DNA of 64,000 bases from positions 6,012,001 through 6,076,000 of the forward strand of contig NZ_JAALDK010000001.1 of NCBI RefSeq assembly GCF_013366925.1, written 5' to 3'. Origin of the DNA: Paraburkholderia youngii. Lineage in GTDB: Bacteria; Pseudomonadota; Gammaproteobacteria; Burkholderiales; Burkholderiaceae. The translations under genes were made by a program, and so were the position numbers. Of the stretch, positions 1 through 64,000 are shown piece by piece; the stretch's first letter is position 1; each line of letters begins with the position of its first letter. Below the pieces are notes generated by a model that did not search any database, was not told the DNA's origin, and saw nothing but the letters and a program-made list of their open reading frames with translations.

Positions 1-10
1 GAAAAGTCGT

Positions 11-16
11 TATAGT
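11..16 (+). promoter_or_regulatory. -10 element upstream of uvrA
   Basis: TATAGT matches the sigma-70 -10 consensus at 5 of 6 positions. Its -35 element would lie outside the window. A start site near 23 would give uvrA a short leader of about 40 nt if translation begins at 63. Confidence 0.35.
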
Positions 17-62
17 AGCAGGTTTGGCCTCTTTCCCTTTCCGCAGTTCATGGAATAAATCC

Positions 63-2936
63 GTGGAACAAATCCGTATTCGTGGGGCTCGCACCCACAA
101 CCTGAAGAACGTCAATCTCGACCTACCGCGTCACAAGCTCGTCGTTATCACGGGGCTTTCGGGCTCCGGCAAATCGTCGCTGGCGTTCGATACGCTGTAT
201 GCGGAAGGACAGCGGCGCTACGTCGAAAGTCTGTCCGCCTATGCACGGCAGTTCCTGCAACTGATGGAAAAGCCCGACGTCGACCTGATCGAAGGGTTGT
301 CGCCGGCTATCTCGATCGAACAGAAGGCGACCTCGCACAATCCGCGTTCGACGGTCGGCACCGTCACCGAAATCCACGATTATCTGCGTCTGCTGTTCGC
401 GCGCGTCGGCACACCCTACTGCCCCGATCACGAGATTCCGCTCGAAGCGCAAAGCGTGTCTCAGATGGTCGACGCGGCGCTCGCACTGCCTGAAGAAACG
501 CGCGTGATGATCCTCGCGCCAGTCGTCAGCGATCGCAAGGGCGAGCACACGGATCTGTTCGAGGACATGCAGGCGCAAGGCTTCGTGCGCTTTCGCGTGC
601 GCTCGGGAGGCGGCACCGCCAACGAAGGCACCGCGAAAATCTACGAAGTCGACTCGCTGCCGAAGCTGAAGAAAAACGACAAGCACACAATCGACGTCGT
701 GATCGACCGTCTGCGCGTACGTCCCGACATGAAGCAGCGTCTCGCCGAATCGTTCGAAACGGCGCTGCGTCTCGCCGACGGCCGCGCGATCGCGCTCGAA
801 ATGGATACGGACAAGGAGCACCTGTTCAGCTCGAAGTTCGCCTGCCCGATCTGCTCGTATTCGCTGCAGGAACTCGAGCCGCGGCTGTTCTCGTTCAACA
901 ACCCGATGGGTGCGTGCCCCGAATGCGACGGCCTCGGCCAGATCACGTTCTTCGATCCGAAACGGGTGGTCGCGCATCCGTCGCTGTCGCTGGCGGCGGG
1001 CGCGGTGAAGGGCTGGGACCGGCGCAACCAGTTCTATTTCCAGATGCTGCAGAGCCTCGCGGCGTTCTACGACTTCGACATCGACACCGCGTTCGAGGAC
1101 CTGCCGGAGAAAGTCCGCAAGATCCTGCTGTACGGTTCGGGCAAGCAGGAGATTCCGTTCTCGTACATCAACGAGCGCGGCCGCACGTCGGTGCGCGAGC
1201 ACGTGTTCGAAGGGATCATCCCGAATCTGGAGCGGCGCTACCGCGAAACCGATTCGTCCGCGGTACGCGAAGAACTCGCCAAGTATCAGAACAACCAGCC
1301 GTGCCCGGCGTGCGCTGGCACGCGGTTGCGTCGCGAGGCGCGCTTCGTGCGCATCGGCGCCGACAGCGACGCGCGCGGCATCTTCGAGATCAGCGGCTGG
1401 CCGTTGCGCGATGCGCTCGGCTACTTCCAGACGCTGCGCCTCGAGGGCTCGAAGCGCGAGATCGCCGACAAGGTCGTGAAGGAAATCGTCGCGCGTCTGA
1501 TGTTCCTGAACAACGTCGGGCTCGATTACCTGTCGCTCGAACGCAGCGCGGAAACGCTGTCGGGCGGCGAAGCGCAGCGCATTCGCCTCGCCTCGCAAAT
1601 CGGCTCGGGGCTGACCGGCGTAATGTACGTGCTCGACGAACCGTCGATCGGCCTGCATCAGCGCGACAACGACCGCCTGATCTCGACGCTCAAGCATCTG
1701 CGCGATCTCGGCAACTCGGTGATCGTCGTCGAGCACGACGAGGACATGATCCGCATGGCCGACTACGTGGTCGACATGGGCCCGGGCGCCGGCGAACACG
1801 GCGGCATGGTGATCGCAGAGGGCACGCCCAAAGAGATACAGAAGAACGCGGCGTCGCTGACGGGCCAGTACATGTCGGGCGCGCGCACGATCGAATACCC
1901 GGACGAGCGCAAGGAACCCGACGAGCGGCATCTGCGCATCGTCGAGGCGCACGGCAACAATCTGCACAACGTGACGCTCGATCTGCCGGTAGGTTTGCTG
2001 ACCTGCGTGACCGGCGTGTCCGGTTCGGGCAAGTCGACGCTGATCAACGACACACTGTACCAGGCGGTCGCGCATCATCTGTACGGCTCGGCCACGGAGC
2101 CGGCGCCGTACGAGTCGATCGAGGGCCTCGAACATTTCGACAAGGTGATCAACGTCGACCAGTCGCCGATCGGGCGCACGCCGCGCTCGAATCCGGCGAC
2201 CTACACTGGCCTGTTCACGCCGATCCGCGAGCTGTTCGCGGGCGTGCCGGCCGCCAAGGAGCGCGGCTACGATCCGGGCCGCTTCTCGTTCAACGTGAAG
2301 GGCGGGCGCTGCGAATCGTGCCAGGGCGACGGTGTGCTGAAGGTCGAAATGCACTTCCTGCCCGATGTGTACGTGCCGTGCGACGTGTGCCACGGCAAGC
2401 GCTACAACCGCGAAACACTCGACATCCAGTACAAAGGCAGCAACATCAGCGAAGTGCTCGACATGACGGTCGAGCACGCGTATGAGTTCTTCAAGGCCGT
2501 GCCGGTCGTCGCGCGCAAGCTGAAAACCTTGCTGGACGTGGGTCTAGGCTATATCCGCCTGGGTCAGTCGGCGACCACGCTATCGGGCGGCGAGGCGCAG
2601 CGTGTGAAACTATCGCTGGAACTGAGCAAGCGCGATACCGGTCGCACGCTATACATCCTTGACGAACCGACCACCGGCCTGCACTTTCACGATATCGCGC
2701 TGTTGCTGGAAGTCATACACCGGTTACGTGACCAGGGTAATACCGTCGTGATCATCGAACATAATCTCGATGTAATCAAAACTGCGGACTGGGTCATCGA
2801 TCTTGGCCCCGAAGGCGGCGCCGGCGGCGGGCAGATCATCGCCCAGGGCACGCCTGAGCAGATCGCGAAGTCGAAGGCCAGTTTTACCGGACAATATCTG
2901 GCGCCGCTGCTCAAGCGCGCCGCCAGCACAAAATAA
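63..2936 (+). CDS. uvrA: Excinuclease ABC subunit A (UvrA)
   Basis: The DNA damage-sensing ATPase of the UvrABC nucleotide excision repair complex, cytoplasmic, 957 aa from the chosen GTG. Two ABC ATPase modules are visible: Walker [10 protein letters not shown] near the N-terminus and GVSGSGKST in the second half, each with an LSGGEAQR signature. Zinc-finger pairs CPIC/CPEC and CESC/CDVC are present. GTG at 63 is preferred because family proteins begin at this M/V-EQIRIRG stretch; a TTG at 24 would add 13 unlikely residues. An ATG at 50 is out of frame and hits TAA after one codon, within a small tandem duplication. A permease gene follows after 35 nt. The family assignment is certain; only the start is debatable. 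Confidence 0.97.
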
Positions 2937-2971
2937 CGCTGCACTATCGAGGTTTGGAGACGGGATAAGCC

Positions 2972-4057
2972 ATGACCAAGCGTAATCAGGCGCGCGAAGA
3001 AGATCGGGTGCAGGACCTGCGCCCGCGCCCGGTCAGGCTGACCAGCGACATGAGTCTGCCGAAGCTGTCGGCGGTCGAGATCGGCAGCTACGTCGTGATG
3101 CTGTTCGGCATGTGGGCGGTCATCGAACTGAAGCTGCTCGGCGCGCTGCTCGCCGGGCTGCTGGTGTTTCAGCTCGTGCAAATGATCGCGCCGCGCATCG
3201 AGCGCCACATGTCGAGCAGGCGGGCACGCTGGCTCGCGGTGGTGCTCCTGTCGACGGTGATCGTCGGCGCGCTGACGGGGCTCACGCTCGGCATCATCTC
3301 GCATTTCGAGAACGACGTGCCCAGCGTGCAGGCGCTGCTCGATCAGGCCATGCAACTGATCGACCAGGCGCGCGGCAGGATTCCGCAGTTCGTCGCGAAC
3401 TATCTGCCGGTCGACACCGAACAGATGAAGACGAAGGCCGCGGAACTGATGCACACGCACGCGAACATGCTGCAGCAAAGCGGCACGACCGCCGCGCGCG
3501 CGTTCACTCACGTGCTGATCGGCATGATCATCGGCGCGATCATCGCGGTCGGCGCGCAGAAGCATATGCAGCGGCTGCCGCTGTCCACGGCGTTTGTCAC
3601 GCGCGTCACGCGTTTTGCCGAAGCGTTTCGCCGCATCGTGTTCGCGCAGGTGAAGATTTCCGCGCTCAACGCGGTATTCACAGCGATCTTCCTGCTCGTG
3701 ATCCTGCCGACCTTCCACGACCGGCTGCCGCTGTCAAAAACGCTCGTGCTCGTCACGTTCATCGTGGGTCTGCTGCCGGTGATCGGCAATCTGATCTCGA
3801 ACACGATCATCGTCGCGGTCGCGCTGTCGGTCAGTTTTCCGGCGGCGATCATGTCGCTCGTGTTCCTGATCCTGATTCACAAGCTCGAGTACTTCCTGAA
3901 CGCGCGGATCGTCGGCGGGCAAATCGAGGCGCGCGCGTGGGAACTGCTGATCGCGATGCTGGTGATGGAAGCAGCGTTCGGTATCGCCGGGGTCATTGCG
4001 GCACCGATTTTTTATGCGTACATCAAGCGTGAGCTGATTTATTTGCGGTTGGTGTGA
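2972..4057 (+). CDS. AI-2E (PerM/TqsA) family transporter
   Basis: A polytopic inner-membrane protein of 361 aa from the AI-2E transporter family. After a charged N-terminal tail of about 30 residues come clustered hydrophobic segments (about residues 35-75 and 85-110), a long soluble stretch with amphipathic helices (about 115-180), and then a block of membrane helices to the C-terminus. This is the usual layout of the family. Members have been linked to export of autoinducer-2 or to Na+/H+ exchange, so the substrate cannot be read from sequence. It lies 35 nt after uvrA and may be cotranscribed; a clear terminator follows. An internal ATG at 3050 is an alternative start. Confidence 0.85.
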   Translation: MTKRNQAREEDRVQDLRPRPVRLTSDMSLPKLSAVEIGSYVVMLFGMWAVIELKLLGALLAGLLVFQLVQMIAPRIERHMSSRRARWLAVVLLSTVIVGALTGLTLGIISHFENDVPSVQALLDQAMQLIDQARGRIPQFVANYLPVDTEQMKTKAAELMHTHANMLQQSGTTAARAFTHVLIGMIIGAIIAVGAQKHMQRLPLSTAFVTRVTRFAEAFRRIVFAQVKISALNAVFTAIFLLVILPTFHDRLPLSKTLVLVTFIVGLLPVIGNLISNTIIVAVALSVSFPAAIMSLVFLILIHKLEYFLNARIVGGQIEARAWELLIAMLVMEAAFGIAGVIAAPIFYAYIKRELIYLRLV

Positions 4058-4142
4058 GCGGGGCTGGGTTGGCCTTCAAAGTCAGCGCTCACTAGCGCTC
4101 ATCGGCCTGCACGCCCGGCAGTCCACGCAGGCGACGGAAGCG

Positions 4143-4171
4143 AAAGCGGCACTTCGGCGCCGCTTTTTTTT
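4143..4171 (+). terminator. Rho-independent terminator after the AI-2E transporter gene
   Basis: The stem AAAGCGGC/GCCGCTTT has an 8-nt loop and runs straight into a run of T residues. It closes the uvrA-permease unit. Confidence 0.85.
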
Positions 4172-4216
4172 ATGCTTCCCGCGACGCGGCACCGTCGCCT
4201 GCTGCTGACAGAAAAC

Positions 4217-4266
4217 TTGCAGCCGAACGCGCCGCCCCCTAAGATGCGAACAATTCCTATTTACGC
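4217..4266 (+). promoter_or_regulatory. Candidate promoter with Fur-box-like sequence upstream of the PepSY gene
   Basis: TTGCAG (4217-4222) and TAAGAT (4240-4245) are separated by 17 nt. From about 4243 the sequence is AT-rich (GATGCGAACAATTCCTATTT) and partly resembles a Fur operator, with about half of the 19 consensus positions matching. The promoter is plausible; the Fur site is a weak inference supported by the iron-linked PepSY family downstream. Confidence 0.35.
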
Positions 4267-4325
4267 TCAGTCCGCATCGTGACGTTTCAGCTGATTTCCC
4301 GCCCGCGATTCCGCCCGGCTCGCGC

Positions 4326-5552
4326 ATGAGACGCCAGCTTGTCCGCCTGCACCGCTGGTTCGGCGTCGCGACTGCACTGTTTCTGTTCGTCGCGGGACTT
4401 ACCGGTGCGATCATCGCGTGGGAGCACCCGCTGGATGCCGCGCTGAATCCGTCGTTCTACCTGGCTCGCACGGCTGGGCCGACGCTGCCCGGCCTCGAAC
4501 TGGCGAATCGCGTCGAAGCCGCCGATCCGCGTCTTCGGGTGACCTATTTACCGCTCGAGGTCGAACCGGGTCACGCGCTGCAAATGATGGTGCTGCCGCG
4601 CACGGACCCGGCGACGAAGCAGCCCTATCCGCTCGACTTCAACCAGATCGCCGTCGATCCCGTGACCGGCGAGATCCAGGGACGCCGCGAATGGGGCGCC
4701 GTGTCGCTCGCGCGGCTGAACCTGATTCCGTTCATCTACAAGCTGCACTACACGCTGCAGCTGCCGTTCACCGGCGGCGTTGACATCGGCACGTGGTTGA
4801 TGGGGATCGTCGGCATCGTGTGGCTGTTCGATAGCGTGATTGCACTGTGCCTGTCGTTTCCGAGCCTGAGGGCCTGGCGCAAGTCGTTCGCGTTCCGCCT
4901 GAAACGCGGCGGCTATGCGCTGACGTTCGATCTGCACCGCTCCGGAGGAATATGGATCTGGGGCCTGCTGGCAATCGTCGCGCTGACGTCGATTTCGATG
5001 AATCTGTCGTCGCAGGTGGTGCGGCCGATCGTGTCACGCCTGTCGACATTGACGCCCGATCCGTTCAGCAACCCCGAAATCCTGCGCGCACCGCAACCGG
5101 GCGATCAGGTGCTGAGCCGCGAGCGCATCGTCGAACTCGCCGGGCAAGCCGGCAAGGAAATGCATGTCGCCGCGCCACCGGGCGGGCTCTACTACGCCGA
5201 ATTCATGCATGCGTATGGCGTCGGCTTCTACACGGCCGGCAACGACCACGGCGACGCCGGACTCGGCAACCCGTGGATGTATTGGGACGCCGCCACCGGC
5301 CAGCGGCTCGCCACGCGGATTCCCGGTCAGGGCACGGCCGGCGATATCTTCCTGCAGATGCAGTATCCGCTGCACTCGGGGCGCATTCTCGGACTCGGCG
5401 GGCGGATTCTGATCAGCGCGGCGGGGGTAGCGGTGGCCGTGCTGAGCGTCACGGGCCTGCTGATCTGGCTGAAGAAGCTGAGCGCGCGACGCCGTTCCGC
5501 GCAAAACGCGAATCTCGGGAAAAGCACGGGCGGCGCGGCAGCGCGTTCGTAA
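4326..5552 (+). CDS. PepSY-associated transmembrane helix protein
   Basis: An inner-membrane protein of 408 aa from the PepSY_TM family. It opens with the typical RRQLVRLHRWFGVATALFLF helix, whose conserved histidine is a likely heme ligand in family members. Two PepSY-like periplasmic stretches, two middle helices (about 155-180 and 215-235) and a C-terminal helix (about 355-380) follow. Relatives occur with siderophore receptors and are thought to act as ferric or siderophore reductases; that role is inference here, since no receptor gene is adjacent. It stands alone, convergent with purU. The start ATG lies just downstream of a possible iron-responsive promoter. Confidence 0.8.
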   Translation: MRRQLVRLHRWFGVATALFLFVAGLTGAIIAWEHPLDAALNPSFYLARTAGPTLPGLELANRVEAADPRLRVTYLPLEVEPGHALQMMVLPRTDPATKQPYPLDFNQIAVDPVTGEIQGRREWGAVSLARLNLIPFIYKLHYTLQLPFTGGVDIGTWLMGIVGIVWLFDSVIALCLSFPSLRAWRKSFAFRLKRGGYALTFDLHRSGGIWIWGLLAIVALTSISMNLSSQVVRPIVSRLSTLTPDPFSNPEILRAPQPGDQVLSRERIVELAGQAGKEMHVAAPPGGLYYAEFMHAYGVGFYTAGNDHGDAGLGNPWMYWDAATGQRLATRIPGQGTAGDIFLQMQYPLHSGRILGLGGRILISAAGVAVAVLSVTGLLIWLKKLSARRRSAQNANLGKSTGGAAARS

Positions 5553-5570
5553 CGCAAGCGGGGAAAGGAC

Positions 5571-5594
5571 CGCGCCGACCTCGAGCGGCGCGGT
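5571..5594. terminator. GC-rich hairpin between convergent PepSY and purU genes
   Basis: The perfect stem CCGCGCCG/CGGCGCGG has an 8-nt loop and sits in the 58-nt gap between the two stop codons. There is no good T-tract on either side, so it is a weak or bidirectional terminator at best. Confidence 0.4.
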
Positions 5595-5610
5595 GTTAGC
5601 GGTGCAATTT

Positions 5611-6480
5611 TTAGCGGAACACCACCGTCTTGCTGCCGTTCAGCACGACACGATGCTCGACGTGCCACTTCACCGCACGCGCGAGCGTCACGCACTCGAC
5701 GTCGCGACCGATCGCCGTCAGTTGTTCCGGTGTCATGCTGTGGTCCACGCGCTCGACTTCCTGCTCGATGATCGGACCTTCGTCGAGATCGGTCGTCACA
5801 TAGTGAGCCGTCGCGCCGATCAGCTTCACGCCGCGGTCGAACGCCTGGTAGTACGGCTTCGCGCCCTTGAAGCTCGGCAGGAACGAGTGATGGATGTTGA
5901 TCGCGCGCCCGGCGAGCGCCTCGCACAGGTTCGGCGACAGAATCTGCATGTAGCGCGCGAGCACCACGAGGTCAGCCTGATGCTCGCTGATCACTTCGAG
6001 CACGCGCGCTTCCTGCGCGGTTTTCGCTTCCGGCGTGCCGCCGAGCAGCGGGAAGTGATGGAACGGGATGTCGTAACTCGCGGCGAGCTGGTAGAACTCC
6101 TTGTGGTTCGAGATGATCGCCGGGATGTCGATGTTCAGCTGACCGGTGCGGTAGCGAAACAGCAGATCGTTCAGGCAGTGGCCGATCTTCGACACCATGA
6201 TCACGACGCGCGGCTTCACGTTCGCGTCGTGCAACTCCCAGCTCATGCCGAACTGCTCGGCGAGTGCCACGAACGACGCGCGCAGCGCGTCGAGGCCCGG
6301 ATCGCCGCCCACCTGTTGAAAATGCACGCGCATGAAGAACTCGCCGGTGCGGCTGTCCCCGAACTGCGCGGAGTCGAGAATATTGCTGCCGCGCTCGAAC
6401 AGAAAGCCCGACACGGCGTGAACGATGCCGGGCCGGTCGGCGCACGACAGTTTGAGGATAAAGCTGTGATCGGTCGACAT
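5611..6480 (-). CDS. purU: Formyltetrahydrofolate deformylase
   Basis: Hydrolyses 10-formyl-THF to formate and THF, balancing one-carbon pools and supplying formate for purine synthesis. The protein is 289 aa. An N-terminal ACT-like domain (about 1-90, beginning SFILKLSCADRPGIVHAV) is followed by a formyltransferase catalytic domain. The INIHHSFLPSF motif carries the catalytic Asn-His pair, with an Asp in the DLDEGPIIEQ segment. ATG at 6480 is chosen over TTG at 6504 because it matches the family start (MSTDHSFIL) and has purine-rich sequence upstream. Monocistronic, or read with the NUDIX gene, which lies upstream on the same strand. Confidence 0.93.
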   Translation of the reverse strand: MSTDHSFILKLSCADRPGIVHAVSGFLFERGSNILDSAQFGDSRTGEFFMRVHFQQVGGDPGLDALRASFVALAEQFGMSWELHDANVKPRVVIMVSKIGHCLNDLLFRYRTGQLNIDIPAIISNHKEFYQLAASYDIPFHHFPLLGGTPEAKTAQEARVLEVISEHQADLVVLARYMQILSPNLCEALAGRAINIHHSFLPSFKGAKPYYQAFDRGVKLIGATAHYVTTDLDEGPIIEQEVERVDHSMTPEQLTAIGRDVECVTLARAVKWHVEHRVVLNGSKTVVFR

Positions 6481-6561
6481 GACCTCGGTGACTCCCTTCT
6501 TCAATGCGTGGTTTGTTTCAGTGGTACTGGCTGCGGGGCGGGCCTGACCGATGAGCCTCGG

Positions 6562-7443
6562 TTAGCCCAGCGGCGGCGGCGCGAACAGCGCGTCGATGCC
6601 CTCGCACGCGTCCTCGTCGATCCAGCGGCGGCGCAGCAGGCAATCGAGCGTCGCGAGGCTGGCGTCGACGGTTAGCGCGCCTTCCTCGATCCAGCGCGCG
6701 ACTTCATCGATGCGCGCGAGCCGGTGTTCGCCCACTTCGCCGTCCTGGTTGCGCGGCGCGAAGTCCGCGGGCAGCGCGAGGTCGTAGATGAAGATCTGCT
6801 CGGCCTGTGTGCCTTCCGGCAGCGATTGCAGCACGTGCGCGGTGCGGCCCGCGACCGCTCCCGCCGCGATCTCCGCTGGAATGCCCGCTTCTTCCCAGCA
6901 CTCCTTGACGATCGTTTCGGCGATACCGAAGCCCCAGCCGATCCCGCCCGCGACGACATTGTCGAGCATGCCGGGGTCGGTGGCCTTCGTGTCGCTGCGG
7001 CGCGCGATCCACAATTGCGGCGCGCCGCCAAAGGGCGCACCGCCAAAGGGCGCTCCGCCATCCGCATATTCTACGACGCCGTTCAGATGCACCGCGTAGG
7101 TCATCGTGCCGAAGAAGCGCGACGCCGCGCGCTCGATATACGCGAGCGGCGGCGCGTCGAACGCATTGCGGATCGCGTAGGTCTCGTTGCGCCAGCCGGG
7201 GATGCGCCCATCGGCGGCGAGCGCGCCGATCACGGAAGCGAGCGCCGCGCTGCGCAGATGGACGGTATCGAAGGTGGCGGAGAGCGTCACGCCGTCGTTC
7301 GCGATCTCAAACACGTCGGGCCAGCGCGCGAGCAGCGGCACGTCGCGCTCGCGAATCCAGCCGACCTGTTCGGCGCAGATCAGAAACGGCCGATGCGCGG
7401 TCGCGTCGAAGCGGCGCGCGGCGGTGATGCAAGGCAAAGTCAT
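6562..7443 (-). CDS. NUDIX hydrolase with DUF4743 N-terminal region
   Basis: A 293-aa protein. The N-terminal half resembles the DUF4743 domain found in front of NUDIX domains of the thiamin pyrophosphokinase-linked type. The NUDIX box is recognisable as GGIGWGFGIAETIVKECWEEAGI-like spacing, with the ECWEEAG core and a Lys in place of the usual Arg. It probably hydrolyses a nucleoside diphosphate derivative; the substrate is unknown. A short GGAPF repeat interrupts the middle of the protein. ATG at 7443 has GGAG 8 nt upstream. A longer open frame reaching 8496 runs through the lysE and apt genes and is not real. Confidence 0.85.
   Translation of the reverse strand: MTLPCITAARRFDATAHRPFLICAEQVGWIRERDVPLLARWPDVFEIANDGVTLSATFDTVHLRSAALASVIGALAADGRIPGWRNETYAIRNAFDAPPLAYIERAASRFFGTMTYAVHLNGVVEYADGGAPFGGAPFGGAPQLWIARRSDTKATDPGMLDNVVAGGIGWGFGIAETIVKECWEEAGIPAEIAAGAVAGRTAHVLQSLPEGTQAEQIFIYDLALPADFAPRNQDGEVGEHRLARIDEVARWIEEGALTVDASLATLDCLLRRRWIDEDACEGIDALFAPPPLG
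7022..7060. repeat. 15-bp tandem minisatellite within the NUDIX gene
   Basis: Two and a half copies of a 15-bp unit built on GCGCACCGCCAAAGG encode GGAPF-GGAPF-GGAP in the protein. Copy-number change would stay in frame because the unit is 15 bp. Confidence 0.75.
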
Positions 7444-7514
7444 CGAAAACTCCAAACTGTCCGCCGTCGTGGCGAACCTGGCAAAGCGGAAGCGGACGGG
7501 TTGCGTGACGCGCG

Positions 7515-8129
7515 TCAGTCGCGCAGTGCGACGCGAATCCCGATCGCGATGAACGTCGCGCCGGCCACGCGATCGAGCCACAGGCCGACACGCGGCCGCC
7601 GTCTGAGCCAGCTGCCGATGATCCCCGCGCACACGCCGAACAGCGAAAACACTACGACGGTCTGCAGCATGAACAGCGCGCCGAGCTCGAGCATCTGCAC
7701 GGTCACGCTCTGCGCGCCGCCGGGCTGCACGAACTGCGGCAGAAACACGACGAAGAACAGCGTGACCTTCGGATTCATCAGATTGCCGAGCACGCTCTGG
7801 CGAAAGACAGCCGAAAGCGGCTGCGGCGCACGCTCGTGCGCGGTCGCGAGCCCCTGACTGCGCAGCGCCTTGATACCGATCCACACCAGATACGCGGCGC
7901 CGGCGAGCTTGATCGCTTCGAACGCGAGCGGCGACGAACGCAGCAGCGCGGCGACGCCGAGCGCCGCGAGCGTCGTATGAAACGTGATGCCGGCGGCAAA
8001 GCCGAGCGCGGCGACGAGGCCGGCCGCGCGGCCCTGCGAGATGCCGCGCGCGAGCACCTGCAGATTGTCCGGGCCGGGCGCCACGGTGATCGCAATCGAA
8101 GTGGCGAGAAACAGCAGGAAATTGGGCAT
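7515..8129 (-). CDS. LysE family amino-acid exporter
   Basis: A small inner-membrane exporter of 204 aa from the LysE/RhtB family. The N-terminus (FLLFLATSIAITVAPGPDNLQVLARGI) holds the family's first helix and the PGPD motif. Hydrophobic segments follow at about 38-60, 70-88, 112-135, 145-170 and 180-200. Substrates in the family are basic or neutral amino acids such as lysine, homoserine and threonine; the specific one cannot be told. It lies between apt and the NUDIX gene on the same strand, 71 nt before the latter. Confidence 0.9.
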   Translation of the reverse strand: MPNFLLFLATSIAITVAPGPDNLQVLARGISQGRAAGLVAALGFAAGITFHTTLAALGVAALLRSSPLAFEAIKLAGAAYLVWIGIKALRSQGLATAHERAPQPLSAVFRQSVLGNLMNPKVTLFFVVFLPQFVQPGGAQSVTVQMLELGALFMLQTVVVFSLFGVCAGIIGSWLRRRPRVGLWLDRVAGATFIAIGIRVALRD

Positions 8130-8247
8130 CGTGGTGGTCTTCTGGGTTGGGCGGCTGGTGAGCCCTGGCGGTGAGCCATGTCGTTGAACCCGGTTGGCCT
8201 TGTGCAGCCAACGGAGCCTGTGCGACTTTAACTGCTGGTACGGCGAG

Positions 8248-8289
8248 AAACCCGACCGTCACGGCGCACGCCGTAACGGCCTCCGGGTT
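8248..8289 (-). terminator. Imperfect hairpin terminator downstream of apt
   Basis: Read on the minus strand, an AACCCG...CGGGTTT outer stem encloses a long GCCGTTACGGC/GCCGTGACGGT stem immediately after the apt stop codon. The T-tract is short (GGGTTTCTC), so termination may be partial with some readthrough into lysE. Confidence 0.5.
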
Positions 8290-8855
8290 CAGTGACCGCC
8301 GAAACTCGTCACTGTATAGAGCGCAAGACCGCCCTCGCACAGCAGCTTCGAACCGCCCAGGTCCGGCAGATCGACGATCGCCGCGCCTTCCACGACGACC
8401 GCGCCGAGCCGCTCGAGCAGCAGCTTGCCGGCCATCATCGTGCCGCCGGTCGCGATCAGGTCGTCGATGATCACGACGCGATCGCCCGGCTCGCACGCAT
8501 CCTCGTGAATCTCGACTGTCGCGGTGCCGTATTCCAGTTCATACGATTGCGAGATCCGCTTGTACGGCAGCTTGCCCGCCTTGCGAATCGGGATGAAGCC
8601 GACACTCAGCTCGTGCGCGACGATCGGCCCGATGATGAAGCCGCGCGCATCGAGCCCGGCGATGTAATCGAGCTTCGCATCGATATAGCGCTGCACGAAC
8701 AGGTCGATCAGCACGCGCAGCGACTTCGGCTCGCGCAGGAGCGGCGTGATGTCGCGGAACTGCACGCCCGGCTGCGGCCAGTCGGGCACCGTGCGAATGT
8801 GACTTCTGATGTACTCGGCCGCATCGAGCGGCGCGCTCGCGAGCGCGTTGGACAT
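8289..8855 (-). CDS. apt: Adenine phosphoribosyltransferase
   Basis: Purine salvage enzyme: adenine + PRPP gives AMP + PPi. It is 188 aa and cytoplasmic. The PRPP-binding motif [14 protein letters not shown] is intact at about 125-138, and the N-terminal [21 protein letters not shown] segment is the usual type-I Apt start. It is the first of a minus-strand pair with lysE and follows the kefB/C gene by about 80 nt. PRPP used here is made by prs at 26.3 kb. Confidence 0.96.
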
Positions 8856-8868
8856 GATGTCTCCGGAG

Positions 8869-8884
8869 GGACCTCGACAGGTCC
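8869..8884. other. Short intercistronic hairpin between kef and apt
   Basis: The perfect GGACCT/AGGTCC stem has a 4-nt loop and lies just upstream of the apt start codon. It has no T-tract. It may be an RNA-processing or stability element; this is inference. Confidence 0.3.
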
Positions 8885-8936
8885 GGTGAAATGCTTGAAT
8901 TAGCGTCGCCCGCCAGAACGGGCCAGGTTCACGGGT

Positions 8937-10934
8937 TCAGGCCGCGGCGGCGCGGCGGTGCTTCGACAGCCGCTCCTCGGCCTGCGCCAGTTGCTCGGGC
9001 AGACCGCGCAGCACCACGATGTCGCTCGCGCGCAGTTTCGTCGACGGGTCCGGTTCGACGCCGCGGATGCCGTGCCGGCGGATCGCTGTCACTTCGACAC
9101 CGAGTTCGTACAGGCCCACCTCGGCGAGCGTACGGCCCACCGCGTCGGCGCTCTCGTCGACCGGCACCGATTGTAGCCGCACCTGCTCGTGGCCGTCGTC
9201 GTCGTCGATGTCGTCGGCGCCGTGGAAATAGCCGCGCAACAGCGAGTAGCGTTCGTCGCGCATCTCCTCGACGCGCCGCACCACGCGGCGCATCGGCACG
9301 CCCATCACGACGAGCGTGTGCGACGCGAGCATCAGGCTGCCCTCTACGATCTCCGGAATCACCTCGGTCGCCCCGGCGGCGAGCAGTTTCTCCAGATCGG
9401 CGTCGTCGACGGTACGCACGATGACCGGCAGCGTCGGCTCCATCTCGTGAATGTTGTGCAGCACGCGCATTGCCGACGGCGTGTTCGCGTAGGTGATCGC
9501 GATCGCGCCCGCGCGATGCAGGCCCGCGGCGAGCAGCGACTCGCGCCGCCCCGCGTCGCCGAACACGACCGATTCACCGGCCGCCGCGGCCGCCGCGACG
9601 CGGTCGGGATCGAGGTCAAGCGCGACATACGAGAGCCCTTCATGCTCGAGCATGCGCGCGAGGTTCTGCCCGGCGCGCCCATAGCCGCAGATGATCACGT
9701 GGCCGCTCTGCTTCAGGCTCTGGGTCGCGATGCGTGTCATCTGCAACGACTGCATCATCCATTCGGTCGACGACAGCCGCAGCACGACGCGGTCCGCGTT
9801 CTGGATCATGAACGGCGCGGCGAGCATCGACAGCAGCATCGCGGCGAGAATCGTCTGCAACAGCGTCGCGTCGACCAGATGCCGGTCGAGGATCAGGTTC
9901 AGCAGCACGAAGCCGAACTCGCCCGCCTGCGCGAGACCGATACCGGTGCGCATCGCGACGCCCGGCGTCGCGCCGAAAAGCCGCGCGAGGCCGGTAATCA
10001 TGACCATCTTCAGCAGCACCGGGCCGACGAAAAACGCCAGCACGACGAGGGGATGCTCCCAGATCACGCGCGGATTGAGCAGCATGCCGGTAGTCACGAA
10101 GAAGAGCCCGAGCAGCACGTCGCGAAACGGCTTGATGTCCTCTTCCACCTGATGCCGGTACGGCGTCTCGGCGATCAGCATGCCGGCAATGAACGCGCCG
10201 AGCGCGAGTGACAGCCCGAATTTGTCGGTGATGAACGCGGCGCCGAGCGTCACCAGCAGCAGATTGAGGATGAACAGCTCCTGCGAGCGGCGCCGCGCGA
10301 CCACGTTGAACCAGCGCGTCATGAAGCGCTGGCCGACGATCAGCAGCAGCGCGAGGGCCACGACGATCTTGATCGCCGCGATGCCGAGCGCGCTGGCCAG
10401 ATTCTCCGAGCGGCCGCCGAGCGCCGAAATGATGATCAAAAGCGGCACCACCGCGAGATCCTGGAACAGCAGCACGCCGAAGATATTGCGGCCGTGCTCG
10501 GTTTCGATCTCGAGCCGCTCCGCCAGCATCTTGCTGACGATCGCGGTCGACGACATCGCCAGCGCGCCGCCCAGCGCGACGCACGCCTGCCACGTGATAT
10601 GCACCCAGCGCTCCAGCACGAAGCCGAGCGACACCGCTACCCCGACTGTGCCGATCACCTGCAGCAAGCCGAGTCCGAACACGAGCCGGCGCATCGTGCG
10701 CAACTTGGCCAGCGAAAACTCCAGCCCGATCGAGAACATCAGGAACACGACGCCGAATTCCGCGAGATTCTGCGCGCCCGCCGAATCGGGAATCAGCCCG
10801 AACGCATGCGGCCCGACGACGATGCCGACCGTCAGATAGCCGAGCATCGGCGGGAGATTCAGGAAACGAAAGATCACCACGCCCGCCACCGATGCCAGCA
10901 GCAGAAACAGCGTCATTTCGAGCGGGGAAATCAT
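8937..10934 (-). CDS. KefB/KefC-type monovalent cation:proton antiporter (CPA2)
   Basis: A 665-aa K+ efflux antiporter-type protein. About 380 residues of membrane domain (Na+/H+ exchanger fold, many helices from residue 6) are followed by a cytoplasmic RCK/TrkA-N nucleotide-binding domain starting at GHVIICGYGRAGQNLARML and a TrkA-C domain near the C-terminus (the VEVTAIRRHG...DIVVLRG region). Family members exchange K+ for H+ under control of bound nucleotide or glutathione. No KefF/KefG partner gene is adjacent. ATG at 10934 is chosen because the membrane domain begins directly after it; the 36 residues of upstream frame are not helix-like. It is divergent from kdsD. Confidence 0.88.
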   Translation of the reverse strand: MISPLEMTLFLLLASVAGVVIFRFLNLPPMLGYLTVGIVVGPHAFGLIPDSAGAQNLAEFGVVFLMFSIGLEFSLAKLRTMRRLVFGLGLLQVIGTVGVAVSLGFVLERWVHITWQACVALGGALAMSSTAIVSKMLAERLEIETEHGRNIFGVLLFQDLAVVPLLIIISALGGRSENLASALGIAAIKIVVALALLLIVGQRFMTRWFNVVARRRSQELFILNLLLVTLGAAFITDKFGLSLALGAFIAGMLIAETPYRHQVEEDIKPFRDVLLGLFFVTTGMLLNPRVIWEHPLVVLAFFVGPVLLKMVMITGLARLFGATPGVAMRTGIGLAQAGEFGFVLLNLILDRHLVDATLLQTILAAMLLSMLAAPFMIQNADRVVLRLSSTEWMMQSLQMTRIATQSLKQSGHVIICGYGRAGQNLARMLEHEGLSYVALDLDPDRVAAAAAAGESVVFGDAGRRESLLAAGLHRAGAIAITYANTPSAMRVLHNIHEMEPTLPVIVRTVDDADLEKLLAAGATEVIPEIVEGSLMLASHTLVVMGVPMRRVVRRVEEMRDERYSLLRGYFHGADDIDDDDGHEQVRLQSVPVDESADAVGRTLAEVGLYELGVEVTAIRRHGIRGVEPDPSTKLRASDIVVLRGLPEQLAQAEERLSKHRRAAAA

Positions 10935-11023
10935 CGGCAAAAACGCATGGGTGAAGCGTCCTCGTTCGTCAGCGGAACCGCGCACGAGAACGCCGTGCGA
11001 CATAATGGATTGGGCCGGAAAAA

Positions 11024-11056
11024 AGCTGCTAAAGAGCTGCAAAGCAGCTGCAAATG
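11024..11056. repeat. Three 11-bp tandem units between kef and kdsD
   Basis: Units AGCTGCTAAAG, AGCTGCAAAGC and AGCTGCAAATG lie head to tail in the divergent intergenic region. The second and third also form an AGCTGC-TTT-GCAGCT hairpin on the opposite strand. The 11-bp period is about one helix turn, so a regulator-binding array is possible. Confidence 0.6.
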
Positions 11057-11124
11057 AGACTATCGACAGGCCGACGAAGACAGCGGCCCGGCACAGCAGG
11101 CCCGGCGCGGCGAACAGGCGCCTT

Positions 11125-11133
11125 TGCTATACT
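11125..11133 (+). promoter_or_regulatory. Extended -10 promoter of kdsD (leaderless candidate)
   Basis: TGCTATACT is an extended -10 element (TGn + TATACT, 5/6). No -35 box is evident at the expected distance, as is allowed for extended -10 promoters. The transcription start would fall at 11139-11140, that is on the A of the kdsD ATG, and no Shine-Dalgarno sequence precedes the ATG. Confidence 0.55.
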
Positions 11134-11139
11134 CCGCGC

Positions 11140-12123
11140 ATGATAGCGAAAATCAATGGCGACAGGGCACTCACGCTTGCTCGCGACGTACTCGACATCG
11201 AAGCGGACGCCGTGCGCGCGCTTCGCGACCAGCTCGACGGCAGTTTTGTCGGCGCGGTCGATTTCATCCTGGGTTGCCGTGGGCGCGTGGTCGTCTCCGG
11301 CATCGGCAAATCCGGTCACATAGCCCGCAAGCTGGCGGCCACGCTGGCAAGCACCGGCACACCCGCGTTCTTCGTGCATCCGGCGGAAGCCAGTCACGGC
11401 GACCTCGGCATGGTCACCGCCGACGACGTCTTCCTCGCGCTGTCCAATTCTGGCGAAACCGAAGAGTTGATGGCAATCCTGCCGCTCATCAAGCGGATCG
11501 GCGCGAAGCTGATCGCGATGACGGGCCGCCCCGGCTCCAGCCTCGCGCAACTCGCGGACGTGCATCTGAATTCCGGCGTCGCGAAGGAAGCCTGTCCGAT
11601 GAATCTCGCGCCCACCGCCAGCACCACCGCCGCGCTCGCGCTCGGCGACGCGCTGGCGGTCGCGGTGCTCGACGCGCGCGGCTTCGGCCGCGACGACTTC
11701 GCGCGCTCGCATCCGGGCGGCGCGCTCGGCCGACGCCTGCTTACCTATGTGCGCGACGTCATGCGCACCGGCGACCAGTTGCCGCAGGTCACACCCGACG
11801 CGACCGTCAGCGATGCCCTCTTCCAACTGACCGCAAAACGCATGGGCATGACCTCGGTCGTCGACCACGAAGGCCGTGTGACGGGCATCTTCACGGATGG
11901 CGACCTGCGCCGAGTGCTCGAACGCGACGGCGATTTTCGCCAGTTGCCGATCGGTTCGGTGATGACCGCGGGCCCGCGCACGATCGGGCCGGATCAACTC
12001 GCGGTCGAAGCCGTGGAACTGATGGAGCGCTATCGCATCAATCAGATGCTGGTCGTCGACGAATCGGGCAAGCTAATCGGCGCGCTCAACATGCACGACC
12101 TGTTTTCGAAGAAGGTGATCTGA
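11140..12123 (+). CDS. kdsD: Arabinose-5-phosphate isomerase (KdsD/KpsF)
   Basis: Converts ribulose-5-P to arabinose-5-P, the first step of Kdo synthesis for LPS. The protein is 327 aa. An SIS sugar-isomerase domain (about 35-175, with VVSGIGKSGHIARK and SNSGETEEL phosphosugar-binding motifs) is followed by two CBS domains (about 205-260 and 275-327). The length equals the family norm. ATG at 11140 is the only start that fits homologous length. It opens an LPS operon: the kdsC ATG overlaps its stop codon (TGATG). Confidence 0.95.
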   Translation: MIAKINGDRALTLARDVLDIEADAVRALRDQLDGSFVGAVDFILGCRGRVVVSGIGKSGHIARKLAATLASTGTPAFFVHPAEASHGDLGMVTADDVFLALSNSGETEELMAILPLIKRIGAKLIAMTGRPGSSLAQLADVHLNSGVAKEACPMNLAPTASTTAALALGDALAVAVLDARGFGRDDFARSHPGGALGRRLLTYVRDVMRTGDQLPQVTPDATVSDALFQLTAKRMGMTSVVDHEGRVTGIFTDGDLRRVLERDGDFRQLPIGSVMTAGPRTIGPDQLAVEAVELMERYRINQMLVVDESGKLIGALNMHDLFSKKVI

Positions 12124-12683
12124 TGGCCGTTGCTCCTCCTACCGCTACCGAACGCGCAAGCCGCGTGAAGCTGATGATTTTCGACGTCGACGGCGTACTG
12201 ACCGACGGCGGCCTGCTGTTCACGGCGGAAGGCGACACGATGAAAGGCTTCAACTCGATGGACGGCCACGGCATGAAGCTGCTGCGCCAGGCCGGCATCG
12301 AAACGGCCATCATCACCGGGCGCCAGTCCGGCATCGTGGCGGCGCGGGTGAAAGAATTGAACATCACGCACGTCTACCAGGGCGTGCAGGACAAGCCGCA
12401 GGCGTTCGCCGACCTGCTGCGGCAAACCGGCCTCACCGCCGAGGAATGCGGCTACATGGGCGACGACTGGGTCGATCTCGCGGTAATGCTGCGCGTCGGC
12501 TTCGCGGCTGCGCCGGCCAATTCGCATCCCGAAGTGATCGCGCGTGCGCATTGGGTCAGCGAGGCGCGCGGCGGCCACGGCGCGGCACGCGAAGTGGTCG
12601 ATACGCTGCTGCGCGCGCAGCACAAATATGAAGCACTGCTTGCGGCGGCGTGCAGCGGCGAGCAACGGGGCCTCGTGGGATGA
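12123..12683 (+). CDS. kdsC: 3-deoxy-D-manno-octulosonate 8-phosphate phosphatase
   Basis: Removes phosphate from Kdo-8-P in LPS inner-core precursor synthesis. It is a 186-aa HAD-superfamily enzyme. The nucleophile motif FDVDGVLTDG lies at about 20-29, the ITGRQS motif in the middle, and the acidic GYMGDDWVDL motif III is present, with no large cap, as in the tetrameric KdsC type. The start overlaps kdsD by one base and the stop overlaps lptC by four, so translation is coupled. Confidence 0.94.
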   Translation: MAVAPPTATERASRVKLMIFDVDGVLTDGGLLFTAEGDTMKGFNSMDGHGMKLLRQAGIETAIITGRQSGIVAARVKELNITHVYQGVQDKPQAFADLLRQTGLTAEECGYMGDDWVDLAVMLRVGFAAAPANSHPEVIARAHWVSEARGGHGAAREVVDTLLRAQHKYEALLAAACSGEQRGLVG

Positions 12684-13267
12684 ACCAGTTTCGCCTGACT
12701 TCGCTGATCCCGCTCATCGCAATGGCGGCGCTCGCCGGCATCACGTGGTGGCTGCTGCAAGCCACGTTGCCGCGCAAGACCGACAACGAGGTGCGCCCGA
12801 AAGAGCACACGCCGGACTACTTCGCGGACAACTTCTCGGTGTCCGAGCTCGACCAGTCGGGCGCGACGCAGTACCGGCTGACCGCGCAGTCGCTGATCCA
12901 TTACGAGGACGACGAAATGAGCGACCTCGTCAAACCGGCAATGCGCGCGTTCCAGCCCGGCAAGCCGATCGTCACCGCGACCGGCGATACCGGCACGGTC
13001 AACGCGGATGCGTCGATCGTCAATCTGTACCAGAACGCCCGCATCCTGCGCGCGCCCGGCGGCGGCGATCCGCAGATGCAGGCTGATTCCGAGCATTTCA
13101 GGGTCCTCGTCAACGACGATGTGATCGAGACTGAAAAGCCAGTTAAACTTCAGCGCGGCATGTCGGTGATGACTGCCAGCGGCATGAAATACAACAATGT
13201 CACCCGGTTTATGCAATTGTTCGGCAATGTAAGAGGCGCAATCGCCGCGTCCGATTCCGGCCACTAA
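12680..13267 (+). CDS. lptC: LPS export ABC transporter periplasmic protein LptC
   Basis: A bitopic inner-membrane component of the Lpt bridge that receives LPS from LptB2FG and passes it to LptA. It is 195 aa, with one N-terminal membrane anchor (about 8-25, LIPLIAMAALAGITWWLL) and a periplasmic LptC/DUF1239 beta-jellyroll. The ATGA overlap with kdsC fixes the start. lptA follows after 39 nt. Confidence 0.92.
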   Translation: MNQFRLTSLIPLIAMAALAGITWWLLQATLPRKTDNEVRPKEHTPDYFADNFSVSELDQSGATQYRLTAQSLIHYEDDEMSDLVKPAMRAFQPGKPIVTATGDTGTVNADASIVNLYQNARILRAPGGGDPQMQADSEHFRVLVNDDVIETEKPVKLQRGMSVMTASGMKYNNVTRFMQLFGNVRGAIAASDSGH

Positions 13268-13306
13268 GCCAACGCATACCGGGTAATCCATTCCAGGCGT
13301 GACTGC

Positions 13307-13978
13307 ATGAACGAATCGCTCCCCCGTTTTGATACCGGCCGTTCGCGCGCGCTGTCCGCGTGCCGCGCCGCACTCGCTGCGCTCGTCGTCGCGTTGCCGC
13401 TCGTCGGCTTCGCGCCGCTCGCGCACGCGGACCGCGCCGACAAGGACAAGCCGCTGAACATCGAAGCTGACAACATGACTTACGACGACCTGCGGCAGGT
13501 CAGCATCTTTACCGGCCACGTGGTGGCCACCAAAGGGACGATCCTGATCAAGGCCGATCGCGTCGAAGTGTCGCAAGACCCGCAGGGCTACCAGTTCGCG
13601 ACCGGCACCTCGAGCGGCAACAATCTGTCGTATTTCCGCCAGAAGCGCGAAGGGCTCGATGAATACATCGAGGGTACGGCCATCCGTATCGATTACGACG
13701 GCAAGCAGGATCTGACCACGCTGACCACCAACGCGACGGTGCGCCGGCTGCAGAGCATGACGACGCTGCTCGATCAGGTGCACGGCAGCGTGATCACCTA
13801 CGACGGCCAGAACGACTTCTACACCGCCAAGGCGGGCAAGGACGTCGCTGGTCCGGGCAACCCCACCGGCCGCGTGCGCGCGATGCTGTCGCCGCGCAAT
13901 GCGGGCGCCGCGCCGCTGACCGGCGCGTCGGCCACGCTCACGCCGTCCAACTCCATTCAGGGAGCGCCGAACCAGTGA
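13307..13978 (+). CDS. lptA: LPS transport periplasmic protein LptA
   Basis: The soluble periplasmic bridge protein that carries LPS between LptC and LptD. It is 223 aa with a signal peptide (about 1-41, cleavage after APLAHA) and an OstA-like beta-jellyroll starting at [15 protein letters not shown]. The C-terminal tail beyond about residue 180 is low complexity. lptB starts at a GTG overlapping its TGA stop. Confidence 0.93.
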
Positions 13979-14772
13979 GCACCGTAAGCAGCACCATCAC
14001 GCCGCTCCCCCATCGCAAGCCGGCCGGCACCAGCAGTTCGCTGGTCGTGCGTAATCTGAAGAAGCGCTATGGCTCGCGCACGGTCGTCAAGGACGTGTCG
14101 CTCGACGTGAAGAGCGGCGAAGTGGTCGGCCTGCTCGGCCCGAACGGTGCCGGCAAGACCACGTCGTTCTACATGATCGTCGGCCTCGTGCCGCTCGACG
14201 CCGGCGAAATCGATCTGGATGGCAAGTCGATCAGCCTTCTGCCCATTCACAAGCGCGCTTCGCTCGGCTTGTCGTATCTGCCGCAGGAAGCGTCGGTGTT
14301 CCGCAAGTTGACTGTCGAGCAGAATATTCGCGCGGTGCTGGAACTGCAGCATGACGAAAACGGCAAGCGCCTCGGCAAAGACGCGATCACGTCGCGCACC
14401 GAAGCGCTGCTCGACGAGCTTCAGATCGCGCATCTGCGTGAAAATCCGGCGCTGTCGCTGTCGGGCGGCGAGCGTCGTCGGGTTGAAATTGCGCGCGCGC
14501 TGGCAACCAATCCGAGCTTCATTCTGCTCGACGAACCGTTCGCCGGCGTCGACCCGATCGCGGTGCTGGAAATCCAGAAAATCGTCAAGTTCTTGAAGCA
14601 GCGCAATATCGGCGTCCTGATTACCGACCACAACGTGCGCGAAACGCTCGGTATCTGCGATCACGCGTACATCATCAGCGACGGCAGCGTGCTAGCCGCC
14701 GGCGCGCCTAGCGACATCATCGAAAACGAAAGCGTGCGGCGCGTCTATCTGGGCGAGCACTTCCGCATGTAA
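13975..14772 (+). CDS. lptB: LPS export ABC transporter ATP-binding protein LptB
   Basis: The cytoplasmic ATPase that drives LPS extraction by the LptB2FG complex. It is 265 aa. Walker [10 protein letters not shown], signature LSGGERRR, Walker [17 protein letters not shown] and the switch-region histidine in [10 protein letters not shown] are all present. About 20 residues of extension precede the ABC domain. GTG at 13975 gives a 4-nt overlap with lptA. lptF and lptG are not in the window. rpoN follows, the common proteobacterial order. Confidence 0.95.
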
Positions 14773-14942
14773 GCACACACGGCGTCCCCGGCCACGCGAG
14801 CGCGCGCGGCCGGCCGCGGCGCCAATTTTGCGGCACCGCACATTCGTTGTCAGACGGCGCAGGCTGGCGCCGGGCGGCGCGCCATTTCGGCGTACCCAAA
14901 AATTGCGTGTGCCGCAAGGTATCGCGGTCGTGGCAAACTCTC

Positions 14943-14948
14943 TACAAT
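14943..14948 (+). promoter_or_regulatory. Possible -10 element upstream of rpoN
   Basis: TACAAT matches the -10 consensus at 5 of 6 positions, 16 nt before the rpoN ATG. No convincing -35 box was found at 16-18 nt, so rpoN may instead depend on readthrough from lptB across the 191-nt gap. Confidence 0.25.
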
Positions 14949-14963
14949 GAATCTCAACTTGCC

Positions 14964-16481
14964 ATGAAAGCCAGCCTCCAACTCCGCCTATCGCAGCATC
15001 TTGCGCTGACGCCGCAACTGCAACAGTCCATCCGGCTGCTGCAGTTGTCGACGCTCGAATTGCAGCAGGAAGTCGCCATGGCGATCTCGCAGAATCCACT
15101 CCTCGAAAACGAAGACGAGTGGATTGCGAGCCCGTTGCGGGTTGCGGCCGACGGCTCCGTGATCGCCCAGACACCGGGCTCCTCGGCGCCGGCCGACCCG
15201 ATGGCCGGAAACGGTTCGGCATCGTCCGAGGGCAGCGGCGAGCGAGCCGAAAGCGGCGAACCGCAGGGTGTCGATGAATACAACGGCCTTTCGGGCGACG
15301 GCGGCGGCGACACGTCACAGTGGAACCTCGACGACTACGGCCGCTCCGGCAACGCGTCCGACGACGACGACCTGCCCCCGTTGCAAATCCACGAATCGAG
15401 CACATCGCTGCGCGACCATCTGATGGCGCAACTACGTGTCACCCAGGCGAGCCAGCGCGACCGCGCGCTCATCACGTTCCTGATCGAATCGCTCGACGAC
15501 GACGGCTATCTCGCCGCCACGCTCGAAGAAGTGCTGGCCGACCTGCCCGAAGAACTCGAGGTCGATGTCGACGAACTGAACGCCGCGCTTGCGCTGCTGC
15601 ATAGCTTCGACCCGCCCGGCGTCGGCGCGCGGTCCGCGTCCGAATGTCTGAAGCTGCAGTTGCTGCGGCTCGAGCCATCGCCCACGCGCACGCTTGCGCT
15701 AGACATTGTCGGCCATTACCTGGAGTTGCTCGCCGCGCGCGATTTCACGCGGCTGCGCAAGCACCTGAAGGCCAGCGACGACGATCTGCGCGACGCGCAT
15801 GTTCTGATCCGCTCGCTTGAACCATTTCCGGGCGCCGCCTACGGCAAGGCCGAAGCGGACTACGTTGTGCCTGACATCATGGTGCGCAAAACGGCACAGG
15901 GCTGGCAGGCGGAGCTGAATCCCGAGGTGGTGCCCAAGCTGCGGATTAACCATCTGTACGCGAATATTCTGCGCAATAACCGCGGCGATCCGGGCAGCGG
16001 TTCGTTGCGCCAGCAACTGCAGGAAGCACGCTGGCTGATCAAAAATATCCAGCAGCGTTTCGAGACGATCCTGCGAGTGGCGCAGGCAATTGTCGAGCGT
16101 CAGAAGAGCTTTTTTGTGCACGGCGAAATCGCCATGCGCCCCTTGGTTTTGCGGGAAATAGCTGATACGCTGGGCCTACACGAGTCGACTGTCTCGCGTG
16201 TGACGACCGGTAAATACATGCTTACCCCTTTCGGGACGCTGGAATTCAAGTACTTTTTCGGCTCGCACGTTTCGACGGACACCGGCGGCGCGGCCTCCTC
16301 CACGGCCATTCGCGCGCTGATCAAACAACTGATAGGAGCGGAAAACCCGAAATCGCCACTTTCAGACAGTCGCATAGCCGAACTGCTGGCGGAACAGGGC
16401 TTCGTGGTCGCACGTCGTACCGTTGCGAAATACCGTGAGGCGCTCAAAATCCCGGCAGTCAACCTGCGCAAGTCTCTGTAG
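14964..16481 (+). CDS. rpoN: RNA polymerase sigma-54 factor
   Basis: Alternative sigma factor for enhancer-dependent promoters (nitrogen, motility, carbon uptake). It is 505 aa. The glutamine-rich N-terminal activator-response region ([30 protein letters not shown]) is followed by an acidic, poorly ordered region II (about 50-130), a core-binding domain, an HTH (about 405-430) and the RpoN box [10 protein letters not shown] at about 483-492. ATG at 14964 matches the family start; the longer upstream frame is not supported. It is followed by hpf and ptsN. Confidence 0.97.
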
Positions 16482-16651
16482 CTCGCCGCGTTTTGCAGCG
16501 GGCATTTACCGGCCGCTCCGCACCTGGCGGACAGGCCGGCCGCTGCGACCTGCCAGATGTCCGTCACCGGGGGGCGACACAGGCAAGCCGTCAGATCGAC
16601 CGGACCTTTGTCATTGTGCGGACCAAGCGGCCATTAGCTTGGAGAAGCACT

Positions 16652-17008
16652 ATGAATCTCAAGATCAGTGGACACCACCTCGAAGTAACGCCTGCGTTGC
16701 GCGAATACGTGATCACCAAACTGGACAGGGTGCTAAGACATTTCGATCAGGTCATCGACGGCAGTGTGGTCCTCTCGGTCGACAACCATAAGGAAAAGGA
16801 GAAGCGTCAAAAGGTGGAAATCAACCTCCACCTGAAGGGCAAGGATATTTTCGTCGAGAGTTGTGACAGTGATTTGTACGCTGCGATCGATCTGATGATC
16901 GACAAGCTCGACAGACAGGTGATACGCCACAAGGATCGTCTGCAAGGCCATCAGCACGAAGCGATCAAGTATCAGCCGGCGCCGCAACTGGACGTGCCGC
17001 CGCAATAG
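16652..17008 (+). CDS. hpf: Ribosome hibernation-promoting factor (HPF/RaiA family)
   Basis: Binds the 30S decoding region in stationary phase and inactivates ribosomes. It is 118 aa, the short type: one S30AE/sigma-54 modulation domain with the basic [17 protein letters not shown] segment. GGAGAA lies about 8 nt before the ATG at 16652. It sits between rpoN and ptsN as in enteric bacteria, and a terminator follows. Confidence 0.93.
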
Positions 17009-17050
17009 GAGAAACTCGCGGGAATTGCTGATTTCTCTGGGACTCGTCAA

Positions 17051-17074
17051 GCCGCCCGCAACTGGGCGGTTTTT
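17051..17074 (+). terminator. Rho-independent terminator after hpf
   Basis: CCGCCC/GGGCGG stem with a 6-nt loop followed by TTTTT. It separates hpf from ptsN, so ptsN needs its own promoter. Confidence 0.8.
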
Positions 17075-17237
17075 CGTTTCAGCGCCCGGTGCGCGCTCTG
17101 CGCCGGTGCGCCCTCGCCGAGGCCAGGCTCAATCATTCGCGCAGACGTTTGCGCAGCGCGACATATTCCGCGCCGCAAGCGGTGAAAAACCTGATATGCA
17201 TAGATGGCGCGCCGCACCATCGGCTGTCACCCTGTTC

Positions 17238-17243
17238 TATAAT
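17238..17243 (+). promoter_or_regulatory. -10 element upstream of ptsN
   Basis: A perfect TATAAT occurs in the 402-nt hpf-ptsN gap, after the hpf terminator. The region 17 nt upstream is only weakly -35-like. If used, the ptsN mRNA has a leader of about 160 nt. Apart from this and the terminator I see no gene in the gap. Confidence 0.45.
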
Positions 17244-17410
17244 GTTCCGGTTACCATCGGGGTCAAGCCAGTTCTGATGAAGTACGGCCGGTCGAGATCT
17301 CACGCTTTCCCGATCGACTCTCACCGTCCGTCTTCGCCAGCATCGAACGAATGGAACGTCACTCAACCGCCCCGGTGGGGAGAACTCAGGCCACGTTTTC
17401 GCCTGTCAAC

Positions 17411-17866
17411 ATGAATCGTTTAGCCAAATTTCTTCCCCTCGAGAACGTCGTCATCGGACTATCGGTCACCAGCAAGAAACGCGTGTTCGAGCAAGCGGGC
17501 CTGATCTTCGAGAACCAGAACGGCATCGCCCGCAGTACCGTCACAGACAATCTTTTTGCGCGAGAACGACTCGGCTCGACCGGGCTCGGCGAAGGCGTCG
17601 CGATTCCGCATGGGCGGATCAAGGGCCTCAAGCAACCGCTCGCCGCATTCGTCAGACTCGCGGAACCCATCCCCTTCGAAGCGCCGGACGGCCAGCCGGT
17701 CTCGCTGCTGATCTTCCTGCTCGTCCCCGAGCAAGCCACTCAACAGCACCTCGAAATTCTTTCCGAGATCGCGCAATTGCTGTCCGATCGCGACGCCCGC
17801 GAGCGGCTGCACACTGAAGAAGACCGCGAATCGTTGCATCGCCTGCTTACTCAGTGGCAACCTTGA
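17411..17866 (+). CDS. ptsN: PTS IIA-like nitrogen regulatory protein EIIA-Ntr
   Basis: Phosphoryl acceptor at the end of the nitrogen PTS; it regulates K+ uptake and other processes rather than sugar transport. It is 151 aa with a single PTS EIIA type-2 domain. The phosphorylated histidine is His67 in GEGVAIPHGRIKG. ATG at 17411 is chosen; 20 codons of upstream frame are unsupported. hprK follows after 80 nt. The upstream phosphoryl donors (PtsP, NPr) are not nearby. Confidence 0.95.
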   Translation: MNRLAKFLPLENVVIGLSVTSKKRVFEQAGLIFENQNGIARSTVTDNLFARERLGSTGLGEGVAIPHGRIKGLKQPLAAFVRLAEPIPFEAPDGQPVSLLIFLLVPEQATQQHLEILSEIAQLLSDRDARERLHTEEDRESLHRLLTQWQP

Positions 17867-17946
17867 GGCAATGGCGGCGGTAGTACCTACGCGCGCGCAC
17901 ACGCAGGTAAGGCCCGGCAAGCGGCTAACACTGGAGTCACTGACTC

Positions 17947-18915
17947 ATGGATACGTCCAGCATCAACGCCCAGAGCATTTTCGACGACAACGCCGCCATG
18001 CTGAAGCTCAGCTGGCTCACGGGGCATGAAGGCTGGGAGCGCGGCTTCTCTTCGGAATCGGTCGCCAATGCCACGTCGAGCGCCGACCTCGTCGGCCACC
18101 TGAACCTGATCCACCCGAACCGGATCCAGGTGCTCGGCGATGCGGAAATCGACTACTACAAACGTCAGACCGATGAAGACCGCTCGCGCCACATGGCCGA
18201 GCTGATCGCGCTGGAGCCACCGTTTCTCGTCGTCGCGGGCGGCGTCGCGGCACCGCCGGAGCTCGTGCTGCGCTGCACGCGCTCGTCGACGCCGTTGTTC
18301 ACGACGCCGACATCGGCGGCGGCGGTGATCGATAGTCTGCGTCTTTACATGTCGCGCATTCTCGCGCCGCGCGCGACGCTGCACGGCGTTTTTCTTGACA
18401 TCCTCGGCATGGGTGTGCTGCTGACCGGCGACTCGGGTCTCGGCAAGAGCGAGCTCGGCCTCGAACTGATCAGCCGCGGTCACGGTCTCGTCGCCGACGA
18501 CGCGGTCGACTTCGTGCGCCTCGGCCCCGACTTCGTCGAAGGACGCTGCCCGCCGCTGCTGCAGAACCTGCTGGAAGTGCGCGGCCTCGGTCTGCTCGAC
18601 ATCAAGACGATCTTCGGCGAAACGGCGGTGCGCCGCAAAATGAAACTGAAGCTGATCGTGCAACTGGTGCGCCGCCCCGATGGCGAATTCCAGCGACTGC
18701 CGCTGGAAAGCCAGACCGTCGACGTGCTCGGCCTGCCGATCAGCAAGGTGACGATCCAGGTGGCCGCGGGCCGCAACCTCGCGGTGCTGGTCGAAGCGGC
18801 CGTGCGCAATACCATCCTGCAGTTGCGCGGTATCGACACGCTGCGCGATTTCATGGATCGGCAACGTCTCGCCATGCAGGATCCCGATAGCCAGTTTCCC
18901 GGCAAGCTGATCTGA
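17947..18915 (+). CDS. hprK: HPr kinase/phosphorylase
   Basis: ATP- or PPi-dependent kinase/phosphorylase acting on a seryl residue of HPr proteins. It is 322 aa. The N-terminal domain (about 1-130) is followed by the kinase domain, with Walker A GDSGLGKS at 161-168, the catalytic GHGLVADD segment at about 179-185, and the family signature around [15 protein letters not shown]. In Proteobacteria it usually lies beside ptsN and rapZ, as here. Candidate substrates include the HPr domain of the nag fusion protein at 45.3 kb. Confidence 0.95.
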
Positions 18916-19013
18916 AGCCGACCACAGCACCATGAAGCGCCCGCGGAAGGCAGGACGCGGGCACGCGCATGGAGGCCAGATGCTATGATGAAATCTACGC
19001 TTTCGACGACTCC

Positions 19014-19907
19014 ATGCGCATAATCCTGATCACCGGTATCTCCGGCTCCGGCAAATCGGTTGCCCTGAACGCGCTCGAAGACGCGGGTTATTACTGCGTC
19101 GACAATCTGCCGCCGCGTTTTCTGCAGCAACTCGCCACCTACCTCGCCGCTGACGGCCAGGACCGTCTCGCGGTCGCGATCGACGCGCGCTCCGGTTCGT
19201 CGCTCGACGAAATGCCCGCGATGATCCGCGACCTCAAGCGCTCGCACGACGTGCGCGTGCTGTTCCTGAGCGCGAGCACGCAGTCGCTGATTCAACGCTT
19301 TTCCGAAACGCGCCGCCGCCATCCGTTGTCTGGCTCGCCCGCGCACGACGCGGACGTTGGCCTGCTCACGTCGCTCGCCGAAGCGATCGAACGCGAGCGC
19401 GAACTGGTCGCGGGACTTGCCGAATTCGGCCATCAGATCGACACGAGCAATCTGCGCGCGAACGTGCTGCGTGCATGGGTCAAACGCTTCATCGAGCAAG
19501 AGGACGCGGGGCTCGTGCTGATGTTCGAGTCGTTCGGTTTCAAGCGCGGCGTACCGCTCGACGCGGATTTCGTATTCGACGTACGCACGCTGCCGAACCC
19601 ATACTACGATCATGAATTGAGGCCGCTCACCGGGCTCGATAAACCGGTGATGGATTTTCTCGATGCGCAGCCGGTCGTCCACGAGATGATCGACGACATC
19701 GAGAAGTACCTGTCCAAGTGGCTGCCGCATTTCCGCGACGACAATCGCAGTTATCTGACCGTCGCAATCGGTTGCACGGGCGGCCAGCACCGCTCGGTAT
19801 TCATCGCGGAGACGCTTGCCGCGCGTCTCGCAACATCGGCGAATGTGATTGTGCGGCACCGCGATGCGCCGGTCGACGTCGGCGAATCATCGAAGCTGGT
19901 GGCTTAA
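19014..19907 (+). CDS. rapZ: RNase adapter protein RapZ
   Basis: An RNA-binding P-loop protein that in enterics directs RNase E to the GlmZ sRNA and so controls GlmS. It is 297 aa. Walker A GISGSGKS lies at 8-15, with the [10 protein letters not shown] and [19 protein letters not shown] stretches and the C-terminal [15 protein letters not shown] motif. ATG at 19014 is used because the P-loop follows at once; the 15 extra upstream residues are not family-like. Whether GlmZ/GlmY sRNAs exist in this organism cannot be judged here. Confidence 0.94.
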
Positions 19908-19946
19908 CCGGCCGCATCGCGCGGCCTTAACCCGAAGCGTTGCGCC

Positions 19947-20582
19947 ATGTCCTCTACGCCTACTGTGTACGCCGATTTGCCGCTGTTTCCGCTGCATACG
20001 GTGCTATTTCCCGATGGCTTGCTGCCGCTAAAAATCTTCGAAGCGCGCTACCTCGACATGGCGCGTGACTGCCTGCGCGAAAAAACACCGTTCGGCGTGT
20101 GCATGCTGAAAAGCGGCGCCGAAGTCGCGCGTGAGGAAGAACCTTCGGTGCCCGAAACGATCGGCTGTCTCGCCGAAATCGACGAGTGCGACGTCGAGGC
20201 ATTCGGCATGTTGCTGATTCGCGCACGCGGCACGAAGCGCTTTCGTCTGTTGTCGCATCGCGTCGAAGCGAGCGGTCTGCTGGTCGGCATGGCCGAGCCG
20301 CTCGCCGACGACTTGCCGCTCGAAGGCAACGAGCTCTTGGCCAAATTCGGCGCGTGCGCGGAAGTGCTCGAACGGATCATCGCGACGATCCGCGAACGCG
20401 ATCCGGACAGCCTGCCGTTCGCGGAGCCTTTCCGGCTCGACGATCCGTCGTGGGTGTCCAACCGTCTCGCCGAGGTGCTGCCAATCGCGTTGCGCGCGCG
20501 GCAAAAGCTGATGGAACTGACCGATGCCGGCGCGCGCATCGACGTCGTGCATCACTACATGCAGCAGCATCAGTTGCTGTGA
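19947..20582 (+). CDS. Lon-N (LON substrate-binding) domain protein
   Basis: A 211-aa stand-alone Lon N-terminal domain protein, with no AAA+ or Ser-Lys protease domain. The start LPLFPLHTVLFPDGLLPLKIFEARYLDM is the classic Lon-N strand-helix pattern, and a helical bundle forms the C-terminal third. Its function is not established; a peptide- or substrate-binding role is assumed from the domain. It lies 39 nt after rapZ and is probably the last gene of this plus-strand block, convergent with mutY. Confidence 0.85.
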   Translation: MSSTPTVYADLPLFPLHTVLFPDGLLPLKIFEARYLDMARDCLREKTPFGVCMLKSGAEVAREEEPSVPETIGCLAEIDECDVEAFGMLLIRARGTKRFRLLSHRVEASGLLVGMAEPLADDLPLEGNELLAKFGACAEVLERIIATIRERDPDSLPFAEPFRLDDPSWVSNRLAEVLPIALRARQKLMELTDAGARIDVVHHYMQQHQLL

Positions 20583-20603
20583 AATCCTGAAGTCGTCCTT
20601 CCG

Positions 20604-21737
20604 CTAGATCAACGAACCATGCAGGCTGGCGAGCAGCTTGCGCACCGGCGCCGGCACGCCGAACGAATCCAGATCGCTGAGCGCAACCCAGGCGGTGTCC
20701 GCATCGTTGAGCGCGGCCAGAGCACCGACACCGCGATCGAGTTCGGCAAGCCGCGGTTCGATGTCGAGCTTGAAATGCGTGAACACATGGGAGAACGACG
20801 CAAGCGCCGACACTTCACCGTTGCTGCCGAACGCTCGCGCGCGTTCGGCGAGCTTCGCTTCGTCGGCGGCTTCGGGCAGACTCCACAGACCGCCCCAGAT
20901 GCCCGACGGCGGACGCCGCTCGAGCATCACCGCGTTGCCGTCGCGCAGCACCAGCATCCACGTGCGGCGCGTGGGCACCGCTTTCTTCGGGCGCGCGGTC
21001 GGCAATTCGCGCTGACGTCCGGTGACGTTGGCGACGCAGTCCGGCGCGAACGGACAGCGCGTGCAGTCGGGTTTGCCGCGCACGCACAAGGTCGCGCCGA
21101 GATCCATCAAGCCCTGCGTGTAGCCGCTGAGCTCCGCGTTCGACGCATTCGACGGCAATAGTGATTCCGCGAGCGTCCACATCGCGTTCTCGACTTTCTT
21201 CTCGCCCGGAAAACCTTCGACGCCGAACACGCGCGCGAGCACACGCTTCACGTTGCCATCGAGAATCGTCGCGCGCGCACCGAACGCAAACGACGCGATC
21301 GCCGCGGCCGTCGAGCGGCCAATGCCGGGCAACTCGGCGAGTTCATCAACCGACGCGGGAAACGCGCCGCCATGCTGCTCGACGACGACCTGCGCGCAGC
21401 GATGCAGATTGCGCGCGCGCGTGTAGTAGCCGAGGCCGGCCCACGATGCCATCACGTCATCGGACGGCGCCGCGGCGAGCGCGGCGACATCCGGGAAACG
21501 CGCGAGGAATTTCGCGTAGTACGGAATCACCGTCGAGACCTGGGTCTGCTGCAGCATGATTTCGGACAGCCAGATTCGATACGGGTCCCGCGTGTTCTGC
21601 CACGGCAGATCGTGGCGGCCATGCTGGCGCTGCCATGCGATCAGGCGCGCGGAAAAATCGGGTATCGGCGTGAATGCGGGCGTGGTGTCGGACGCGCTGG
21701 AGCGCGTGGCGATCGTTGGAGTCAGGCGGGAAGGCAT
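20604..21737 (-). CDS. mutY: A/G-specific adenine glycosylase
   Basis: Removes adenine mispaired with 8-oxoguanine. It is 377 aa. The HhH-GPD domain has the HhH motif LPGIGRSTAAAI and the catalytic Asp in ILDGNVKRVLAR. The [4Fe-4S] loop has the canonical spacing C-x6-C-x2-C-x5-C (CVRGKPDCTRCPFAPDC). A NUDIX-like C-terminal domain that reads 8-oxoG starts near RRTWMLVLRDG. ATG at 21737 lies 7 nt after the mutM stop, so the two genes form a two-gene operon. Confidence 0.95.
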   Translation of the reverse strand: MPSRLTPTIATRSSASDTTPAFTPIPDFSARLIAWQRQHGRHDLPWQNTRDPYRIWLSEIMLQQTQVSTVIPYYAKFLARFPDVAALAAAPSDDVMASWAGLGYYTRARNLHRCAQVVVEQHGGAFPASVDELAELPGIGRSTAAAIASFAFGARATILDGNVKRVLARVFGVEGFPGEKKVENAMWTLAESLLPSNASNAELSGYTQGLMDLGATLCVRGKPDCTRCPFAPDCVANVTGRQRELPTARPKKAVPTRRTWMLVLRDGNAVMLERRPPSGIWGGLWSLPEAADEAKLAERARAFGSNGEVSALASFSHVFTHFKLDIEPRLAELDRGVGALAALNDADTAWVALSDLDSFGVPAPVRKLLASLHGSLI

Positions 21738-21744
21738 CGAGAAT

Positions 21745-22575
21745 CTAGCGCTGGCAAGTGGGACAGAAGTACGTGGAGCGTTGTCCCTGCACGATCTGTT
21801 TGATTGGCGTTGCACACACACGGCATGGCAGGCCCGCGCGATCATAGACGAAGTAGTCGAGCTGGAAATAGCCGCTTTCGCCGTTGCTGCCGACGAAATC
21901 GCGCAGCGTGCTGCCGCCCTTGTCGATCGCGGCGGCGAGCGTCACGCGCACGGCATCGGCCAGCAGTTCATAACGCACGAGCGACACGCGGCCGGCCGCG
22001 GTGGTCGGCCGGATGCCCGCGCGAAAGAGACTTTCCGACGCGTAGATGTTGCCCACGCCGACCACGATGTCGCCTGCCAGCAAAGCCTGCTTCACCGACA
22101 CCTTGCGCCCGCGCGTCAACCGATGCATCAGCGCGCCCGAAAACGCCGGCGAGAAAGGCTCGACGCCAAGGCTCGCGAGCAGCGGATGCTCGAGGATGTC
22201 GCCTTCCTCGCGCGGATGCCACAGCACCGCGCCGAAGCGGCGCGGATCACGATAGCGCAGGATGAAGTCGTCGAAGATCCAGTCGACATGATCGTGCTTC
22301 GCCGCGGCAGGCGGATGCGGCACATGACGCAAAACGCGCAACGTGCCCGTCATGCCGAGGTGCACGATGAACCACCCTGCGTCGATTTCGAACAGCAGAT
22401 ACTTGCCGCGTCGCTCGACTTTGCGCACCACATGGCCACGCAAGGTTTTCGCAAGGTCGGCCGGAATCGGCCAGCGCAGCGCGGCCGTCCGCACGTCGAC
22501 GCGCTCAACCTTGCGCCCGGACACATACGGTTCGATCCCTCGTCGGGTAACCTCGACTTCTGGCAACTCTGGCAT
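21745..22575 (-). CDS. mutM: Formamidopyrimidine-DNA glycosylase
   Basis: Excises 8-oxoguanine and FaPy lesions by base excision repair. It is 276 aa. The catalytic N-terminus PELPEVE (Pro2, Glu3) is intact, the H2TH region carries VGNIYASE, and the C-terminal zinc finger has C-x2-C...C-x2-C (CRVC and CPTC). Placed directly upstream of mutY, it makes an 8-oxoG repair operon, and is divergent from a TPR gene. Confidence 0.96.
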
Positions 22576-22615
22576 GGCTGATTGGTCTGCTACTTGCGTG
22601 AGTGGTTGTGCGCGT

Positions 22616-22637
22616 ATTGTAGCGAGCGCGTTACAAT
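22616..22637. promoter_or_regulatory. Divergent -10 elements between mutM and the TPR gene
   Basis: TACAAT occurs on the plus strand at 22632-22637 and on the minus strand at 22621-22616. They would serve the TPR gene and mutM respectively. No good -35 boxes were found at standard spacing. Confidence 0.35.
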
Positions 22638-22662
22638 CGACTGAAACATTGAACGGATTTCC

Positions 22663-24504
22663 ATGAACGTGTCCTTCGTGAAGCTGCTTTCAAAGCGCCG
22701 CGCGCGTGTGTCCAACGTGCCGCTCGCCGTGTCCGCTCGCCGGATGCTTGGTGCGGGTGCGCTCGCATTGTGGGCGCTCGCCGCCGTGCCCGCGCATGCG
22801 CAGGACCCGTCGCCAGATTCCGACGACACGTCGGTCACGATGCCGGACCCGCTGGGTCCGTCAACCCCTCAAGACGAAAAGTCTTTGCCCGGGGTGCCTC
22901 TGTCGAGCCAGATCGTCTTCCAGGTGCTGGCCGCCGAGATCGCGCTGCAGCGCGATCAGCCAGCACCGGCCTATCAGACCTACCTCGCGCTCGCTCGCGA
23001 CACGCACGACCCGCGCATGGCGCAACGCGCCACCGAAATCGCGCTGGCCGCGCAGAGCCCATCGGACGCGCTCGCCGCCGCGCAATTGTGGCAACAGTAC
23101 GCGCCCGGTTCGGAACGCGCCGCGCAACTCGACGCGTCGCTGCTCGTGCTGTCCGGCAAGCCCGACGACGCGTCGCCGATCCTGTCGCAGGAACTCGCGA
23201 AGGTACCTGAGGAAAATCGCGGCAGCGCAATCCTCGCGCTGCAATTGCTGTTGTCGCGCGGCCCGAACCGCGTCGGTGGCCTGCACGTGTTGCAGGACCT
23301 GCTGAAGAACGACATGAACCGGCCGGAAGCGCAACTGGCCGTCGCACGCCAGCAGCTGCTGGCCGACGACGCGCCGGGTGCGCGCAAGTCGCTCGAGCAG
23401 GCGCTCACGATCAAGCCCGACTATCTGCCCGCGGCGTTGGTGCTGTCGCAGATGGGCCCAGAGGAGCGCAAGGAAGGCATCGCGTCGCTCGAAAAGTACG
23501 TGCAGCAGAATCCGAAATCGCATGACGCGCGGCTCGCGCTCGCGCAGATGTATCTCGCGAGCGACCGTCTCGACGACGCGCAGAAGCAGTTCGAGATCAT
23601 GCGCAAGGCAAACGCCAACGACCTGACGCCGTTGATGGCGCTCGCGCTGATCAAGATCCAGCAGAAGAAACTCCCCGAAGCACAGACCTATCTGATTCAA
23701 TACGCGCAGCAGGCCGAGAAGACGCCGGGCGCCGATGCGGGCCAGGCCTATATCTATCTCGCGCAGCTAGCGCTCGAACAGAAGAATGAGGCGGCCGCGA
23801 GCGACTGGCTGAACAAGATCTCGCCGGCGAGTCAGCAATACCTGGCCGCGCAGATCACGCGCGCGCAACTGCTCGCGAAGCAGGGCAAGACCGAGGAGGC
23901 GCGCCAGTTGCTCGCCAACTTGCAGACCTCGGATCCGCGTGACGTGGCGCTGATCGCGCGCACCGATGCAGCGATCCTGTTCGACGCGAAGCGCTACCCG
24001 GAGGCCGAAGCGCGTCTGCAGCAAGCCACGGCGAACTTTCCCGACGACCCCGACCTCACCTACGACTACGCGATGGCCGCCGAGAAAACCGGCCATTACG
24101 ACGTCATGGAAGCGCAGTTGCGCAAGCTGATCGAGACGCAGCCGGACAATCCGCAGGCGTATAACGCGCTCGGCTATTCGCTCGCCGATCGCAACCAGCG
24201 CCTGCCGGAAGCGGACAAGCTGGTCGAGAAGGCCTCGGCCCTTGCACCGAACGATGCGTTCATCATGGACAGCGTCGGCTGGGTCAAGTACCGGATGGGT
24301 AACACGGCCGATGCGATCAAGCTGCTGCGCAAGGCATACAGCCTCCAGCCGAACGCCGAGATCGGCGCGCACCTCGGCGAGGTGCTGTGGAAGGCCGGCG
24401 AACAGGAACAGGCGCGCGCCGCGTTCCGCGAGGCGCGCAAGCTCGAACCCAACAACGAGACTCTCGTCAAAACGTTGCAACGTCTTCAGGTAAACGATCT
24501 TTGA
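22663..24504 (+). CDS. Secreted tetratricopeptide repeat protein
   Basis: A 613-aa periplasmic or envelope-associated TPR protein. A long signal peptide (about 1-46, ending VPAHAQD) precedes an acidic linker and then at least a dozen TPR-like helical pairs, most clearly in the [18 protein letters not shown] and [20 protein letters not shown] regions. It has no enzymatic motif. The stop codon overlaps the lolB ATG (TGATG), so it is translationally coupled to the lipoprotein-sorting gene; a role in envelope assembly is inference. Confidence 0.85.
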
Positions 24505-25136
24505 TGCGTCTTTCCCGTTTGATTTCTTTTGCCATGGCGCCGCGCGGCATCGCGCTTGGTCTCGCGGCGGCAGCGGTTGTCGCGTTGGCCGGCTGCGCAT
24601 CGGTGAAGCCGCAGGGGCCGTCCACGTCGAACGCCGCGACCGAAGTCACCGCGCAAACGAGCCGCTCGTATCAGGGCCGCTTCGCGATCCAGTACAACGA
24701 TCAGTACGGCCAGCAGCGCAACGCTTACGGCAATTTCTCGTGGCAGGAAACCGGCGACACTGTCACGCTGCAATTGCGCAATCCGCTCGGCCAGACGCTG
24801 GCCATCGTGACCTCGTCACCGGCTTCGGCGACGCTCGAGCTGCCGAACCGCCAGCCGCTCACCGCCGATAACGTGTCGACGCTGATGCAAAACGCGCTCG
24901 GCTTCACGCTGCCGGTCGAAGGGTTACGCTACTGGCTGCAGCCGTCGCCGGCGCCGACCTCGCGCGCGCAGACCGAGAAGGATCCCGAGCAACCGTCGCG
25001 CCTGAAGCAGATCACCCAGGATGGCTGGACGATCGACTATGTCGCCTATGCCGATGCGCCAGCCACCGGCGTGAAGCGCGTCAATCTGAGTCGCTCGGAG
25101 CCGCCGCTCGACATCAAGCTCGTGCTCGATCAGTGA
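24504..25136 (+). CDS. lolB: Outer-membrane lipoprotein LolB
   Basis: The outer-membrane receptor that accepts lipoproteins from LolA and inserts them. It is 210 aa with a type-II signal peptide ending in the lipobox ALAGC (Cys about residue 31), then a LolB/LolA-like beta-barrel fold (RSYQGRFAIQYNDQ...). The start ATG at 24504 overlaps the upstream stop by one base. ispE follows after 87 nt, the usual lolB-ispE order. Confidence 0.9.
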   Translation: MRLSRLISFAMAPRGIALGLAAAAVVALAGCASVKPQGPSTSNAATEVTAQTSRSYQGRFAIQYNDQYGQQRNAYGNFSWQETGDTVTLQLRNPLGQTLAIVTSSPASATLELPNRQPLTADNVSTLMQNALGFTLPVEGLRYWLQPSPAPTSRAQTEKDPEQPSRLKQITQDGWTIDYVAYADAPATGVKRVNLSRSEPPLDIKLVLDQ

Positions 25137-25223
25137 GTCGTCGTTGCTGCTATTTGTCCCGGCATCCGCTCACGTAACCTTGCCACCCGTTTGGCGCCAC
25201 CGTGGCGCATGTAGCCTTCACTC

Positions 25224-26105
25224 ATGATCGAAACAACCGATTCGCTGCGCGACTGTCTCGCGCCAGCGAAACTCAATCTCTTCCTGCACATCACCGGCCG
25301 TCGGCCGGATGGTTATCACACGCTGCAAACGGTCTTCCAGTTGCTCGACTGGGGCGACACGCTGCACTTCACGCGACGCGATGACGGTCTCATCACGCGC
25401 CGCACCGAAATCGCCGACGTGCCGCCCGAGCATGACCTGACCGTACGGGCCGCGACGTTGCTGAAGTCGCATACGGGCTCTCGCGAAGGTGTCGATATCG
25501 AAATCGACAAGCGCCTGCCGATGGGCGCGGGCCTCGGCGGCGGCAGCTCCGACGCGGCGACGACGCTGCTCGCGCTCAATCGCCTGTGGAAGCTCGATCT
25601 GCCGCGTCAGGAGTTGCAGGATCTTGCGTTGAAGCTCGGCGCGGACGTGCCTTTCTTTGTATTTGGAAAAAATGCGTTTGCAGAGGGTGTCGGAGAATCA
25701 TTAGACGTTGTACAATTGCCGCCGCGTCACTTTCTGGTAGTGACGCCGAGGGTGCAGGTTCCAACTGCAGCGATTTTTTCCGAAAAAGCGTTGACAAGAG
25801 ATACAAAGCCTCTCATAATTACGGACTTTCCTGCAGAACACAGCTGCAACACTGAATGGCCAGAAAGCTTCGGCCGGAATGACATGCAGCAGGTTGTAGT
25901 AGGAAAGTACGCGGAAGTAGCGCAAGTGTTGCGATGGTTTGAGAGCATCGCACCAGCGCGGATGTCCGGATCGGGTGCCAGTGTTTTTGCAGCGTTCCGT
26001 AGCAAAGCTGAAGCAGAAGCGGCGCAAGCCAAGCTGCCCGGCGAATGGAACAGTGCAGTAGCCGCGGGCTTGGATCAGCATCCACTCTTTGCTTTCGCGT
26101 CATAA
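25224..26105 (+). CDS. ispE: 4-diphosphocytidyl-2-C-methyl-D-erythritol kinase
   Basis: Phosphorylates CDP-ME in the MEP isoprenoid pathway. It is 293 aa and belongs to the GHMP kinase fold. The N-terminal [19 protein letters not shown] motif, the ATP loop [14 protein letters not shown] (about 95-108) and the C-terminal [14 protein letters not shown] motif are intact. The second half (about 25650-25990) is visibly richer in A/T than its neighbours, and it contains a consensus sigma-70 promoter facing the downstream tRNA gene. Confidence 0.95.
25791..25819 (+). promoter_or_regulatory. Sigma-70 promoter inside ispE for tRNA-Gln/prs
   Basis: A perfect TTGACA (25791-25796), a 17-nt spacer and CATAAT (25814-25819, 5/6) form one of the best sigma-70 promoters in the window. 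It lies inside the ispE coding sequence and points to tRNA-Gln, about 340 nt downstream. Confidence 0.65.
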
Positions 26106-26157
26106 GTTTTGCATCGTCGAACGAAACTCCACGTTCGGCGGAGCTCAAAGTTAGTGT

Positions 26158-26234
26158 AGGGGAGTCGCCAAGCTGGTTAAGGCACCGGATTTTGATTCCG
26201 GCATGCAAAGGTTCGAATCCTTTCTCCCCTGCCA
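26158..26234 (+). tRNA. tRNA-Gln (anticodon UUG)
   Basis: A cloverleaf folds with a perfect 7-bp acceptor stem AGGGGAG/CTCCCCT, an anticodon stem CCGGA/TCCGG enclosing TTTTGAT (anticodon TTG), a T arm with GGTTCGAATCC, and an encoded 3' CCA. It lies between ispE and prs and reads the CAA/CAG Gln codons. Confidence 0.95.
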
Positions 26235-26305
26235 AAAATTCTCGTAGTTCGCTGTAGTTCGCCGCAGTAATTCACATTCTCCCGCCCCCAGCCTGAAGTA
26301 GGTGC

Positions 26306-27265
26306 ATGATGAGCAGCCATGACGGCCTGATGGTTTTTACTGGCAACGCAAATCCCGCGCTTGCACAGGAAGTCGTCAAAAACCTCGGTATTCCCCTCGG
26401 CAAAGCAATGGTTAGCCGTTTCTCGGACGGTGAAATCCAGGTCGAGATTCAGGAAAATGTGCGCGGCAAGGATGTCTTCGTCCTGCAATCCACGTGCGCG
26501 CCGACTAACGACAATCTGATGGAACTGATGATCATGGTCGATGCGCTCAAGCGCGCATCCGCTGGCCGGATCACCGCAGCCATCCCTTACTTCGGTTATG
26601 CCCGTCAGGATCGTCGCCCGCGTTCGGCGCGTGTCGCGATCTCGGCGAAGGTCGTGGCGAACATGCTGGAAATCGCCGGCGTCGAGCGGATCATCACGAT
26701 GGATCTGCACGCCGACCAGATTCAAGGCTTCTTCGACATCCCGGTCGACAACATCTACGCAACGCCCGTGCTGCTCGGCGATCTGCGCAAGCAGAACTAC
26801 GACAACCTGATGGTTGTTTCGCCGGACGTCGGCGGTGTGGTCCGCGCCCGTGCATTGGCGAAGCAACTCAATTGCGACCTCGCGATCATCGACAAGCGTC
26901 GTCCGAAGGCGAACGTCGCCGAAGTGATGAACATCATCGGTGAAGTCGAAGGCCGCACCTGCGTGATCATGGACGACATGGTCGACACCGCAGGCACGCT
27001 GTGCAAGGCCGCGCAGGTTCTGAAGGAACGCGGCGCGAAGCAGGTATTCGCGTACGCCACCCACCCGGTTCTGTCGGGCGGCGCGGGCGAGCGTATCGCC
27101 GCCTCCGCACTCGACGAACTCGTAGTCACGGACACGATCCCGCTCGGCGAAGAAGCCCGTTCGTGCGCGAAGATCCGTTCGCTGACGAGCGCCGGTTTGC
27201 TCGCCGAAACGTTCTCGCGCATCCGCCGCGGCGATTCGGTGATGTCGCTGTTCGCTGAAAGTTAA
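26306..27265 (+). CDS. prs: Ribose-phosphate pyrophosphokinase (PRPP synthetase)
   Basis: Makes PRPP from ribose-5-P and ATP for nucleotide, His and Trp synthesis. It is 319 aa (318 if the second of two adjacent ATG codons is used). The catalytic flexible loop [12 protein letters not shown], the metal site [12 protein letters not shown] and the PRPP-binding [13 protein letters not shown] motif are all present. The start falls just downstream of the tRNA-Gln gene. A terminator follows, then rplY. Confidence 0.97.
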
Positions 27266-27277
27266 GCATTTGCGAAG

Positions 27278-27314
27278 ACGCCGCGTACCGCTTGATGCGA
27301 CACGCGGCGTTTTT
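27278..27314 (+). terminator. Rho-independent terminator after prs
   Basis: The 9-bp perfect stem ACGCCGCGT/ACGCGGCGT has a 15-nt loop and is followed by TTTT. Confidence 0.8.
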
Positions 27315-27428
27315 GCACAATCGGCATGAACGAACGAAGGTTCTTGCCGCGATCCCGGGCCTCAGCCATTACGGCTTCGAGGCCCTGTTTTTACTGCCTG
27401 GTCGCGGGCAGTGCATTGGAGATTCAAC

Positions 27429-28046
27429 ATGAAAGTAGTCGCTTTCGAGCGTTCCCAGCAAGGTACGGGTGCGAGCCGCCGCCTGCGTAACTCGGGCAAG
27501 ACCCCGGGTATCGTTTATGGCGCTGGTGCTGACACGCAACTGATCGAACTCGATCACAACGCCCTGTGGCACGCGCTGAAGAAAGAAGTATTCCACTCGT
27601 CGATCCTCGATCTGGAAGTGGCAGGCAAGTCGCAACAGGTTCTGCTGCGCGACGTGCAATACCACCCGTTCCGTCAGCTCGTGCTGCACGTGGACTTCCA
27701 GCGCGTCGACGCGTCGAAGAAGCTGCACACCAAGGTGCCGCTGCACTTCCTGAACCAGGAAACCAACCCGGCAGTGAAGCTGTCGAGCGCGGTGATCTCG
27801 CACGTCATCAACGAAATCGAAATCGAGTGCCTGCCGTCGGCACTGCCGGAATTCATCGAAGTTGACCTCGCGAAGATCGAAGCTGGTCAATCGGTTCACG
27901 CGAAGGACATCCCGCTGCCGGCAGGTGTGGCGCTCGTCGCCCACGTCGACGCGGAAAACCCGGTGGTCGCTGCTGCAACGATCCCGGCTGGCGCAATCGC
28001 TGAAGACGCTGCTGCTGCTGAAGGCGGCGAAACGCCGGCTGCTTAA
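27429..28046 (+). CDS. rplY: 50S ribosomal protein L25 (CTC/TL5 type)
   Basis: A 5S rRNA-binding ribosomal protein, 205 aa. The N-terminal L25 domain (about 1-90, [23 protein letters not shown]) is followed by the TL5/CTC C-terminal beta domain (about 95-185) and an Ala/Glu-rich tail. It is longer than enteric L25 (about 94 aa) but typical for betaproteobacteria. ATG at 27429 is used; an in-frame upstream start adds only six residues. It is followed by a strong terminator before pth. Confidence 0.95.
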
Positions 28047-28081
28047 GAGCCTTTCGGTTCGAAGCAAGCAATCCTCTCGAT

Positions 28082-28141
28082 CCGTTTCCAATGAAACGGT
28101 CGATGTGACCCGCCGAGGTTCGCCCTGGCGGGTTTTTTTTT
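28082..28141 (+). terminator. Tandem hairpins with T-tract after rplY
   Basis: A first stem CCGTTTC-CAAT-GAAACGG (28082-28099) is followed by ACCCGCC/GGCGGGT (28108-28133) and eight or more T residues. The second is a canonical intrinsic terminator. Confidence 0.88.
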
Positions 28142-28196
28142 CGGTTTTTTTTAGTCCGGTGCATTTCACTTCCGGACCTGGTGGACTCACGCAATC

Positions 28197-28802
28197 ATGA
28201 TCAAGCTGATCGTCGGGCTCGGCAATCCGGGCGCCGAATACACCGCGACGCGTCACAACGCCGGCTTCTGGCTGGTCGATCAACTCGCACGCGAGGCTGG
28301 CACGACGCTGCGCGACGAGCGGCGCTTTCACGGCTTTTACGCGAAGGCGCGGTTGCATGGCGAGGAAGTGCATCTGCTCGAGCCGCAGACCTACATGAAC
28401 CGTTCTGGTCAGTCGGTCGTCGCGCTTGCGCAATTCTTCAAGATTCTTCCCGACGAGATCCTCGTCGCGCACGACGAGCTCGACATGCCGGCCGGCAGCG
28501 TCAAGCTGAAGCTCGGCGGCGGCAGCGGCGGGCATAATGGCCTGAAGGACATCAGCGCGCATTTGTCGTCGCAGCAATACTGGCGGCTGCGGATCGGCAT
28601 CGGTCATCCGCGTGATCTGATCCCCGAAAGCGCGCGCGCCGGCGCGAAGCCGGACGTCGCGAACTATGTGCTGAAGCCGCCGCGGCGAGAAGAGCAAGAG
28701 GTCATCGACGCGTCGATCGAGCGCGCGCTCGCGGTGATGCCGCAGATCATCAAGGGAGAGCTCGAACGCGCAATGATGCAACTGCATCGCAATAACAGCT
28801 GA
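28197..28802 (+). CDS. pth: Peptidyl-tRNA hydrolase
   Basis: Releases tRNA from prematurely dropped peptidyl-tRNA. It is 201 aa. The N-terminal [27 protein letters not shown] segment holds the catalytic His (about residue 20), and the [10 protein letters not shown] stretch holds the catalytic Asp. A short C-terminal extension with basic residues is present. It follows the rplY terminator closely; hisC starts 50 nt downstream. Confidence 0.96.
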
Positions 28803-28852
28803 CGCGCGCCACATCCTTCGAAACCCGCAATCGACCCTGCGAGGAGAATCGC

Positions 28853-29932
28853 TTGAGCCGCTACTGGAGCGACATCGTTCACCGTCTGACGCCGTACGTG
28901 CCGGGCGAGCAGCCCGCGCTCGCGCATCCGGTGAAGCTGAACACCAATGAGAATCCGTATCCGCCGTCGCCGCGCGTGCTCGACGCGATCCGCCGCGAGC
29001 TCGGCGACACCGCCGACGCACTGCGCCGCTATCCCGATCCGAGCGCACGCAAGCTGCGCGAAACGGTCGCCGCGTATCACGGCATCCGCGCCGACCAGGT
29101 ATTCGCGGGCAACGGCTCGGACGAAGTGCTCGCGCTGACATTCCAGGCCTTGCTGAAGCACGACAAGCCGCTGCTGTTTCCCGATATCACGTACAGCTTC
29201 TATCCGACCTACGCGAAGCTGTTCGAGGTCGACTACCGCACCGTCCCGCTCGACGCGGGTTTCGCGATCAACGTCGACGACTACGCGGTGCCCAATGGCG
29301 CCATCCTGTTTCCGAATCCGAACGCGCCGACCGGCCGGCCGCTGGCGCTGGCGGAAATCGAACGCCTCGTCGCCAGCCATCCTGATTCGGTCGTGGTGAT
29401 CGACGAAGCCTATGTCGACTTCGGCGCCGAGTCGGCGATTGCGTTGATCGACCGCTATCCGAATCTGCTCGTCGTGCAGACCGTGTCGAAGTCACGTTCG
29501 CTCGCCGGCATGCGCGTCGGCTTCGCGTTCGGCGATGCGGCGCTGATCGATGCGCTCAATCGCGTGAAGGACAGCTTCAATTCGTACCCGCTCGACCGCC
29601 TGGCGCAAGCCGCTGCCACCGCCGCGTACGAAGACGACGCGTGGTTTCGCGAATGCTGCGCGAAGGTGATCGCGAGCCGTGAGCGGCTCGCGGCGGAATT
29701 GACCGCGCTCGGCTTCGAGGTGGTGCCGTCGGCCGCGAATCTGCTGTTCGCGCGGCATCAAGGGTACGACGCGGCGACGCTCGCGTCGCGGCTGCGGGAA
29801 AAGGAAATTTTCGTGCGGCACTTCAACGCACCGCGGATTGACCAGCATCTGCGGATCTCGGTCGGCACCGACGCCGAGTGCGACATCCTGCTCGACGCGT
29901 TGCGGGGTATTTTCAGCGCTTACGTCGGATAA
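28853..29932 (+). CDS. hisC: Histidinol-phosphate aminotransferase
   Basis: A PLP-dependent aminotransferase of histidine biosynthesis, 359 aa. The fold type I motifs are [37 protein letters not shown] and [15 protein letters not shown], where the Lys in SKSRS binds PLP. The start is TTG at 28853, with GAGGAG about 8 nt upstream. It lies apart from any his operon; together with the main his-operon copy, if present, it would be one of two paralogues. That is inference. Confidence 0.9.
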
Positions 29933-29954
29933 CGGAAACGCCGCCGCAAAAGGA

Positions 29955-29991
29955 AACGGCGAAGGCCCGCTGGCCTTCGCCGTTTTCTTTT
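29955..29991. terminator. Bidirectional terminator between hisC and the ferredoxin gene
   Basis: The 13-bp perfect stem AACGGCGAAGGCC/GGCCTTCGCCGTT has a 4-nt loop, with T-rich sequence on the plus strand and TTTCCTTTT on the minus strand. It serves both convergent genes. Confidence 0.85.
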
Positions 29992-30009
29992 GCGCGTCAC
30001 CCGCGCACG

Positions 30010-30305
<296 letters not shown>

Positions 30306-30327
30306 GCTTTTTCGCCCCCGCGCGGTC

Positions 30328-30639
30328 GTGCAATCCCGCGCTTTATGCCGGGCTCGACAAGAATGTAGAGTCGATCCGCTCGAAGAAAAGCTCCTGGAGT
30401 TCATTGCTCGCATGAGGCAAAAAAACGAACGCCTGTCGGTTCGAGAGGTGATGGCCCAAAGTGCGCTCGGGCCTCCGGCCACCTTGCATGCCCGGATCAC
30501 GTCAATGCGCGAAAAAGGCTGGCTCCTGCTCAACGACACCGAAGATGCTCGCCGCAAACAGGTCGAGCTAACGCCCGCCGCCCTCCGACACTTCGACAAG
30601 CTTGCCGAGGTATTCGCCAAGGCCGCGAAGGGTAGCTGA
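30328..30639 (+). CDS. Small winged-helix (MarR-like) DNA-binding protein
   Basis: A predicted transcriptional regulator of up to 103 aa. The core, LLEFIARMRQKNERLSVREVMAQSALGPPATLHARITSMREKGWLLL, reads as helix, recognition helix and wing, followed by a basic ARRKQVELT wing and a C-terminal helix. The start is uncertain. GTG at 30328 has no ribosome-binding site; ATG at 30412 would remove the first helix. The domain seems to begin near 30370, where the codon is GTC, so the true start may have been lost. Function and targets are unknown. Confidence 0.6.
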   Translation: MQSRALCRARQECRVDPLEEKLLEFIARMRQKNERLSVREVMAQSALGPPATLHARITSMREKGWLLLNDTEDARRKQVELTPAALRHFDKLAEVFAKAAKGS

Positions 30640-30696
30640 CATTGCACTGCGTCGGATAAATGATCCGTCGAAATCGGCCATTCGCGCGACTCAGGC

Positions 30697-31206
30697 TCAC
30701 GTCCCCTGGGCGCCGCCCTGCGGGTCCAGCGACGCGACTTTCTCCTTCAGCCATTTTTCGACCGACGGGAATACGAACTTGCTGACGTCGCCGCCCAATT
30801 GCGCAATCTCCCGAACGATCGTGCCCGAGATGAACTGATACTGATCGGACGGCGTCATGAACATCGTCTCGACGTCCGGAAGCAGATAGCGGTTCATGCC
30901 CGCCATCTGGAACTCGTACTCGAAGTCCGACACCGCGCGCAGACCCCTGACGATCACCCGCGCGTTGTTGCTCCGCACGAAGTCCTTCAGCAGTCCCTTG
31001 AAGCTCATCACCTGGACGTTCGGATAGTGGCCGAGCACCTCGTGCGCAATCGCGAGGCGCTCCTGGAGAGTGAAAAACGGCTTCTTGGCACGGCTGTCGG
31101 CCACACCCACCACCAGCGTGTCGAAAATGCTCGACGCGCGCCGAACGAGGTCTTCGTGACCGCGCGTCAGCGGGTCGAACGTGCCCGGGTACACGGCGAC
31201 TACCAT
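30697..31206 (-). CDS. coaD: Phosphopantetheine adenylyltransferase
   Basis: Makes dephospho-CoA from 4'-phosphopantetheine and ATP, the penultimate CoA step. It is 169 aa. The nucleotidyltransferase motif [16 protein letters not shown] and the C-terminal ISGTIVREI motif are present. ATG at 31206 matches family length; a longer upstream frame overlaps the rsmD end and is not used. It lies 100 nt downstream of rsmD on the same strand, the common rsmD-coaD pairing. Confidence 0.96.
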
Positions 31207-31306
31207 GAGACTTCTCCTCTTTTCAGACAAAAGGGCACGTCCAAGCGACGCATTTCGCACCGGCGCGGATGACGATAAACCGCCCGGCCCTTTTTTGGAA
31301 CGCGCA

Positions 31307-31921
31307 TTATTCCTTATTTTCGCGCTGCAGCAAATGAAAGTGCACGGCGCCCGCCTTGCCCTGCCGCACGACCTCCCAGCCCGCAAGCGACTGATGAGCG
31401 GTCGGTTCGAGCGCTTCGCCTGCCTCGACATAAAGATAGCCGTCAGCGCGCACGAGCGGCACGGCTACCGCGAGCGCCTTGCCGAGCAGATCGGCATCGA
31501 ACGGCGGATCGAGGAACACTACGTCGAACGAGCCTGGGGCGAGGCTCGCGGCAAGACGCAAGCCGTCCGCCTCGGCGATTTCGATCATGCGTGCGTCGAG
31601 CCGCTGCTGGTTCGCGCGCAACTGGCCGGCGGCGCGCGCATGACGCTCCACCATCAGCACGCGCGCCGCGCCGCGCGACGCAGCTTCGAAGCCGAGCGCG
31701 CCGCTACCGGCGAACAGATCGAGACAGTGCTGGCCGTCCAGGCGCTGGCCGAGCCAGTTGAACAGCGTTTCGCGGACGCGGTCGGGCGTCGGGCGCAGGC
31801 CGTCCAGATCGAGCACGGGCAGCGGCGTGCGTTTCCAGTCGCCGCCGATGATGCGAATGGCATGCGGCTTGCCGCCTTTGGACGAAGCGCCAGCGGCGCG
31901 TGAAGGTGCTAAACGAGGCAT
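31307..31921 (-). CDS. rsmD: 16S rRNA (guanine966-N2)-methyltransferase
   Basis: An SAM-dependent rRNA methyltransferase acting on the 30S subunit, 204 aa. The SAM motif I is [19 protein letters not shown], and the catalytic N2-amine motif is [14 protein letters not shown]. The N-terminal [15 protein letters not shown] is typical. ATG at 31921 is chosen; the first 20 residues are low complexity. It is divergent from ftsY, a conserved arrangement. Confidence 0.94.
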
Positions 31922-32171
31922 GCAGTATCGTGCAGTTTCAGCTAGATGGTGAATACGCCCGCGACGCCGGTGCGCGCGGGCCGGAGCGCCCACGTTACCA
32001 CAGGGGCGGCGCGCGTCCAGCTTGCCCGGGCGGCCAATACGACGCACCGCGGCACGCCTGATAAAATGTGCGGCTGCCAGCGCCCCGCCTTTTCGCATCC
32101 CGGCGCTGCCCACCGCTTCGCCGGTCCCGTGCCGGCTGCGCGCATCGGCGCGCTCTCCCATACGTCAGATC

Positions 32172-33326
32172 ATGTTCAGCTTTTTCAAACGATTCAAGGG
32201 TTCGAAAGAGTCCGATACCGCCGCAAACGAATCGCTGGCGGCGCAAGACGGCGCGACGCCCGAGGCCGAGGCCGTCGAGCCGGTTTCGCCCGCCAAATCC
32301 GTCGAGCCTACGCCGGCCGCCGTTCCGCCTGTGGTCACGACCATCATCGAGCCGCAGCCTGAGCCGCAAGACGCCGCGCTCGACAGCGTCGAAATCGTCC
32401 CGCCGCCCATGCAGGACGCCGGCGCAAAACGCTCGTGGCTCACGCGCCTGAAGAGCGGCCTCGCGAAAACCAGTTCGAACCTGACCGGCATCTTCGTCGG
32501 CACGAAGATCGACGAGGACCTGTACGAGGAACTCGAAACCGCGCTGCTGATGTCGGACGCCGGCGTCGAGGCGACCGAATTCCTGCTCGAATCGCTGCGC
32601 GAGAAAGTGCGCACCGAGCGCCTGACGGACCCGCAGCAGGTCAAAATCGCATTGCGCACGCTGCTCATCGAGTTGCTGAAGCCGCTCGAAAAATCGCTGA
32701 TGCTCGGCCGCGCGCAGCCGCTCGTAATGATGATCGCCGGCGTCAACGGCGCGGGCAAAACCACCAGCATCGGCAAGCTCGCGAAGCATCTGCAGAGCTT
32801 TCACCAGTCGGTGCTGCTCGCTGCCGGCGACACGTTCCGCGCCGCCGCGCGCGAACAGCTTGCCGTCTGGGGCCAGCGCAACAACGTGACCGTGGTCGCG
32901 CAGGAAAGCGGCGATCCGGCCGCGGTGATCTTCGACGCGGTCGGCGCCGCGCGCGCGCGAAAGATCGACGTGATGATGGCCGACACGGCTGGCCGCCTGC
33001 CCACGCAGTTGCATCTGATGGAAGAACTGCGCAAGGTGAAGCGCGTGATCGGCAAGGCGCAAGACGGCGCGCCGCACGAAGTGCTGCTCGTGATCGACGC
33101 TAACACCGGCCAGAACGCGCTCACGCAGGTCAGGGCGTTCGACGACGCGCTCGGCCTCACCGGCCTGATCGTCACCAAGCTCGACGGCACCGCGAAGGGC
33201 GGCATCCTCGCGGCGATCGCGCGGCAGCGGCCGATTCCGGTGTACTTCATCGGCGTCGGCGAAAGGGTCGAGGACCTGCAGCCGTTCAGCGCGGAGGAGT
33301 TTTCGGACGCGCTGCTGGGCGGCTGA
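32172..33326 (+). CDS. ftsY: Signal recognition particle receptor FtsY
   Basis: The SRP receptor GTPase for co-translational membrane targeting. It is 384 aa. An acidic, Pro/Ala-rich A domain (about 12-75) precedes the N domain and the G domain. The G1 motif [11 protein letters not shown]3 DTAGRLPT and G4 TKLDG are intact. ATG at 32172 gives the amphipathic start MFSFFKRFKG that binds membrane; longer frames upstream are unlikely. Confidence 0.96.
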   Translation: MFSFFKRFKGSKESDTAANESLAAQDGATPEAEAVEPVSPAKSVEPTPAAVPPVVTTIIEPQPEPQDAALDSVEIVPPPMQDAGAKRSWLTRLKSGLAKTSSNLTGIFVGTKIDEDLYEELETALLMSDAGVEATEFLLESLREKVRTERLTDPQQVKIALRTLLIELLKPLEKSLMLGRAQPLVMMIAGVNGAGKTTSIGKLAKHLQSFHQSVLLAAGDTFRAAAREQLAVWGQRNNVTVVAQESGDPAAVIFDAVGAARARKIDVMMADTAGRLPTQLHLMEELRKVKRVIGKAQDGAPHEVLLVIDANTGQNALTQVRAFDDALGLTGLIVTKLDGTAKGGILAAIARQRPIPVYFIGVGERVEDLQPFSAEEFSDALLGG

Positions 33327-33381
33327 TCCCGCAATCGCTTGACCGCCGCGGCGCTCGCCGCTCGCTGCGCGCAAAAAGGAA

Positions 33382-33412
33382 AAGGGCACTCCGCGGGGTG
33401 CCCTTCTTCGTT
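33382..33412 (+). terminator. Rho-independent terminator after ftsY
   Basis: The stem AAGGGCAC/GTGCCCTT has an 8-nt GC-rich loop and is followed by CTTCGTTT. It also lies just past the convergent maiA stop codon. Confidence 0.7.
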
Positions 33413-33447
33413 TCGAGCCGCCGTCAACGCTTCAAGCGATCCCGCGA

Positions 33448-34092
33448 TCACTCCGCGTCCGGCTGTGCGCCCGGGGCAGCGCGGGCGAACGCATCGAGTT
33501 GCATCGCGTGGTCGTAGATGCGCTGGATCGTCGGAAACTTTGCGGTGTCGACCTTGAAGCGCTGTGCGTTGAAAACCTGCGGAATCAGGCACGCGTCGGC
33601 AAGTGTCGGTGTGTCGCCGAAACACAGTTTGCCGGTGCGCGCGTCGCCGGCGAGATGCGCTTCCAGCGTCGCGAAGCCCGCGTCGATCCAGTGCCGGTAC
33701 CACGCGTCCTTCGCGTCGTCGTCGACTCGCAGCGTGTGCTTTAGATAGCGCAGCACGCGCAGATTGTTCAGCGGATGAATCTCGCACGCGACCTGCAGCG
33801 CCACCGAGCGCACATAGGCGCGATCGAGCGGCGCCTTCGGCAGCAGCGGCGGCTCCGGATGCGTCTCCTCGAGATACTCGATGATCGCGAGCGACTGCGG
33901 CAGCAAATGATTGCCGTCGGCGAGCGTCGGCACGATGCAGTCCGCGTTGATCTTGCGATACTCGGGCTTTAGTTGCTCGCCGCCTTCGCGCACCAGGTGC
34001 ACGGGCACGTAGTCGTACGTCAGGTTCTTCACGTTCAGCGCGATGCGCACGCGATACGACGCCGAGCTACGAAAATAGCTGTAGAGCTTCAT
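33448..34092 (-). CDS. maiA: Maleylacetoacetate isomerase (zeta-class GST)
   Basis: Glutathione-dependent cis-trans isomerase of the homogentisate or gentisate pathway, 214 aa. The N-terminal thioredoxin-like domain carries the zeta-class motif LYSYFRSSASYRVRIALN with the active-site Ser-Ser; the C-terminal all-helical domain runs from about 85. ATG at 34092 is preferred to a start six codons upstream. The next gene upstream encodes an FAH-family hydrolase, so the pair may catabolise an aromatic ring-cleavage product (maleyl- or fumarylpyruvate/acetoacetate). Confidence 0.92.
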   Translation of the reverse strand: MKLYSYFRSSASYRVRIALNVKNLTYDYVPVHLVREGGEQLKPEYRKINADCIVPTLADGNHLLPQSLAIIEYLEETHPEPPLLPKAPLDRAYVRSVALQVACEIHPLNNLRVLRYLKHTLRVDDDAKDAWYRHWIDAGFATLEAHLAGDARTGKLCFGDTPTLADACLIPQVFNAQRFKVDTAKFPTIQRIYDHAMQLDAFARAAPGAQPDAE

Positions 34093-34130
34093 GTTGTCTG
34101 CCTCCTCCACCTACCTGCCCGCAAGCCGTC

Positions 34131-34829
34131 TCAAACGACGCGTACGCTGAATTCGCCGAGTCCGTCCACGCCGCCCTTCATCAGGTCACCCTTCACGACC
34201 GCGCCGACGCCTTCCGGCGTGCCGGTGAAAATCAGGTCGCCGGGCTGCAGTTCGAACAACGTCGACAGATACGCGATCGTCTCCGCCACCGACCAGATCA
34301 GCTGCGACACGTCCGCGCGCTGCTTGTCCTCGCCGTTCACCGACAGCCAGATCGCGCCCTTGCCGATGTGACCAACTGCCGAAGCCGGATGGATCGGGCC
34401 GAGCGGCGCCGAGTGATCGAAGCCCTTGGCGGTGTCCCACGGACGACCCATTTTCTTCGCTTCGCCTTGCAGGTCGCGGCGCGTCATGTCGAGACCGAGC
34501 GCGTAGCCGTAGACGTGGTCGAGCGCGCGCTCGACGGGGATGTCTTTGCCGCCCTCGCCGATCGCCGCGACCATTTCCATTTCGAAATGGACGTTCTTTG
34601 TCTGCGACGGATATGGGAATTCGCCGGTGGTGCCCGGCGCGACGTAGACGACCGCATCGGCCGGCTTCGAGAAGAAGAACGGCGGTTCGCGGTCCGGGTC
34701 GTGGCCCATTTCGCGCGCATGCGCTTCGTAGTTGCGCCCCACGCAGTAGATGCGGCGCACCGCGAACTGCTCGCTCGACCCCACGACCGGCACCGCGACC
34801 TGCGGTGCGGGTGCAAACACGTAACTCAT
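34131..34829 (-). CDS. Fumarylacetoacetate hydrolase family protein
   Basis: A C-C bond hydrolase, 232 aa, of the small single-domain FAH type, as in fumarylpyruvate hydrolase. The motifs [39 protein letters not shown] (metal-binding Glu residues) and [10 protein letters not shown] are visible. Unlike full FAH there is no SH3-like N-terminal domain, so fumarylpyruvate is as likely a substrate as fumarylacetoacetate. GGAGAACGGG precedes the ATG at 34829. It is 38 nt upstream of maiA, in one operon. Confidence 0.88.
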
Positions 34830-35051
34830 CCCGTTCTCCGTTTTTCGATGGGCGCCGCCGAGGCGGCGAGAAACATCGAGTGTAACGCGCGGCACGGCGC
34901 GGGTGCATGTCAGGCGGGCCGTCGCGCGTCACCGCGCGCCCGCTTCGCCGCTGTTCGCCCGCTCGCCATAGATGCGATACTCACACCGAATAGCTTCCCG
35001 AATGCCGTAGCCGACGCCCAAGCGCGGCACGCCACCCGCCTCTTGCGTACG

Positions 35052-36023
35052 ATGACCGACTCGACCAATACGACTTCTCCCTTCCCCTGCGCCCGCTTCA
35101 TCAAGGAAATCGGCCGCGGTCCGAACGGCGCCCGCGCGCTGACCGCGGACGACACCCGCGCGCTCTACACCGCAATGCTCGACGGCCGCGTCGACGATCT
35201 CGAGCTCGGCGCGGTGCTGCTCGCGTATCGCGTGAAAGGCGAAACCGCTGACGAACTCGCCGCGATGCTGGCCGCCGCGCATACGTCGTTCGAGCCGGTG
35301 CGGCTGCCCCACGGCGCGTTTCGGCCCGTTTCGATTCCGTCGTACAACGGCGCGCGCAAGCAGCCGAACCTCGTGCCGCTGCTCGCGCTGCTGCTCGCGC
35401 GCGAAGGCGTGCCGGTGCTCGTGCACGGCGTCACCGAAGATCCGGGTCGCGTGACGAGCGCGGAAATTTTCACGCATCTGCGCATCGTCCCTGCGCAGTC
35501 GCACGCGCAGATCGAAGCGGGTCTCGCCGAGCGTCGCGTCGCGTTCGCGTCGATCGACGTACTCGCGCCCAAGCTCGCGCGCCTGCTCGCGCTGCGCCGG
35601 CGCATGGGCGTGCGCAACTCGACGCATACGCTCGTGAAGCTGCTGCAGCCATTCGCGCCCGCGGGGCTGCGGCTCGTGAATTACACGCATCCGCCGTATC
35701 GCGACAGTCTCACGCAGCTGTTCATCACGCATCCCGATGCGGCCGTCGGCGGTGCACTGCTCGCGCGCGGCACCGAAGGCGAGGCGGTCGCCGATACGCG
35801 CCGCCAGGTGCAAGTCGACTGGCTGCATGACGGCATCTGCGAGACGCGGCTGCCGCACGAGCGCTCTTCGCCCGATGCGCCCGAAGTCGAGCTGCCCGAA
35901 GCGCGCGACGCGGCGACCACGGCCGCCTGGATCGACGCCGTGCTGCGCGGCGAAGCACCGGTGCCGGGCGCGATCGAACGGCAGGTCGAGCTGATCGTCG
36001 ATATCGCGAAGACGGCGGCCTGA
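35052..36023 (+). CDS. ybiB: YbiB family DNA-binding protein (TrpD2-like)
   Basis: A 323-aa member of the anthranilate phosphoribosyltransferase-like fold that binds nucleic acid rather than acting in Trp synthesis. The N-terminal helical domain ARFIKEIGRGPNGARALTADDTRALYTAMLDG and the VLVHGVTEDPGRVTSAE loop are typical of YbiB, with degenerate PRPP motifs. E. coli YbiB is LexA-regulated; I saw no LexA box upstream here. ATG at 35052 is chosen; the long upstream open frame crosses the FAH gene on the other strand. Confidence 0.85.
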   Translation: MTDSTNTTSPFPCARFIKEIGRGPNGARALTADDTRALYTAMLDGRVDDLELGAVLLAYRVKGETADELAAMLAAAHTSFEPVRLPHGAFRPVSIPSYNGARKQPNLVPLLALLLAREGVPVLVHGVTEDPGRVTSAEIFTHLRIVPAQSHAQIEAGLAERRVAFASIDVLAPKLARLLALRRRMGVRNSTHTLVKLLQPFAPAGLRLVNYTHPPYRDSLTQLFITHPDAAVGGALLARGTEGEAVADTRRQVQVDWLHDGICETRLPHERSSPDAPEVELPEARDAATTAAWIDAVLRGEAPVPGAIERQVELIVDIAKTAA

Positions 36024-36033
36024 CGGTCGCGGC

Positions 36034-36063
36034 TTGACAGGCCAGTGCACGCCGTCATACATT
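36034..36063 (+). promoter_or_regulatory. Promoter of the leu leader peptide/leuA remnant
   Basis: A perfect TTGACA (36034-36039), an 18-nt spacer and TACATT (36058-36063, 4/6). The start site would fall at about 36070, one base before the leader-peptide ATG. It lies 10 nt after the ybiB stop. Confidence 0.55.
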
Positions 36064-36070
36064 TGGCCCC

Positions 36071-36145
36071 ATGCGTTCCCTCCCGAACACCCTCCGAATT
36101 ATCTCCGGCCGCCTAGCGCGGCCCCTATCGCTACGCCTGGCGTAA
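36071..36145 (+). CDS. Putative leucine attenuator leader peptide
   Basis: A 24-codon ORF directly after a promoter. It encodes six Leu and two Ile; three of the Leu codons (positions 15, 19 and 21) are CTA, normally the rarest Leu codon in a GC-rich genome. A leader with clustered rare Leu codons is the hallmark of leu operon attenuators. The stop codon lies in the loop of an 8-bp hairpin. The downstream gene is a leuA relative, which fits. It is too short to judge by homology, and expression is inferred. Confidence 0.5.
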   Translation: MRSLPNTLRIISGRLARPLSLRLA

Positions 36146-36159
36146 GTCACGCGTAGCGC
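36130..36159 (+). promoter_or_regulatory. Hairpin spanning the leader-peptide stop (attenuator 1:2 stem)
   Basis: CGCTACGC (36130-36137) pairs perfectly with GCGTAGCG (36151-36158) across a 13-nt loop that includes the TAA stop. A ribosome stalled at CTA codon 19 or 21 would cover the first strand. Further pairing options downstream are CCGCGCG (36159-36165) with CGCGCGG (36274-36280), and TCTCGCTTC with GAAGCGAGA near 36212 and 36283. No terminator with a T-tract is seen before leuA. The rest of the 255-nt gap shows no gene. Confidence 0.45.
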
Positions 36160-36400
36160 CGCGCGCTGGCAGCTCCGGTTGCCGTCGGCGGTCCTCCCGG
36201 TAGTTCCCGCAGTCTCGCTTCACCCCCGTCGTAGTTCTCCACAACCTGTCGTCGTTTGCATTCGTCCGTTTACCGCGCGGGCGAAGCGAGAGGATCAAGT
36301 GCACGTTGCCTCGGGCATCCGCATCGTGCATGCGTGACAGTCGGCCAACCGCTCGACGTCCCACCCTCCGCCGACGACACCACGAATGAGGCACCTCACC

Positions 36401-37486
36401 ATGTTGCGCAATCCCGCTGAAAAGTACCGCCCCTTTCCCGCCGTGCGGCTGACCGGCCGCAAATGGCCGAGTCGCACGATCGACGCCGCGCCCGTCTGGA
36501 TGAGCACCGACCTGCGCGACGGCAACCAGGCGCTGATCGAACCGATGAACGCCGCGCAAAAGCTCGAGTACTTCGAGATGCTGGTCGCGATCGGTTTCAG
36601 GGAAATCGAAGTGGGCTTTCCGTCGGCCTCGCAGACCGATTTCGACTTCGTGCGCAAGCTGATCGACGAGCGGCGCATTCCCGACGACGTCACGATCGAA
36701 GTCTTCGTACCGTCGCGCGCGGAGCTGATCGCACGCACGTTCGAAGCGCTCGAAGGCGCGCCGCGCGCGATCGTGCATCTGTATAACGCGATCTGCCCGT
36801 CGTTCCGGCGCATCGTGTTCCAGCAATCGAAGCACGAGATCAAGGCGCTCGCAGTCGAAGGCACGCGCGTCATCAAGGAACATGCGCAGGCGCGGCCGGG
36901 AACGCACTGGACCTTCCAGTACTCGCCCGAGACCTTCAACACGACCGAGCTGCCGTTCGCGCGCGAGGTATGCGACGCGGTCGCGCAAACGTGGCGGCCG
37001 ACGCGCAATCACAAGATGATCGTCAACCTGCCGGCGAGCGTCGAAGCGGCCACGCCGAACGTATTCGCCGACCAGATCGAATGGATGCACCGCAACCTCG
37101 GCTACCGCGACAGCATCGTGCTGTCGGTGCATCCGCACAACGATCGCGGCACCGCCGTGGCCGCGGCGCAGCTCGCGCTGCTGGCGGGCGCCGATCGCAT
37201 CGAAGGCTGTCTGTTCGGCAATGGCGAGCGCACCGGCAACGTCGACCTCGTCACGCTCGCGATGAACCTCGACGCGATGGCTATCGACAGCGGTCTGGAT
37301 TTTTCGGATCTCGCGACGATCCGGCGCGTGGCGGAGCGCTGCACGCGGCTTCCAGTGGCCGCGCGGCATCCGTATGCGGGAGAAGTGGCGATGCGCGGCT
37401 CACGCGCGGCGCGCGACGCGGATGCCGAGCGCGATGAATACGGCGCAAACAGCCGCGATAAAGCTGAGGATTGCGCAACCGCGTAA
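36401..37486 (+). pseudogene. leuA: Truncated 2-isopropylmalate synthase
   Basis: The N-terminal catalytic barrel of the long-type alpha-isopropylmalate synthase. It has [15 protein letters not shown], the metal-site [14 protein letters not shown] and [14 protein letters not shown]. Homology runs to RHPYAGE (about residue 330, near 37390) and then changes to about 30 unrelated charged residues. Full-length relatives have about 560-570 residues. The missing part includes the FSGSHQDA region with the catalytic His, the linker and the leucine-binding LeuA dimer domain. Synthase activity is therefore unlikely. A start at 36386 is also possible; GAGG favours 36401. Promoter and leader are intact upstream. 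Confidence 0.85.
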
Positions 37487-37549
37487 ATCCGACTTGAGCT
37501 TGCGGCGGCGGAGCGCGCACCCCGCATTCGGCTGCCGGGACGGGCGCGC
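37400..37549 (-). pseudogene. Remnant of a membrane-protein C-terminus overlapping the leuA tail
   Basis: Read on the minus strand, an open frame without a start codon encodes a basic stretch, then the strongly hydrophobic helix [18 protein letters not shown], then RVARRA and a stop at 37400-37402. It looks like the last helix and tail of a transporter. It lies exactly where leuA homology ends, so the leuA tail may be the antisense of this remnant. The parent gene cannot be identified. Confidence 0.4.
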
Positions 37550-37576
37550 TCACGAGGCGCGCCCGCGATGAAAATC

Positions 37577-37960
37577 TCACTCCAGCGCGCAACGTGTCGC
37601 CTGCCATGCGATCAGCCGCCACTGGCCGTCTTCGTGTGTGTGAATCGCGGTGTAGGCAATCGGGAACAACAGCGCGCCGTTGTTCGCTTCCATCTCGATC
37701 AGCGCGCGGCCCGTGACCACGTAGGTCTCGCGCCCGGCCGGCAGGACGTCTTGCGACTGCACCTCGATTTGCCGATAACGACGGCGCCCCGCGGTGATCC
37801 CGTCGATGAACTGTCGCTTCGTCTCGCGCTTGCCGTTCGTATGAACGTAGCTCACGTTGTCAGCGAGCAGCGTGTCGAGCGACTGCCCATCGCCGTCGAC
37901 CATCGCGCGAAATCGCTCTCGCTCGAGCCCGCGAATCGCTTCGATCATCTTTGCCGCCAT
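37577..37960 (-). CDS. SnoaL/DUF4440-like (NTF2 superfamily) protein
   Basis: A small 127-aa alpha+beta protein of the nuclear transport factor 2-like fold. The pattern ERERFRAMVDGDGQSLDTLLADNVSYVHTNGKRETKRQFIDGI and a terminal WRLIAWQATR are typical of DUF4440/SnoaL-like domains. Members range from isomerases and hydrolases to binding proteins, and no catalytic set can be assigned. ATG at 37960 is favoured over a start 13 codons upstream by fold boundaries. It lies 41 nt downstream of the PagL-like gene on the same strand. Confidence 0.75.
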   Translation of the reverse strand: MAAKMIEAIRGLERERFRAMVDGDGQSLDTLLADNVSYVHTNGKRETKRQFIDGITAGRRRYRQIEVQSQDVLPAGRETYVVTGRALIEMEANNGALLFPIAYTAIHTHEDGQWRLIAWQATRCALE

Positions 37961-38001
37961 TGCAGAGCCCCTCGAACACCGCGAGCCGCAAGGGGCCACG
38001 G

Positions 38002-38565
38002 TCAGAAGTGATATTGCAAATATAGCTGGCTGAAATTTATACCAGGATTCGGCTCTTTGATACCGCCATTGGAAACATGCTGGAAGCGGTAGCCGGCGAC
38101 ATACTGCCGATGAGCGCCGAACTGCAGCCCGACGCCCGCCATCTCGGAGAATTGGAACGCGGTGCCCAACGTGAAGTCGGAAGAAATGCGCGGGCTGGTC
38201 AGCACCCCGACGCCGGCACCCACCTCGATGAATGGCCGCACCAAACCCGACGACTTGACGAAGCGGATCACCGGCGTCACACCGATCTCGCCGATGTCGT
38301 CGTGAACGTTTCCTTCATTGGTGTGCCACCACGCGACGTGCGCCTCGCCGATCAGCGCGAAATGCCAGTCGCCGATCTGCCACCAGGTGAGGTTCGGGTC
38401 CCAGACCACGCCGAGATCGAGCCTCTTGACGTGACGATCACCGACACCAGCGGCCACCAGCACGCCGAACTGGTCAGCCCGGGACGCGCCCGCCGCACCC
38501 AGCAGCAGAATGGCCAACGCACTTTTTAGAGTAAGTCCACGGACCACAAGATTCTTGTTGTTCAT
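38002..38565 (-). CDS. pagL: PagL-type lipid A 3-O-deacylase (acyloxyacyl hydrolase)
   Basis: An outer-membrane beta-barrel of 187 aa that removes the 3-O acyl chain from lipid A. A signal peptide (about 1-30, ending GASRADQ) precedes alternating strands and a C-terminal aromatic ending (YLQYHF) typical of barrels. The catalytic His and Ser are in FQHVSNGG (His163, Ser165). The third residue of the Pseudomonas triad (Glu, 14 residues after the His) is Asn177 here as I align it. Expression in relatives is often regulated or latent. Confidence 0.8.
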   Translation of the reverse strand: MNNKNLVVRGLTLKSALAILLLGAAGASRADQFGVLVAAGVGDRHVKRLDLGVVWDPNLTWWQIGDWHFALIGEAHVAWWHTNEGNVHDDIGEIGVTPVIRFVKSSGLVRPFIEVGAGVGVLTSPRISSDFTLGTAFQFSEMAGVGLQFGAHRQYVAGYRFQHVSNGGIKEPNPGINFSQLYLQYHF

Positions 38566-38804
38566 TCAGCCCCCATTCTGGTGACTATTAAGCGAGCGCC
38601 CCCTTTGTTCCACGCACGATTTAGGGGCAAGTATCTTCCAGGTTATGCGCCCAAACAGCAATTATTCACTTTAGAACAGAACGATGTCAGTCGATCATGA
38701 GGCGGCAGCCGCCTCGAACGGTAATTTGTACAGGCTCAACGCACAGTGCAAATAGAGCGTATGATGACTATCAGAAATCAAGACTCCATAGGATTTTCCG
38801 GAAC

Positions 38805-38834
38805 TTGGATACCCCTGCGACATCTAAGTATTAG
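38805..38834 (+). promoter_or_regulatory. Candidate rpoH promoter
   Basis: TTGGAT (38805-38810) and TATTAG (38829-38834) are separated by 18 nt. The -10 overlaps the first arm of the CIRCE element, so HrcA binding would block it. Confidence 0.4.
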
Positions 38835-38857
38835 CACTCGGCAGATCTGAGTGCTAA
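38831..38857 (+). promoter_or_regulatory. CIRCE element (HrcA operator) upstream of rpoH
   Basis: TTAGCACTC, nine bases, then GAGTGCTAA: a perfect match to the CIRCE consensus TTAGCACTC-N9-GAGTGCTAA. It lies 62-88 nt before the rpoH start codon and overlaps the putative -10 and start site. Elsewhere in the 353-nt pagL-rpoH gap I see no gene. Confidence 0.93.
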
Positions 38858-38918
38858 CATCCATCGCTGGAGTCGTTTACTGAGTACGCAATTGTCTGAT
38901 TCCAAAGGAGCTTCACAC

Positions 38919-39854
<936 letters not shown>

Positions 39855-39924
39855 AAGCGTCGAAGCCATGCGCGCGTCAATTGTGTCCTGCCCACGACTT
39901 GGGTAAAAGCGACACACGGTAACC

Positions 39925-39989
39925 GGTCGCGTACTATTTAGCGACCATCGCGCTCAAGCCCCGCCCTCGCAAGACGGCGGGGCTTTTTC
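39925..39989 (+). terminator. Stem-loop and rho-independent terminator after rpoH
   Basis: A first hairpin GGTCGC-N10-GCGACC (39925-39946) is followed by a 10-bp perfect stem AAGCCCCGCC/GGCGGGGCTT (39956-39985) and TTTT. The second is a canonical terminator. Confidence 0.85.
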
Positions 39990-40079
39990 ATTCCTTTCGT
40001 CCATTCGTGCGTCTCCCGGCCGCAGCGCATTCGCGTAGGCCTGTCCCCAAGCCGGCCTGTCGAGCCCGGTAAGCCTTTC

Positions 40080-40109
40080 TTGACGTATCGCGAGTCCGGT
40101 AGCAATACT
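40080..40109 (+). promoter_or_regulatory. Candidate promoter of the cydPAB operon
   Basis: TTGACG (40080-40085) and AATACT (40104-40109) are 18 nt apart, about 160 nt before cydP. No FNR/ANR-type palindrome was recognised. The rest of the rpoH-cydP gap holds the rpoH terminator and no gene. Confidence 0.4.
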
Positions 40110-40270
40110 GCACAGACGCGGCAAGTTTCACGACGTGATGCCGCATGGCTAACCTTGAGCGCGCGAGGTTCTCCCTCCTACAGTCGGCATGCATTCGCCA
40201 GACTGCCCGACGGCAAGGGCGGTCTGGATCCGGCCGGACTCTCCGGCGTGAAGTCGTCTTTCGACCGATC

Positions 40271-40531
40271 ATGACCCTAGCCCTCAATCGCAGCAGCACT
40301 GTCCGGTCGCGCTTGCGCGGCGGGTTCACCAGGTGGGTGCGCGGTCCAACCCTGGCGCGCGATATCGCCATCATCCTCGTCATCAAGTTCGCCCTACTGA
40401 TGGCGCTCAAATTCGCATTCTTCAATCATCCGCAGGCGGAGCACATGATGCTGCCGCCTCGGCAGGTCGCGCAGGCGCTGCTGTCGGTGCCCGCCCCGCA
40501 TCCGTCCGGAGGTGATCAACATGCCCGTTAG
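40271..40531 (+). CDS. cydP: CydP-type small subunit of cytochrome bd oxidase
   Basis: A small bitopic membrane protein of 86 aa. One hydrophobic helix (about 31-50, ARDIAIILVIKFALLMALKFAFF) follows a basic N-terminus. The HPQAEHMMLPP segment and its position directly before cydA match the CydP family of betaproteobacterial cytochrome bd operons. ATG at 40271 follows from family length. Its end overlaps the cydA start by 11 nt, so translation is probably coupled. No cydX is found after cydB. Confidence 0.75.
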   Translation: MTLALNRSSTVRSRLRGGFTRWVRGPTLARDIAIILVIKFALLMALKFAFFNHPQAEHMMLPPRQVAQALLSVPAPHPSGGDQHAR

Positions 40532-42113
40532 CGAAGTCGTAGAACTGTCGCGGCTCCAGTTCGCCATCACGGCGCTTTATCACTTTCTGTTCGTGCCGCT
40601 CACGCTCGGCCTCGCCTGGTTGCTCGTCATCATGGAGTCGGTCTACGTGATGACCGGCAAGCAGATCTACAAGGACATGACGCAGTTCTGGGGCAAGCTG
40701 TTCGGCATCAACTTCGCAATGGGCGTCGCGACCGGCCTCACGCTCGAATTTCAGTTCGGCACCAACTGGGCCTATTACTCCCATTACGTCGGCGACATTT
40801 TCGGCGTGCCGCTCGCCGTCGAAGGACTGATGGCGTTCTTCCTCGAATCGACGTTCGTCGGTCTGTTCTTCTTCGGCTGGAACAGATTGTCAAAAGTGCA
40901 GCATCTGATCGTCACGTTCTGTGTCGCGCTCGGATCGAACCTGTCGGCGCTGTGGATTCTGATCGCCAACGGCTGGATGAACAATCCGGTCGGCGCGACG
41001 TTCAACTACCAGACGATGCGCATGGAGCTCGACAACATCGGCTCGGTGATCTTCAACCCGGTCGCACAGGTGAAGTTCGTGCACACGGTGTCGGCCGGTT
41101 ACGTGACCGCGGCGTTGTTCGTGCTCGGGGTGTCGTCGTGGTATCTGTTGAAGCGCCGCGACACCGAGTTCGCGCTGCGCTCGTTCGCGATCGCCGCCGG
41201 TTTCGGCCTCGCGTCGGCGCTGTGCGTAATCGTGCTCGGCGACGAATCCGGCTATCGCACCGGTGAAGTCCAGCAGGTCAAGCTCGCCGCAATCGAATCC
41301 GAATGGGAGACCGCGCCCGCGCCGGCGCCGTTCACGGTCTTCGGTATTCCCAATCAAAAGGAGCAGCGCACCGACTACGCGATCCGCGTGCCGTATGCGC
41401 TCGGCATCATCGCGACCCGCTCGCTGAGCGAACCCGTGGTCGGCCTGCGCGACCTGATCGTCGAAAACGAGGGGCGCATCAAGAACGGCATGCTCGCCTA
41501 CTCGGCGCTGCAGAAGTTGAAAGGCGGCGACTCGAGCGACGAAGCGCACGCCGCGTTCGACAAGTACAAGGACGATCTCGGCTACGGCCTGCTGCTCAAG
41601 CGGTTCGCGCCGAACGTCACCGATGCGACGCCAGACCAGATCGCGGCCGCGGCAAAAAGCACGATTCCGCCAGTGCTGCCGCTGTTCTTCTCGTTCCGCA
41701 TGATGGTCGGCCTCGGCCTGCTGTTCCTCGCGACCTTCGTGCTCGCGTTCTGGTTCTGCGCGCAGCGCACGCTGCTGCTCGAAAAGCGTCGCTGGTTCCT
41801 GCGTTGGGCGGTCATCGCGATTCCGCTGCCGTGGCTCGCCGCCGAGCTCGGCTGGATCGTCGCCGAAATGGGCCGCCAGCCGTGGAGCATCGCGGGCATT
41901 CTGCCGACCAACCTGGCCGCATCGACACTGACGCCGCGCGATCTGTATCTGAGCATCGGCGGCTTCGTGCTGTTCTACACGGGGCTGTTCGTCATCGAGA
42001 TCATGCTGATGCTCAAGTACGCACGGCTCGGCCCTTCGTCGCTGCATACCGGCCGCTATCACCACGAGAACGACCAGCAGGTGACTCAGCCGCTGTCGAA
42101 CACGGCCGCGTGA
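40521..42113 (+). CDS. cydA: Cytochrome bd ubiquinol oxidase subunit I
   Basis: The heme-bearing subunit of the bd oxidase, which reduces O2 with quinol electrons without pumping protons. It is 530 aa. A conserved heme-ligand His lies in [21 protein letters not shown] and GRQPW motifs are present, and the Q-loop carries [11 protein letters not shown] long C-terminal Q-loop insert similar to E. coli CydA follows ([22 protein letters not shown]...), so this is the L-type. ATG at 40521 has GGAGGTG upstream; a GTG at 40512 is an alternative. Confidence 0.97.
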
Positions 42114-42147
42114 CGCGCCGCCACACCGCTTCAGAGGAATAAGCCAT

Positions 42148-43284
42148 ATGGACTACGCAGCTCTCAGACTGATCTGGTGGGTATTGATAGGTGTACTGCT
42201 GATCGGCTTCGCGCTCACCGACGGCTTCGACATGGGCGCGGCGATCCTGCTGCCGTTCATCGCCAGGACGGACTCCGAGCGCCGCATCGTCGTGAACACG
42301 GTCGGCGCGACGTGGGAAGGCAACCAGGTCTGGTTCGTGACCGCGGGCGGCGCGATGTTCGCGGCGTGGCCGCTCGCCTACGCGGCATCGTTCTCGGGCT
42401 TCTACTTCGCGATGCTGCTGGTGCTGTTCGCGCTGTTCTTCCGTCCGGTTGGCTTCGACTATCGCGGCAAGCGCGAGGATCCGCGCTGGCGCAACGCGTG
42501 GGACTGGGGTCTCTTCATCGGCGGCTTCGTACCGGCGCTGGTGTTCGGCATCGCGTTCGGCAATCTGCTGCAAGGCGTGCCGTTCTCGTTCGATACCGAT
42601 CTGCGCGTCACCTATCACGGCAGTTTCTTCGGCCTGCTCAATCCGTTCGCGCTGCTGACGGGTCTCGTCAGCGTGTCGATGCTGGCCGCGCACGGCGCGG
42701 CGTTCGTCAAGTGGAAGACCGATGGCGAGGTTCACGAGCGCGCGTCGAAGGCGCTGCGGCTCGCGGCGCTGTGCGCGGTGGTGCTGTTTCTCATCGCGGG
42801 CGCGCTCGTCTCGACGATGATCGGCGGCTATCAGATCGTCGACATGCCGCCGCTCGACGCGGTCTCCAATCCTTTGATGAAGACCGTGATCGGCGCGCCG
42901 GGTCTGTGGCTGAACAACTACGCGCTCTATCCGTGGATGGCGATCGCGCCGCTCGCGGGTTTGGTCGGCGGGGTGCTCGCGGTGCTGCTCGCACGCTCGC
43001 GCTTCGAGGCGACGGCGTTTCTGTCGACGTCACTGATGGTCGTCGGCGTGATCCTGACCGCGGGCTTCTCGATGTTCCCGTTCATCATGCCTTCGTCACT
43101 CGACGGCCGCAGCAGCCTGACAATGTGGGATTCGACGTCGAGCCAGATGACGCTCGAAATCATGCTGTTCGCGGTGATCCTGTTCCTGCCGATCATCCTC
43201 CTCTATACCGGCTGGGTTTATCGCGTGATGCGCGGCAAGGTGACCGCCGCTGCGATCAAGGAAAACCACCATTCGATGTATTGA
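42148..43284 (+). CDS. cydB: Cytochrome bd ubiquinol oxidase subunit II
   Basis: The membrane partner of CydA, 378 aa, with about nine hydrophobic segments. The N-terminus [30 protein letters not shown] and the [11 protein letters not shown] motif are classic for CydB. It begins 34 nt after cydA. A terminator follows, and there is no room for a cydX of the enteric type. Confidence 0.97.
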
Positions 43285-43335
43285 GCGGCACCAGCGGGTG
43301 ACTCGCCAGGCGGCACGCTTGGGTCGTAGACGCGA

Positions 43336-43369
43336 AAGCGACACCTTGGGACAAGGTGCCGCTTTTTTT
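43336..43369 (+). terminator. Rho-independent terminator after cydB
   Basis: AGCG-A-CACCTTG pairs with CAAGGTG-C-CGCT around a 3-nt loop with one internal mismatch, followed by a run of seven T residues. Confidence 0.8.
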
Positions 43370-43400
43370 CTCTCAACAGTGCCCGACAGCCATCAGCCGA

Positions 43401-45200
43401 TCAAGCCGGCACCGGCGCCGCGCCCGCGCCACCGCCTTGCGACGACAGCCGCTCGGCCAGCTTCTGCGCATAGCGCTGCGCGGCCTCGCCGACGACGATA
43501 TGGAACGTGTCGGTCGACACCCACGCGGTATCGAGCGACGCGAGGCGCTGACGATCGATCGCCGCCGCATCGCGCACGACCACGCGCAGACGCGTCGCCG
43601 CGACCGCATCGAGCGACACAACGTTGCCCGCGCCACCGAACACGGCGAGCCAGCGCAGCGGATCGGGGTCGAGCGGACCGCCTTGCGCGTCGTCGGCGTG
43701 CCCAGCGTTTCGCGCGGCCGGCGCGGCAGCGGTAGCCGGCGCCGACACGGCAGCACTCGCCACCTTCACTGCGTCGCCCTGACCCTGCGCGATCGCCGTA
43801 CGCATCTCATCGGCGATGATGTCCGCTTCCGGTCCGATGATCACCTGCACGTTGTTCGCGCCGCGCTTGAGCACGCCACGCGCGCCGATCGACTTCAGTT
43901 CGCTTTCGGAGACCTTGTCCGCATCGACGACCGACAGGCGCAGACGCGTCGTGCATGCATCCACGACCGACAGGTTCGCCGCCCCACCGAGCGCCGCGAT
44001 ATAACGCTGCGCACGCGGCACGGCCGCACCGGCCGCCGGCGCGACGAAACCACCCTCCGCGAACGACTCGACCTGCTCTTCCGCAGCGGCGGGCTCACGG
44101 CCCGGCGTCGCCATGTTGAACTTGCGGATGAAGAAGCGGAACAGACCGTAGTACACGACCGAGTACACGATACCGAGCGGAATCGCCCACCAGCCCTTCG
44201 TCGACAGACCGAAGTTCAGCACGTAGTCGATGAAGCCCGCCGAGAACGTAAAGCCGAGGTGAATGCCGAGCGCCGAGCAGATCGCGAGCGACAGCCCTGT
44301 CAGCAGCGCGTGGATCGCATACAGCACCGGCGCAAGGAACATGAAGCTGAACTCGATCGGCTCGGTCACGCCGGTCAGGAACGACGTGAGCGCCATCGAG
44401 AACAGCAGGCCGCCGGCCACCGCGCGACGCTCCTTCGGCACCTCGTGGAACATCGCGAGACACGCGGCCGGCAGGCCGAACATCATCACCGGGAAGAAGC
44501 CGGTCATGAAGGTGCCCGCGGTCGGGTCGCCGGCGAAGAAGCGGTGCAGGTCGCCCGTGACCGCCGCGCCGCCGGCCGGCGTGAAGCTGCCGAACACGAA
44601 CCACGTCAGCGAGTTCAGGATGTGATGCAGGCCCGTGACGAGCAGCAAGCGGTTCAGCACACCGAACACGAAGGCGCCGAGCGCGCCGGCCGTCGTGAGC
44701 CAGTGGCCGGCCAGATCGATCGCGCTCTGCACCGGCGCCCACACGTGGCCGAATATGATGCCTAGCACCACGCAGACCACGCCTGTCACGATCGGCACGA
44801 AGCGTTTGCCGCCGAAGAACGCCAGGTAGTCGGGCAGCTTGATGTCCTTGTAGCGGTTGTACAGCAGTCCCGCGACGATCCCCGCGATGATCCCCGACAG
44901 CACGCCCATGTTGAGCTTGTCGTTGATGTCCTTCATCACCGCGGTCTGCACCAGATAGCCGATCGCGCCAGCCAGACCCGCGACGCCGTTATTGTCTTTG
45001 GCGAAGCCGACCGCCACACCGATCGCGAACAGTAGCGGCAGGTTGTCGAAGATCGCGCCGCCCGCATCGGCGATCATCTTGATGTTGAACACGTCGGGCT
45101 GGCCGAGCCGCAGCAGCAGGCCGGCGACCGGTAGCACCGCGATCGGCAGCATCAGCGCGCGTCCCAGGCGCTGTATCTTCAGAAACGGATTTGCATCCAT
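43401..45200 (-). CDS. nagE: PTS N-acetylglucosamine permease EIICB with duplicated IIB
   Basis: Imports and phosphorylates GlcNAc. It is 599 aa. The IIC domain (about 5-365) has the sugar-site GVTEPIEFSFMFLAP motif. IIB-1 (about 397-470) holds the phospho-cysteine Cys416 in DACTTRLR. An Ala-rich linker leads to a second IIB-like domain (about 513-590, FGGAGNVVSLDA...TRLRVVV) with no cysteine anywhere. There is no IIA domain; EIIA is fused to HPr-EI in the next gene upstream. ATG at 45200 has GGAG 7 nt before it. Last gene of the nag operon. Confidence 0.92.
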   Translation of the reverse strand: MDANPFLKIQRLGRALMLPIAVLPVAGLLLRLGQPDVFNIKMIADAGGAIFDNLPLLFAIGVAVGFAKDNNGVAGLAGAIGYLVQTAVMKDINDKLNMGVLSGIIAGIVAGLLYNRYKDIKLPDYLAFFGGKRFVPIVTGVVCVVLGIIFGHVWAPVQSAIDLAGHWLTTAGALGAFVFGVLNRLLLVTGLHHILNSLTWFVFGSFTPAGGAAVTGDLHRFFAGDPTAGTFMTGFFPVMMFGLPAACLAMFHEVPKERRAVAGGLLFSMALTSFLTGVTEPIEFSFMFLAPVLYAIHALLTGLSLAICSALGIHLGFTFSAGFIDYVLNFGLSTKGWWAIPLGIVYSVVYYGLFRFFIRKFNMATPGREPAAAEEQVESFAEGGFVAPAAGAAVPRAQRYIAALGGAANLSVVDACTTRLRLSVVDADKVSESELKSIGARGVLKRGANNVQVIIGPEADIIADEMRTAIAQGQGDAVKVASAAVSAPATAAAPAARNAGHADDAQGGPLDPDPLRWLAVFGGAGNVVSLDAVAATRLRVVVRDAAAIDRQRLASLDTAWVSTDTFHIVVGEAAQRYAQKLAERLSSQGGGAGAAPVPA

Positions 45201-45331
45201 CGGTATCTCCAATTTTGTCTCGTGGGGTAAGTCTTCGGTGAGTAGTGCAGCATTGCGGAGAATCGCGCCGCGCGTGAAGGCAGCCGTACTGCCGGACGCA
45301 CGGCGTGCGAGTTCTCCATTTGATTAATCTT

Positions 45332-47926
45332 TCAATCGAGCGGCCACGTCGCGCGGCTTGCGGCTCGAACCGCCTGCGCCGAGTCGAGCGCGAGCGCATC
45401 GCGAGCGCGCTGGCGGCACAACTGATAGTCGAGCGTGCGCACGCGTGCCTTGATGCCGGGCACCGAGACCGGATCGACCGATAGCTCGGTCACACCCAGG
45501 CCCACCAGCAGCGGCATCGCGAGCGGGTCGCCGGCGAGCGCGCCGCATACGCCGACCCATTTGCCATGCTTCGCGGCACCTTCGACGGTCGCCGCGATCA
45601 GCCGCAGCACCGCCGGATGCAGGCCGTCCGCCTGCGCCGCGAGATCGGGCTGGCAGCGGTCCATCGCGAGCGTGTATTGGGTCAGGTCGTTGGTGCCGAT
45701 CGACAGGAAATCGGCGTGCTGGGCGAGCTGATCGGCGAGCAATGCGGCCGACGGCACTTCGATCATCACACCCACTTCGACCGGCTCGGTGCTGCCCGCT
45801 TCGCGTGCCAGTTCGTCGATACGCTTGCGGATGCGGATCAGTTCGCCCGCATCGGTGACCATCGGCAGCAGGATGCGCACGGCGCCGATCGGACGCACTG
45901 CGAGCAGGCCACGCAGCTGGTCATCGAGCAGATCGGGGCGCACCTGCGCGAGGCGCACGCCGCGCAGGCCGAGCGCGGGATTCGGCTCGGGCGGCAGCGT
46001 CAGATAGTCGACTTCCTTGTCCGCGCCGACGTCGAGCGTGCGGATGATCGCGCTGCGGCCGCGCAACGCATCGACGATCGCCTGATAGCTGTGGCGATGC
46101 TCGTCCGCGCTCGGCGCGGCCGGGCGGTGGATGAACAGCAGCTCGGTGCGCAACAGGCCGACCGAGTCGGCGCCGTTGTCGACCGCGGCGTTCGCGTCGT
46201 CGAGTGTGGCGATGTTGGCGGCCACTTCGATCGCGCGGCCGTCGGCGGTCGCCGCTGCCTGTTGCGAGGTGCGGCGATTCGCTTCGCGCACGTCGGCGAG
46301 GCGGCTGCGTTCGCACCGGGCGCGTTCGACGTCGAGTTCGGTCGGCGCGAATTCGAGCCGGCCGGTGCTCGCGTTCACCACCACCTGAGTGCCATCGGGA
46401 ATCGCATGCAACGCGTCGCCGACCGCGACCAGCGCCGGGATGCCCGCCTGACGCGCGAGAATCGCCGCGTGCGAGGTCGCGCCGCCACGTGCCATCACGA
46501 GCGCGGTCACACGCGTGCGATCGAGCGACGACAAATCCGACGGCGTGAATTCGTCGGCCGCGAGCACCGCCTCGTCCGGCAGCGTGCGGGCGGCGCTACT
46601 CGTGTAGCCGAGCGCGCGCTGCACACGCTTTTCGATGTCGCGCAGATCGGCGGCCCGCTCGGCGAGCAGTGCGTCTTCGACATTACTCAGGATGTCTATT
46701 TGCGCGCGGATCGCCTCGCGCCACGCAAAACCCGCGCTCTTGCCGAGGCTGATCAGATCGCGCGCGGCGTCGAGCAGCGTCGGATCTTCGAGCAGCACGC
46801 GATGCACCGCGAAAATTCCCGCCTCGCCGACCGCCCCGCGTTGCGACGCATCGCGCACGATCGCGTCGAGATCGGCGTCGACGGTCGCGATCGCCTTGTC
46901 GAGCAGACGGCTTTCCGCCGCCGACGTGCCGCTCGCCTGCTCCGGCGGATCGACGTCCGCGTCGTCCCAGCGCACCAGCTTGCCGACCGCAACGCCCGGC
47001 GCCGCGCATACACCCGCGAGCGTATTCGGCGCGAGCGGCTCGCCCGCGGCGGGCGTGGCAACCACGGTCGTCGGTGCTGTCGCCGGCCGCGCGGGCTTGT
47101 GTTCCACCTCACCGTGCGCTTCGCGCGTCAGTTCATCGGCGATCGCATCGACCGCCGCCTGCGCGTGCGGACCGACGCCGAGCAACTCGACGCTCGCGCC
47201 TTCGCCGGCACCGAGTCCCAGCAGACCCACCACGCTTTCGATCGGCGCCTTGCGCCCGTCGTAGCGCACCTCGACGCGCGCGTCGAAGCCGCGCGCCGCT
47301 TCGCGCGCTCGCGCCGCGGGCCGCGCATGCAGACCGCCCGCGTGCGTCAGCGTGATCTGCCGGCGCGCTTCGTCCATCACCTGCGCGGCGCACGCCTCGC
47401 GCACCGCGTCATGACTGACGCCGTCGCGCGCGCGCAGCACCAGCAGTGGCGTTTCGCCGGCCTTGACGTGACCGTTCGGCGCCCGCTCGATGATTTCGAA
47501 CATTTCCGAATTCGCAATCGCGACCACCGACACGAGGCTCGGCGCATTCAGCGCGACCTGATCCTGATCGAACTCGATCAGCACGTCACCAGCGCGAACC
47601 TGCGCGCCCTGCCCGACCATCGGCGCAAAGCCCTTGCCGTTCAGCCCGACCGTGTCGATACCGATATGCAGCAGAATCTGCGCACCTTCGGCGCTCTCGA
47701 GCGTCACCGCGTGGCCGGTGCGCGCGAGATGCGTGACGACGCCGTCGCACGGCGCGACGAGCCGCCCCTCGAGCGGATCGACGCCGATGCCGTCGCCGAA
47801 CATGCCGCCCGAAAATACCGGGTCCGGCACCTTCGCGAGCGGCACCACCGGACCGGTCAGCGGTGCAAGCAAAACAATGTGATCTTCGGAATGGCTCATC
47901 AGGTTGGACTTCTCGACACGTCGCAT
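45332..47926 (-). CDS. nagF: Fused PTS EIIA(Glc-type)-HPr-EI phosphotransferase
   Basis: A single 864-aa protein that carries phosphoryl groups from PEP to NagE. EIIA, crr-like, has the active His87 in ILLHIGIDT. HPr (about 189-275) has His200 in GLHARPAA, and Ser231 (RKAPIESVVGLL) at the position of regulatory Ser46. EI (about 300-850) has the phospho-His486 in ARGGATSHAAIL and the C-terminal PEP-binding GTNDLTQYTLA...DR motif with CGALAGDP. This fusion is known for GlcNAc PTS of Pseudomonas and Burkholderia. A start at 47899 is an alternative. 131 nt separate it from nagE. Confidence 0.94.
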   Translation of the reverse strand: MRRVEKSNLMSHSEDHIVLLAPLTGPVVPLAKVPDPVFSGGMFGDGIGVDPLEGRLVAPCDGVVTHLARTGHAVTLESAEGAQILLHIGIDTVGLNGKGFAPMVGQGAQVRAGDVLIEFDQDQVALNAPSLVSVVAIANSEMFEIIERAPNGHVKAGETPLLVLRARDGVSHDAVREACAAQVMDEARRQITLTHAGGLHARPAARAREAARGFDARVEVRYDGRKAPIESVVGLLGLGAGEGASVELLGVGPHAQAAVDAIADELTREAHGEVEHKPARPATAPTTVVATPAAGEPLAPNTLAGVCAAPGVAVGKLVRWDDADVDPPEQASGTSAAESRLLDKAIATVDADLDAIVRDASQRGAVGEAGIFAVHRVLLEDPTLLDAARDLISLGKSAGFAWREAIRAQIDILSNVEDALLAERAADLRDIEKRVQRALGYTSSAARTLPDEAVLAADEFTPSDLSSLDRTRVTALVMARGGATSHAAILARQAGIPALVAVGDALHAIPDGTQVVVNASTGRLEFAPTELDVERARCERSRLADVREANRRTSQQAAATADGRAIEVAANIATLDDANAAVDNGADSVGLLRTELLFIHRPAAPSADEHRHSYQAIVDALRGRSAIIRTLDVGADKEVDYLTLPPEPNPALGLRGVRLAQVRPDLLDDQLRGLLAVRPIGAVRILLPMVTDAGELIRIRKRIDELAREAGSTEPVEVGVMIEVPSAALLADQLAQHADFLSIGTNDLTQYTLAMDRCQPDLAAQADGLHPAVLRLIAATVEGAAKHGKWVGVCGALAGDPLAMPLLVGLGVTELSVDPVSVPGIKARVRTLDYQLCRQRARDALALDSAQAVRAASRATWPLD

Positions 47927-47937
47927 CGTCGTTCTCG

Positions 47938-48945
47938 TCAGTGAGTTTCGGTGACTTTGTTCAGATGGCGTGGCGCGTCGGGATTGCGCCCGCGCGCGGC
48001 GGCAAGATCCGCGGCCATCACGTAAAAGGACAGGATGGCGGCGATCGGATCGAGCGCCGCGTGTGCGGTGGCGACGAGCGGCAGCGAAGCTTGCGCGACG
48101 TCATCGGGTGCGGCGAGCAGCACGCGCGCGCCGCGCGCGCGCATGTCGTGCGCGAGTTGCAGCAGACCCGCCTGCTCTGGTCCGCGCGGTGCGAACACGA
48201 GCAGTGGATAGTCGCGGTCGATCAGCTCCATCGGACCATGACGCACTTCCGCGCTCGAAAACGCTTCGGCCTGGATGCCGGAAGTTTCCTTCAGCTTGAG
48301 CGCGGCTTCCTGCGCGATCGCGAGGCCAAGGCCGCGGCCGATCACGATCATCCGCTCGATGCCGCGCAACTCGTTGACGGCCATCGACCAGTCGAGCCGG
48401 CCCGCGCGTTCCAGCGCGTCGGGCAGCGTATTCAGTCCAGCGAGCAACTCGGCGTCGTTCTGCCAATGCGCGACCAGTTGCGCGGAGATCGACAGCATCG
48501 CGATGTAGCTCTTGGTCGCGGCAACGCTCAGTTCGGGACCGGCGACGAGCGGCAGATGCCACTCGCACGCGTCGGCGAGCGGTGAGCTAGGTGCGTTGAC
48601 AGCGGCGACCGTCAGCGCGCCGGCTGCTCGCAACGCGTTCATCGTGCCGACGAGGTCGGGGCTCTTGCCCGATTGCGAAAACGCGAGCGCAAGCTGATCG
48701 CGCACCTGCAGCGGCGCCTGCTGCAGCGTCGCGACCGACATCGGCAGCGACGCGACCGGCACGCCCAGGCGGCTCATCGTCAGAGAGGCAAAGTAACTGG
48801 CGGCGTGGTCCGAGCTGCCGCGCGCGACGGTCAGCGCGACGTGGCGCGGCTGTTGCGCGAGCGTCGCGGCGAGCGCCGCGACGCGTGAGGAGTCCTTGAG
48901 CTGCTCGGCGACCGTTGCGGCGGACGCGAGCGCTTCTTTAAGCAT
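47938..48945 (-). CDS. SIS-domain glucosamine-6-phosphate deaminase (NagB-II type)
   Basis: Predicted to convert GlcN-6-P to Fru-6-P and ammonia. It is 335 aa with two SIS domains like the isomerase half of GlmS: first site ARGSSDHAASYF and SQSGKSPD, second site GRGLGLAIAQEAALKLKE and AEVRHGPMEL. There is no glutamine amidotransferase domain, which marks the NagB-II (NagS) class. No classic NagB is in the operon, so this protein probably fills the step. Its ATG overlaps the nagA end by 8 nt. Confidence 0.87.
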   Translation of the reverse strand: MLKEALASAATVAEQLKDSSRVAALAATLAQQPRHVALTVARGSSDHAASYFASLTMSRLGVPVASLPMSVATLQQAPLQVRDQLALAFSQSGKSPDLVGTMNALRAAGALTVAAVNAPSSPLADACEWHLPLVAGPELSVAATKSYIAMLSISAQLVAHWQNDAELLAGLNTLPDALERAGRLDWSMAVNELRGIERMIVIGRGLGLAIAQEAALKLKETSGIQAEAFSSAEVRHGPMELIDRDYPLLVFAPRGPEQAGLLQLAHDMRARGARVLLAAPDDVAQASLPLVATAHAALDPIAAILSFYVMAADLAAARGRNPDAPRHLNKVTETH

Positions 48946-50041
48946 ATTCGACAATGGCGTCTCCTTCGACGTAGGTTGCGCTAAGCGCCAGCTCGCGGTC
49001 GAAGACGACCACGTCGGCCCACGCACCGCGCGCGATGCGCCCGCGGTCCTCGATGCCGAGATAGTCGGCGGCGTAGCGCGACAAACGGTGGGATACATCG
49101 GCGATCGGCAGGCCGATCGAGACAAGATTGCGCAGCGCCTGATCCATCGTCAGCGTGCTGCCCGCGAGCGTTCCGTCGGCCAACCGTACGCCCCCGAGAC
49201 ACTTGGTCACGTGCTGGCTGCCGAGGCGGTACTCGCCGTCGGGCATGCCGGTGGCCGACGTGCTGTCCGTCACCACGTACAGGCGCGGAATCGCGCGCAG
49301 CGCGGTGCGGATCGCACCCGGATGCACGTGCAGCAGGTCGGGAATGATTTCGGCGTATTCGGCGTGCGCGAGCGCCGCGCCGACGAGGCCAGGGTTGCGG
49401 TGATGCAGCGGCGACATCGCGTTGAACAGATGCGTGAAGCCGCACGCGCCGTGCTTGAGGGCGGCGACCGCGTCGTCGTAGGTGCCGAGCGAATGGCCGA
49501 GCTGCACGCGCACGCCGCGCGCCGCCATCTCGGAGATGATCTCCATGTGGCCGGCGATCTCGGGCGCCAGCGTGACCACGCGGATCGGCGCGATCGACAG
49601 ATACTTGAGCACCTCGTCCATCACCGCCGATACCGCCGCGTCGGGCTGCGCGCCGAGCTTGCCGGGGTTGATGTACGGCCCTTCCAGATGCACGCCGAGC
49701 ACCCGCGCGCAGCCCGGCGTGCGCACCCGCGTGACGGTGCCGAGCCCGGCGACGACGTTCATCAGTTCGTCGCGCGGCGCGGTCATCGTCGTTGCGAGGA
49801 GGCTCGTGGTGCCGTAGCGCGCATGCGTGCGGGTAATCGTTTCGATCGCGTCGCCGGCTTCCATCACGTCGGCGCCCCCGCCGCCATGCACGTGCAGATC
49901 GATGAAGCCGGGCAGGATGTACGGTGCGTCGTTCGTCGACGGATCGACGCGCTCGCCTGACAGCGCCGTGATGCGGCCGTTTTCGTATTCGAGCGTGCCG
50001 TGGATCCACCCTTCGGTGGTGAGTATGTTTCCGGTCAGCAT
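48938..50041 (-). CDS. nagA: N-acetylglucosamine-6-phosphate deacetylase
   Basis: Removes acetate from GlcNAc-6-P after uptake. It is a 367-aa amidohydrolase-superfamily metalloenzyme. The metal motif PGFIDLHVHGGGG, GVHLEGPYINPGKLGA, the QLGHSLG histidine, THLFNAMSPLHHR and the catalytic Asp in VVTDSTSATGMPDG are all present. ATG at 50041 has GAGAGA upstream. It follows the GntR regulator by 75 nt. Confidence 0.95.
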   Translation of the reverse strand: MLTGNILTTEGWIHGTLEYENGRITALSGERVDPSTNDAPYILPGFIDLHVHGGGGADVMEAGDAIETITRTHARYGTTSLLATTMTAPRDELMNVVAGLGTVTRVRTPGCARVLGVHLEGPYINPGKLGAQPDAAVSAVMDEVLKYLSIAPIRVVTLAPEIAGHMEIISEMAARGVRVQLGHSLGTYDDAVAALKHGACGFTHLFNAMSPLHHRNPGLVGAALAHAEYAEIIPDLLHVHPGAIRTALRAIPRLYVVTDSTSATGMPDGEYRLGSQHVTKCLGGVRLADGTLAGSTLTMDQALRNLVSIGLPIADVSHRLSRYAADYLGIEDRGRIARGAWADVVVFDRELALSATYVEGDAIVEYA

Positions 50042-50116
50042 GGGTCTCTCTGGTGCGTGATACGTATGCGGCAAAAGTGCGTTCGCCGGACTTGCGGCCT
50101 ATGCGGCCCGCGCAGT

Positions 50117-50851
50117 TCAGGTGCGCAATTCAGCGACGAAGTCGTAGTAGCCGTCGCGGCAATAGGTGTCGGTCAGCTCGATCGCGCGCTGATCCGCGCT
50201 GTAGCCGATACGGGTAATGACCAGCAGTGCGGTGCGCGGTTCGATGTCCATCAGCGCGGCGATTTCGCTCGACGCGTTGACCGCGCGGAAGTGCTGCAAC
50301 GCGCGTACGACAGCCGCGCCGCGTTGCTCGAGATAGCTGTACAGCGAGTCACCGATCACGAGCGGATCGGGCACGATCGCGACCGGCAGCGCCGAATGCT
50401 CGACCGCCATCACGATGCCGTCCGCGCGCCGCAGCCGCCGCAGGCTCGCGACGGCCGCCCCGGGCGACAGGCCGAGGTGCAGCAGCTCGTCGCGATTGGC
50501 AGCGCGCACATCGCGTTCGAGCCATACCGAATCCGGGCGGAAACCGCGCTGCTGCATCTTCTTCGTGAAGCCGGTGAGACGCGACAGCGGGTCTTCGACG
50601 CGCGGCGTGATGAAGCTGCCGGCGCCGCGCGAGCGCCGGATCAGTCCCTGCTCGACCAGCAGTTCGATCGCCTTGCGCGCGGTGATGCGCGATACGCCGA
50701 TCGCGTCGGACAGCGTGCGCTCGGAGGGCAGAGCCTCGCCGGCCGACCAGACGCCGCAATGGATCGCCGTCGCCAGGTTGCGCGCGAGCTGCAGGTAGAG
50801 CGGCGTGACGTTGCGCACGTCAGGCATCAATGCGGACCAGCGAGTTTCCAT
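50117..50851 (-). CDS. nagR: GntR/HutC family regulator of the nag operon
   Basis: A 244-aa transcription factor like NagR/DasR/YvoA. The N-terminal winged HTH (about 12-80, with LPSERTLSDAIGVSRITARKAIELLVEQGLI) is followed by the UTRA ligand-binding domain, which in this group senses GlcN-6-P or GlcNAc-6-P. ATG at 50851 is used. It heads the nag operon, with a strong promoter just upstream whose -35 lies in a palindrome, so autoregulation is likely. Gene symbol given by context. Confidence 0.87.
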   Translation of the reverse strand: METRWSALMPDVRNVTPLYLQLARNLATAIHCGVWSAGEALPSERTLSDAIGVSRITARKAIELLVEQGLIRRSRGAGSFITPRVEDPLSRLTGFTKKMQQRGFRPDSVWLERDVRAANRDELLHLGLSPGAAVASLRRLRRADGIVMAVEHSALPVAIVPDPLVIGDSLYSYLEQRGAAVVRALQHFRAVNASSEIAALMDIEPRTALLVITRIGYSADQRAIELTDTYCRDGYYDFVAELRT

Positions 50852-50900
50852 GGGACTCCAGGGACGCCGCGAGCAGCACGGCCTCGAAAAATGAGAGCCC

Positions 50901-50937
50901 ATTATATAACCAACATAATACCAGTCAACGGACTGGT
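50901..50937 (-). promoter_or_regulatory. nag operon promoter with overlapping palindromic operator
   Basis: On the minus strand TTGACT (50928-50923), a 16-nt spacer and a perfect TATAAT (50906-50901). The palindrome ACCAGT-N6-ACTGGT (50920-50937) covers the -35, and a further TTGGT half-site lies in the spacer. This arrangement suits repression by the adjacent GntR protein. Confidence 0.7.
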
Positions 50938-50964
50938 TCCATGTTGGTCAGGACGGCCGGAAAG

Positions 50965-50979
50965 CCTTACCAGGTAAGG
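50965..50979. repeat. Perfect 15-bp palindrome upstream of the nag promoter
   Basis: CCTTACC-A-GGTAAGG. It lies in the 367-nt nagR/MarR-GNAT divergent region and may be a second operator; which protein binds is unknown. Confidence 0.5.
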
Positions 50980-51052
50980 TTAAGATGCGATTTTAAGGGC
51001 TGCTGGGAAAGGGATTCGCGGACCAGGACTTTCCCGAATCGGACCAATTGAC

Positions 51053-51088
51053 GATACCAGCGAGCTGCGACCGGGCTTTAGTGGTATC
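51053..51088. repeat. Spaced inverted repeat GATACCA...TGGTATC
   Basis: Two 7-bp arms (51053-51059 and 51082-51088) are 22 nt apart, sharing the TGGTAT core seen near the nag promoter. It may bind a regulator as a pair of half-sites, or fold in RNA. Confidence 0.35.
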
Positions 51089-51151
51089 AAAACACCTCTA
51101 TGATCAATACCTGTTTAATACCGGTTGGCGCCAGGCTGCGATGGACTGGCT

Positions 51152-51179
51152 TTGTAAATAAGGGTCGTGCCGATATAGT
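51152..51179 (+). promoter_or_regulatory. Promoter of the MarR-GNAT gene
   Basis: TTGTAA (51152-51157), a 16-nt spacer and TATAGT (51174-51179, 5/6), about 40 nt before the start codon. Confidence 0.5.
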
Positions 51180-51218
51180 GCGCTGTACCGACCATAAAAA
51201 GTTTCGGGGGAGCCGTCC

Positions 51219-52145
51219 TTGACTGATTCCGCGGCGCTGCGGCGCGCTCAGGCCGTCCGCCATTTCAATCGCTTCTATACCCAGTGCATCGGCGCCCTGC
51301 ACGAACATCTGGCGCGAAGCGAGTTCTCGCTGACGGAAGTGCGCGTGCTGCACGAGCTATCGCGTGCCCGTGCGCAGACCGCATCGGTGCTCGGGCGCGC
51401 GCTCGGCCTCGATAGTGGCTATCTGAGCCGCTTGCTGACCAGTTTCGAGCGACGCAACCTGATCTCGCGCCGCCCGTCCGACACCGACGCGCGCCAGTCG
51501 CTGATCGCGCTCACCGAGCACGGCCACGCCACCTACGCACCGCTCGACGCCGCCGCCATCAACGAAGCACTCGGCCTGCTCGACAAACTCAGCGCGCTAT
51601 CGCAGGAGCAATTGATCGCCGCGATGAAGCTGATCGAGCGGCTGCTCGGCGACAAACCGAAGCATGAGCTCGTGGTGCTGCGTCAGCCGCGCACCGGCGA
51701 ATGCGGCTGGCTCGTGCATCGGCAGGCGCAGTGGTTCGCTGCGCAGTACGGTTGGGATCACACGTTCGAGGGCTTGCTCGCGCGCGTCGTCGCCGAGTAC
51801 GCGCAGCGCAACGACCCAGTCCGCGAGAAGTGCTGGATCGCCGAACAGGAAGGTCTGGTGGTCGGCTCGGTTTGCCTCGTGGGAGTCTCGACGACGGTCG
51901 CGGGCGTACGCCTGCTGTGGGTCGAACCGGACGTGCGGCGGCTCGGCATCGGTACGCAACTGATCAGCGAATGCGTGCGCTTCGCGCGGCGCGCGGGCTA
52001 CACGAAGCTGACACTGACCACCGCGAGCGCATTGGCGGAGCCGCGGCGGCTTTGCGAGCGCGCTGGGTTCAAGCTGGCCGACAGCGCGACGCAGCACCGC
52101 TTCGGCCACGATCTGATGATCGAAAGATGGGAGTTGGAGCTATGA
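51219..52145 (+). CDS. Bifunctional MarR regulator/GNAT acetyltransferase
   Basis: A 308-aa fusion. The MarR winged helix (about 1-145) reads SEFSLTEVRVLHELSRARAQTASVLGRALGLDSGYLSRLLTSFERRNLI and is followed by a GNAT domain (about 155-305). GNAT motif A is WVEPDVRRLGIGTQLISECVRFA, with the acetyl-CoA-binding R-x-x-G-x-G/T pattern. The substrate is unknown. The start is TTG at 51219 with a GGGGGAG ribosome-binding site. It is not obviously linked to its neighbours. Confidence 0.88.
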   Translation: MTDSAALRRAQAVRHFNRFYTQCIGALHEHLARSEFSLTEVRVLHELSRARAQTASVLGRALGLDSGYLSRLLTSFERRNLISRRPSDTDARQSLIALTEHGHATYAPLDAAAINEALGLLDKLSALSQEQLIAAMKLIERLLGDKPKHELVVLRQPRTGECGWLVHRQAQWFAAQYGWDHTFEGLLARVVAEYAQRNDPVREKCWIAEQEGLVVGSVCLVGVSTTVAGVRLLWVEPDVRRLGIGTQLISECVRFARRAGYTKLTLTTASALAEPRRLCERAGFKLADSATQHRFGHDLMIERWELEL

Positions 52146-52148
52146 AAA

Positions 52149-52176
52149 AAGCACGCGCCTGTGCGGCGCGTGCCTT
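52149..52176. terminator. Bidirectional terminator between MarR-GNAT and metQ
   Basis: The 9-bp perfect stem GCACGCGCC/GGCGCGTGC has a 5-nt loop. On the minus strand it runs into TTTTTT, ideal for metQ; on the plus strand it is followed by CTTT only. Confidence 0.8.
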
Positions 52177-52223
52177 TCCCGATGCTGTGCGATTGCTGTT
52201 CGCGATCGCGCTGAACGCGTCGC

Positions 52224-53036
52224 TTAGAACGACGGCACCATCGAACCCTTGAACTGCGTCTTGATGAACTGGCGCACGTCTTCCGACTGATACGCTGCGA
52301 CCAGCTTCTTGACCCACGGCTGATCCTTGTCCTTCGTGCGCACGGCGATCAGGTTCGCGTACGGGCTGTGGATGTCTTCGAGCGCGATCGCGTCCTTGGT
52401 CGGCTGCAGGCCAGCGGCCAGCGCGAAGTTCGTGTTGATGACGGCAGCATCGACGTCGGCGAGCGAACGCGGCAGTTGCGCAGCGTCGAGCTCGACGAAC
52501 TTGATCTTCTTCGGATTGTCGACGACGTCGAGCGGCGTCGCGTTGTTGCCGCCCGTGGCCGCGCCATCCTTCAGCTTGATCAGGCCTTGCGCCTGCAGCA
52601 ACAGCAGCGCGCGATTTTCGTTCGACGGATCGTTCGGTACCGCGACCTTCGCGCCTTGCGGCAGATCCTTCAGCGACTTCAGCTTCTTCGAGTACGCGCC
52701 GAGCGGCGAGATGTACGTGAGGCCCGCGGTGACGAGCTTGTAGCCGCGCTGCTTGGTCTGGCTATCGAGGTACGGCTGGTGCTGGAAGCTGTTGGCGTCG
52801 AGGTCGCCGGCATCGAGCGCGGCGTTCGGCTGGATGTAGTCGTTGAACTCGACGACCTTCACGTTCAAGCCTTCGCGCTTCGCAACCTTGGTGACGACTT
52901 CCCAGATCTGCGCGTCCGGGCCGCCGATCGTGCCGACCTTGATGACCTTGTCGTCGGCGTGCGCGCCGAAGCTGGTCAGGATCGCCGCACCGGCGACGAC
53001 TGCGGTGAGGGCTTTGAGGATATTTCTGCGCTGCAT
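52224..53036 (-). CDS. metQ: MetQ/NlpA-type methionine ABC transporter substrate-binding protein
   Basis: A periplasmic binding protein of 270 aa for D/L-methionine or related compounds. The signal peptide (about 1-27, ending SFGAHAD) has no lipobox Cys, so the protein is a soluble SPase-I product. The core motifs VKVGTIGGPDAQIWEVV, FQHQPYLDSQ and NNATPLDVVDNPKKIKFVELDAAQLPRSL match the family. ATG at 53036 is chosen; the upstream frame is not signal-like. The ATPase (metN) and permease (metI) genes are not adjacent. Confidence 0.9.
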   Translation of the reverse strand: MQRRNILKALTAVVAGAAILTSFGAHADDKVIKVGTIGGPDAQIWEVVTKVAKREGLNVKVVEFNDYIQPNAALDAGDLDANSFQHQPYLDSQTKQRGYKLVTAGLTYISPLGAYSKKLKSLKDLPQGAKVAVPNDPSNENRALLLLQAQGLIKLKDGAATGGNNATPLDVVDNPKKIKFVELDAAQLPRSLADVDAAVINTNFALAAGLQPTKDAIALEDIHSPYANLIAVRTKDKDQPWVKKLVAAYQSEDVRQFIKTQFKGSMVPSF

Positions 53037-53307
53037 GTGTTTCTCGCTGTTGCGGTTCGACGTTTGAGTCGATGGCCCCGATCGGTGCCGGAGCCGGATG
53101 AAAATGGGCGGCGCTCCGGTTCCTGCTGGTGCGCCGTCGGCCAAGCCCTAAATTGTTTCATATGGGCGGCAAGTTTGGAAAATACCCTTAGCGCATATGG
53201 ATATGCAGAGCGCGAGCGTGCTGGCTAGCGCGACGCAAAACGGCGGCTAACCGATAATCCGGAGCCGTGGCCTCGCACGGCCCACTCAACCGACACTGAG
53301 AACGACC

Positions 53308-53598
53308 ATGTATGTGATCAACCTGATCTACACCGCCCCGCTCGATCGTATCGACGACGCGCTCGACGCGCATCGCGCGTTTCTCGCCAAGCAGTTCGAC
53401 GCTGGCATCTTCGTCGCGGCTGGGCCGAAAGTGCCGCGCGACGGCGGCATCATCCTCGCGGTGCGTATCGAGCGCGACAGGCTGGATCGCATTCTCGCGA
53501 GCGATCCGTTCGCCGAGCAACAGCTCGCGCGCTACGAGGTGACGGAGTTCAAGACAACGCGTATCGCGCCGGGGCTGAATCTGCCGACCCCGGTTTGA
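53308..53598 (+). CDS. YciI family protein
   Basis: A 96-aa single-domain YciI-like protein. It starts MYVINLIYTAPLDRIDDALDAHRAFLAKQFDAG, with the conserved His in AHRAFL, and has FVAAGPKVPRDGGI in place of the usual GPxxP segment. The family has a ferredoxin-like fold; most members have no proven function and some are dehydrochlorinase-like. It is divergent from metQ and convergent with the Sco gene. Confidence 0.85.
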   Translation: MYVINLIYTAPLDRIDDALDAHRAFLAKQFDAGIFVAAGPKVPRDGGIILAVRIERDRLDRILASDPFAEQQLARYEVTEFKTTRIAPGLNLPTPV

Positions 53599-53673
53599 GC
53601 GCGAGTTGCGAAAAAGAGATCGACGCGAGGACGCATAAGCGGCGGCGCGACAAAAAGCCGCCTGCGATACGCG

Positions 53674-54303
53674 TCAATCGAGCAAAAGCTTGAAGTCGTG
53701 CACCCACGGCGTCGCGCCCTGACCATCGCGCGCGAACAGACGCAGCTTGCCGTCCGTGTCGAACACATAGCTCGCGGCCGTGTGGTCCATCGTGTAGCTG
53801 TCGGGCGTTTTGCCCGGCACCTTCGCGTAGTAGACGCGGAAGTCTTTCGCGAGCTTCGCGAGTTGCTCTTCGCTGGCAGGACGCAAGCCCACGAAGCTCG
53901 GATTGAACGCCGGCACGTATTGCGCGAGCAACTGCGGGGTGTCGCGCTCGGGGTCGAGTGTGACGAACAGCACCTGCACACGCTTCGCGTCTTCCGGGCC
54001 AAGTTGCTGCAACGCCTGTGACAGCTCGGCCATCGTCGTCGGGCAGACGTCCGGGCAATGCGTATAGCCGAAGAACAGCACGACGACCTTGCCTTTGTAG
54101 TCGGCAAGCGTGCGAATCTTGCCGGACGTGTCGGGCAACGAGAAATCGCTGGCGAATTGTGTATTGCCGGTGATGTCGAGATTCGTAAAAGCCGGCGGCT
54201 GCTTGCCGCAACCGGTCATCAGCAGTGTGCCGCCCACCGCCGCGCCGAGCGCGCAAGCGATCACAGCGGCGCGCGCGACGCGCGCAAAGCGGTTGTTGAG
54301 CAT
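53674..54303 (-). CDS. SCO1/SenC family copper chaperone
   Basis: A thioredoxin-fold lipoprotein that delivers copper to the CuA site of cytochrome oxidase. It is 209 aa. The lipobox LLMTGC gives lipidation at Cys32. The copper ligands are CPDVC (Cys83, Cys87) and the His in YTMDHTAASYVF. It is the last gene of the minus-strand oxidase assembly run, 4 nt after ctaB. Confidence 0.93.
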   Translation of the reverse strand: MLNNRFARVARAAVIACALGAAVGGTLLMTGCGKQPPAFTNLDITGNTQFASDFSLPDTSGKIRTLADYKGKVVVLFFGYTHCPDVCPTTMAELSQALQQLGPEDAKRVQVLFVTLDPERDTPQLLAQYVPAFNPSFVGLRPASEEQLAKLAKDFRVYYAKVPGKTPDSYTMDHTAASYVFDTDGKLRLFARDGQGATPWVHDFKLLLD

Positions 54304-54307
54304 GGTG

Positions 54308-55213
54308 TTACGCGCCGATTACGACGCGCGCATAGTGGTCGATCAGCAGCGCGGCGAACAGCAGCGACAGATAGACGATCGAATAACGGAAGGTTTTGCG
54401 CGCGAGCTCGTCCGAATACTCCCGGTAGATCTTCCACGCATACGCGAGAAACACTGCGCCCAGTAGCACCGCCGCCGCGAGATACACGACGCCGCTCATG
54501 CCGGAGATGAACGGCATCAGGGTGACCGCGAACAGAATGACCGTGTAGAGCAGGATATGCAGGCGCGTGTACTTTTCGCCGTGCGTGTTCGGCAGCATCG
54601 GCAGGCCGGCGTTTTCGTAGTCCTTGCGGCGATAGAGAGCGAGCGCCCAGAAATGCGGCGGTGTCCATACGAAGATGATCAACACCAGGATCCATGCGTC
54701 GCCGGGCACGTGGCCGGTGACCGCTGCCCAGCCGAGCGCCGGCGGCATCGCGCCCGACGCGCCGCCGATCACGATGTTCTGCGGCGTGGCCGGCTTCAGC
54801 AGCAGCGTATAGATGACCGCATACCCGACGAACGTGGCGAGCGTCAGCCACATGGTCAGCGGATTGGCGAACGTGTACAGCGTCCACATGCCGAGGCCGC
54901 CGAGCACGGCCGAGAACAGCAGGATTTGCCGGGTAGTGATTTCGCCGCGCGCCGACGGACGCCACGACGTGCGGCGCATTTTCGCGTCGATCTGCTGCTC
55001 GACGAGGCAATTGATCGCGAACGCAGCACCGGCCAACAGCCAGATGCCGACGGTGCCGCCGATCAGGACGGTCCACGGCACCATGCCCGGCGTCGACAGG
55101 AACATGCCGATGACCGCGCAGAACACCGCGAGCTGCGTAACACGCGGCTTGGTCAGTGCGAGATATTGGGAGACCCGGCTGCCGGGCGATTGGGAGAGTG
55201 TTGTGCTGTCCAT
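54308..55213 (-). CDS. ctaB: Protoheme IX farnesyltransferase (heme O synthase)
   Basis: Farnesylates heme B to heme O for the aa3 oxidase. It is a 301-aa polytopic UbiA-family membrane protein. The prenyl-diphosphate motif [15 protein letters not shown] carries the D/N-x3-D element, and [10 protein letters not shown] is the second Asp/His-rich loop. The start is ATG at 55213; a GTG at 55222 would overlap ctaA by 4 nt. It works in sequence with the upstream ctaA. Confidence 0.95.
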
Positions 55214-55218
55214 GTGAG

Positions 55219-56328
55219 TCACGCTGGCGCGGCTTCGCGCGCAGGGATCGCAGCGCGGCCGGGACGGCTATAAGCGATTCGAAAGTTTAACATAACGAGC
55301 AATAGCAGCAGGATCGCGGCCCCGCCGTTATGGGCGACCGCGATCGGCAACGGCCATTGCAGCACGATGTTCGACAAGCCGGTGATGAACTGGATCAGCA
55401 CCACCAGCAGCACGCCGTTGGCGGGTCGCCGCAGCGACTCGAAGCGGCGCATCTTCACCGCGAACCACACCAGATAGGCGATCACGGCGAACGCGAACGT
55501 GCGATGCGTCCAGTGAATCGCGACCAGCGCATCCTGCGTGATCACGTCGCCGTCGCCGGTCATGCCGAGCGCGCGCCACAGGTGAAAGCCGTGCGCGAAG
55601 TCCATCGGCGGAATCCATTGGCCGTTGCAGGTCGGGAAGTCGGTGCACGCGAGCACCGCGTAGTTCGTGCTGACCCAGCCGCCGAGCGCGATCTGCAGTA
55701 CCAGCAGTCCAAGACCCGCGAGCGCCGCCGCGCGCCAGCGCGCGGCTTCCGGCTCGTAGGCGGGCAGCGGCGTCAAGCGCGCCGCGAGCCAGCCGAGGGT
55801 GCCGAGCAGCGCGAGGCCGAGCAGCAGATGCGTGGTCACGATGATCGGCTGCAGCTTCATCGTCACGGTCCACGCGCCGAACGCGCCTTGCACGACGATC
55901 AGGAGCAGCAGCGAAGTCGGCCACCACGGTGACACGTGCAGCGGACGACGCTTGATGCGCGCCGTCCACGCAATGATCGCCTGCGCGATGATCAGCACGC
56001 CGATCGCCATCGCGAAGTAGCGGTGGATCATTTCGATCCACGCCTTCGTCATGCTGACGGGGCCGCTCGGCATCGCATGATAGGCGGCGGAGATCGCCGC
56101 GTGTGCGATGAACGGTGACGACGTGCCGTAGCAGCCGGGCCAGTCCGGGCAGCCGAGGCCCGAATCGGTGAGGCGCGTGAAGCCGCCGAACATCACGAGA
56201 TCGAGCGTCAGGAAGGTGGTGAGCCAGACCAGCTTGCGGAATTTGTTGTCGTCGGCCTTGACCCATACGTAGGACAGCGGCAGCAACGCGATACACAAGC
56301 CGATCAGGCCCAGTTGCAATACGAACAT
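55219..56328 (-). CDS. ctaA: Heme A synthase (COX15/CtaA family)
   Basis: Oxidises the C8 methyl of heme O to make heme A. It is 369 aa with eight predicted helices in two four-helix bundles. The conserved [19 protein letters not shown] loop and histidines in [27 protein letters not shown] and VAHNGGAA are the heme ligands. It has the long form with an extra cysteine pair in CTDFPTCNG. It precedes ctaB. Confidence 0.95.
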
Positions 56329-56350
56329 CTCATTTACCCAGGTTGCGGCA

Positions 56351-57037
56351 TCAGCCGATGGTCGACCACTTGAGCAGCTTGGTCAGGTCGCCTTTTATTT
56401 TGCTCGGGTTCGCGTCTTTCGGAAAACGCATCATCAGATTGCCGTTCGGATCAACCAGGTAGATGTGGTCGGTGATCCGCGTGCCGGTGTCGGCGGGCAG
56501 CCACGCGGCAACCTGCGCCGGATCGGCGATCAGCATGTCGGTGTTGGGGTAGGCGCTTTGTATCACATCGGCGACCTTGTCCGCATCGGTGCGCAGCCAC
56601 ACCTCCATGACGCGCTCACGTTCCGGGCCTTGCGCTGCGCGGATTTGTCGCATGAAGTACAGCTTTGTCACGCAGGCTTTGTCGCACGCGCTGTTGTCGA
56701 CCGAGATCATCAGCCAGCGGCCGTGCAGCGACGCGAGCTTCAGCGGCTTACCGTCCTCGCCGGTGACCACGAGCGAGTCGGGGATCGGCCGTTGCGGGTC
56801 GATCAGCGCGCCGTAGTTCGTGCTGCCGCCGGTCGGCTTGATGACGTAGTACATGAAGTACGAGATCGCGATCGGCGCCGCACAGATCACCGCGAGCAGC
56901 AGCAGCACCCAGCGGCCGCGCCGCCACGAGCCCGGGCCGTTCGGTTGGCCGGGCATCGGCCTGGCCGCGGCGGGTTTGCCGGCGGCTTTGCCAGCGGGTT
57001 TGCCAACTTCCGGCGAACGGGGAGTATGAGTCGACAC
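56351..57037 (-). CDS. Membrane-anchored Sco-like thioredoxin-fold protein
   Basis: A 228-aa protein. The low-complexity Ala/Pro/Lys-rich N-terminus is followed by one helix (about 44-65) and a periplasmic thioredoxin-like domain. It has CDKAC (Cys118, Cys122), a CxxxC, and a His in TDHIYLVDPNGN, the same three-ligand layout as Sco. Overall similarity to Sco is low. It sits between SURF1 and ctaA in the oxidase cluster, so a copper or thiol role in CuA/CuB assembly is inferred. Confidence 0.7.
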   Translation of the reverse strand: MSTHTPRSPEVGKPAGKAAGKPAAARPMPGQPNGPGSWRRGRWVLLLLAVICAAPIAISYFMYYVIKPTGGSTNYGALIDPQRPIPDSLVVTGEDGKPLKLASLHGRWLMISVDNSACDKACVTKLYFMRQIRAAQGPERERVMEVWLRTDADKVADVIQSAYPNTDMLIADPAQVAAWLPADTGTRITDHIYLVDPNGNLMMRFPKDANPSKIKGDLTKLLKWSTIG

Positions 57038-57088
57038 TACGGAACCTCTTTCAATGTTTGGACGACGGCGAGCCGTGCCTTGCGTTCC

Positions 57089-57805
57089 TCACGCGCCCTG
57101 CGCGTGTTCTTTTTTGCCCGCGCGGCGCGCCGCATACAGACCGAACGCGAGCGCCGCGGCGGCCATGCCCCACCACTGCAGCATGTAGCCGTAGTTGCGC
57201 TCGACGCCGGTGGTCGGCGCGGGCCAGTCGCGCACCAGACCGTCGTGCGCGTCGCCGATCTGCTGGATCACGAACGATTGCAGCGGCAATCCGGTCTCCG
57301 CCGCGTACGCGGCGACATCGAGATTCTGCCGGATCAGGTGATGCGCGGCCGATCCGCCCTCGCCGAGTTCGAACGCGCGTGACGCGTCGGCTCGCGCAAT
57401 CCCTTCGATCTCGAGCTCGCCCGACGGCGTCGTGTACGGCGCGATGGTCTCGCGATTGCTCAGGTTGCGCGGCAGCCAGCCGCGATTGACGAGCACGTAG
57501 CCGCCGTCGGCGAGTTTAAAAGGCATCACGACGTAAAAACCCGGCTGATCGTTATACGGACGATTATCGAGGTACGCGACCTTGTCCGCGACGAAACTGC
57601 CGCGCGCTTTCACCCGATGAAACTCCACGTCTTTCAGGGCGAGCGGCGCCGCGCTGACCGGCAGCGCAGGCGCGTTTTCGAACTGCGTGATGCGCGCCTC
57701 GAGCGCTTCCTTCTGATGCGCACGATCGCGCTGCCAGAAACCGAGCCGCACCGTCACGACGACGACCAGCAGGATCAGCAGCACGGGAATCAGGCGAAAC
57801 TTCAT
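57089..57805 (-). CDS. SURF1 family cytochrome oxidase assembly protein
   Basis: A membrane protein of 238 aa that helps insert heme A into CoxA. It has two helices, at about 5-22 and 212-230, with a periplasmic domain between. Signature stretches GFWQRDRAHQKEALEAR, VLVNRGWLPRN and NYGYMLQWWGMA are present. It is divergent from the DUF2909 gene. Confidence 0.93.
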   Translation of the reverse strand: MKFRLIPVLLILLVVVVTVRLGFWQRDRAHQKEALEARITQFENAPALPVSAAPLALKDVEFHRVKARGSFVADKVAYLDNRPYNDQPGFYVVMPFKLADGGYVLVNRGWLPRNLSNRETIAPYTTPSGELEIEGIARADASRAFELGEGGSAAHHLIRQNLDVAAYAAETGLPLQSFVIQQIGDAHDGLVRDWPAPTTGVERNYGYMLQWWGMAAAALAFGLYAARRAGKKEHAQGA

Positions 57806-57916
57806 TGCAGGTACTCCGTCATCGCGTGCAGGGCCGCCGGGAACCTGCGGCAGACGCCCGCGCGCGGTGCGATAATGGGTGTCTTGCCACTGCGCTTTCC
57901 GGTTTCAGTTGGTTCC

Positions 57917-58126
57917 ATGCACATTATCGTTCCCATCGCCTTTGCTCTGATCATCGCCAGCATGGTGTCGGCGCTGTATTTCATGATGCACGACAAAGGC
58001 AAGACCAAGCGGATGGTCTGGTCGCTCGCTACGCGCGTGGGCCTGTCGATCTCGCTGTTCCTGTTCATCCTGTTCGCACACTGGATGGGCTGGATTCAGT
58101 CGACCGGGATTCCGTACGGGCGCTGA
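57917..58126 (+). CDS. DUF2909 twin-transmembrane protein
   Basis: A 69-aa hydrophobic protein with two helices, at about 3-23 and 41-60, joined by a basic loop (MMHDKGKTKRMVWSLATR). It is the only plus-strand gene in the cox cluster, between SURF1 and coxC. The family is often placed next to cytochrome oxidase genes, but its role is unknown. Confidence 0.8.
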   Translation: MHIIVPIAFALIIASMVSALYFMMHDKGKTKRMVWSLATRVGLSISLFLFILFAHWMGWIQSTGIPYGR

Positions 58127-58180
58127 CGCACGCGGATAGGTCGCCGGCGCAAAGCGTCGGCGGCAAAATTTTCACGCCAC

Positions 58181-58216
58181 CAAACAAAACGCCGCCCTGA
58201 CAGGTCGAGGGCGGCG
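58181..58216 (-). terminator. Rho-independent terminator downstream of coxC
   Basis: On the minus strand the GCCGCCCT/AGGGCGGC stem is followed by GTTTTGTTT. It ends the coxB-A-...-coxC transcript. Confidence 0.7.
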
Positions 58217-58317
58217 CTGCATTCATCCTTGCATACTGCTCGTGCGCGCCGCCTCACAGGTGTTGCGCGCACGTCCCGCGCCTGCGCCGACGAGCAGCGC
58301 GCGCGGGTCTGACCGCA

Positions 58318-59175
58318 TTACAGCCAGTACACGACGACGTACAGACCGAGCCACACGACGTCGACGAAGTGCCAGTACCAGGCCGCGCCTTCGAACGCGA
58401 AGTGATGTTCCGGCGTGAAGTGGCCACGAATCAGGCGCGCCAGCACGACGGCGAGCATCGTGCCGCCGAGGAACACGTGAAAGCCGTGGAAGCCGGTCAG
58501 CAGGAAGAACGTCGAACCGTAGATGCCCGAAGCCAGCGTGAGGTTCAGCTCGTGGTATGCATGGAAGTATTCGAAACCCTGCAGGAACAGGAAGCACACG
58601 CCCAGCACGAGGGTCGCCGCGAGCCACGCGATCGCCTTCTTGCGATGGTTGTCGCGCAGCGCGTGGTGCGACACCGTCAGCGTCGCACCCGACGACAGCA
58701 GCAGCGCCGTGTTGATAGTCGGCACCGGCCACGGCTGCATCGACTTGTAGGTGCCCACGAGCTCGGCCGGGCCGTTGTTCGGCCACACTGCCGTGAAGTC
58801 CGGCCAGATCAGCTTGTAGTCGAGGCTGCCCAACTGATGCATCGCGATTTCGCGAGCATAGAACAGCGCGCCGAAGAATGCGCCGAAGAACATCACTTCG
58901 GAGAAGATGAACCAGCTCATGCTCCAGCGGTACGAGCGGTCGACGTTCTTGCCGTACATGCCGCCTTCCGATTCGGCGATCGCGTCGCCGAACCAGTGCC
59001 ACAGCGTAAAGAGCAGCCACAGGAGACCGATGAGCACGCCGAGCGGCGCCCACGTGTGGTCATTGATCCAGGCCGCAAGCGATCCGAGCATGACCAGCAA
59101 CCCGGTAGCGGCGCTGATCGGATGCCGCGACGGATGCGGTACGAAATAGTACGGGCTCTCGTTTTGACCGCTCAT
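58318..59175 (-). CDS. coxC: Cytochrome c oxidase subunit III
   Basis: The third core subunit of the aa3 oxidase, 285 aa with seven helices. Conserved stretches PHPSRHPISAATGLLVMLGS, SEVMFFGAFFGALFYARE, YHELNLTLASGIYGSTFFLLTGFHGFHVFLGG and WYWHFVDVVWLGLYVVVYWL are present. It comes after the DUF2970 gene, with a 125-nt gap in which I see no gene. Confidence 0.96.
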   Translation of the reverse strand: MSGQNESPYYFVPHPSRHPISAATGLLVMLGSLAAWINDHTWAPLGVLIGLLWLLFTLWHWFGDAIAESEGGMYGKNVDRSYRWSMSWFIFSEVMFFGAFFGALFYAREIAMHQLGSLDYKLIWPDFTAVWPNNGPAELVGTYKSMQPWPVPTINTALLLSSGATLTVSHHALRDNHRKKAIAWLAATLVLGVCFLFLQGFEYFHAYHELNLTLASGIYGSTFFLLTGFHGFHVFLGGTMLAVVLARLIRGHFTPEHHFAFEGAAWYWHFVDVVWLGLYVVVYWL

Positions 59176-59300
59176 TCTTGATTCTCCACTTCAGTCCAGT
59201 TGTTCCGGAATCTCCGGCTGTATCTTCGGCGGCGCGTCGATACCGCACCGCTTCTCTCTAATTCGCGGGCTCTTCTGTGCTGCTGTGCCCTGCTACTGCC

Positions 59301-59510
59301 TCAACCGACCACGAGGCGCACGACCAGAATCAGCACCCCGATCAGGACCGCCGCGCCGATCAGCGCCGCCACGATCACATGCAGCGGGTTCAGCTGCGTC
59401 GCGTCCGCCTCGAGATCGCGGCGCTTGCGCACGCCGAAAAACGACCAGAACACCGCGCGCATCGACTGACCGAAACTGCTCTTGCGCGGACTGCCGCCGT
59501 TATCGTTCAT
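59301..59510 (-). CDS. DUF2970 domain protein
   Basis: A 69-aa protein with a basic N-terminal half (SFGQSMRAVFWSFFGVRKRRDLEAD) and one C-terminal helix (about 45-68). It matches the DUF2970 family, found between ctaG and coxC in betaproteobacteria. The function is unknown, probably oxidase assembly by context. Confidence 0.8.
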   Translation of the reverse strand: MNDNGGSPRKSSFGQSMRAVFWSFFGVRKRRDLEADATQLNPLHVIVAALIGAAVLIGVLILVVRLVVG

Positions 59511-59560
59511 CTCGCTTCGTCTTCCTTCGTTCGTCCGTGGCTCGCGCCGTCAAAGCTGCT

Positions 59561-60187
59561 TCAGGCCGGCTTCGCGGGAGTGGCTGCCGCGTTGTTCACT
59601 GAATTTGCCTTCGGCGCCGCGTCATCCGCGCTTGCCGCCGCCGGCGTGTTCAACTCGAAAAACGTGTACGACAGCGTGATCGTCTTCACGTCCTTCGGCA
59701 ACTTCGGATCGACCACGAACACCACCGGCATCCGCTTCGTCTCGTTCGCGCTCAACGTCTGCTGCGTGAAACAGAAACACTCGATCTTCCTGAAGTACTC
59801 AGTCGCCTGCTTCGGCGCGTAGCTCGGAATCGCCTGCGCACGGATCGTGCGCGACTGCCCGTTGCTGACGTCGTACATGACGGTCGTCACTTCGCCCGGA
59901 TGCACGTCGAGACTGCGCTGCTCCGGCTTGAAACCCAACAGGCCGCGCGCGTTCGCATCGAATTCGATCGAAATCGTGCGGCTCATGTCGACCTGCGTAT
60001 TCCTCGCCTCGCGCGCCGAAACGTCGCGCTGCACGAGGTTGTTCACGCCGGTGATCTGGCAGATCGCGCGATACATCGGCACCAGCGCGAAACCGAAACC
60101 GAACATCATCAAAGCGACGACGAACAGCTTGATCAGCATCGAACGGTTGAAAGAGCGGTCGGCCTCGGCCGGCGGTTGCGTCGACAT
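59561..60187 (-). CDS. ctaG: Cytochrome c oxidase assembly protein CtaG/Cox11
   Basis: Copper chaperone for the CuB site of CoxA, 208 aa. One N-terminal helix (about 17-40) anchors a periplasmic Ig-like domain. The copper motif IECFCFTQQTL carries the CxC pair, and YRAICQITG contributes a third cysteine. ATG at 60187 is chosen over one five codons upstream. The C-terminus is Ala/Asn-rich and probably disordered. Confidence 0.94.
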   Translation of the reverse strand: MSTQPPAEADRSFNRSMLIKLFVVALMMFGFGFALVPMYRAICQITGVNNLVQRDVSAREARNTQVDMSRTISIEFDANARGLLGFKPEQRSLDVHPGEVTTVMYDVSNGQSRTIRAQAIPSYAPKQATEYFRKIECFCFTQQTLSANETKRMPVVFVVDPKLPKDVKTITLSYTFFELNTPAAASADDAAPKANSVNNAAATPAKPA

Positions 60188-60229
60188 CTGAATCCTCAAC
60201 AAACCTGCATACGGACTGCGACTGCGGCG

Positions 60230-60364
60230 TTAGCTGAACCAGCACTGCTTCACAATGACGCTCGCGAAAAACACCGCGGCGATCGCGAACATCACCAACC
60301 CTATCCGCCTGTTGCCCGCGCGAATCTGCTCCGGCGTACGTCTTTCCTGTGGATTGCGCGTCAT
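60230..60364 (-). CDS. Cytochrome oxidase small assembly protein
   Basis: A 44-aa protein with an Arg-rich N-terminus (MTRNPQERRTPEQIRAGNRRIG) and a single helix to the C-terminus. It lies between coxA and ctaG, where betaproteobacteria carry a small oxidase assembly protein of this kind. It is short; the annotation rests on context and pattern. Confidence 0.7.
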   Translation of the reverse strand: MTRNPQERRTPEQIRAGNRRIGLVMFAIAAVFFASVIVKQCWFS

Positions 60365-60432
60365 GCTCGACTTTCTGAATACGGTTCTTGACTGGTGAGA
60401 CCGCCCGACTGCGGCCGCCTCGCGAAGCGCCC

Positions 60433-60468
60433 GGTTCCGGTAGCGGCATGTGTCGCGCCGCCGGAACC
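60433..60468 (-). other. Hairpin in the coxA-small protein intercistronic gap
   Basis: GGTTCCGG/CCGGAACC perfect 8-bp arms, with further GC pairing inside the 20-nt loop, just after the coxA stop codon on the minus strand. There is no T-tract; it may set mRNA stability between coxA and the downstream genes. Confidence 0.4.
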
Positions 60469-60489
60469 CGGCACTTCGCCGGGAGAGGC

Positions 60490-62103
60490 TTATTCGACGG
60501 TAGGCGGATGCTCGAACGTGTGGAACGGAGCCGGGCTCGGCACGGTCCACTCGAGGCCCGTTGCGCCGTCCCACGGCTTGTCGCCCGCCTCTACGAGCTC
60601 ACCGCCACCACGGTACGCCGGCAGCGCCACCGCGAACAGGAAGTAGACCTGCGACAGACCGAAGCCGAATGCGCCGATCGAGATCACCTGGTTCCAGTCT
60701 GTGAACTGTGCCGGGTAGTCCGCATAGCGACGCGGCATGCCCGCGAGACCGACGAAGTGCATCGGCAGGAACGCGAGGTTGAAGAAGAACATCGACGCCC
60801 AGAAGTGAATCTTGCCGCGCGTTTCGTTGTACATCCAGCCGGTCCACTTCGGTGCCCAGTAGTACCACCCGGAGAACAGCGCGAACAGTGACCCCGCCAC
60901 CAGCACGTAGTGGAAGTGCGCGACCACGAAATAAGTGCCGTGATACTGGATGTCGAGCGGCGCCATCGCGAGCATCAGGCCCGACAGACCGCCGAACGTG
61001 AACACGATCAGGAAGCCCACCGCGAACAGCATCGGCGTTTCGAACGACAGCGAGCCACGCCACATCGTCGCGACCCAGTTGAACACCTTCACGCCGGTCG
61101 GCACCGCGATCAGCATCGTCGCGTACATGAAGAACAGCTGGCCCGTCACCGGCATGCCGGTCACGAACATGTGGTGCGCCCAGACCATGAACGACAGGAT
61201 CGCAATCGACGCCGTTGCGTACACCATCGAGCTATAGCCGAACAGTGGCTTGCGCGAGAACGCCGGAATCACCTGCGAGACGATCCCGAACGCCGGCAAG
61301 ATCATGATGTACACCTCGGGGTGCCCGAAGAACCAGAAGATGTGCTGGTACATGACCGGGTCGCCGCCGCCTGCCGCATTGAAGAACGACGTGCCGAAGT
61401 GACGGTCGAACAGCACCATCGTGATCGCGCCCGCGAGAACCGGCATCACGGCGATCAGCAGGTACGCGGTGATGAGCCAGGTCCAGACGAACATCGGCAT
61501 CTTCATCAGCGTGAGGCCGGGTGCGCGCATGTTCAGGATCGTCACGACGATGTTGATACCGCCCATGATCGACGACGCACCCATTAGGTGGACCGCGAAA
61601 ATCGCGAAGTCCATGCCCGGGCCCATCTGCGTGGACAGCGGCGCATACAGCGTCCAGCCCGCGGCGGTCGCGCCGCCTGGCGAGAAGAACGAGCCGACCA
61701 GCAGAACAGCCGCGACTGGCAGCAGCCAGAAGCTGAAGTTGTTCATCCGCGCGAAGGCCATGTCCGATGCACCGATCTGCAGCGGCACCATCCAGTTCGC
61801 GAAGCCGACGAACGCCGGCATGATCGCGCCGAACACCATGATCAGCCCGTGCATGGTGGTCAACTGGTTGAAGAACTCGGGACGCATGATCTGCAGGCCC
61901 GGCTCGAACAGTTCGGCACGGATCATCAGCGCCATCACGCCCCCGGACAGGAACATGGTGAACGAGAAGATCAGGTACAGCGTACCGATGTCCTTGTGGT
62001 TGGTGGCGAACAGCCAACGGCGCCAGCCGTGCGGCGTTTCGTGGGCATGGTCGCCGTGCACGTGCTCGTGGCCCGCGACTACATCGTGTCCGATGCTAGA
62101 CAT
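60490..62103 (-). CDS. coxA: Cytochrome c oxidase subunit I
   Basis: The catalytic heme a/a3-CuB subunit of the proton-pumping oxidase, 537 aa with 12 helices. CuB ligand WFFGHPEVYIMILP (cross-linked His-Tyr), the HH pair in VWAHHMFVTG, and heme ligands in VVAHFHYVLVAG are present. The N-terminus before the first helix is His-rich (GHEHVHGDHAHETPHG), a possible metal-binding extension. It starts 44 nt after coxB. Confidence 0.97.
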   Translation of the reverse strand: MSSIGHDVVAGHEHVHGDHAHETPHGWRRWLFATNHKDIGTLYLIFSFTMFLSGGVMALMIRAELFEPGLQIMRPEFFNQLTTMHGLIMVFGAIMPAFVGFANWMVPLQIGASDMAFARMNNFSFWLLPVAAVLLVGSFFSPGGATAAGWTLYAPLSTQMGPGMDFAIFAVHLMGASSIMGGINIVVTILNMRAPGLTLMKMPMFVWTWLITAYLLIAVMPVLAGAITMVLFDRHFGTSFFNAAGGGDPVMYQHIFWFFGHPEVYIMILPAFGIVSQVIPAFSRKPLFGYSSMVYATASIAILSFMVWAHHMFVTGMPVTGQLFFMYATMLIAVPTGVKVFNWVATMWRGSLSFETPMLFAVGFLIVFTFGGLSGLMLAMAPLDIQYHGTYFVVAHFHYVLVAGSLFALFSGWYYWAPKWTGWMYNETRGKIHFWASMFFFNLAFLPMHFVGLAGMPRRYADYPAQFTDWNQVISIGAFGFGLSQVYFLFAVALPAYRGGGELVEAGDKPWDGATGLEWTVPSPAPFHTFEHPPTVE

Positions 62104-62147
62104 GAATATCTCCTAAAGCGAATTCTGCGGTGCTGACCATGAACACG

Positions 62148-63761
62148 TCAGGCTGCCGGGCTGATCTGAACGCGCCGGGCTTCCTTCGCGTCGGTGCCGC
62201 CGGTGATCGTTTCCGGCTTCTTCAAAATAATATGGTCTTCGGCAATGCCGGCTGCTTTCAGTGCGTCGCGAACGGCCTCGGCACGACTCTTCGCGAGCTT
62301 CGCGTTGACGTCGGCGGAGCCGGTTGCGTCGGTGAAGCCCGACAGCGTGAATTTCGCGTCCGGATGCGCCTTCGCGTAGGCCGCGGCCGCGTCGACCGCC
62401 GCTTTCGCGTCGGCCGGCAGCGTGCTCTTGCCGGTCTCGAAGTAGATGCTCGCCGGCAGCGTGGCCTCTGCGCTATTCGCAGCAGCCGCGCCAGCGTCAT
62501 TGCCCGATGCAGCCGCCGGTGCGGAAGCCGCTTCCGCACCCGATGCCGCAGCGGCGCCGCTTGCCGCGGCACCCGCTTCGGCCAGATGGTCGCCGCCTTC
62601 GGGCAGCTTGCCGTTGCGCGCTTCGGTGACCTGCTTCGGCTGCAGGATGTCGCCCGTGTGGTTGCCCCACGAGTTCCGTTCGTACGTGACCACCGAGGCG
62701 ATTTCGACGTCATTCAGCGTCGGCGCCCACGAAGGCATCGCATTCTTGCCCTTCAGCACGAGGCTCACGTGCTGACCGATCGGACCGTTGGCGATCTTGC
62801 TGCCGTCGAGCGCCGGGAATGCGCCCGCGCCCTTGCCGGTCGGCTGGTGACAGACCGCGCAGTTCGCCGCGTAGACCTTGCCGCCGCGCTCCATCAGCTC
62901 GGCCATCGTATAGGTCTTGTTCGGATCGTCCTGGCCGGCGGCCATTTTCTTCTTCTCCGTGTCGACCCACTTGGCGTAGTCGTCGTCGGACAGCACTTCG
63001 ACGACGACCGGCATGAACGCGTGTTCCTTGCCGCACAGCTCGGTACAGAAGCCGCGGAACGTGCCGGTGCGGTTAGCCTTGAACCACGTGTCGCGCACGA
63101 AGCCGGGGATCGCGTCCTGCTTCACGCCGAAGGCCGGCACGTACCAGGAGTGGACCACGTCGTTGGCAGTGGTGATGATGCGGATTTTCTTGTTGACCGG
63201 CACCACGAGCGGGTTGTCGACCTCCTGCAGATACAGCGTGGAGATCGGCTCGCGGCCTTCGGTTTGCGCGCGCGGCGTGGCGAGTGTGGACAGGAAGCCG
63301 ATACCCTCGCCCGGACCCTTCACGTAGTCGTAGCCCCACTTCCACTGGTAGCCGGTGACCTTGATCGTGAGGTCGGCGTTCGAGGTGTCCTTCATCGCGA
63401 CGACGGCCTTGGTAGCGGGCAGCGCCATCAACACGACGATGATGAACGGCACGATCGTCCAGATGATTTCGACGGTGGTGCTCTCGTGGAAATTGGCTGC
63501 CTGGTGGCCCTTCGATTTGCGGTGCGCGAAGATCGAATAGAACATCACACCGAATACACCGACGAAGATCACGGTGCAAAGGAGCAGCATGAACATGTGG
63601 AGGTCGAACAGCTCCTGAGCGATTCTCGATGCAGGCGGCTGGAGATTGATCGCGTTGACGGCTGGGCCGCCCGGAGCATCGCCCACTGCCAGGGCGGCAC
63701 CGGCGAAAAGCAGTCCGCTCGTCGCCAGCACGCTCATGAGCGCTCGCTTGATTGTTTTCAT
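62148..63761 (-). CDS. coxB: Cytochrome c oxidase subunit II with cytochrome c and OmpA domains
   Basis: The electron-entry subunit, 537 aa. Signal peptide (about 1-27), two helices (about 52-78 and 95-118) and the CuA cupredoxin domain with His204, Cys239, Glu241, Cys243, His247 and Met250 (CTELCGKEHAFM). A class-I cytochrome c domain follows, with CAVCH at 301-305 and a Met ligand near 342, as in caa3 oxidases. After an Ala/Ser linker (about 396-432) comes an OmpA-like peptidoglycan-binding domain (about 436-537), with FTDATGS (Asp478) and Arg493 in the binding-site positions. ATG at 63761 has AAGGAAG upstream. Confidence 0.95.
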   Translation of the reverse strand: MKTIKRALMSVLATSGLLFAGAALAVGDAPGGPAVNAINLQPPASRIAQELFDLHMFMLLLCTVIFVGVFGVMFYSIFAHRKSKGHQAANFHESTTVEIIWTIVPFIIVVLMALPATKAVVAMKDTSNADLTIKVTGYQWKWGYDYVKGPGEGIGFLSTLATPRAQTEGREPISTLYLQEVDNPLVVPVNKKIRIITTANDVVHSWYVPAFGVKQDAIPGFVRDTWFKANRTGTFRGFCTELCGKEHAFMPVVVEVLSDDDYAKWVDTEKKKMAAGQDDPNKTYTMAELMERGGKVYAANCAVCHQPTGKGAGAFPALDGSKIANGPIGQHVSLVLKGKNAMPSWAPTLNDVEIASVVTYERNSWGNHTGDILQPKQVTEARNGKLPEGGDHLAEAGAAASGAAAASGAEAASAPAAASGNDAGAAAANSAEATLPASIYFETGKSTLPADAKAAVDAAAAYAKAHPDAKFTLSGFTDATGSADVNAKLAKSRAEAVRDALKAAGIAEDHIILKKPETITGGTDAKEARRVQISPAA

Positions 63762-63849
63762 AGCTTCCTTACCCAAATTTTCCATTCAAACCCCTCGACC
63801 CCGCTGGCAGCGTGTCGCGCCCCCTTGAACGCCGCGTGTCCGGCACCAT

Positions 63850-64000
63850 CTAACAACGTGCCAGCCACATTCGCAGCTCGCCTGCGAACTGCGCGCGCCG
63901 ATTTTGCGCGAGATGTTGCCCGATCATGATCGTCTGCCCGCGCGAGACCAGCTTGATCTGATCGCGCGGCGTTGCGCCCGGCTCTATCCGCACCCAGCGC
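63850..64000 (-). CDS. DUF2244 domain protein (partial, C-terminus)
   Basis: The window ends inside this minus-strand gene. The last 49 residues, ending at TAG 63850-63852, contain RWVRIEPGATPRDQIKL, VSRGQTIMIGQHL and RAQFAGELRMWLAR. This pattern of strand, arginine-glycine turn and C-terminal helix fits DUF2244, a family found upstream of coxB in betaproteobacteria. It probably encodes a membrane protein whose N-terminal helices lie beyond the window. An 88-nt gap without a clear promoter separates it from coxB. Confidence 0.65.
   Translation of the reverse strand, partial: RWVRIEPGATPRDQIKLVSRGQTIMIGQHLAQNRRAQFAGELRMWLARC

Follow-up and report, generated by a model that had tools for sequence, protein, structure and literature searches.

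What lies between ybiB and leuA in Paraburkholderia youngii? The stretch of DNA analyzed here—the window—is 64,000 nucleotides of a 9.49-Mb genome, and its closest named relative by LeuA, among the loci listed, is Paraburkholderia tuberum (L095, 94%). Its intergenic region holds, in this order after ybiB, a promoter, a 24-codon ORF, a hairpin around the stop codon of that ORF, and then leuA. The features are as follows.

36034 to 36063, + strand: predicted sigma-70 promoter, TTGACA-18-TACATT, which puts the transcript start at or beside the leader ATG.
36071 to 36145, + strand: leucine leader ORF of 24 codons, named leuL here, probably leaderless (from sequence and conservation in 152 leaders).
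36107 to 36123, + strand: hairpin P0, 36107-36112 with 36118-36123, CUA-15 in the loop (covariation; RNAalifold).
36113 to 36133, + strand: stretch with three CTA codons, 15 (36113-36115), 19 (36125-36127), and 21 (36131-36133).
36129 to 36158, + strand: hairpin P1, 36129-36136 with 36151-36158, around the leader stop codon (covariation; RNAalifold).
36159 to 36191, + strand: hairpin P2, in the window only 36159-36162 with 36188-36191, a nested hairpin in its loop (covariation; RNAalifold).
36192 to 36260, + strand: C-rich, G-poor segment (28 C and 13 G in 69 nt), candidate Rho loading region.
36261 to 36285, + strand: hairpin P3, 36261-36268 with 36278-36285, no U-tract behind it (sequence; pair probabilities).
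36299 to 36337, + strand: second small ORF with a GTG start, a 12-codon remnant here and 54-72 codons in many Paraburkholderia.
36386 to 37486, + strand: leuA, a short copy of 366 aa whose start is probably 36401; its only domain is HMGL-like, and its best NCBIfam match is NF011420, 2-isopropylmalate synthase.

The leader ORF encodes MRSLPNTLRIISGRLARPLSLRLA followed by a stop, and its six leucine codons are CTC4, CTC8, CTA15, CTA19, CTA21, and CTG23. An earlier note on this DNA had pointed to such a 24-codon ORF with six leucine codons (CTA at 15, 19, and 21), to a TTGACA promoter 10 nt past ybiB, and to an 8-bp hairpin around the stop codon. All of these are present: the ybiB stop ends at 36023, 10 nt ahead of the promoter, and P1 encloses the TAA at 36143-36145. 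The start of leuA itself is probably the ATG at 36401 and not 36386, because long orthologues (L027) begin MLRNP. Many Paraburkholderia and Caballeronia carry, past P3, a fuller version of the second small ORF (MHVAWAS..., often with RSLLPLA) that ends near or over the leuA start; the same pattern finds none in the Burkholderia and Trinickia loci.

Where would transcription of this region begin? The only sigma-70-like site predicted in 35900-36500 is TTGACA-18-TACATT (shuffles: mean 0.1), and the leader ATG at 36071 lies 7 nt past its -10 element, which places the predicted transcript start at that ATG or one base before it. The geometry is nearly constant across the 152 homologous leaders described below: TTGACA and ATG are 36, 37, 39, and 35 nt apart in 96, 53, 2, and 1 of them, respectively; the promoter spacer measures 18 nt in 151, the remaining leader having 17 nt; and the -10 element stands 6, 7, or 9 nt before the ATG in 97, 53, and 2. 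A distance of 6-9 nt leaves no space for a Shine-Dalgarno site, and judging from this promoter geometry the leader ORF is probably leaderless in all 152 leaders. The earlier reading of an ORF that begins at the predicted transcript start, and is thus almost leaderless, is therefore backed by the promoter geometry of 152/152 leaders—that is, on the level of predicted starts. In the portions of the main texts drawn on here, two Burkholderia cenocepacia transcript-start papers (PMC4603805 and PMC5688073) mention neither leuA nor leucine.

How far is the leader conserved, and does it accompany the gene? We call the leuA copy that adjoins ybiB copy A and took its upstream regions from same-genus genomes and from 80 named records. 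A homologous leader lies 5' of copy A in 152 of 153 loci, spread over Paraburkholderia, Caballeronia, Trinickia, and Burkholderia. It is found in all 73 same-genus loci with ybiB and copy A (L078, whose contig ends inside leuA, was left out) and in 79 of the 80 named loci, the exception being Caballeronia jiangsuensis (L143). Because the two sets share species, the joint total of 152 leaders comprises 136 distinct ones, of which L111 is possibly counted once too often. Of the 152 leaders, 112 are 24 codons long, 28 have 23, and 12 have 25, and every one ends with TAA; two codon-length changes fall on the tree, and the frame is kept through both.

The leader also co-occurs with copy A. Allowing at most one mismatch, the leader pattern is found in 73 of 146 relatives. 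These are precisely the 73 genus genomes that have copy A; the 13 that lack it give no match, and G061 is undecidable, its copy A sitting at the edge of a contig. At the level of the family, the pattern occurs in 178 of 398 genomes and 6 of 25 genera, one genus being represented by a single genome, while a reversed-pattern control gives 5 genomes among the matches listed. Pairwise identity in 47 representatives is 86% in the leader ORF, 57% in the promoter stretch, 25% in the 80 nt 5' of the promoter, and 45% in the 80 nt before leuA; over 75 nt near the leuA start it is 68%, below that of the leader ORF. The earlier note had named in advance what would count against it, namely an ORF and hairpin that are not conserved beside full-length leuA. 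We found the opposite: of the 73 genus genomes with leader and copy A, 52 carry the long form of the gene.

Which leucine codons does the leader use? CTA makes up 583 of 859 leader leucine codons versus 7 of 4457 in the leuA frames. All 152 leaders use CTA for the leucines six and four codons ahead of the stop, and the last leucine codon is CTA in 132 and CTG in 20, the window being among the latter. The early leucine codons (4 and 8) are CTC or CTT and almost never CTA. At the leuA CTA share of 0.0016, and with codons taken as independent, the probability of at least three CTA among six leucine codons is about 8e-8. The difference between leaders and leuA frames thus points to selection on the codon, beyond leucine alone. 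RNA pairing may be a partial cause of CTA retention, as CTA-21 lies inside a P1 arm.

Is the RNA structure conserved as well? P0 spans codons 13-18, and 808 of its 816 cells are paired in the 136 leaders, four of its six pairs having changed on both sides. Over the first eight pairs of P1, 1035 of 1040 cells are paired in the 130 leaders anchored by script, and the remaining 6 of the 136, not anchored, have a mismatch at one P1 pair. P2 is paired in 87% of cells over six pairs and is weaker in the window than in its relatives; P3 has a mean pair probability of 0.5-0.8 in 47 representatives. Covariation was scored in 34 of 41 aligned representatives, seven with one codon fewer in P0 being excluded. 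In P0, P1, and P2 together, both-side changes affect 8 pairs and 13 cells, a level reached by 0 of 500 shuffles, and controls in which the pairing was slid gave 1 to 4 both-side-changed pairs. RNAalifold, unaided, returned the same three hairpins. Furthermore, the third position of Arg-22 (CGU, CGC, or CGA) tracks the opposite P1 arm, and the window leader folds better than its shuffles (z -3.5).

How much of this change is independent? Mapped on the leuA tree, P0 shows two changes at pair 1 and five at pair 6, and P1 shows 23 at pair 8; in an underpowered comparison of independent row pairs, the best pair scores 3 same, 0 opposite, and 1 without (p 0.25). The three hairpins are thus supported by covariation in which few changes are independent. 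An alignment with relatives, as the earlier note had proposed, accordingly recovers a conserved short ORF with leucine codons, and covariation of that same kind, with few independent changes, speaks for the stop-codon hairpin. Other pairings were also considered. The lowest-energy fold of the window, an alternative that we label 0a:2b + 0b:2a, pairs in 95% of cells, and its covariation is not beyond that of shuffles. An extension of P2 as antiterminator was rejected: its pair A95/Y155 seemed to covary (Fisher p 6.7e-6, uncorrected for kinship), but 51 of 175 leaders carry an A-C mismatch at that pair and G-C occurs mainly in two groups, and the score of the extension derives mostly from pairs shared with P2. 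Among the alternatives tried in the leader set, no mutually exclusive pairing proved convincingly conserved.

Might the ORF be an untranslated by-product, its conservation owed to the hairpins and promoter only? P0 and P1 do cover much of its 3' half. However, its length varies by whole codons only (23, 24, or 25), stop and frame are kept in 152/152, and CTA-19 is invariant though it lies outside the hairpins, so we regard this explanation as very improbable. Somewhat less remote, but still improbable, is that the leader encodes a general translation-stress peptide or a small trans-acting one (like peTrpL of Sinorhizobium), with leucine sensing as a minor matter. The peptide is unusually conserved, in its non-leucine residues too, and leaderless leader peptides are able to act in trans according to the sections of PMC7298713 that bear on this. 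Against such a role, CTA is kept despite synonymous options (152/152 at two positions), RNA pairing accounts for much of the remaining conservation, and in the genus the leader is missing where copy A is missing.

Taken together, we consider it likely, from sequence comparison, that the leader is a leucine-responsive, ribosome-mediated attenuator of leuA. Two marks of such a system are present: a short leucine-rich ORF directly before a biosynthetic gene, and conserved RNA structure over the control codons, in P0 and P1. The attenuator reading is favored because the leader is conserved in nearly all copy-A loci and matches copy A exactly within the genus; because its frame, TAA, CTA use, and leaderless geometry are kept while P0 to P2 covary; because it is more conserved than leuA itself; and because distant leuA genes also have leucine leaders in leaderless geometry.

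How would such an attenuator work? Transcription would start at the leader ATG, and a ribosome would load on the bare 5' end of the leaderless message. CUA—with UUA the rarest leucine codon—would be met in the 3' half of the leader, at codons 15, 19, 21, and often 23. With leucine plentiful, the ribosome would reach UAA and leave, P1 and P2 would form, and the message would be aborted before leuA. Under leucine shortage, the ribosome would stall on the CUA codons and block P1, whose 5' arm is codons 20-22, and transcription or translation would then proceed into leuA. We infer CUA stalling and the leucine response from established leader-peptide attenuation.

What could abort the message? A terminator scan of the window found no U-tract terminator between leader and leuA (0 sites), and in the 46 of 136 leaders scanned there was no conserved terminator, 9 of them having scattered terminator-like sites. 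The earlier observation that no U-tract terminator is obvious therefore holds, both in the window and as a conserved trait of the leaders scanned. In the window, the C-rich segment behind P2 has a C-minus-G value at the 98.5th percentile of its own locus, the top position lying over the leuA start and not behind P2. Both anchors were located in 95 of 136 leaders; there the P2-P3 segment has its median at the 97.7th percentile of same-size locus windows, exceeding the 95th percentile in 84% of these leaders and the 99th in 20%. The signal is modest, as the median leader value is matched or exceeded by 4.6% of random best-of-240 windows. Because there is a C-rich segment and no terminator, we tentatively propose Rho-dependent termination behind P2 as the off-step, a serious possibility that falls short of an expectation.

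A different off-step, which we consider possible but on the unlikely side, is translational: the leader RNA would mask a ribosome site belonging either to leuA or to the second small ORF, stalling of the ribosome would expose it, and transcription itself would not be terminated. In whole-leader folds, the GAGGGU ribosome site past P3 pairs with ACCCUC in codons 7-8, the pairs occurring in 17-29 of 47 representatives with a mean probability of 0.31-0.53, and the second small ORF of many Paraburkholderia and Caballeronia lies behind that site, ending near or over the leuA start. The site is, however, not conserved: the ORF pattern detects no second ORF in the Burkholderia and Trinickia loci, and the window has just 12 codons of it, although the leader persists. 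Codons 7-8, moreover, do not covary with the ribosome site. A terminator-free precedent exists in the actinobacterial LEU element, where, in the passages of PMC1262725 devoted to it, a leucine leader ORF likewise precedes leuA with no obvious terminator. The LEU element differs in forming a pseudoknot whose base stem joins the leucine codon run to the leuA ribosome site, whereas the CTA stretch of the window lies in the local hairpins P0 and P1. In a test for a base stem of this type, the site past P3 paired, in part of the 47 representatives, with codons 7-8 and not with the CTA stretch, and covariation was absent. Separately, an anti-Shine-Dalgarno pairing of GGUCCUC (the P2 3' arm) with the site past P3, picked by eye, was rejected; it is lost in Burkholderia and Trinickia.

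How does the attenuator proposed here compare with known systems? In textbook attenuators the leader has a Shine-Dalgarno site for its translation and works through an intrinsic terminator, and enteric leuL has the rare CTA among its leucine codons. The leuL attenuator of Escherichia coli and Salmonella likewise has a short ORF with leucine codons before leuA and hairpins behind those codons, as described in part of PMC6123439. By comparison, the window ORF is probably leaderless and its peptide unrelated, we found no intrinsic terminator here, and leuA lies outside any leuABCD operon. The window leader is distinct from the enterobacterial leu leader, and neither it nor six further loci match an Rfam family. 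In Sinorhizobium meliloti, the trpL (rnTrpL) transcript likewise begins with the leader ATG, according to the relevant sections of PMC7298713, but that system has Trp codons and a terminator yielding a small RNA and belongs to another bacterial class. Leader ORFs occur with Rho-dependent termination—proposed for the mycobacterial cys leaders and cited for E. coli tna—in the same portion of PMC1262725; these involve other amino acids and genes, and the possible Rho sites of the mycobacterial leaders are described there as unconserved.

Among the open-access titles searched, none describes a leuA leader for Burkholderiaceae; an earlier description may exist elsewhere. Leader-peptide attenuation is long known; the combination found here matched nothing in Rfam or in the open-access literature searched: a conserved leucine leader that seems to begin with the message's first base and has no visible terminator, in at least four genera. 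It would offer a natural, well-conserved setting for 70S loading on leaderless messages and for the coupling of a stalled ribosome to a nonintrinsic off-step.

Is the enzyme itself equipped to sense leucine? The window LeuA has only the HMGL-like domain, and an allosteric domain is undetectable. Long copy A proteins (L027 and L153) add IPMS_D2, with no LeuA_dimer at E 0.001, and copy B (L002) has all three domains. Of the 73 genus genomes that have copy A, 21 carry the short form, with neither IPMS_D2 nor LeuA_dimer, and every one of the 73 retains the leader. Copy B stands alongside in 21 of 21 short-form genomes versus 8 of 52 long-form ones (Fisher p 4e-12, uncorrected for kinship). Thus, the proposed leucine sensing at the RNA level would be paired with a copy of isopropylmalate synthase in which an allosteric domain is undetectable.

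Do other leuA genes of the order have leucine leaders? We assembled 36 copy-B-like leuA genes, five from the genus and the others from further families and genera of Burkholderiales. A short ORF with at least 4 leucines in 12 codons is common on its own, occurring at 26 of 36 loci, on 7 of 36 reverse strands, and in 117 of 360 shuffles. The same ORF combined with leaderless promoter geometry is found at 15 of 36 loci, on none of the 36 reverse strands, and in 2 of 360 shuffles. The five copy-B leaders of the genus fail the leaderless filter; by eye, L002 has TTGACG 37 nt before its ATG. Under a permissive rule, 12 of 23 order-level leaders have a terminator-like site, and those of L094, L295, L298, and L085 look classical. 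Leucine leaders before leuA thus look like an order-wide trait, and in the window's type the terminator is lacking.

Copy B (L002, L079-L082) has a leucine leader of its own, MYRAQTTLSLLLARSTGLGLLLRAS, which has a CTATCGCTA...CTAGC stretch in common with the window leader; this shared stretch suggests a common origin of the copy-A and copy-B leaders. More speculatively than for the Rho step, we suggest that Burkholderiales have a class of leaderless leuA leaders and that, in one lineage among Burkholderia and its close relatives, an intrinsic terminator may have been swapped for a Rho or ribosome-site switch while the enzyme lost its leucine-binding domain, which would make the RNA the sole leucine sensor of that copy. 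A further observation is an 11-bp hairpin, GGUUGNCNGGC...GCCNGNCARCC, often with a 15-nt loop; it was picked for its pairing, so that its pair counts are no independent test. It stands before leuA at 9 of the 36 order-level loci (L083, L085, L090, L280, L281, L286, L288, L290, and L291) and also at copy A in several Paraburkholderia.
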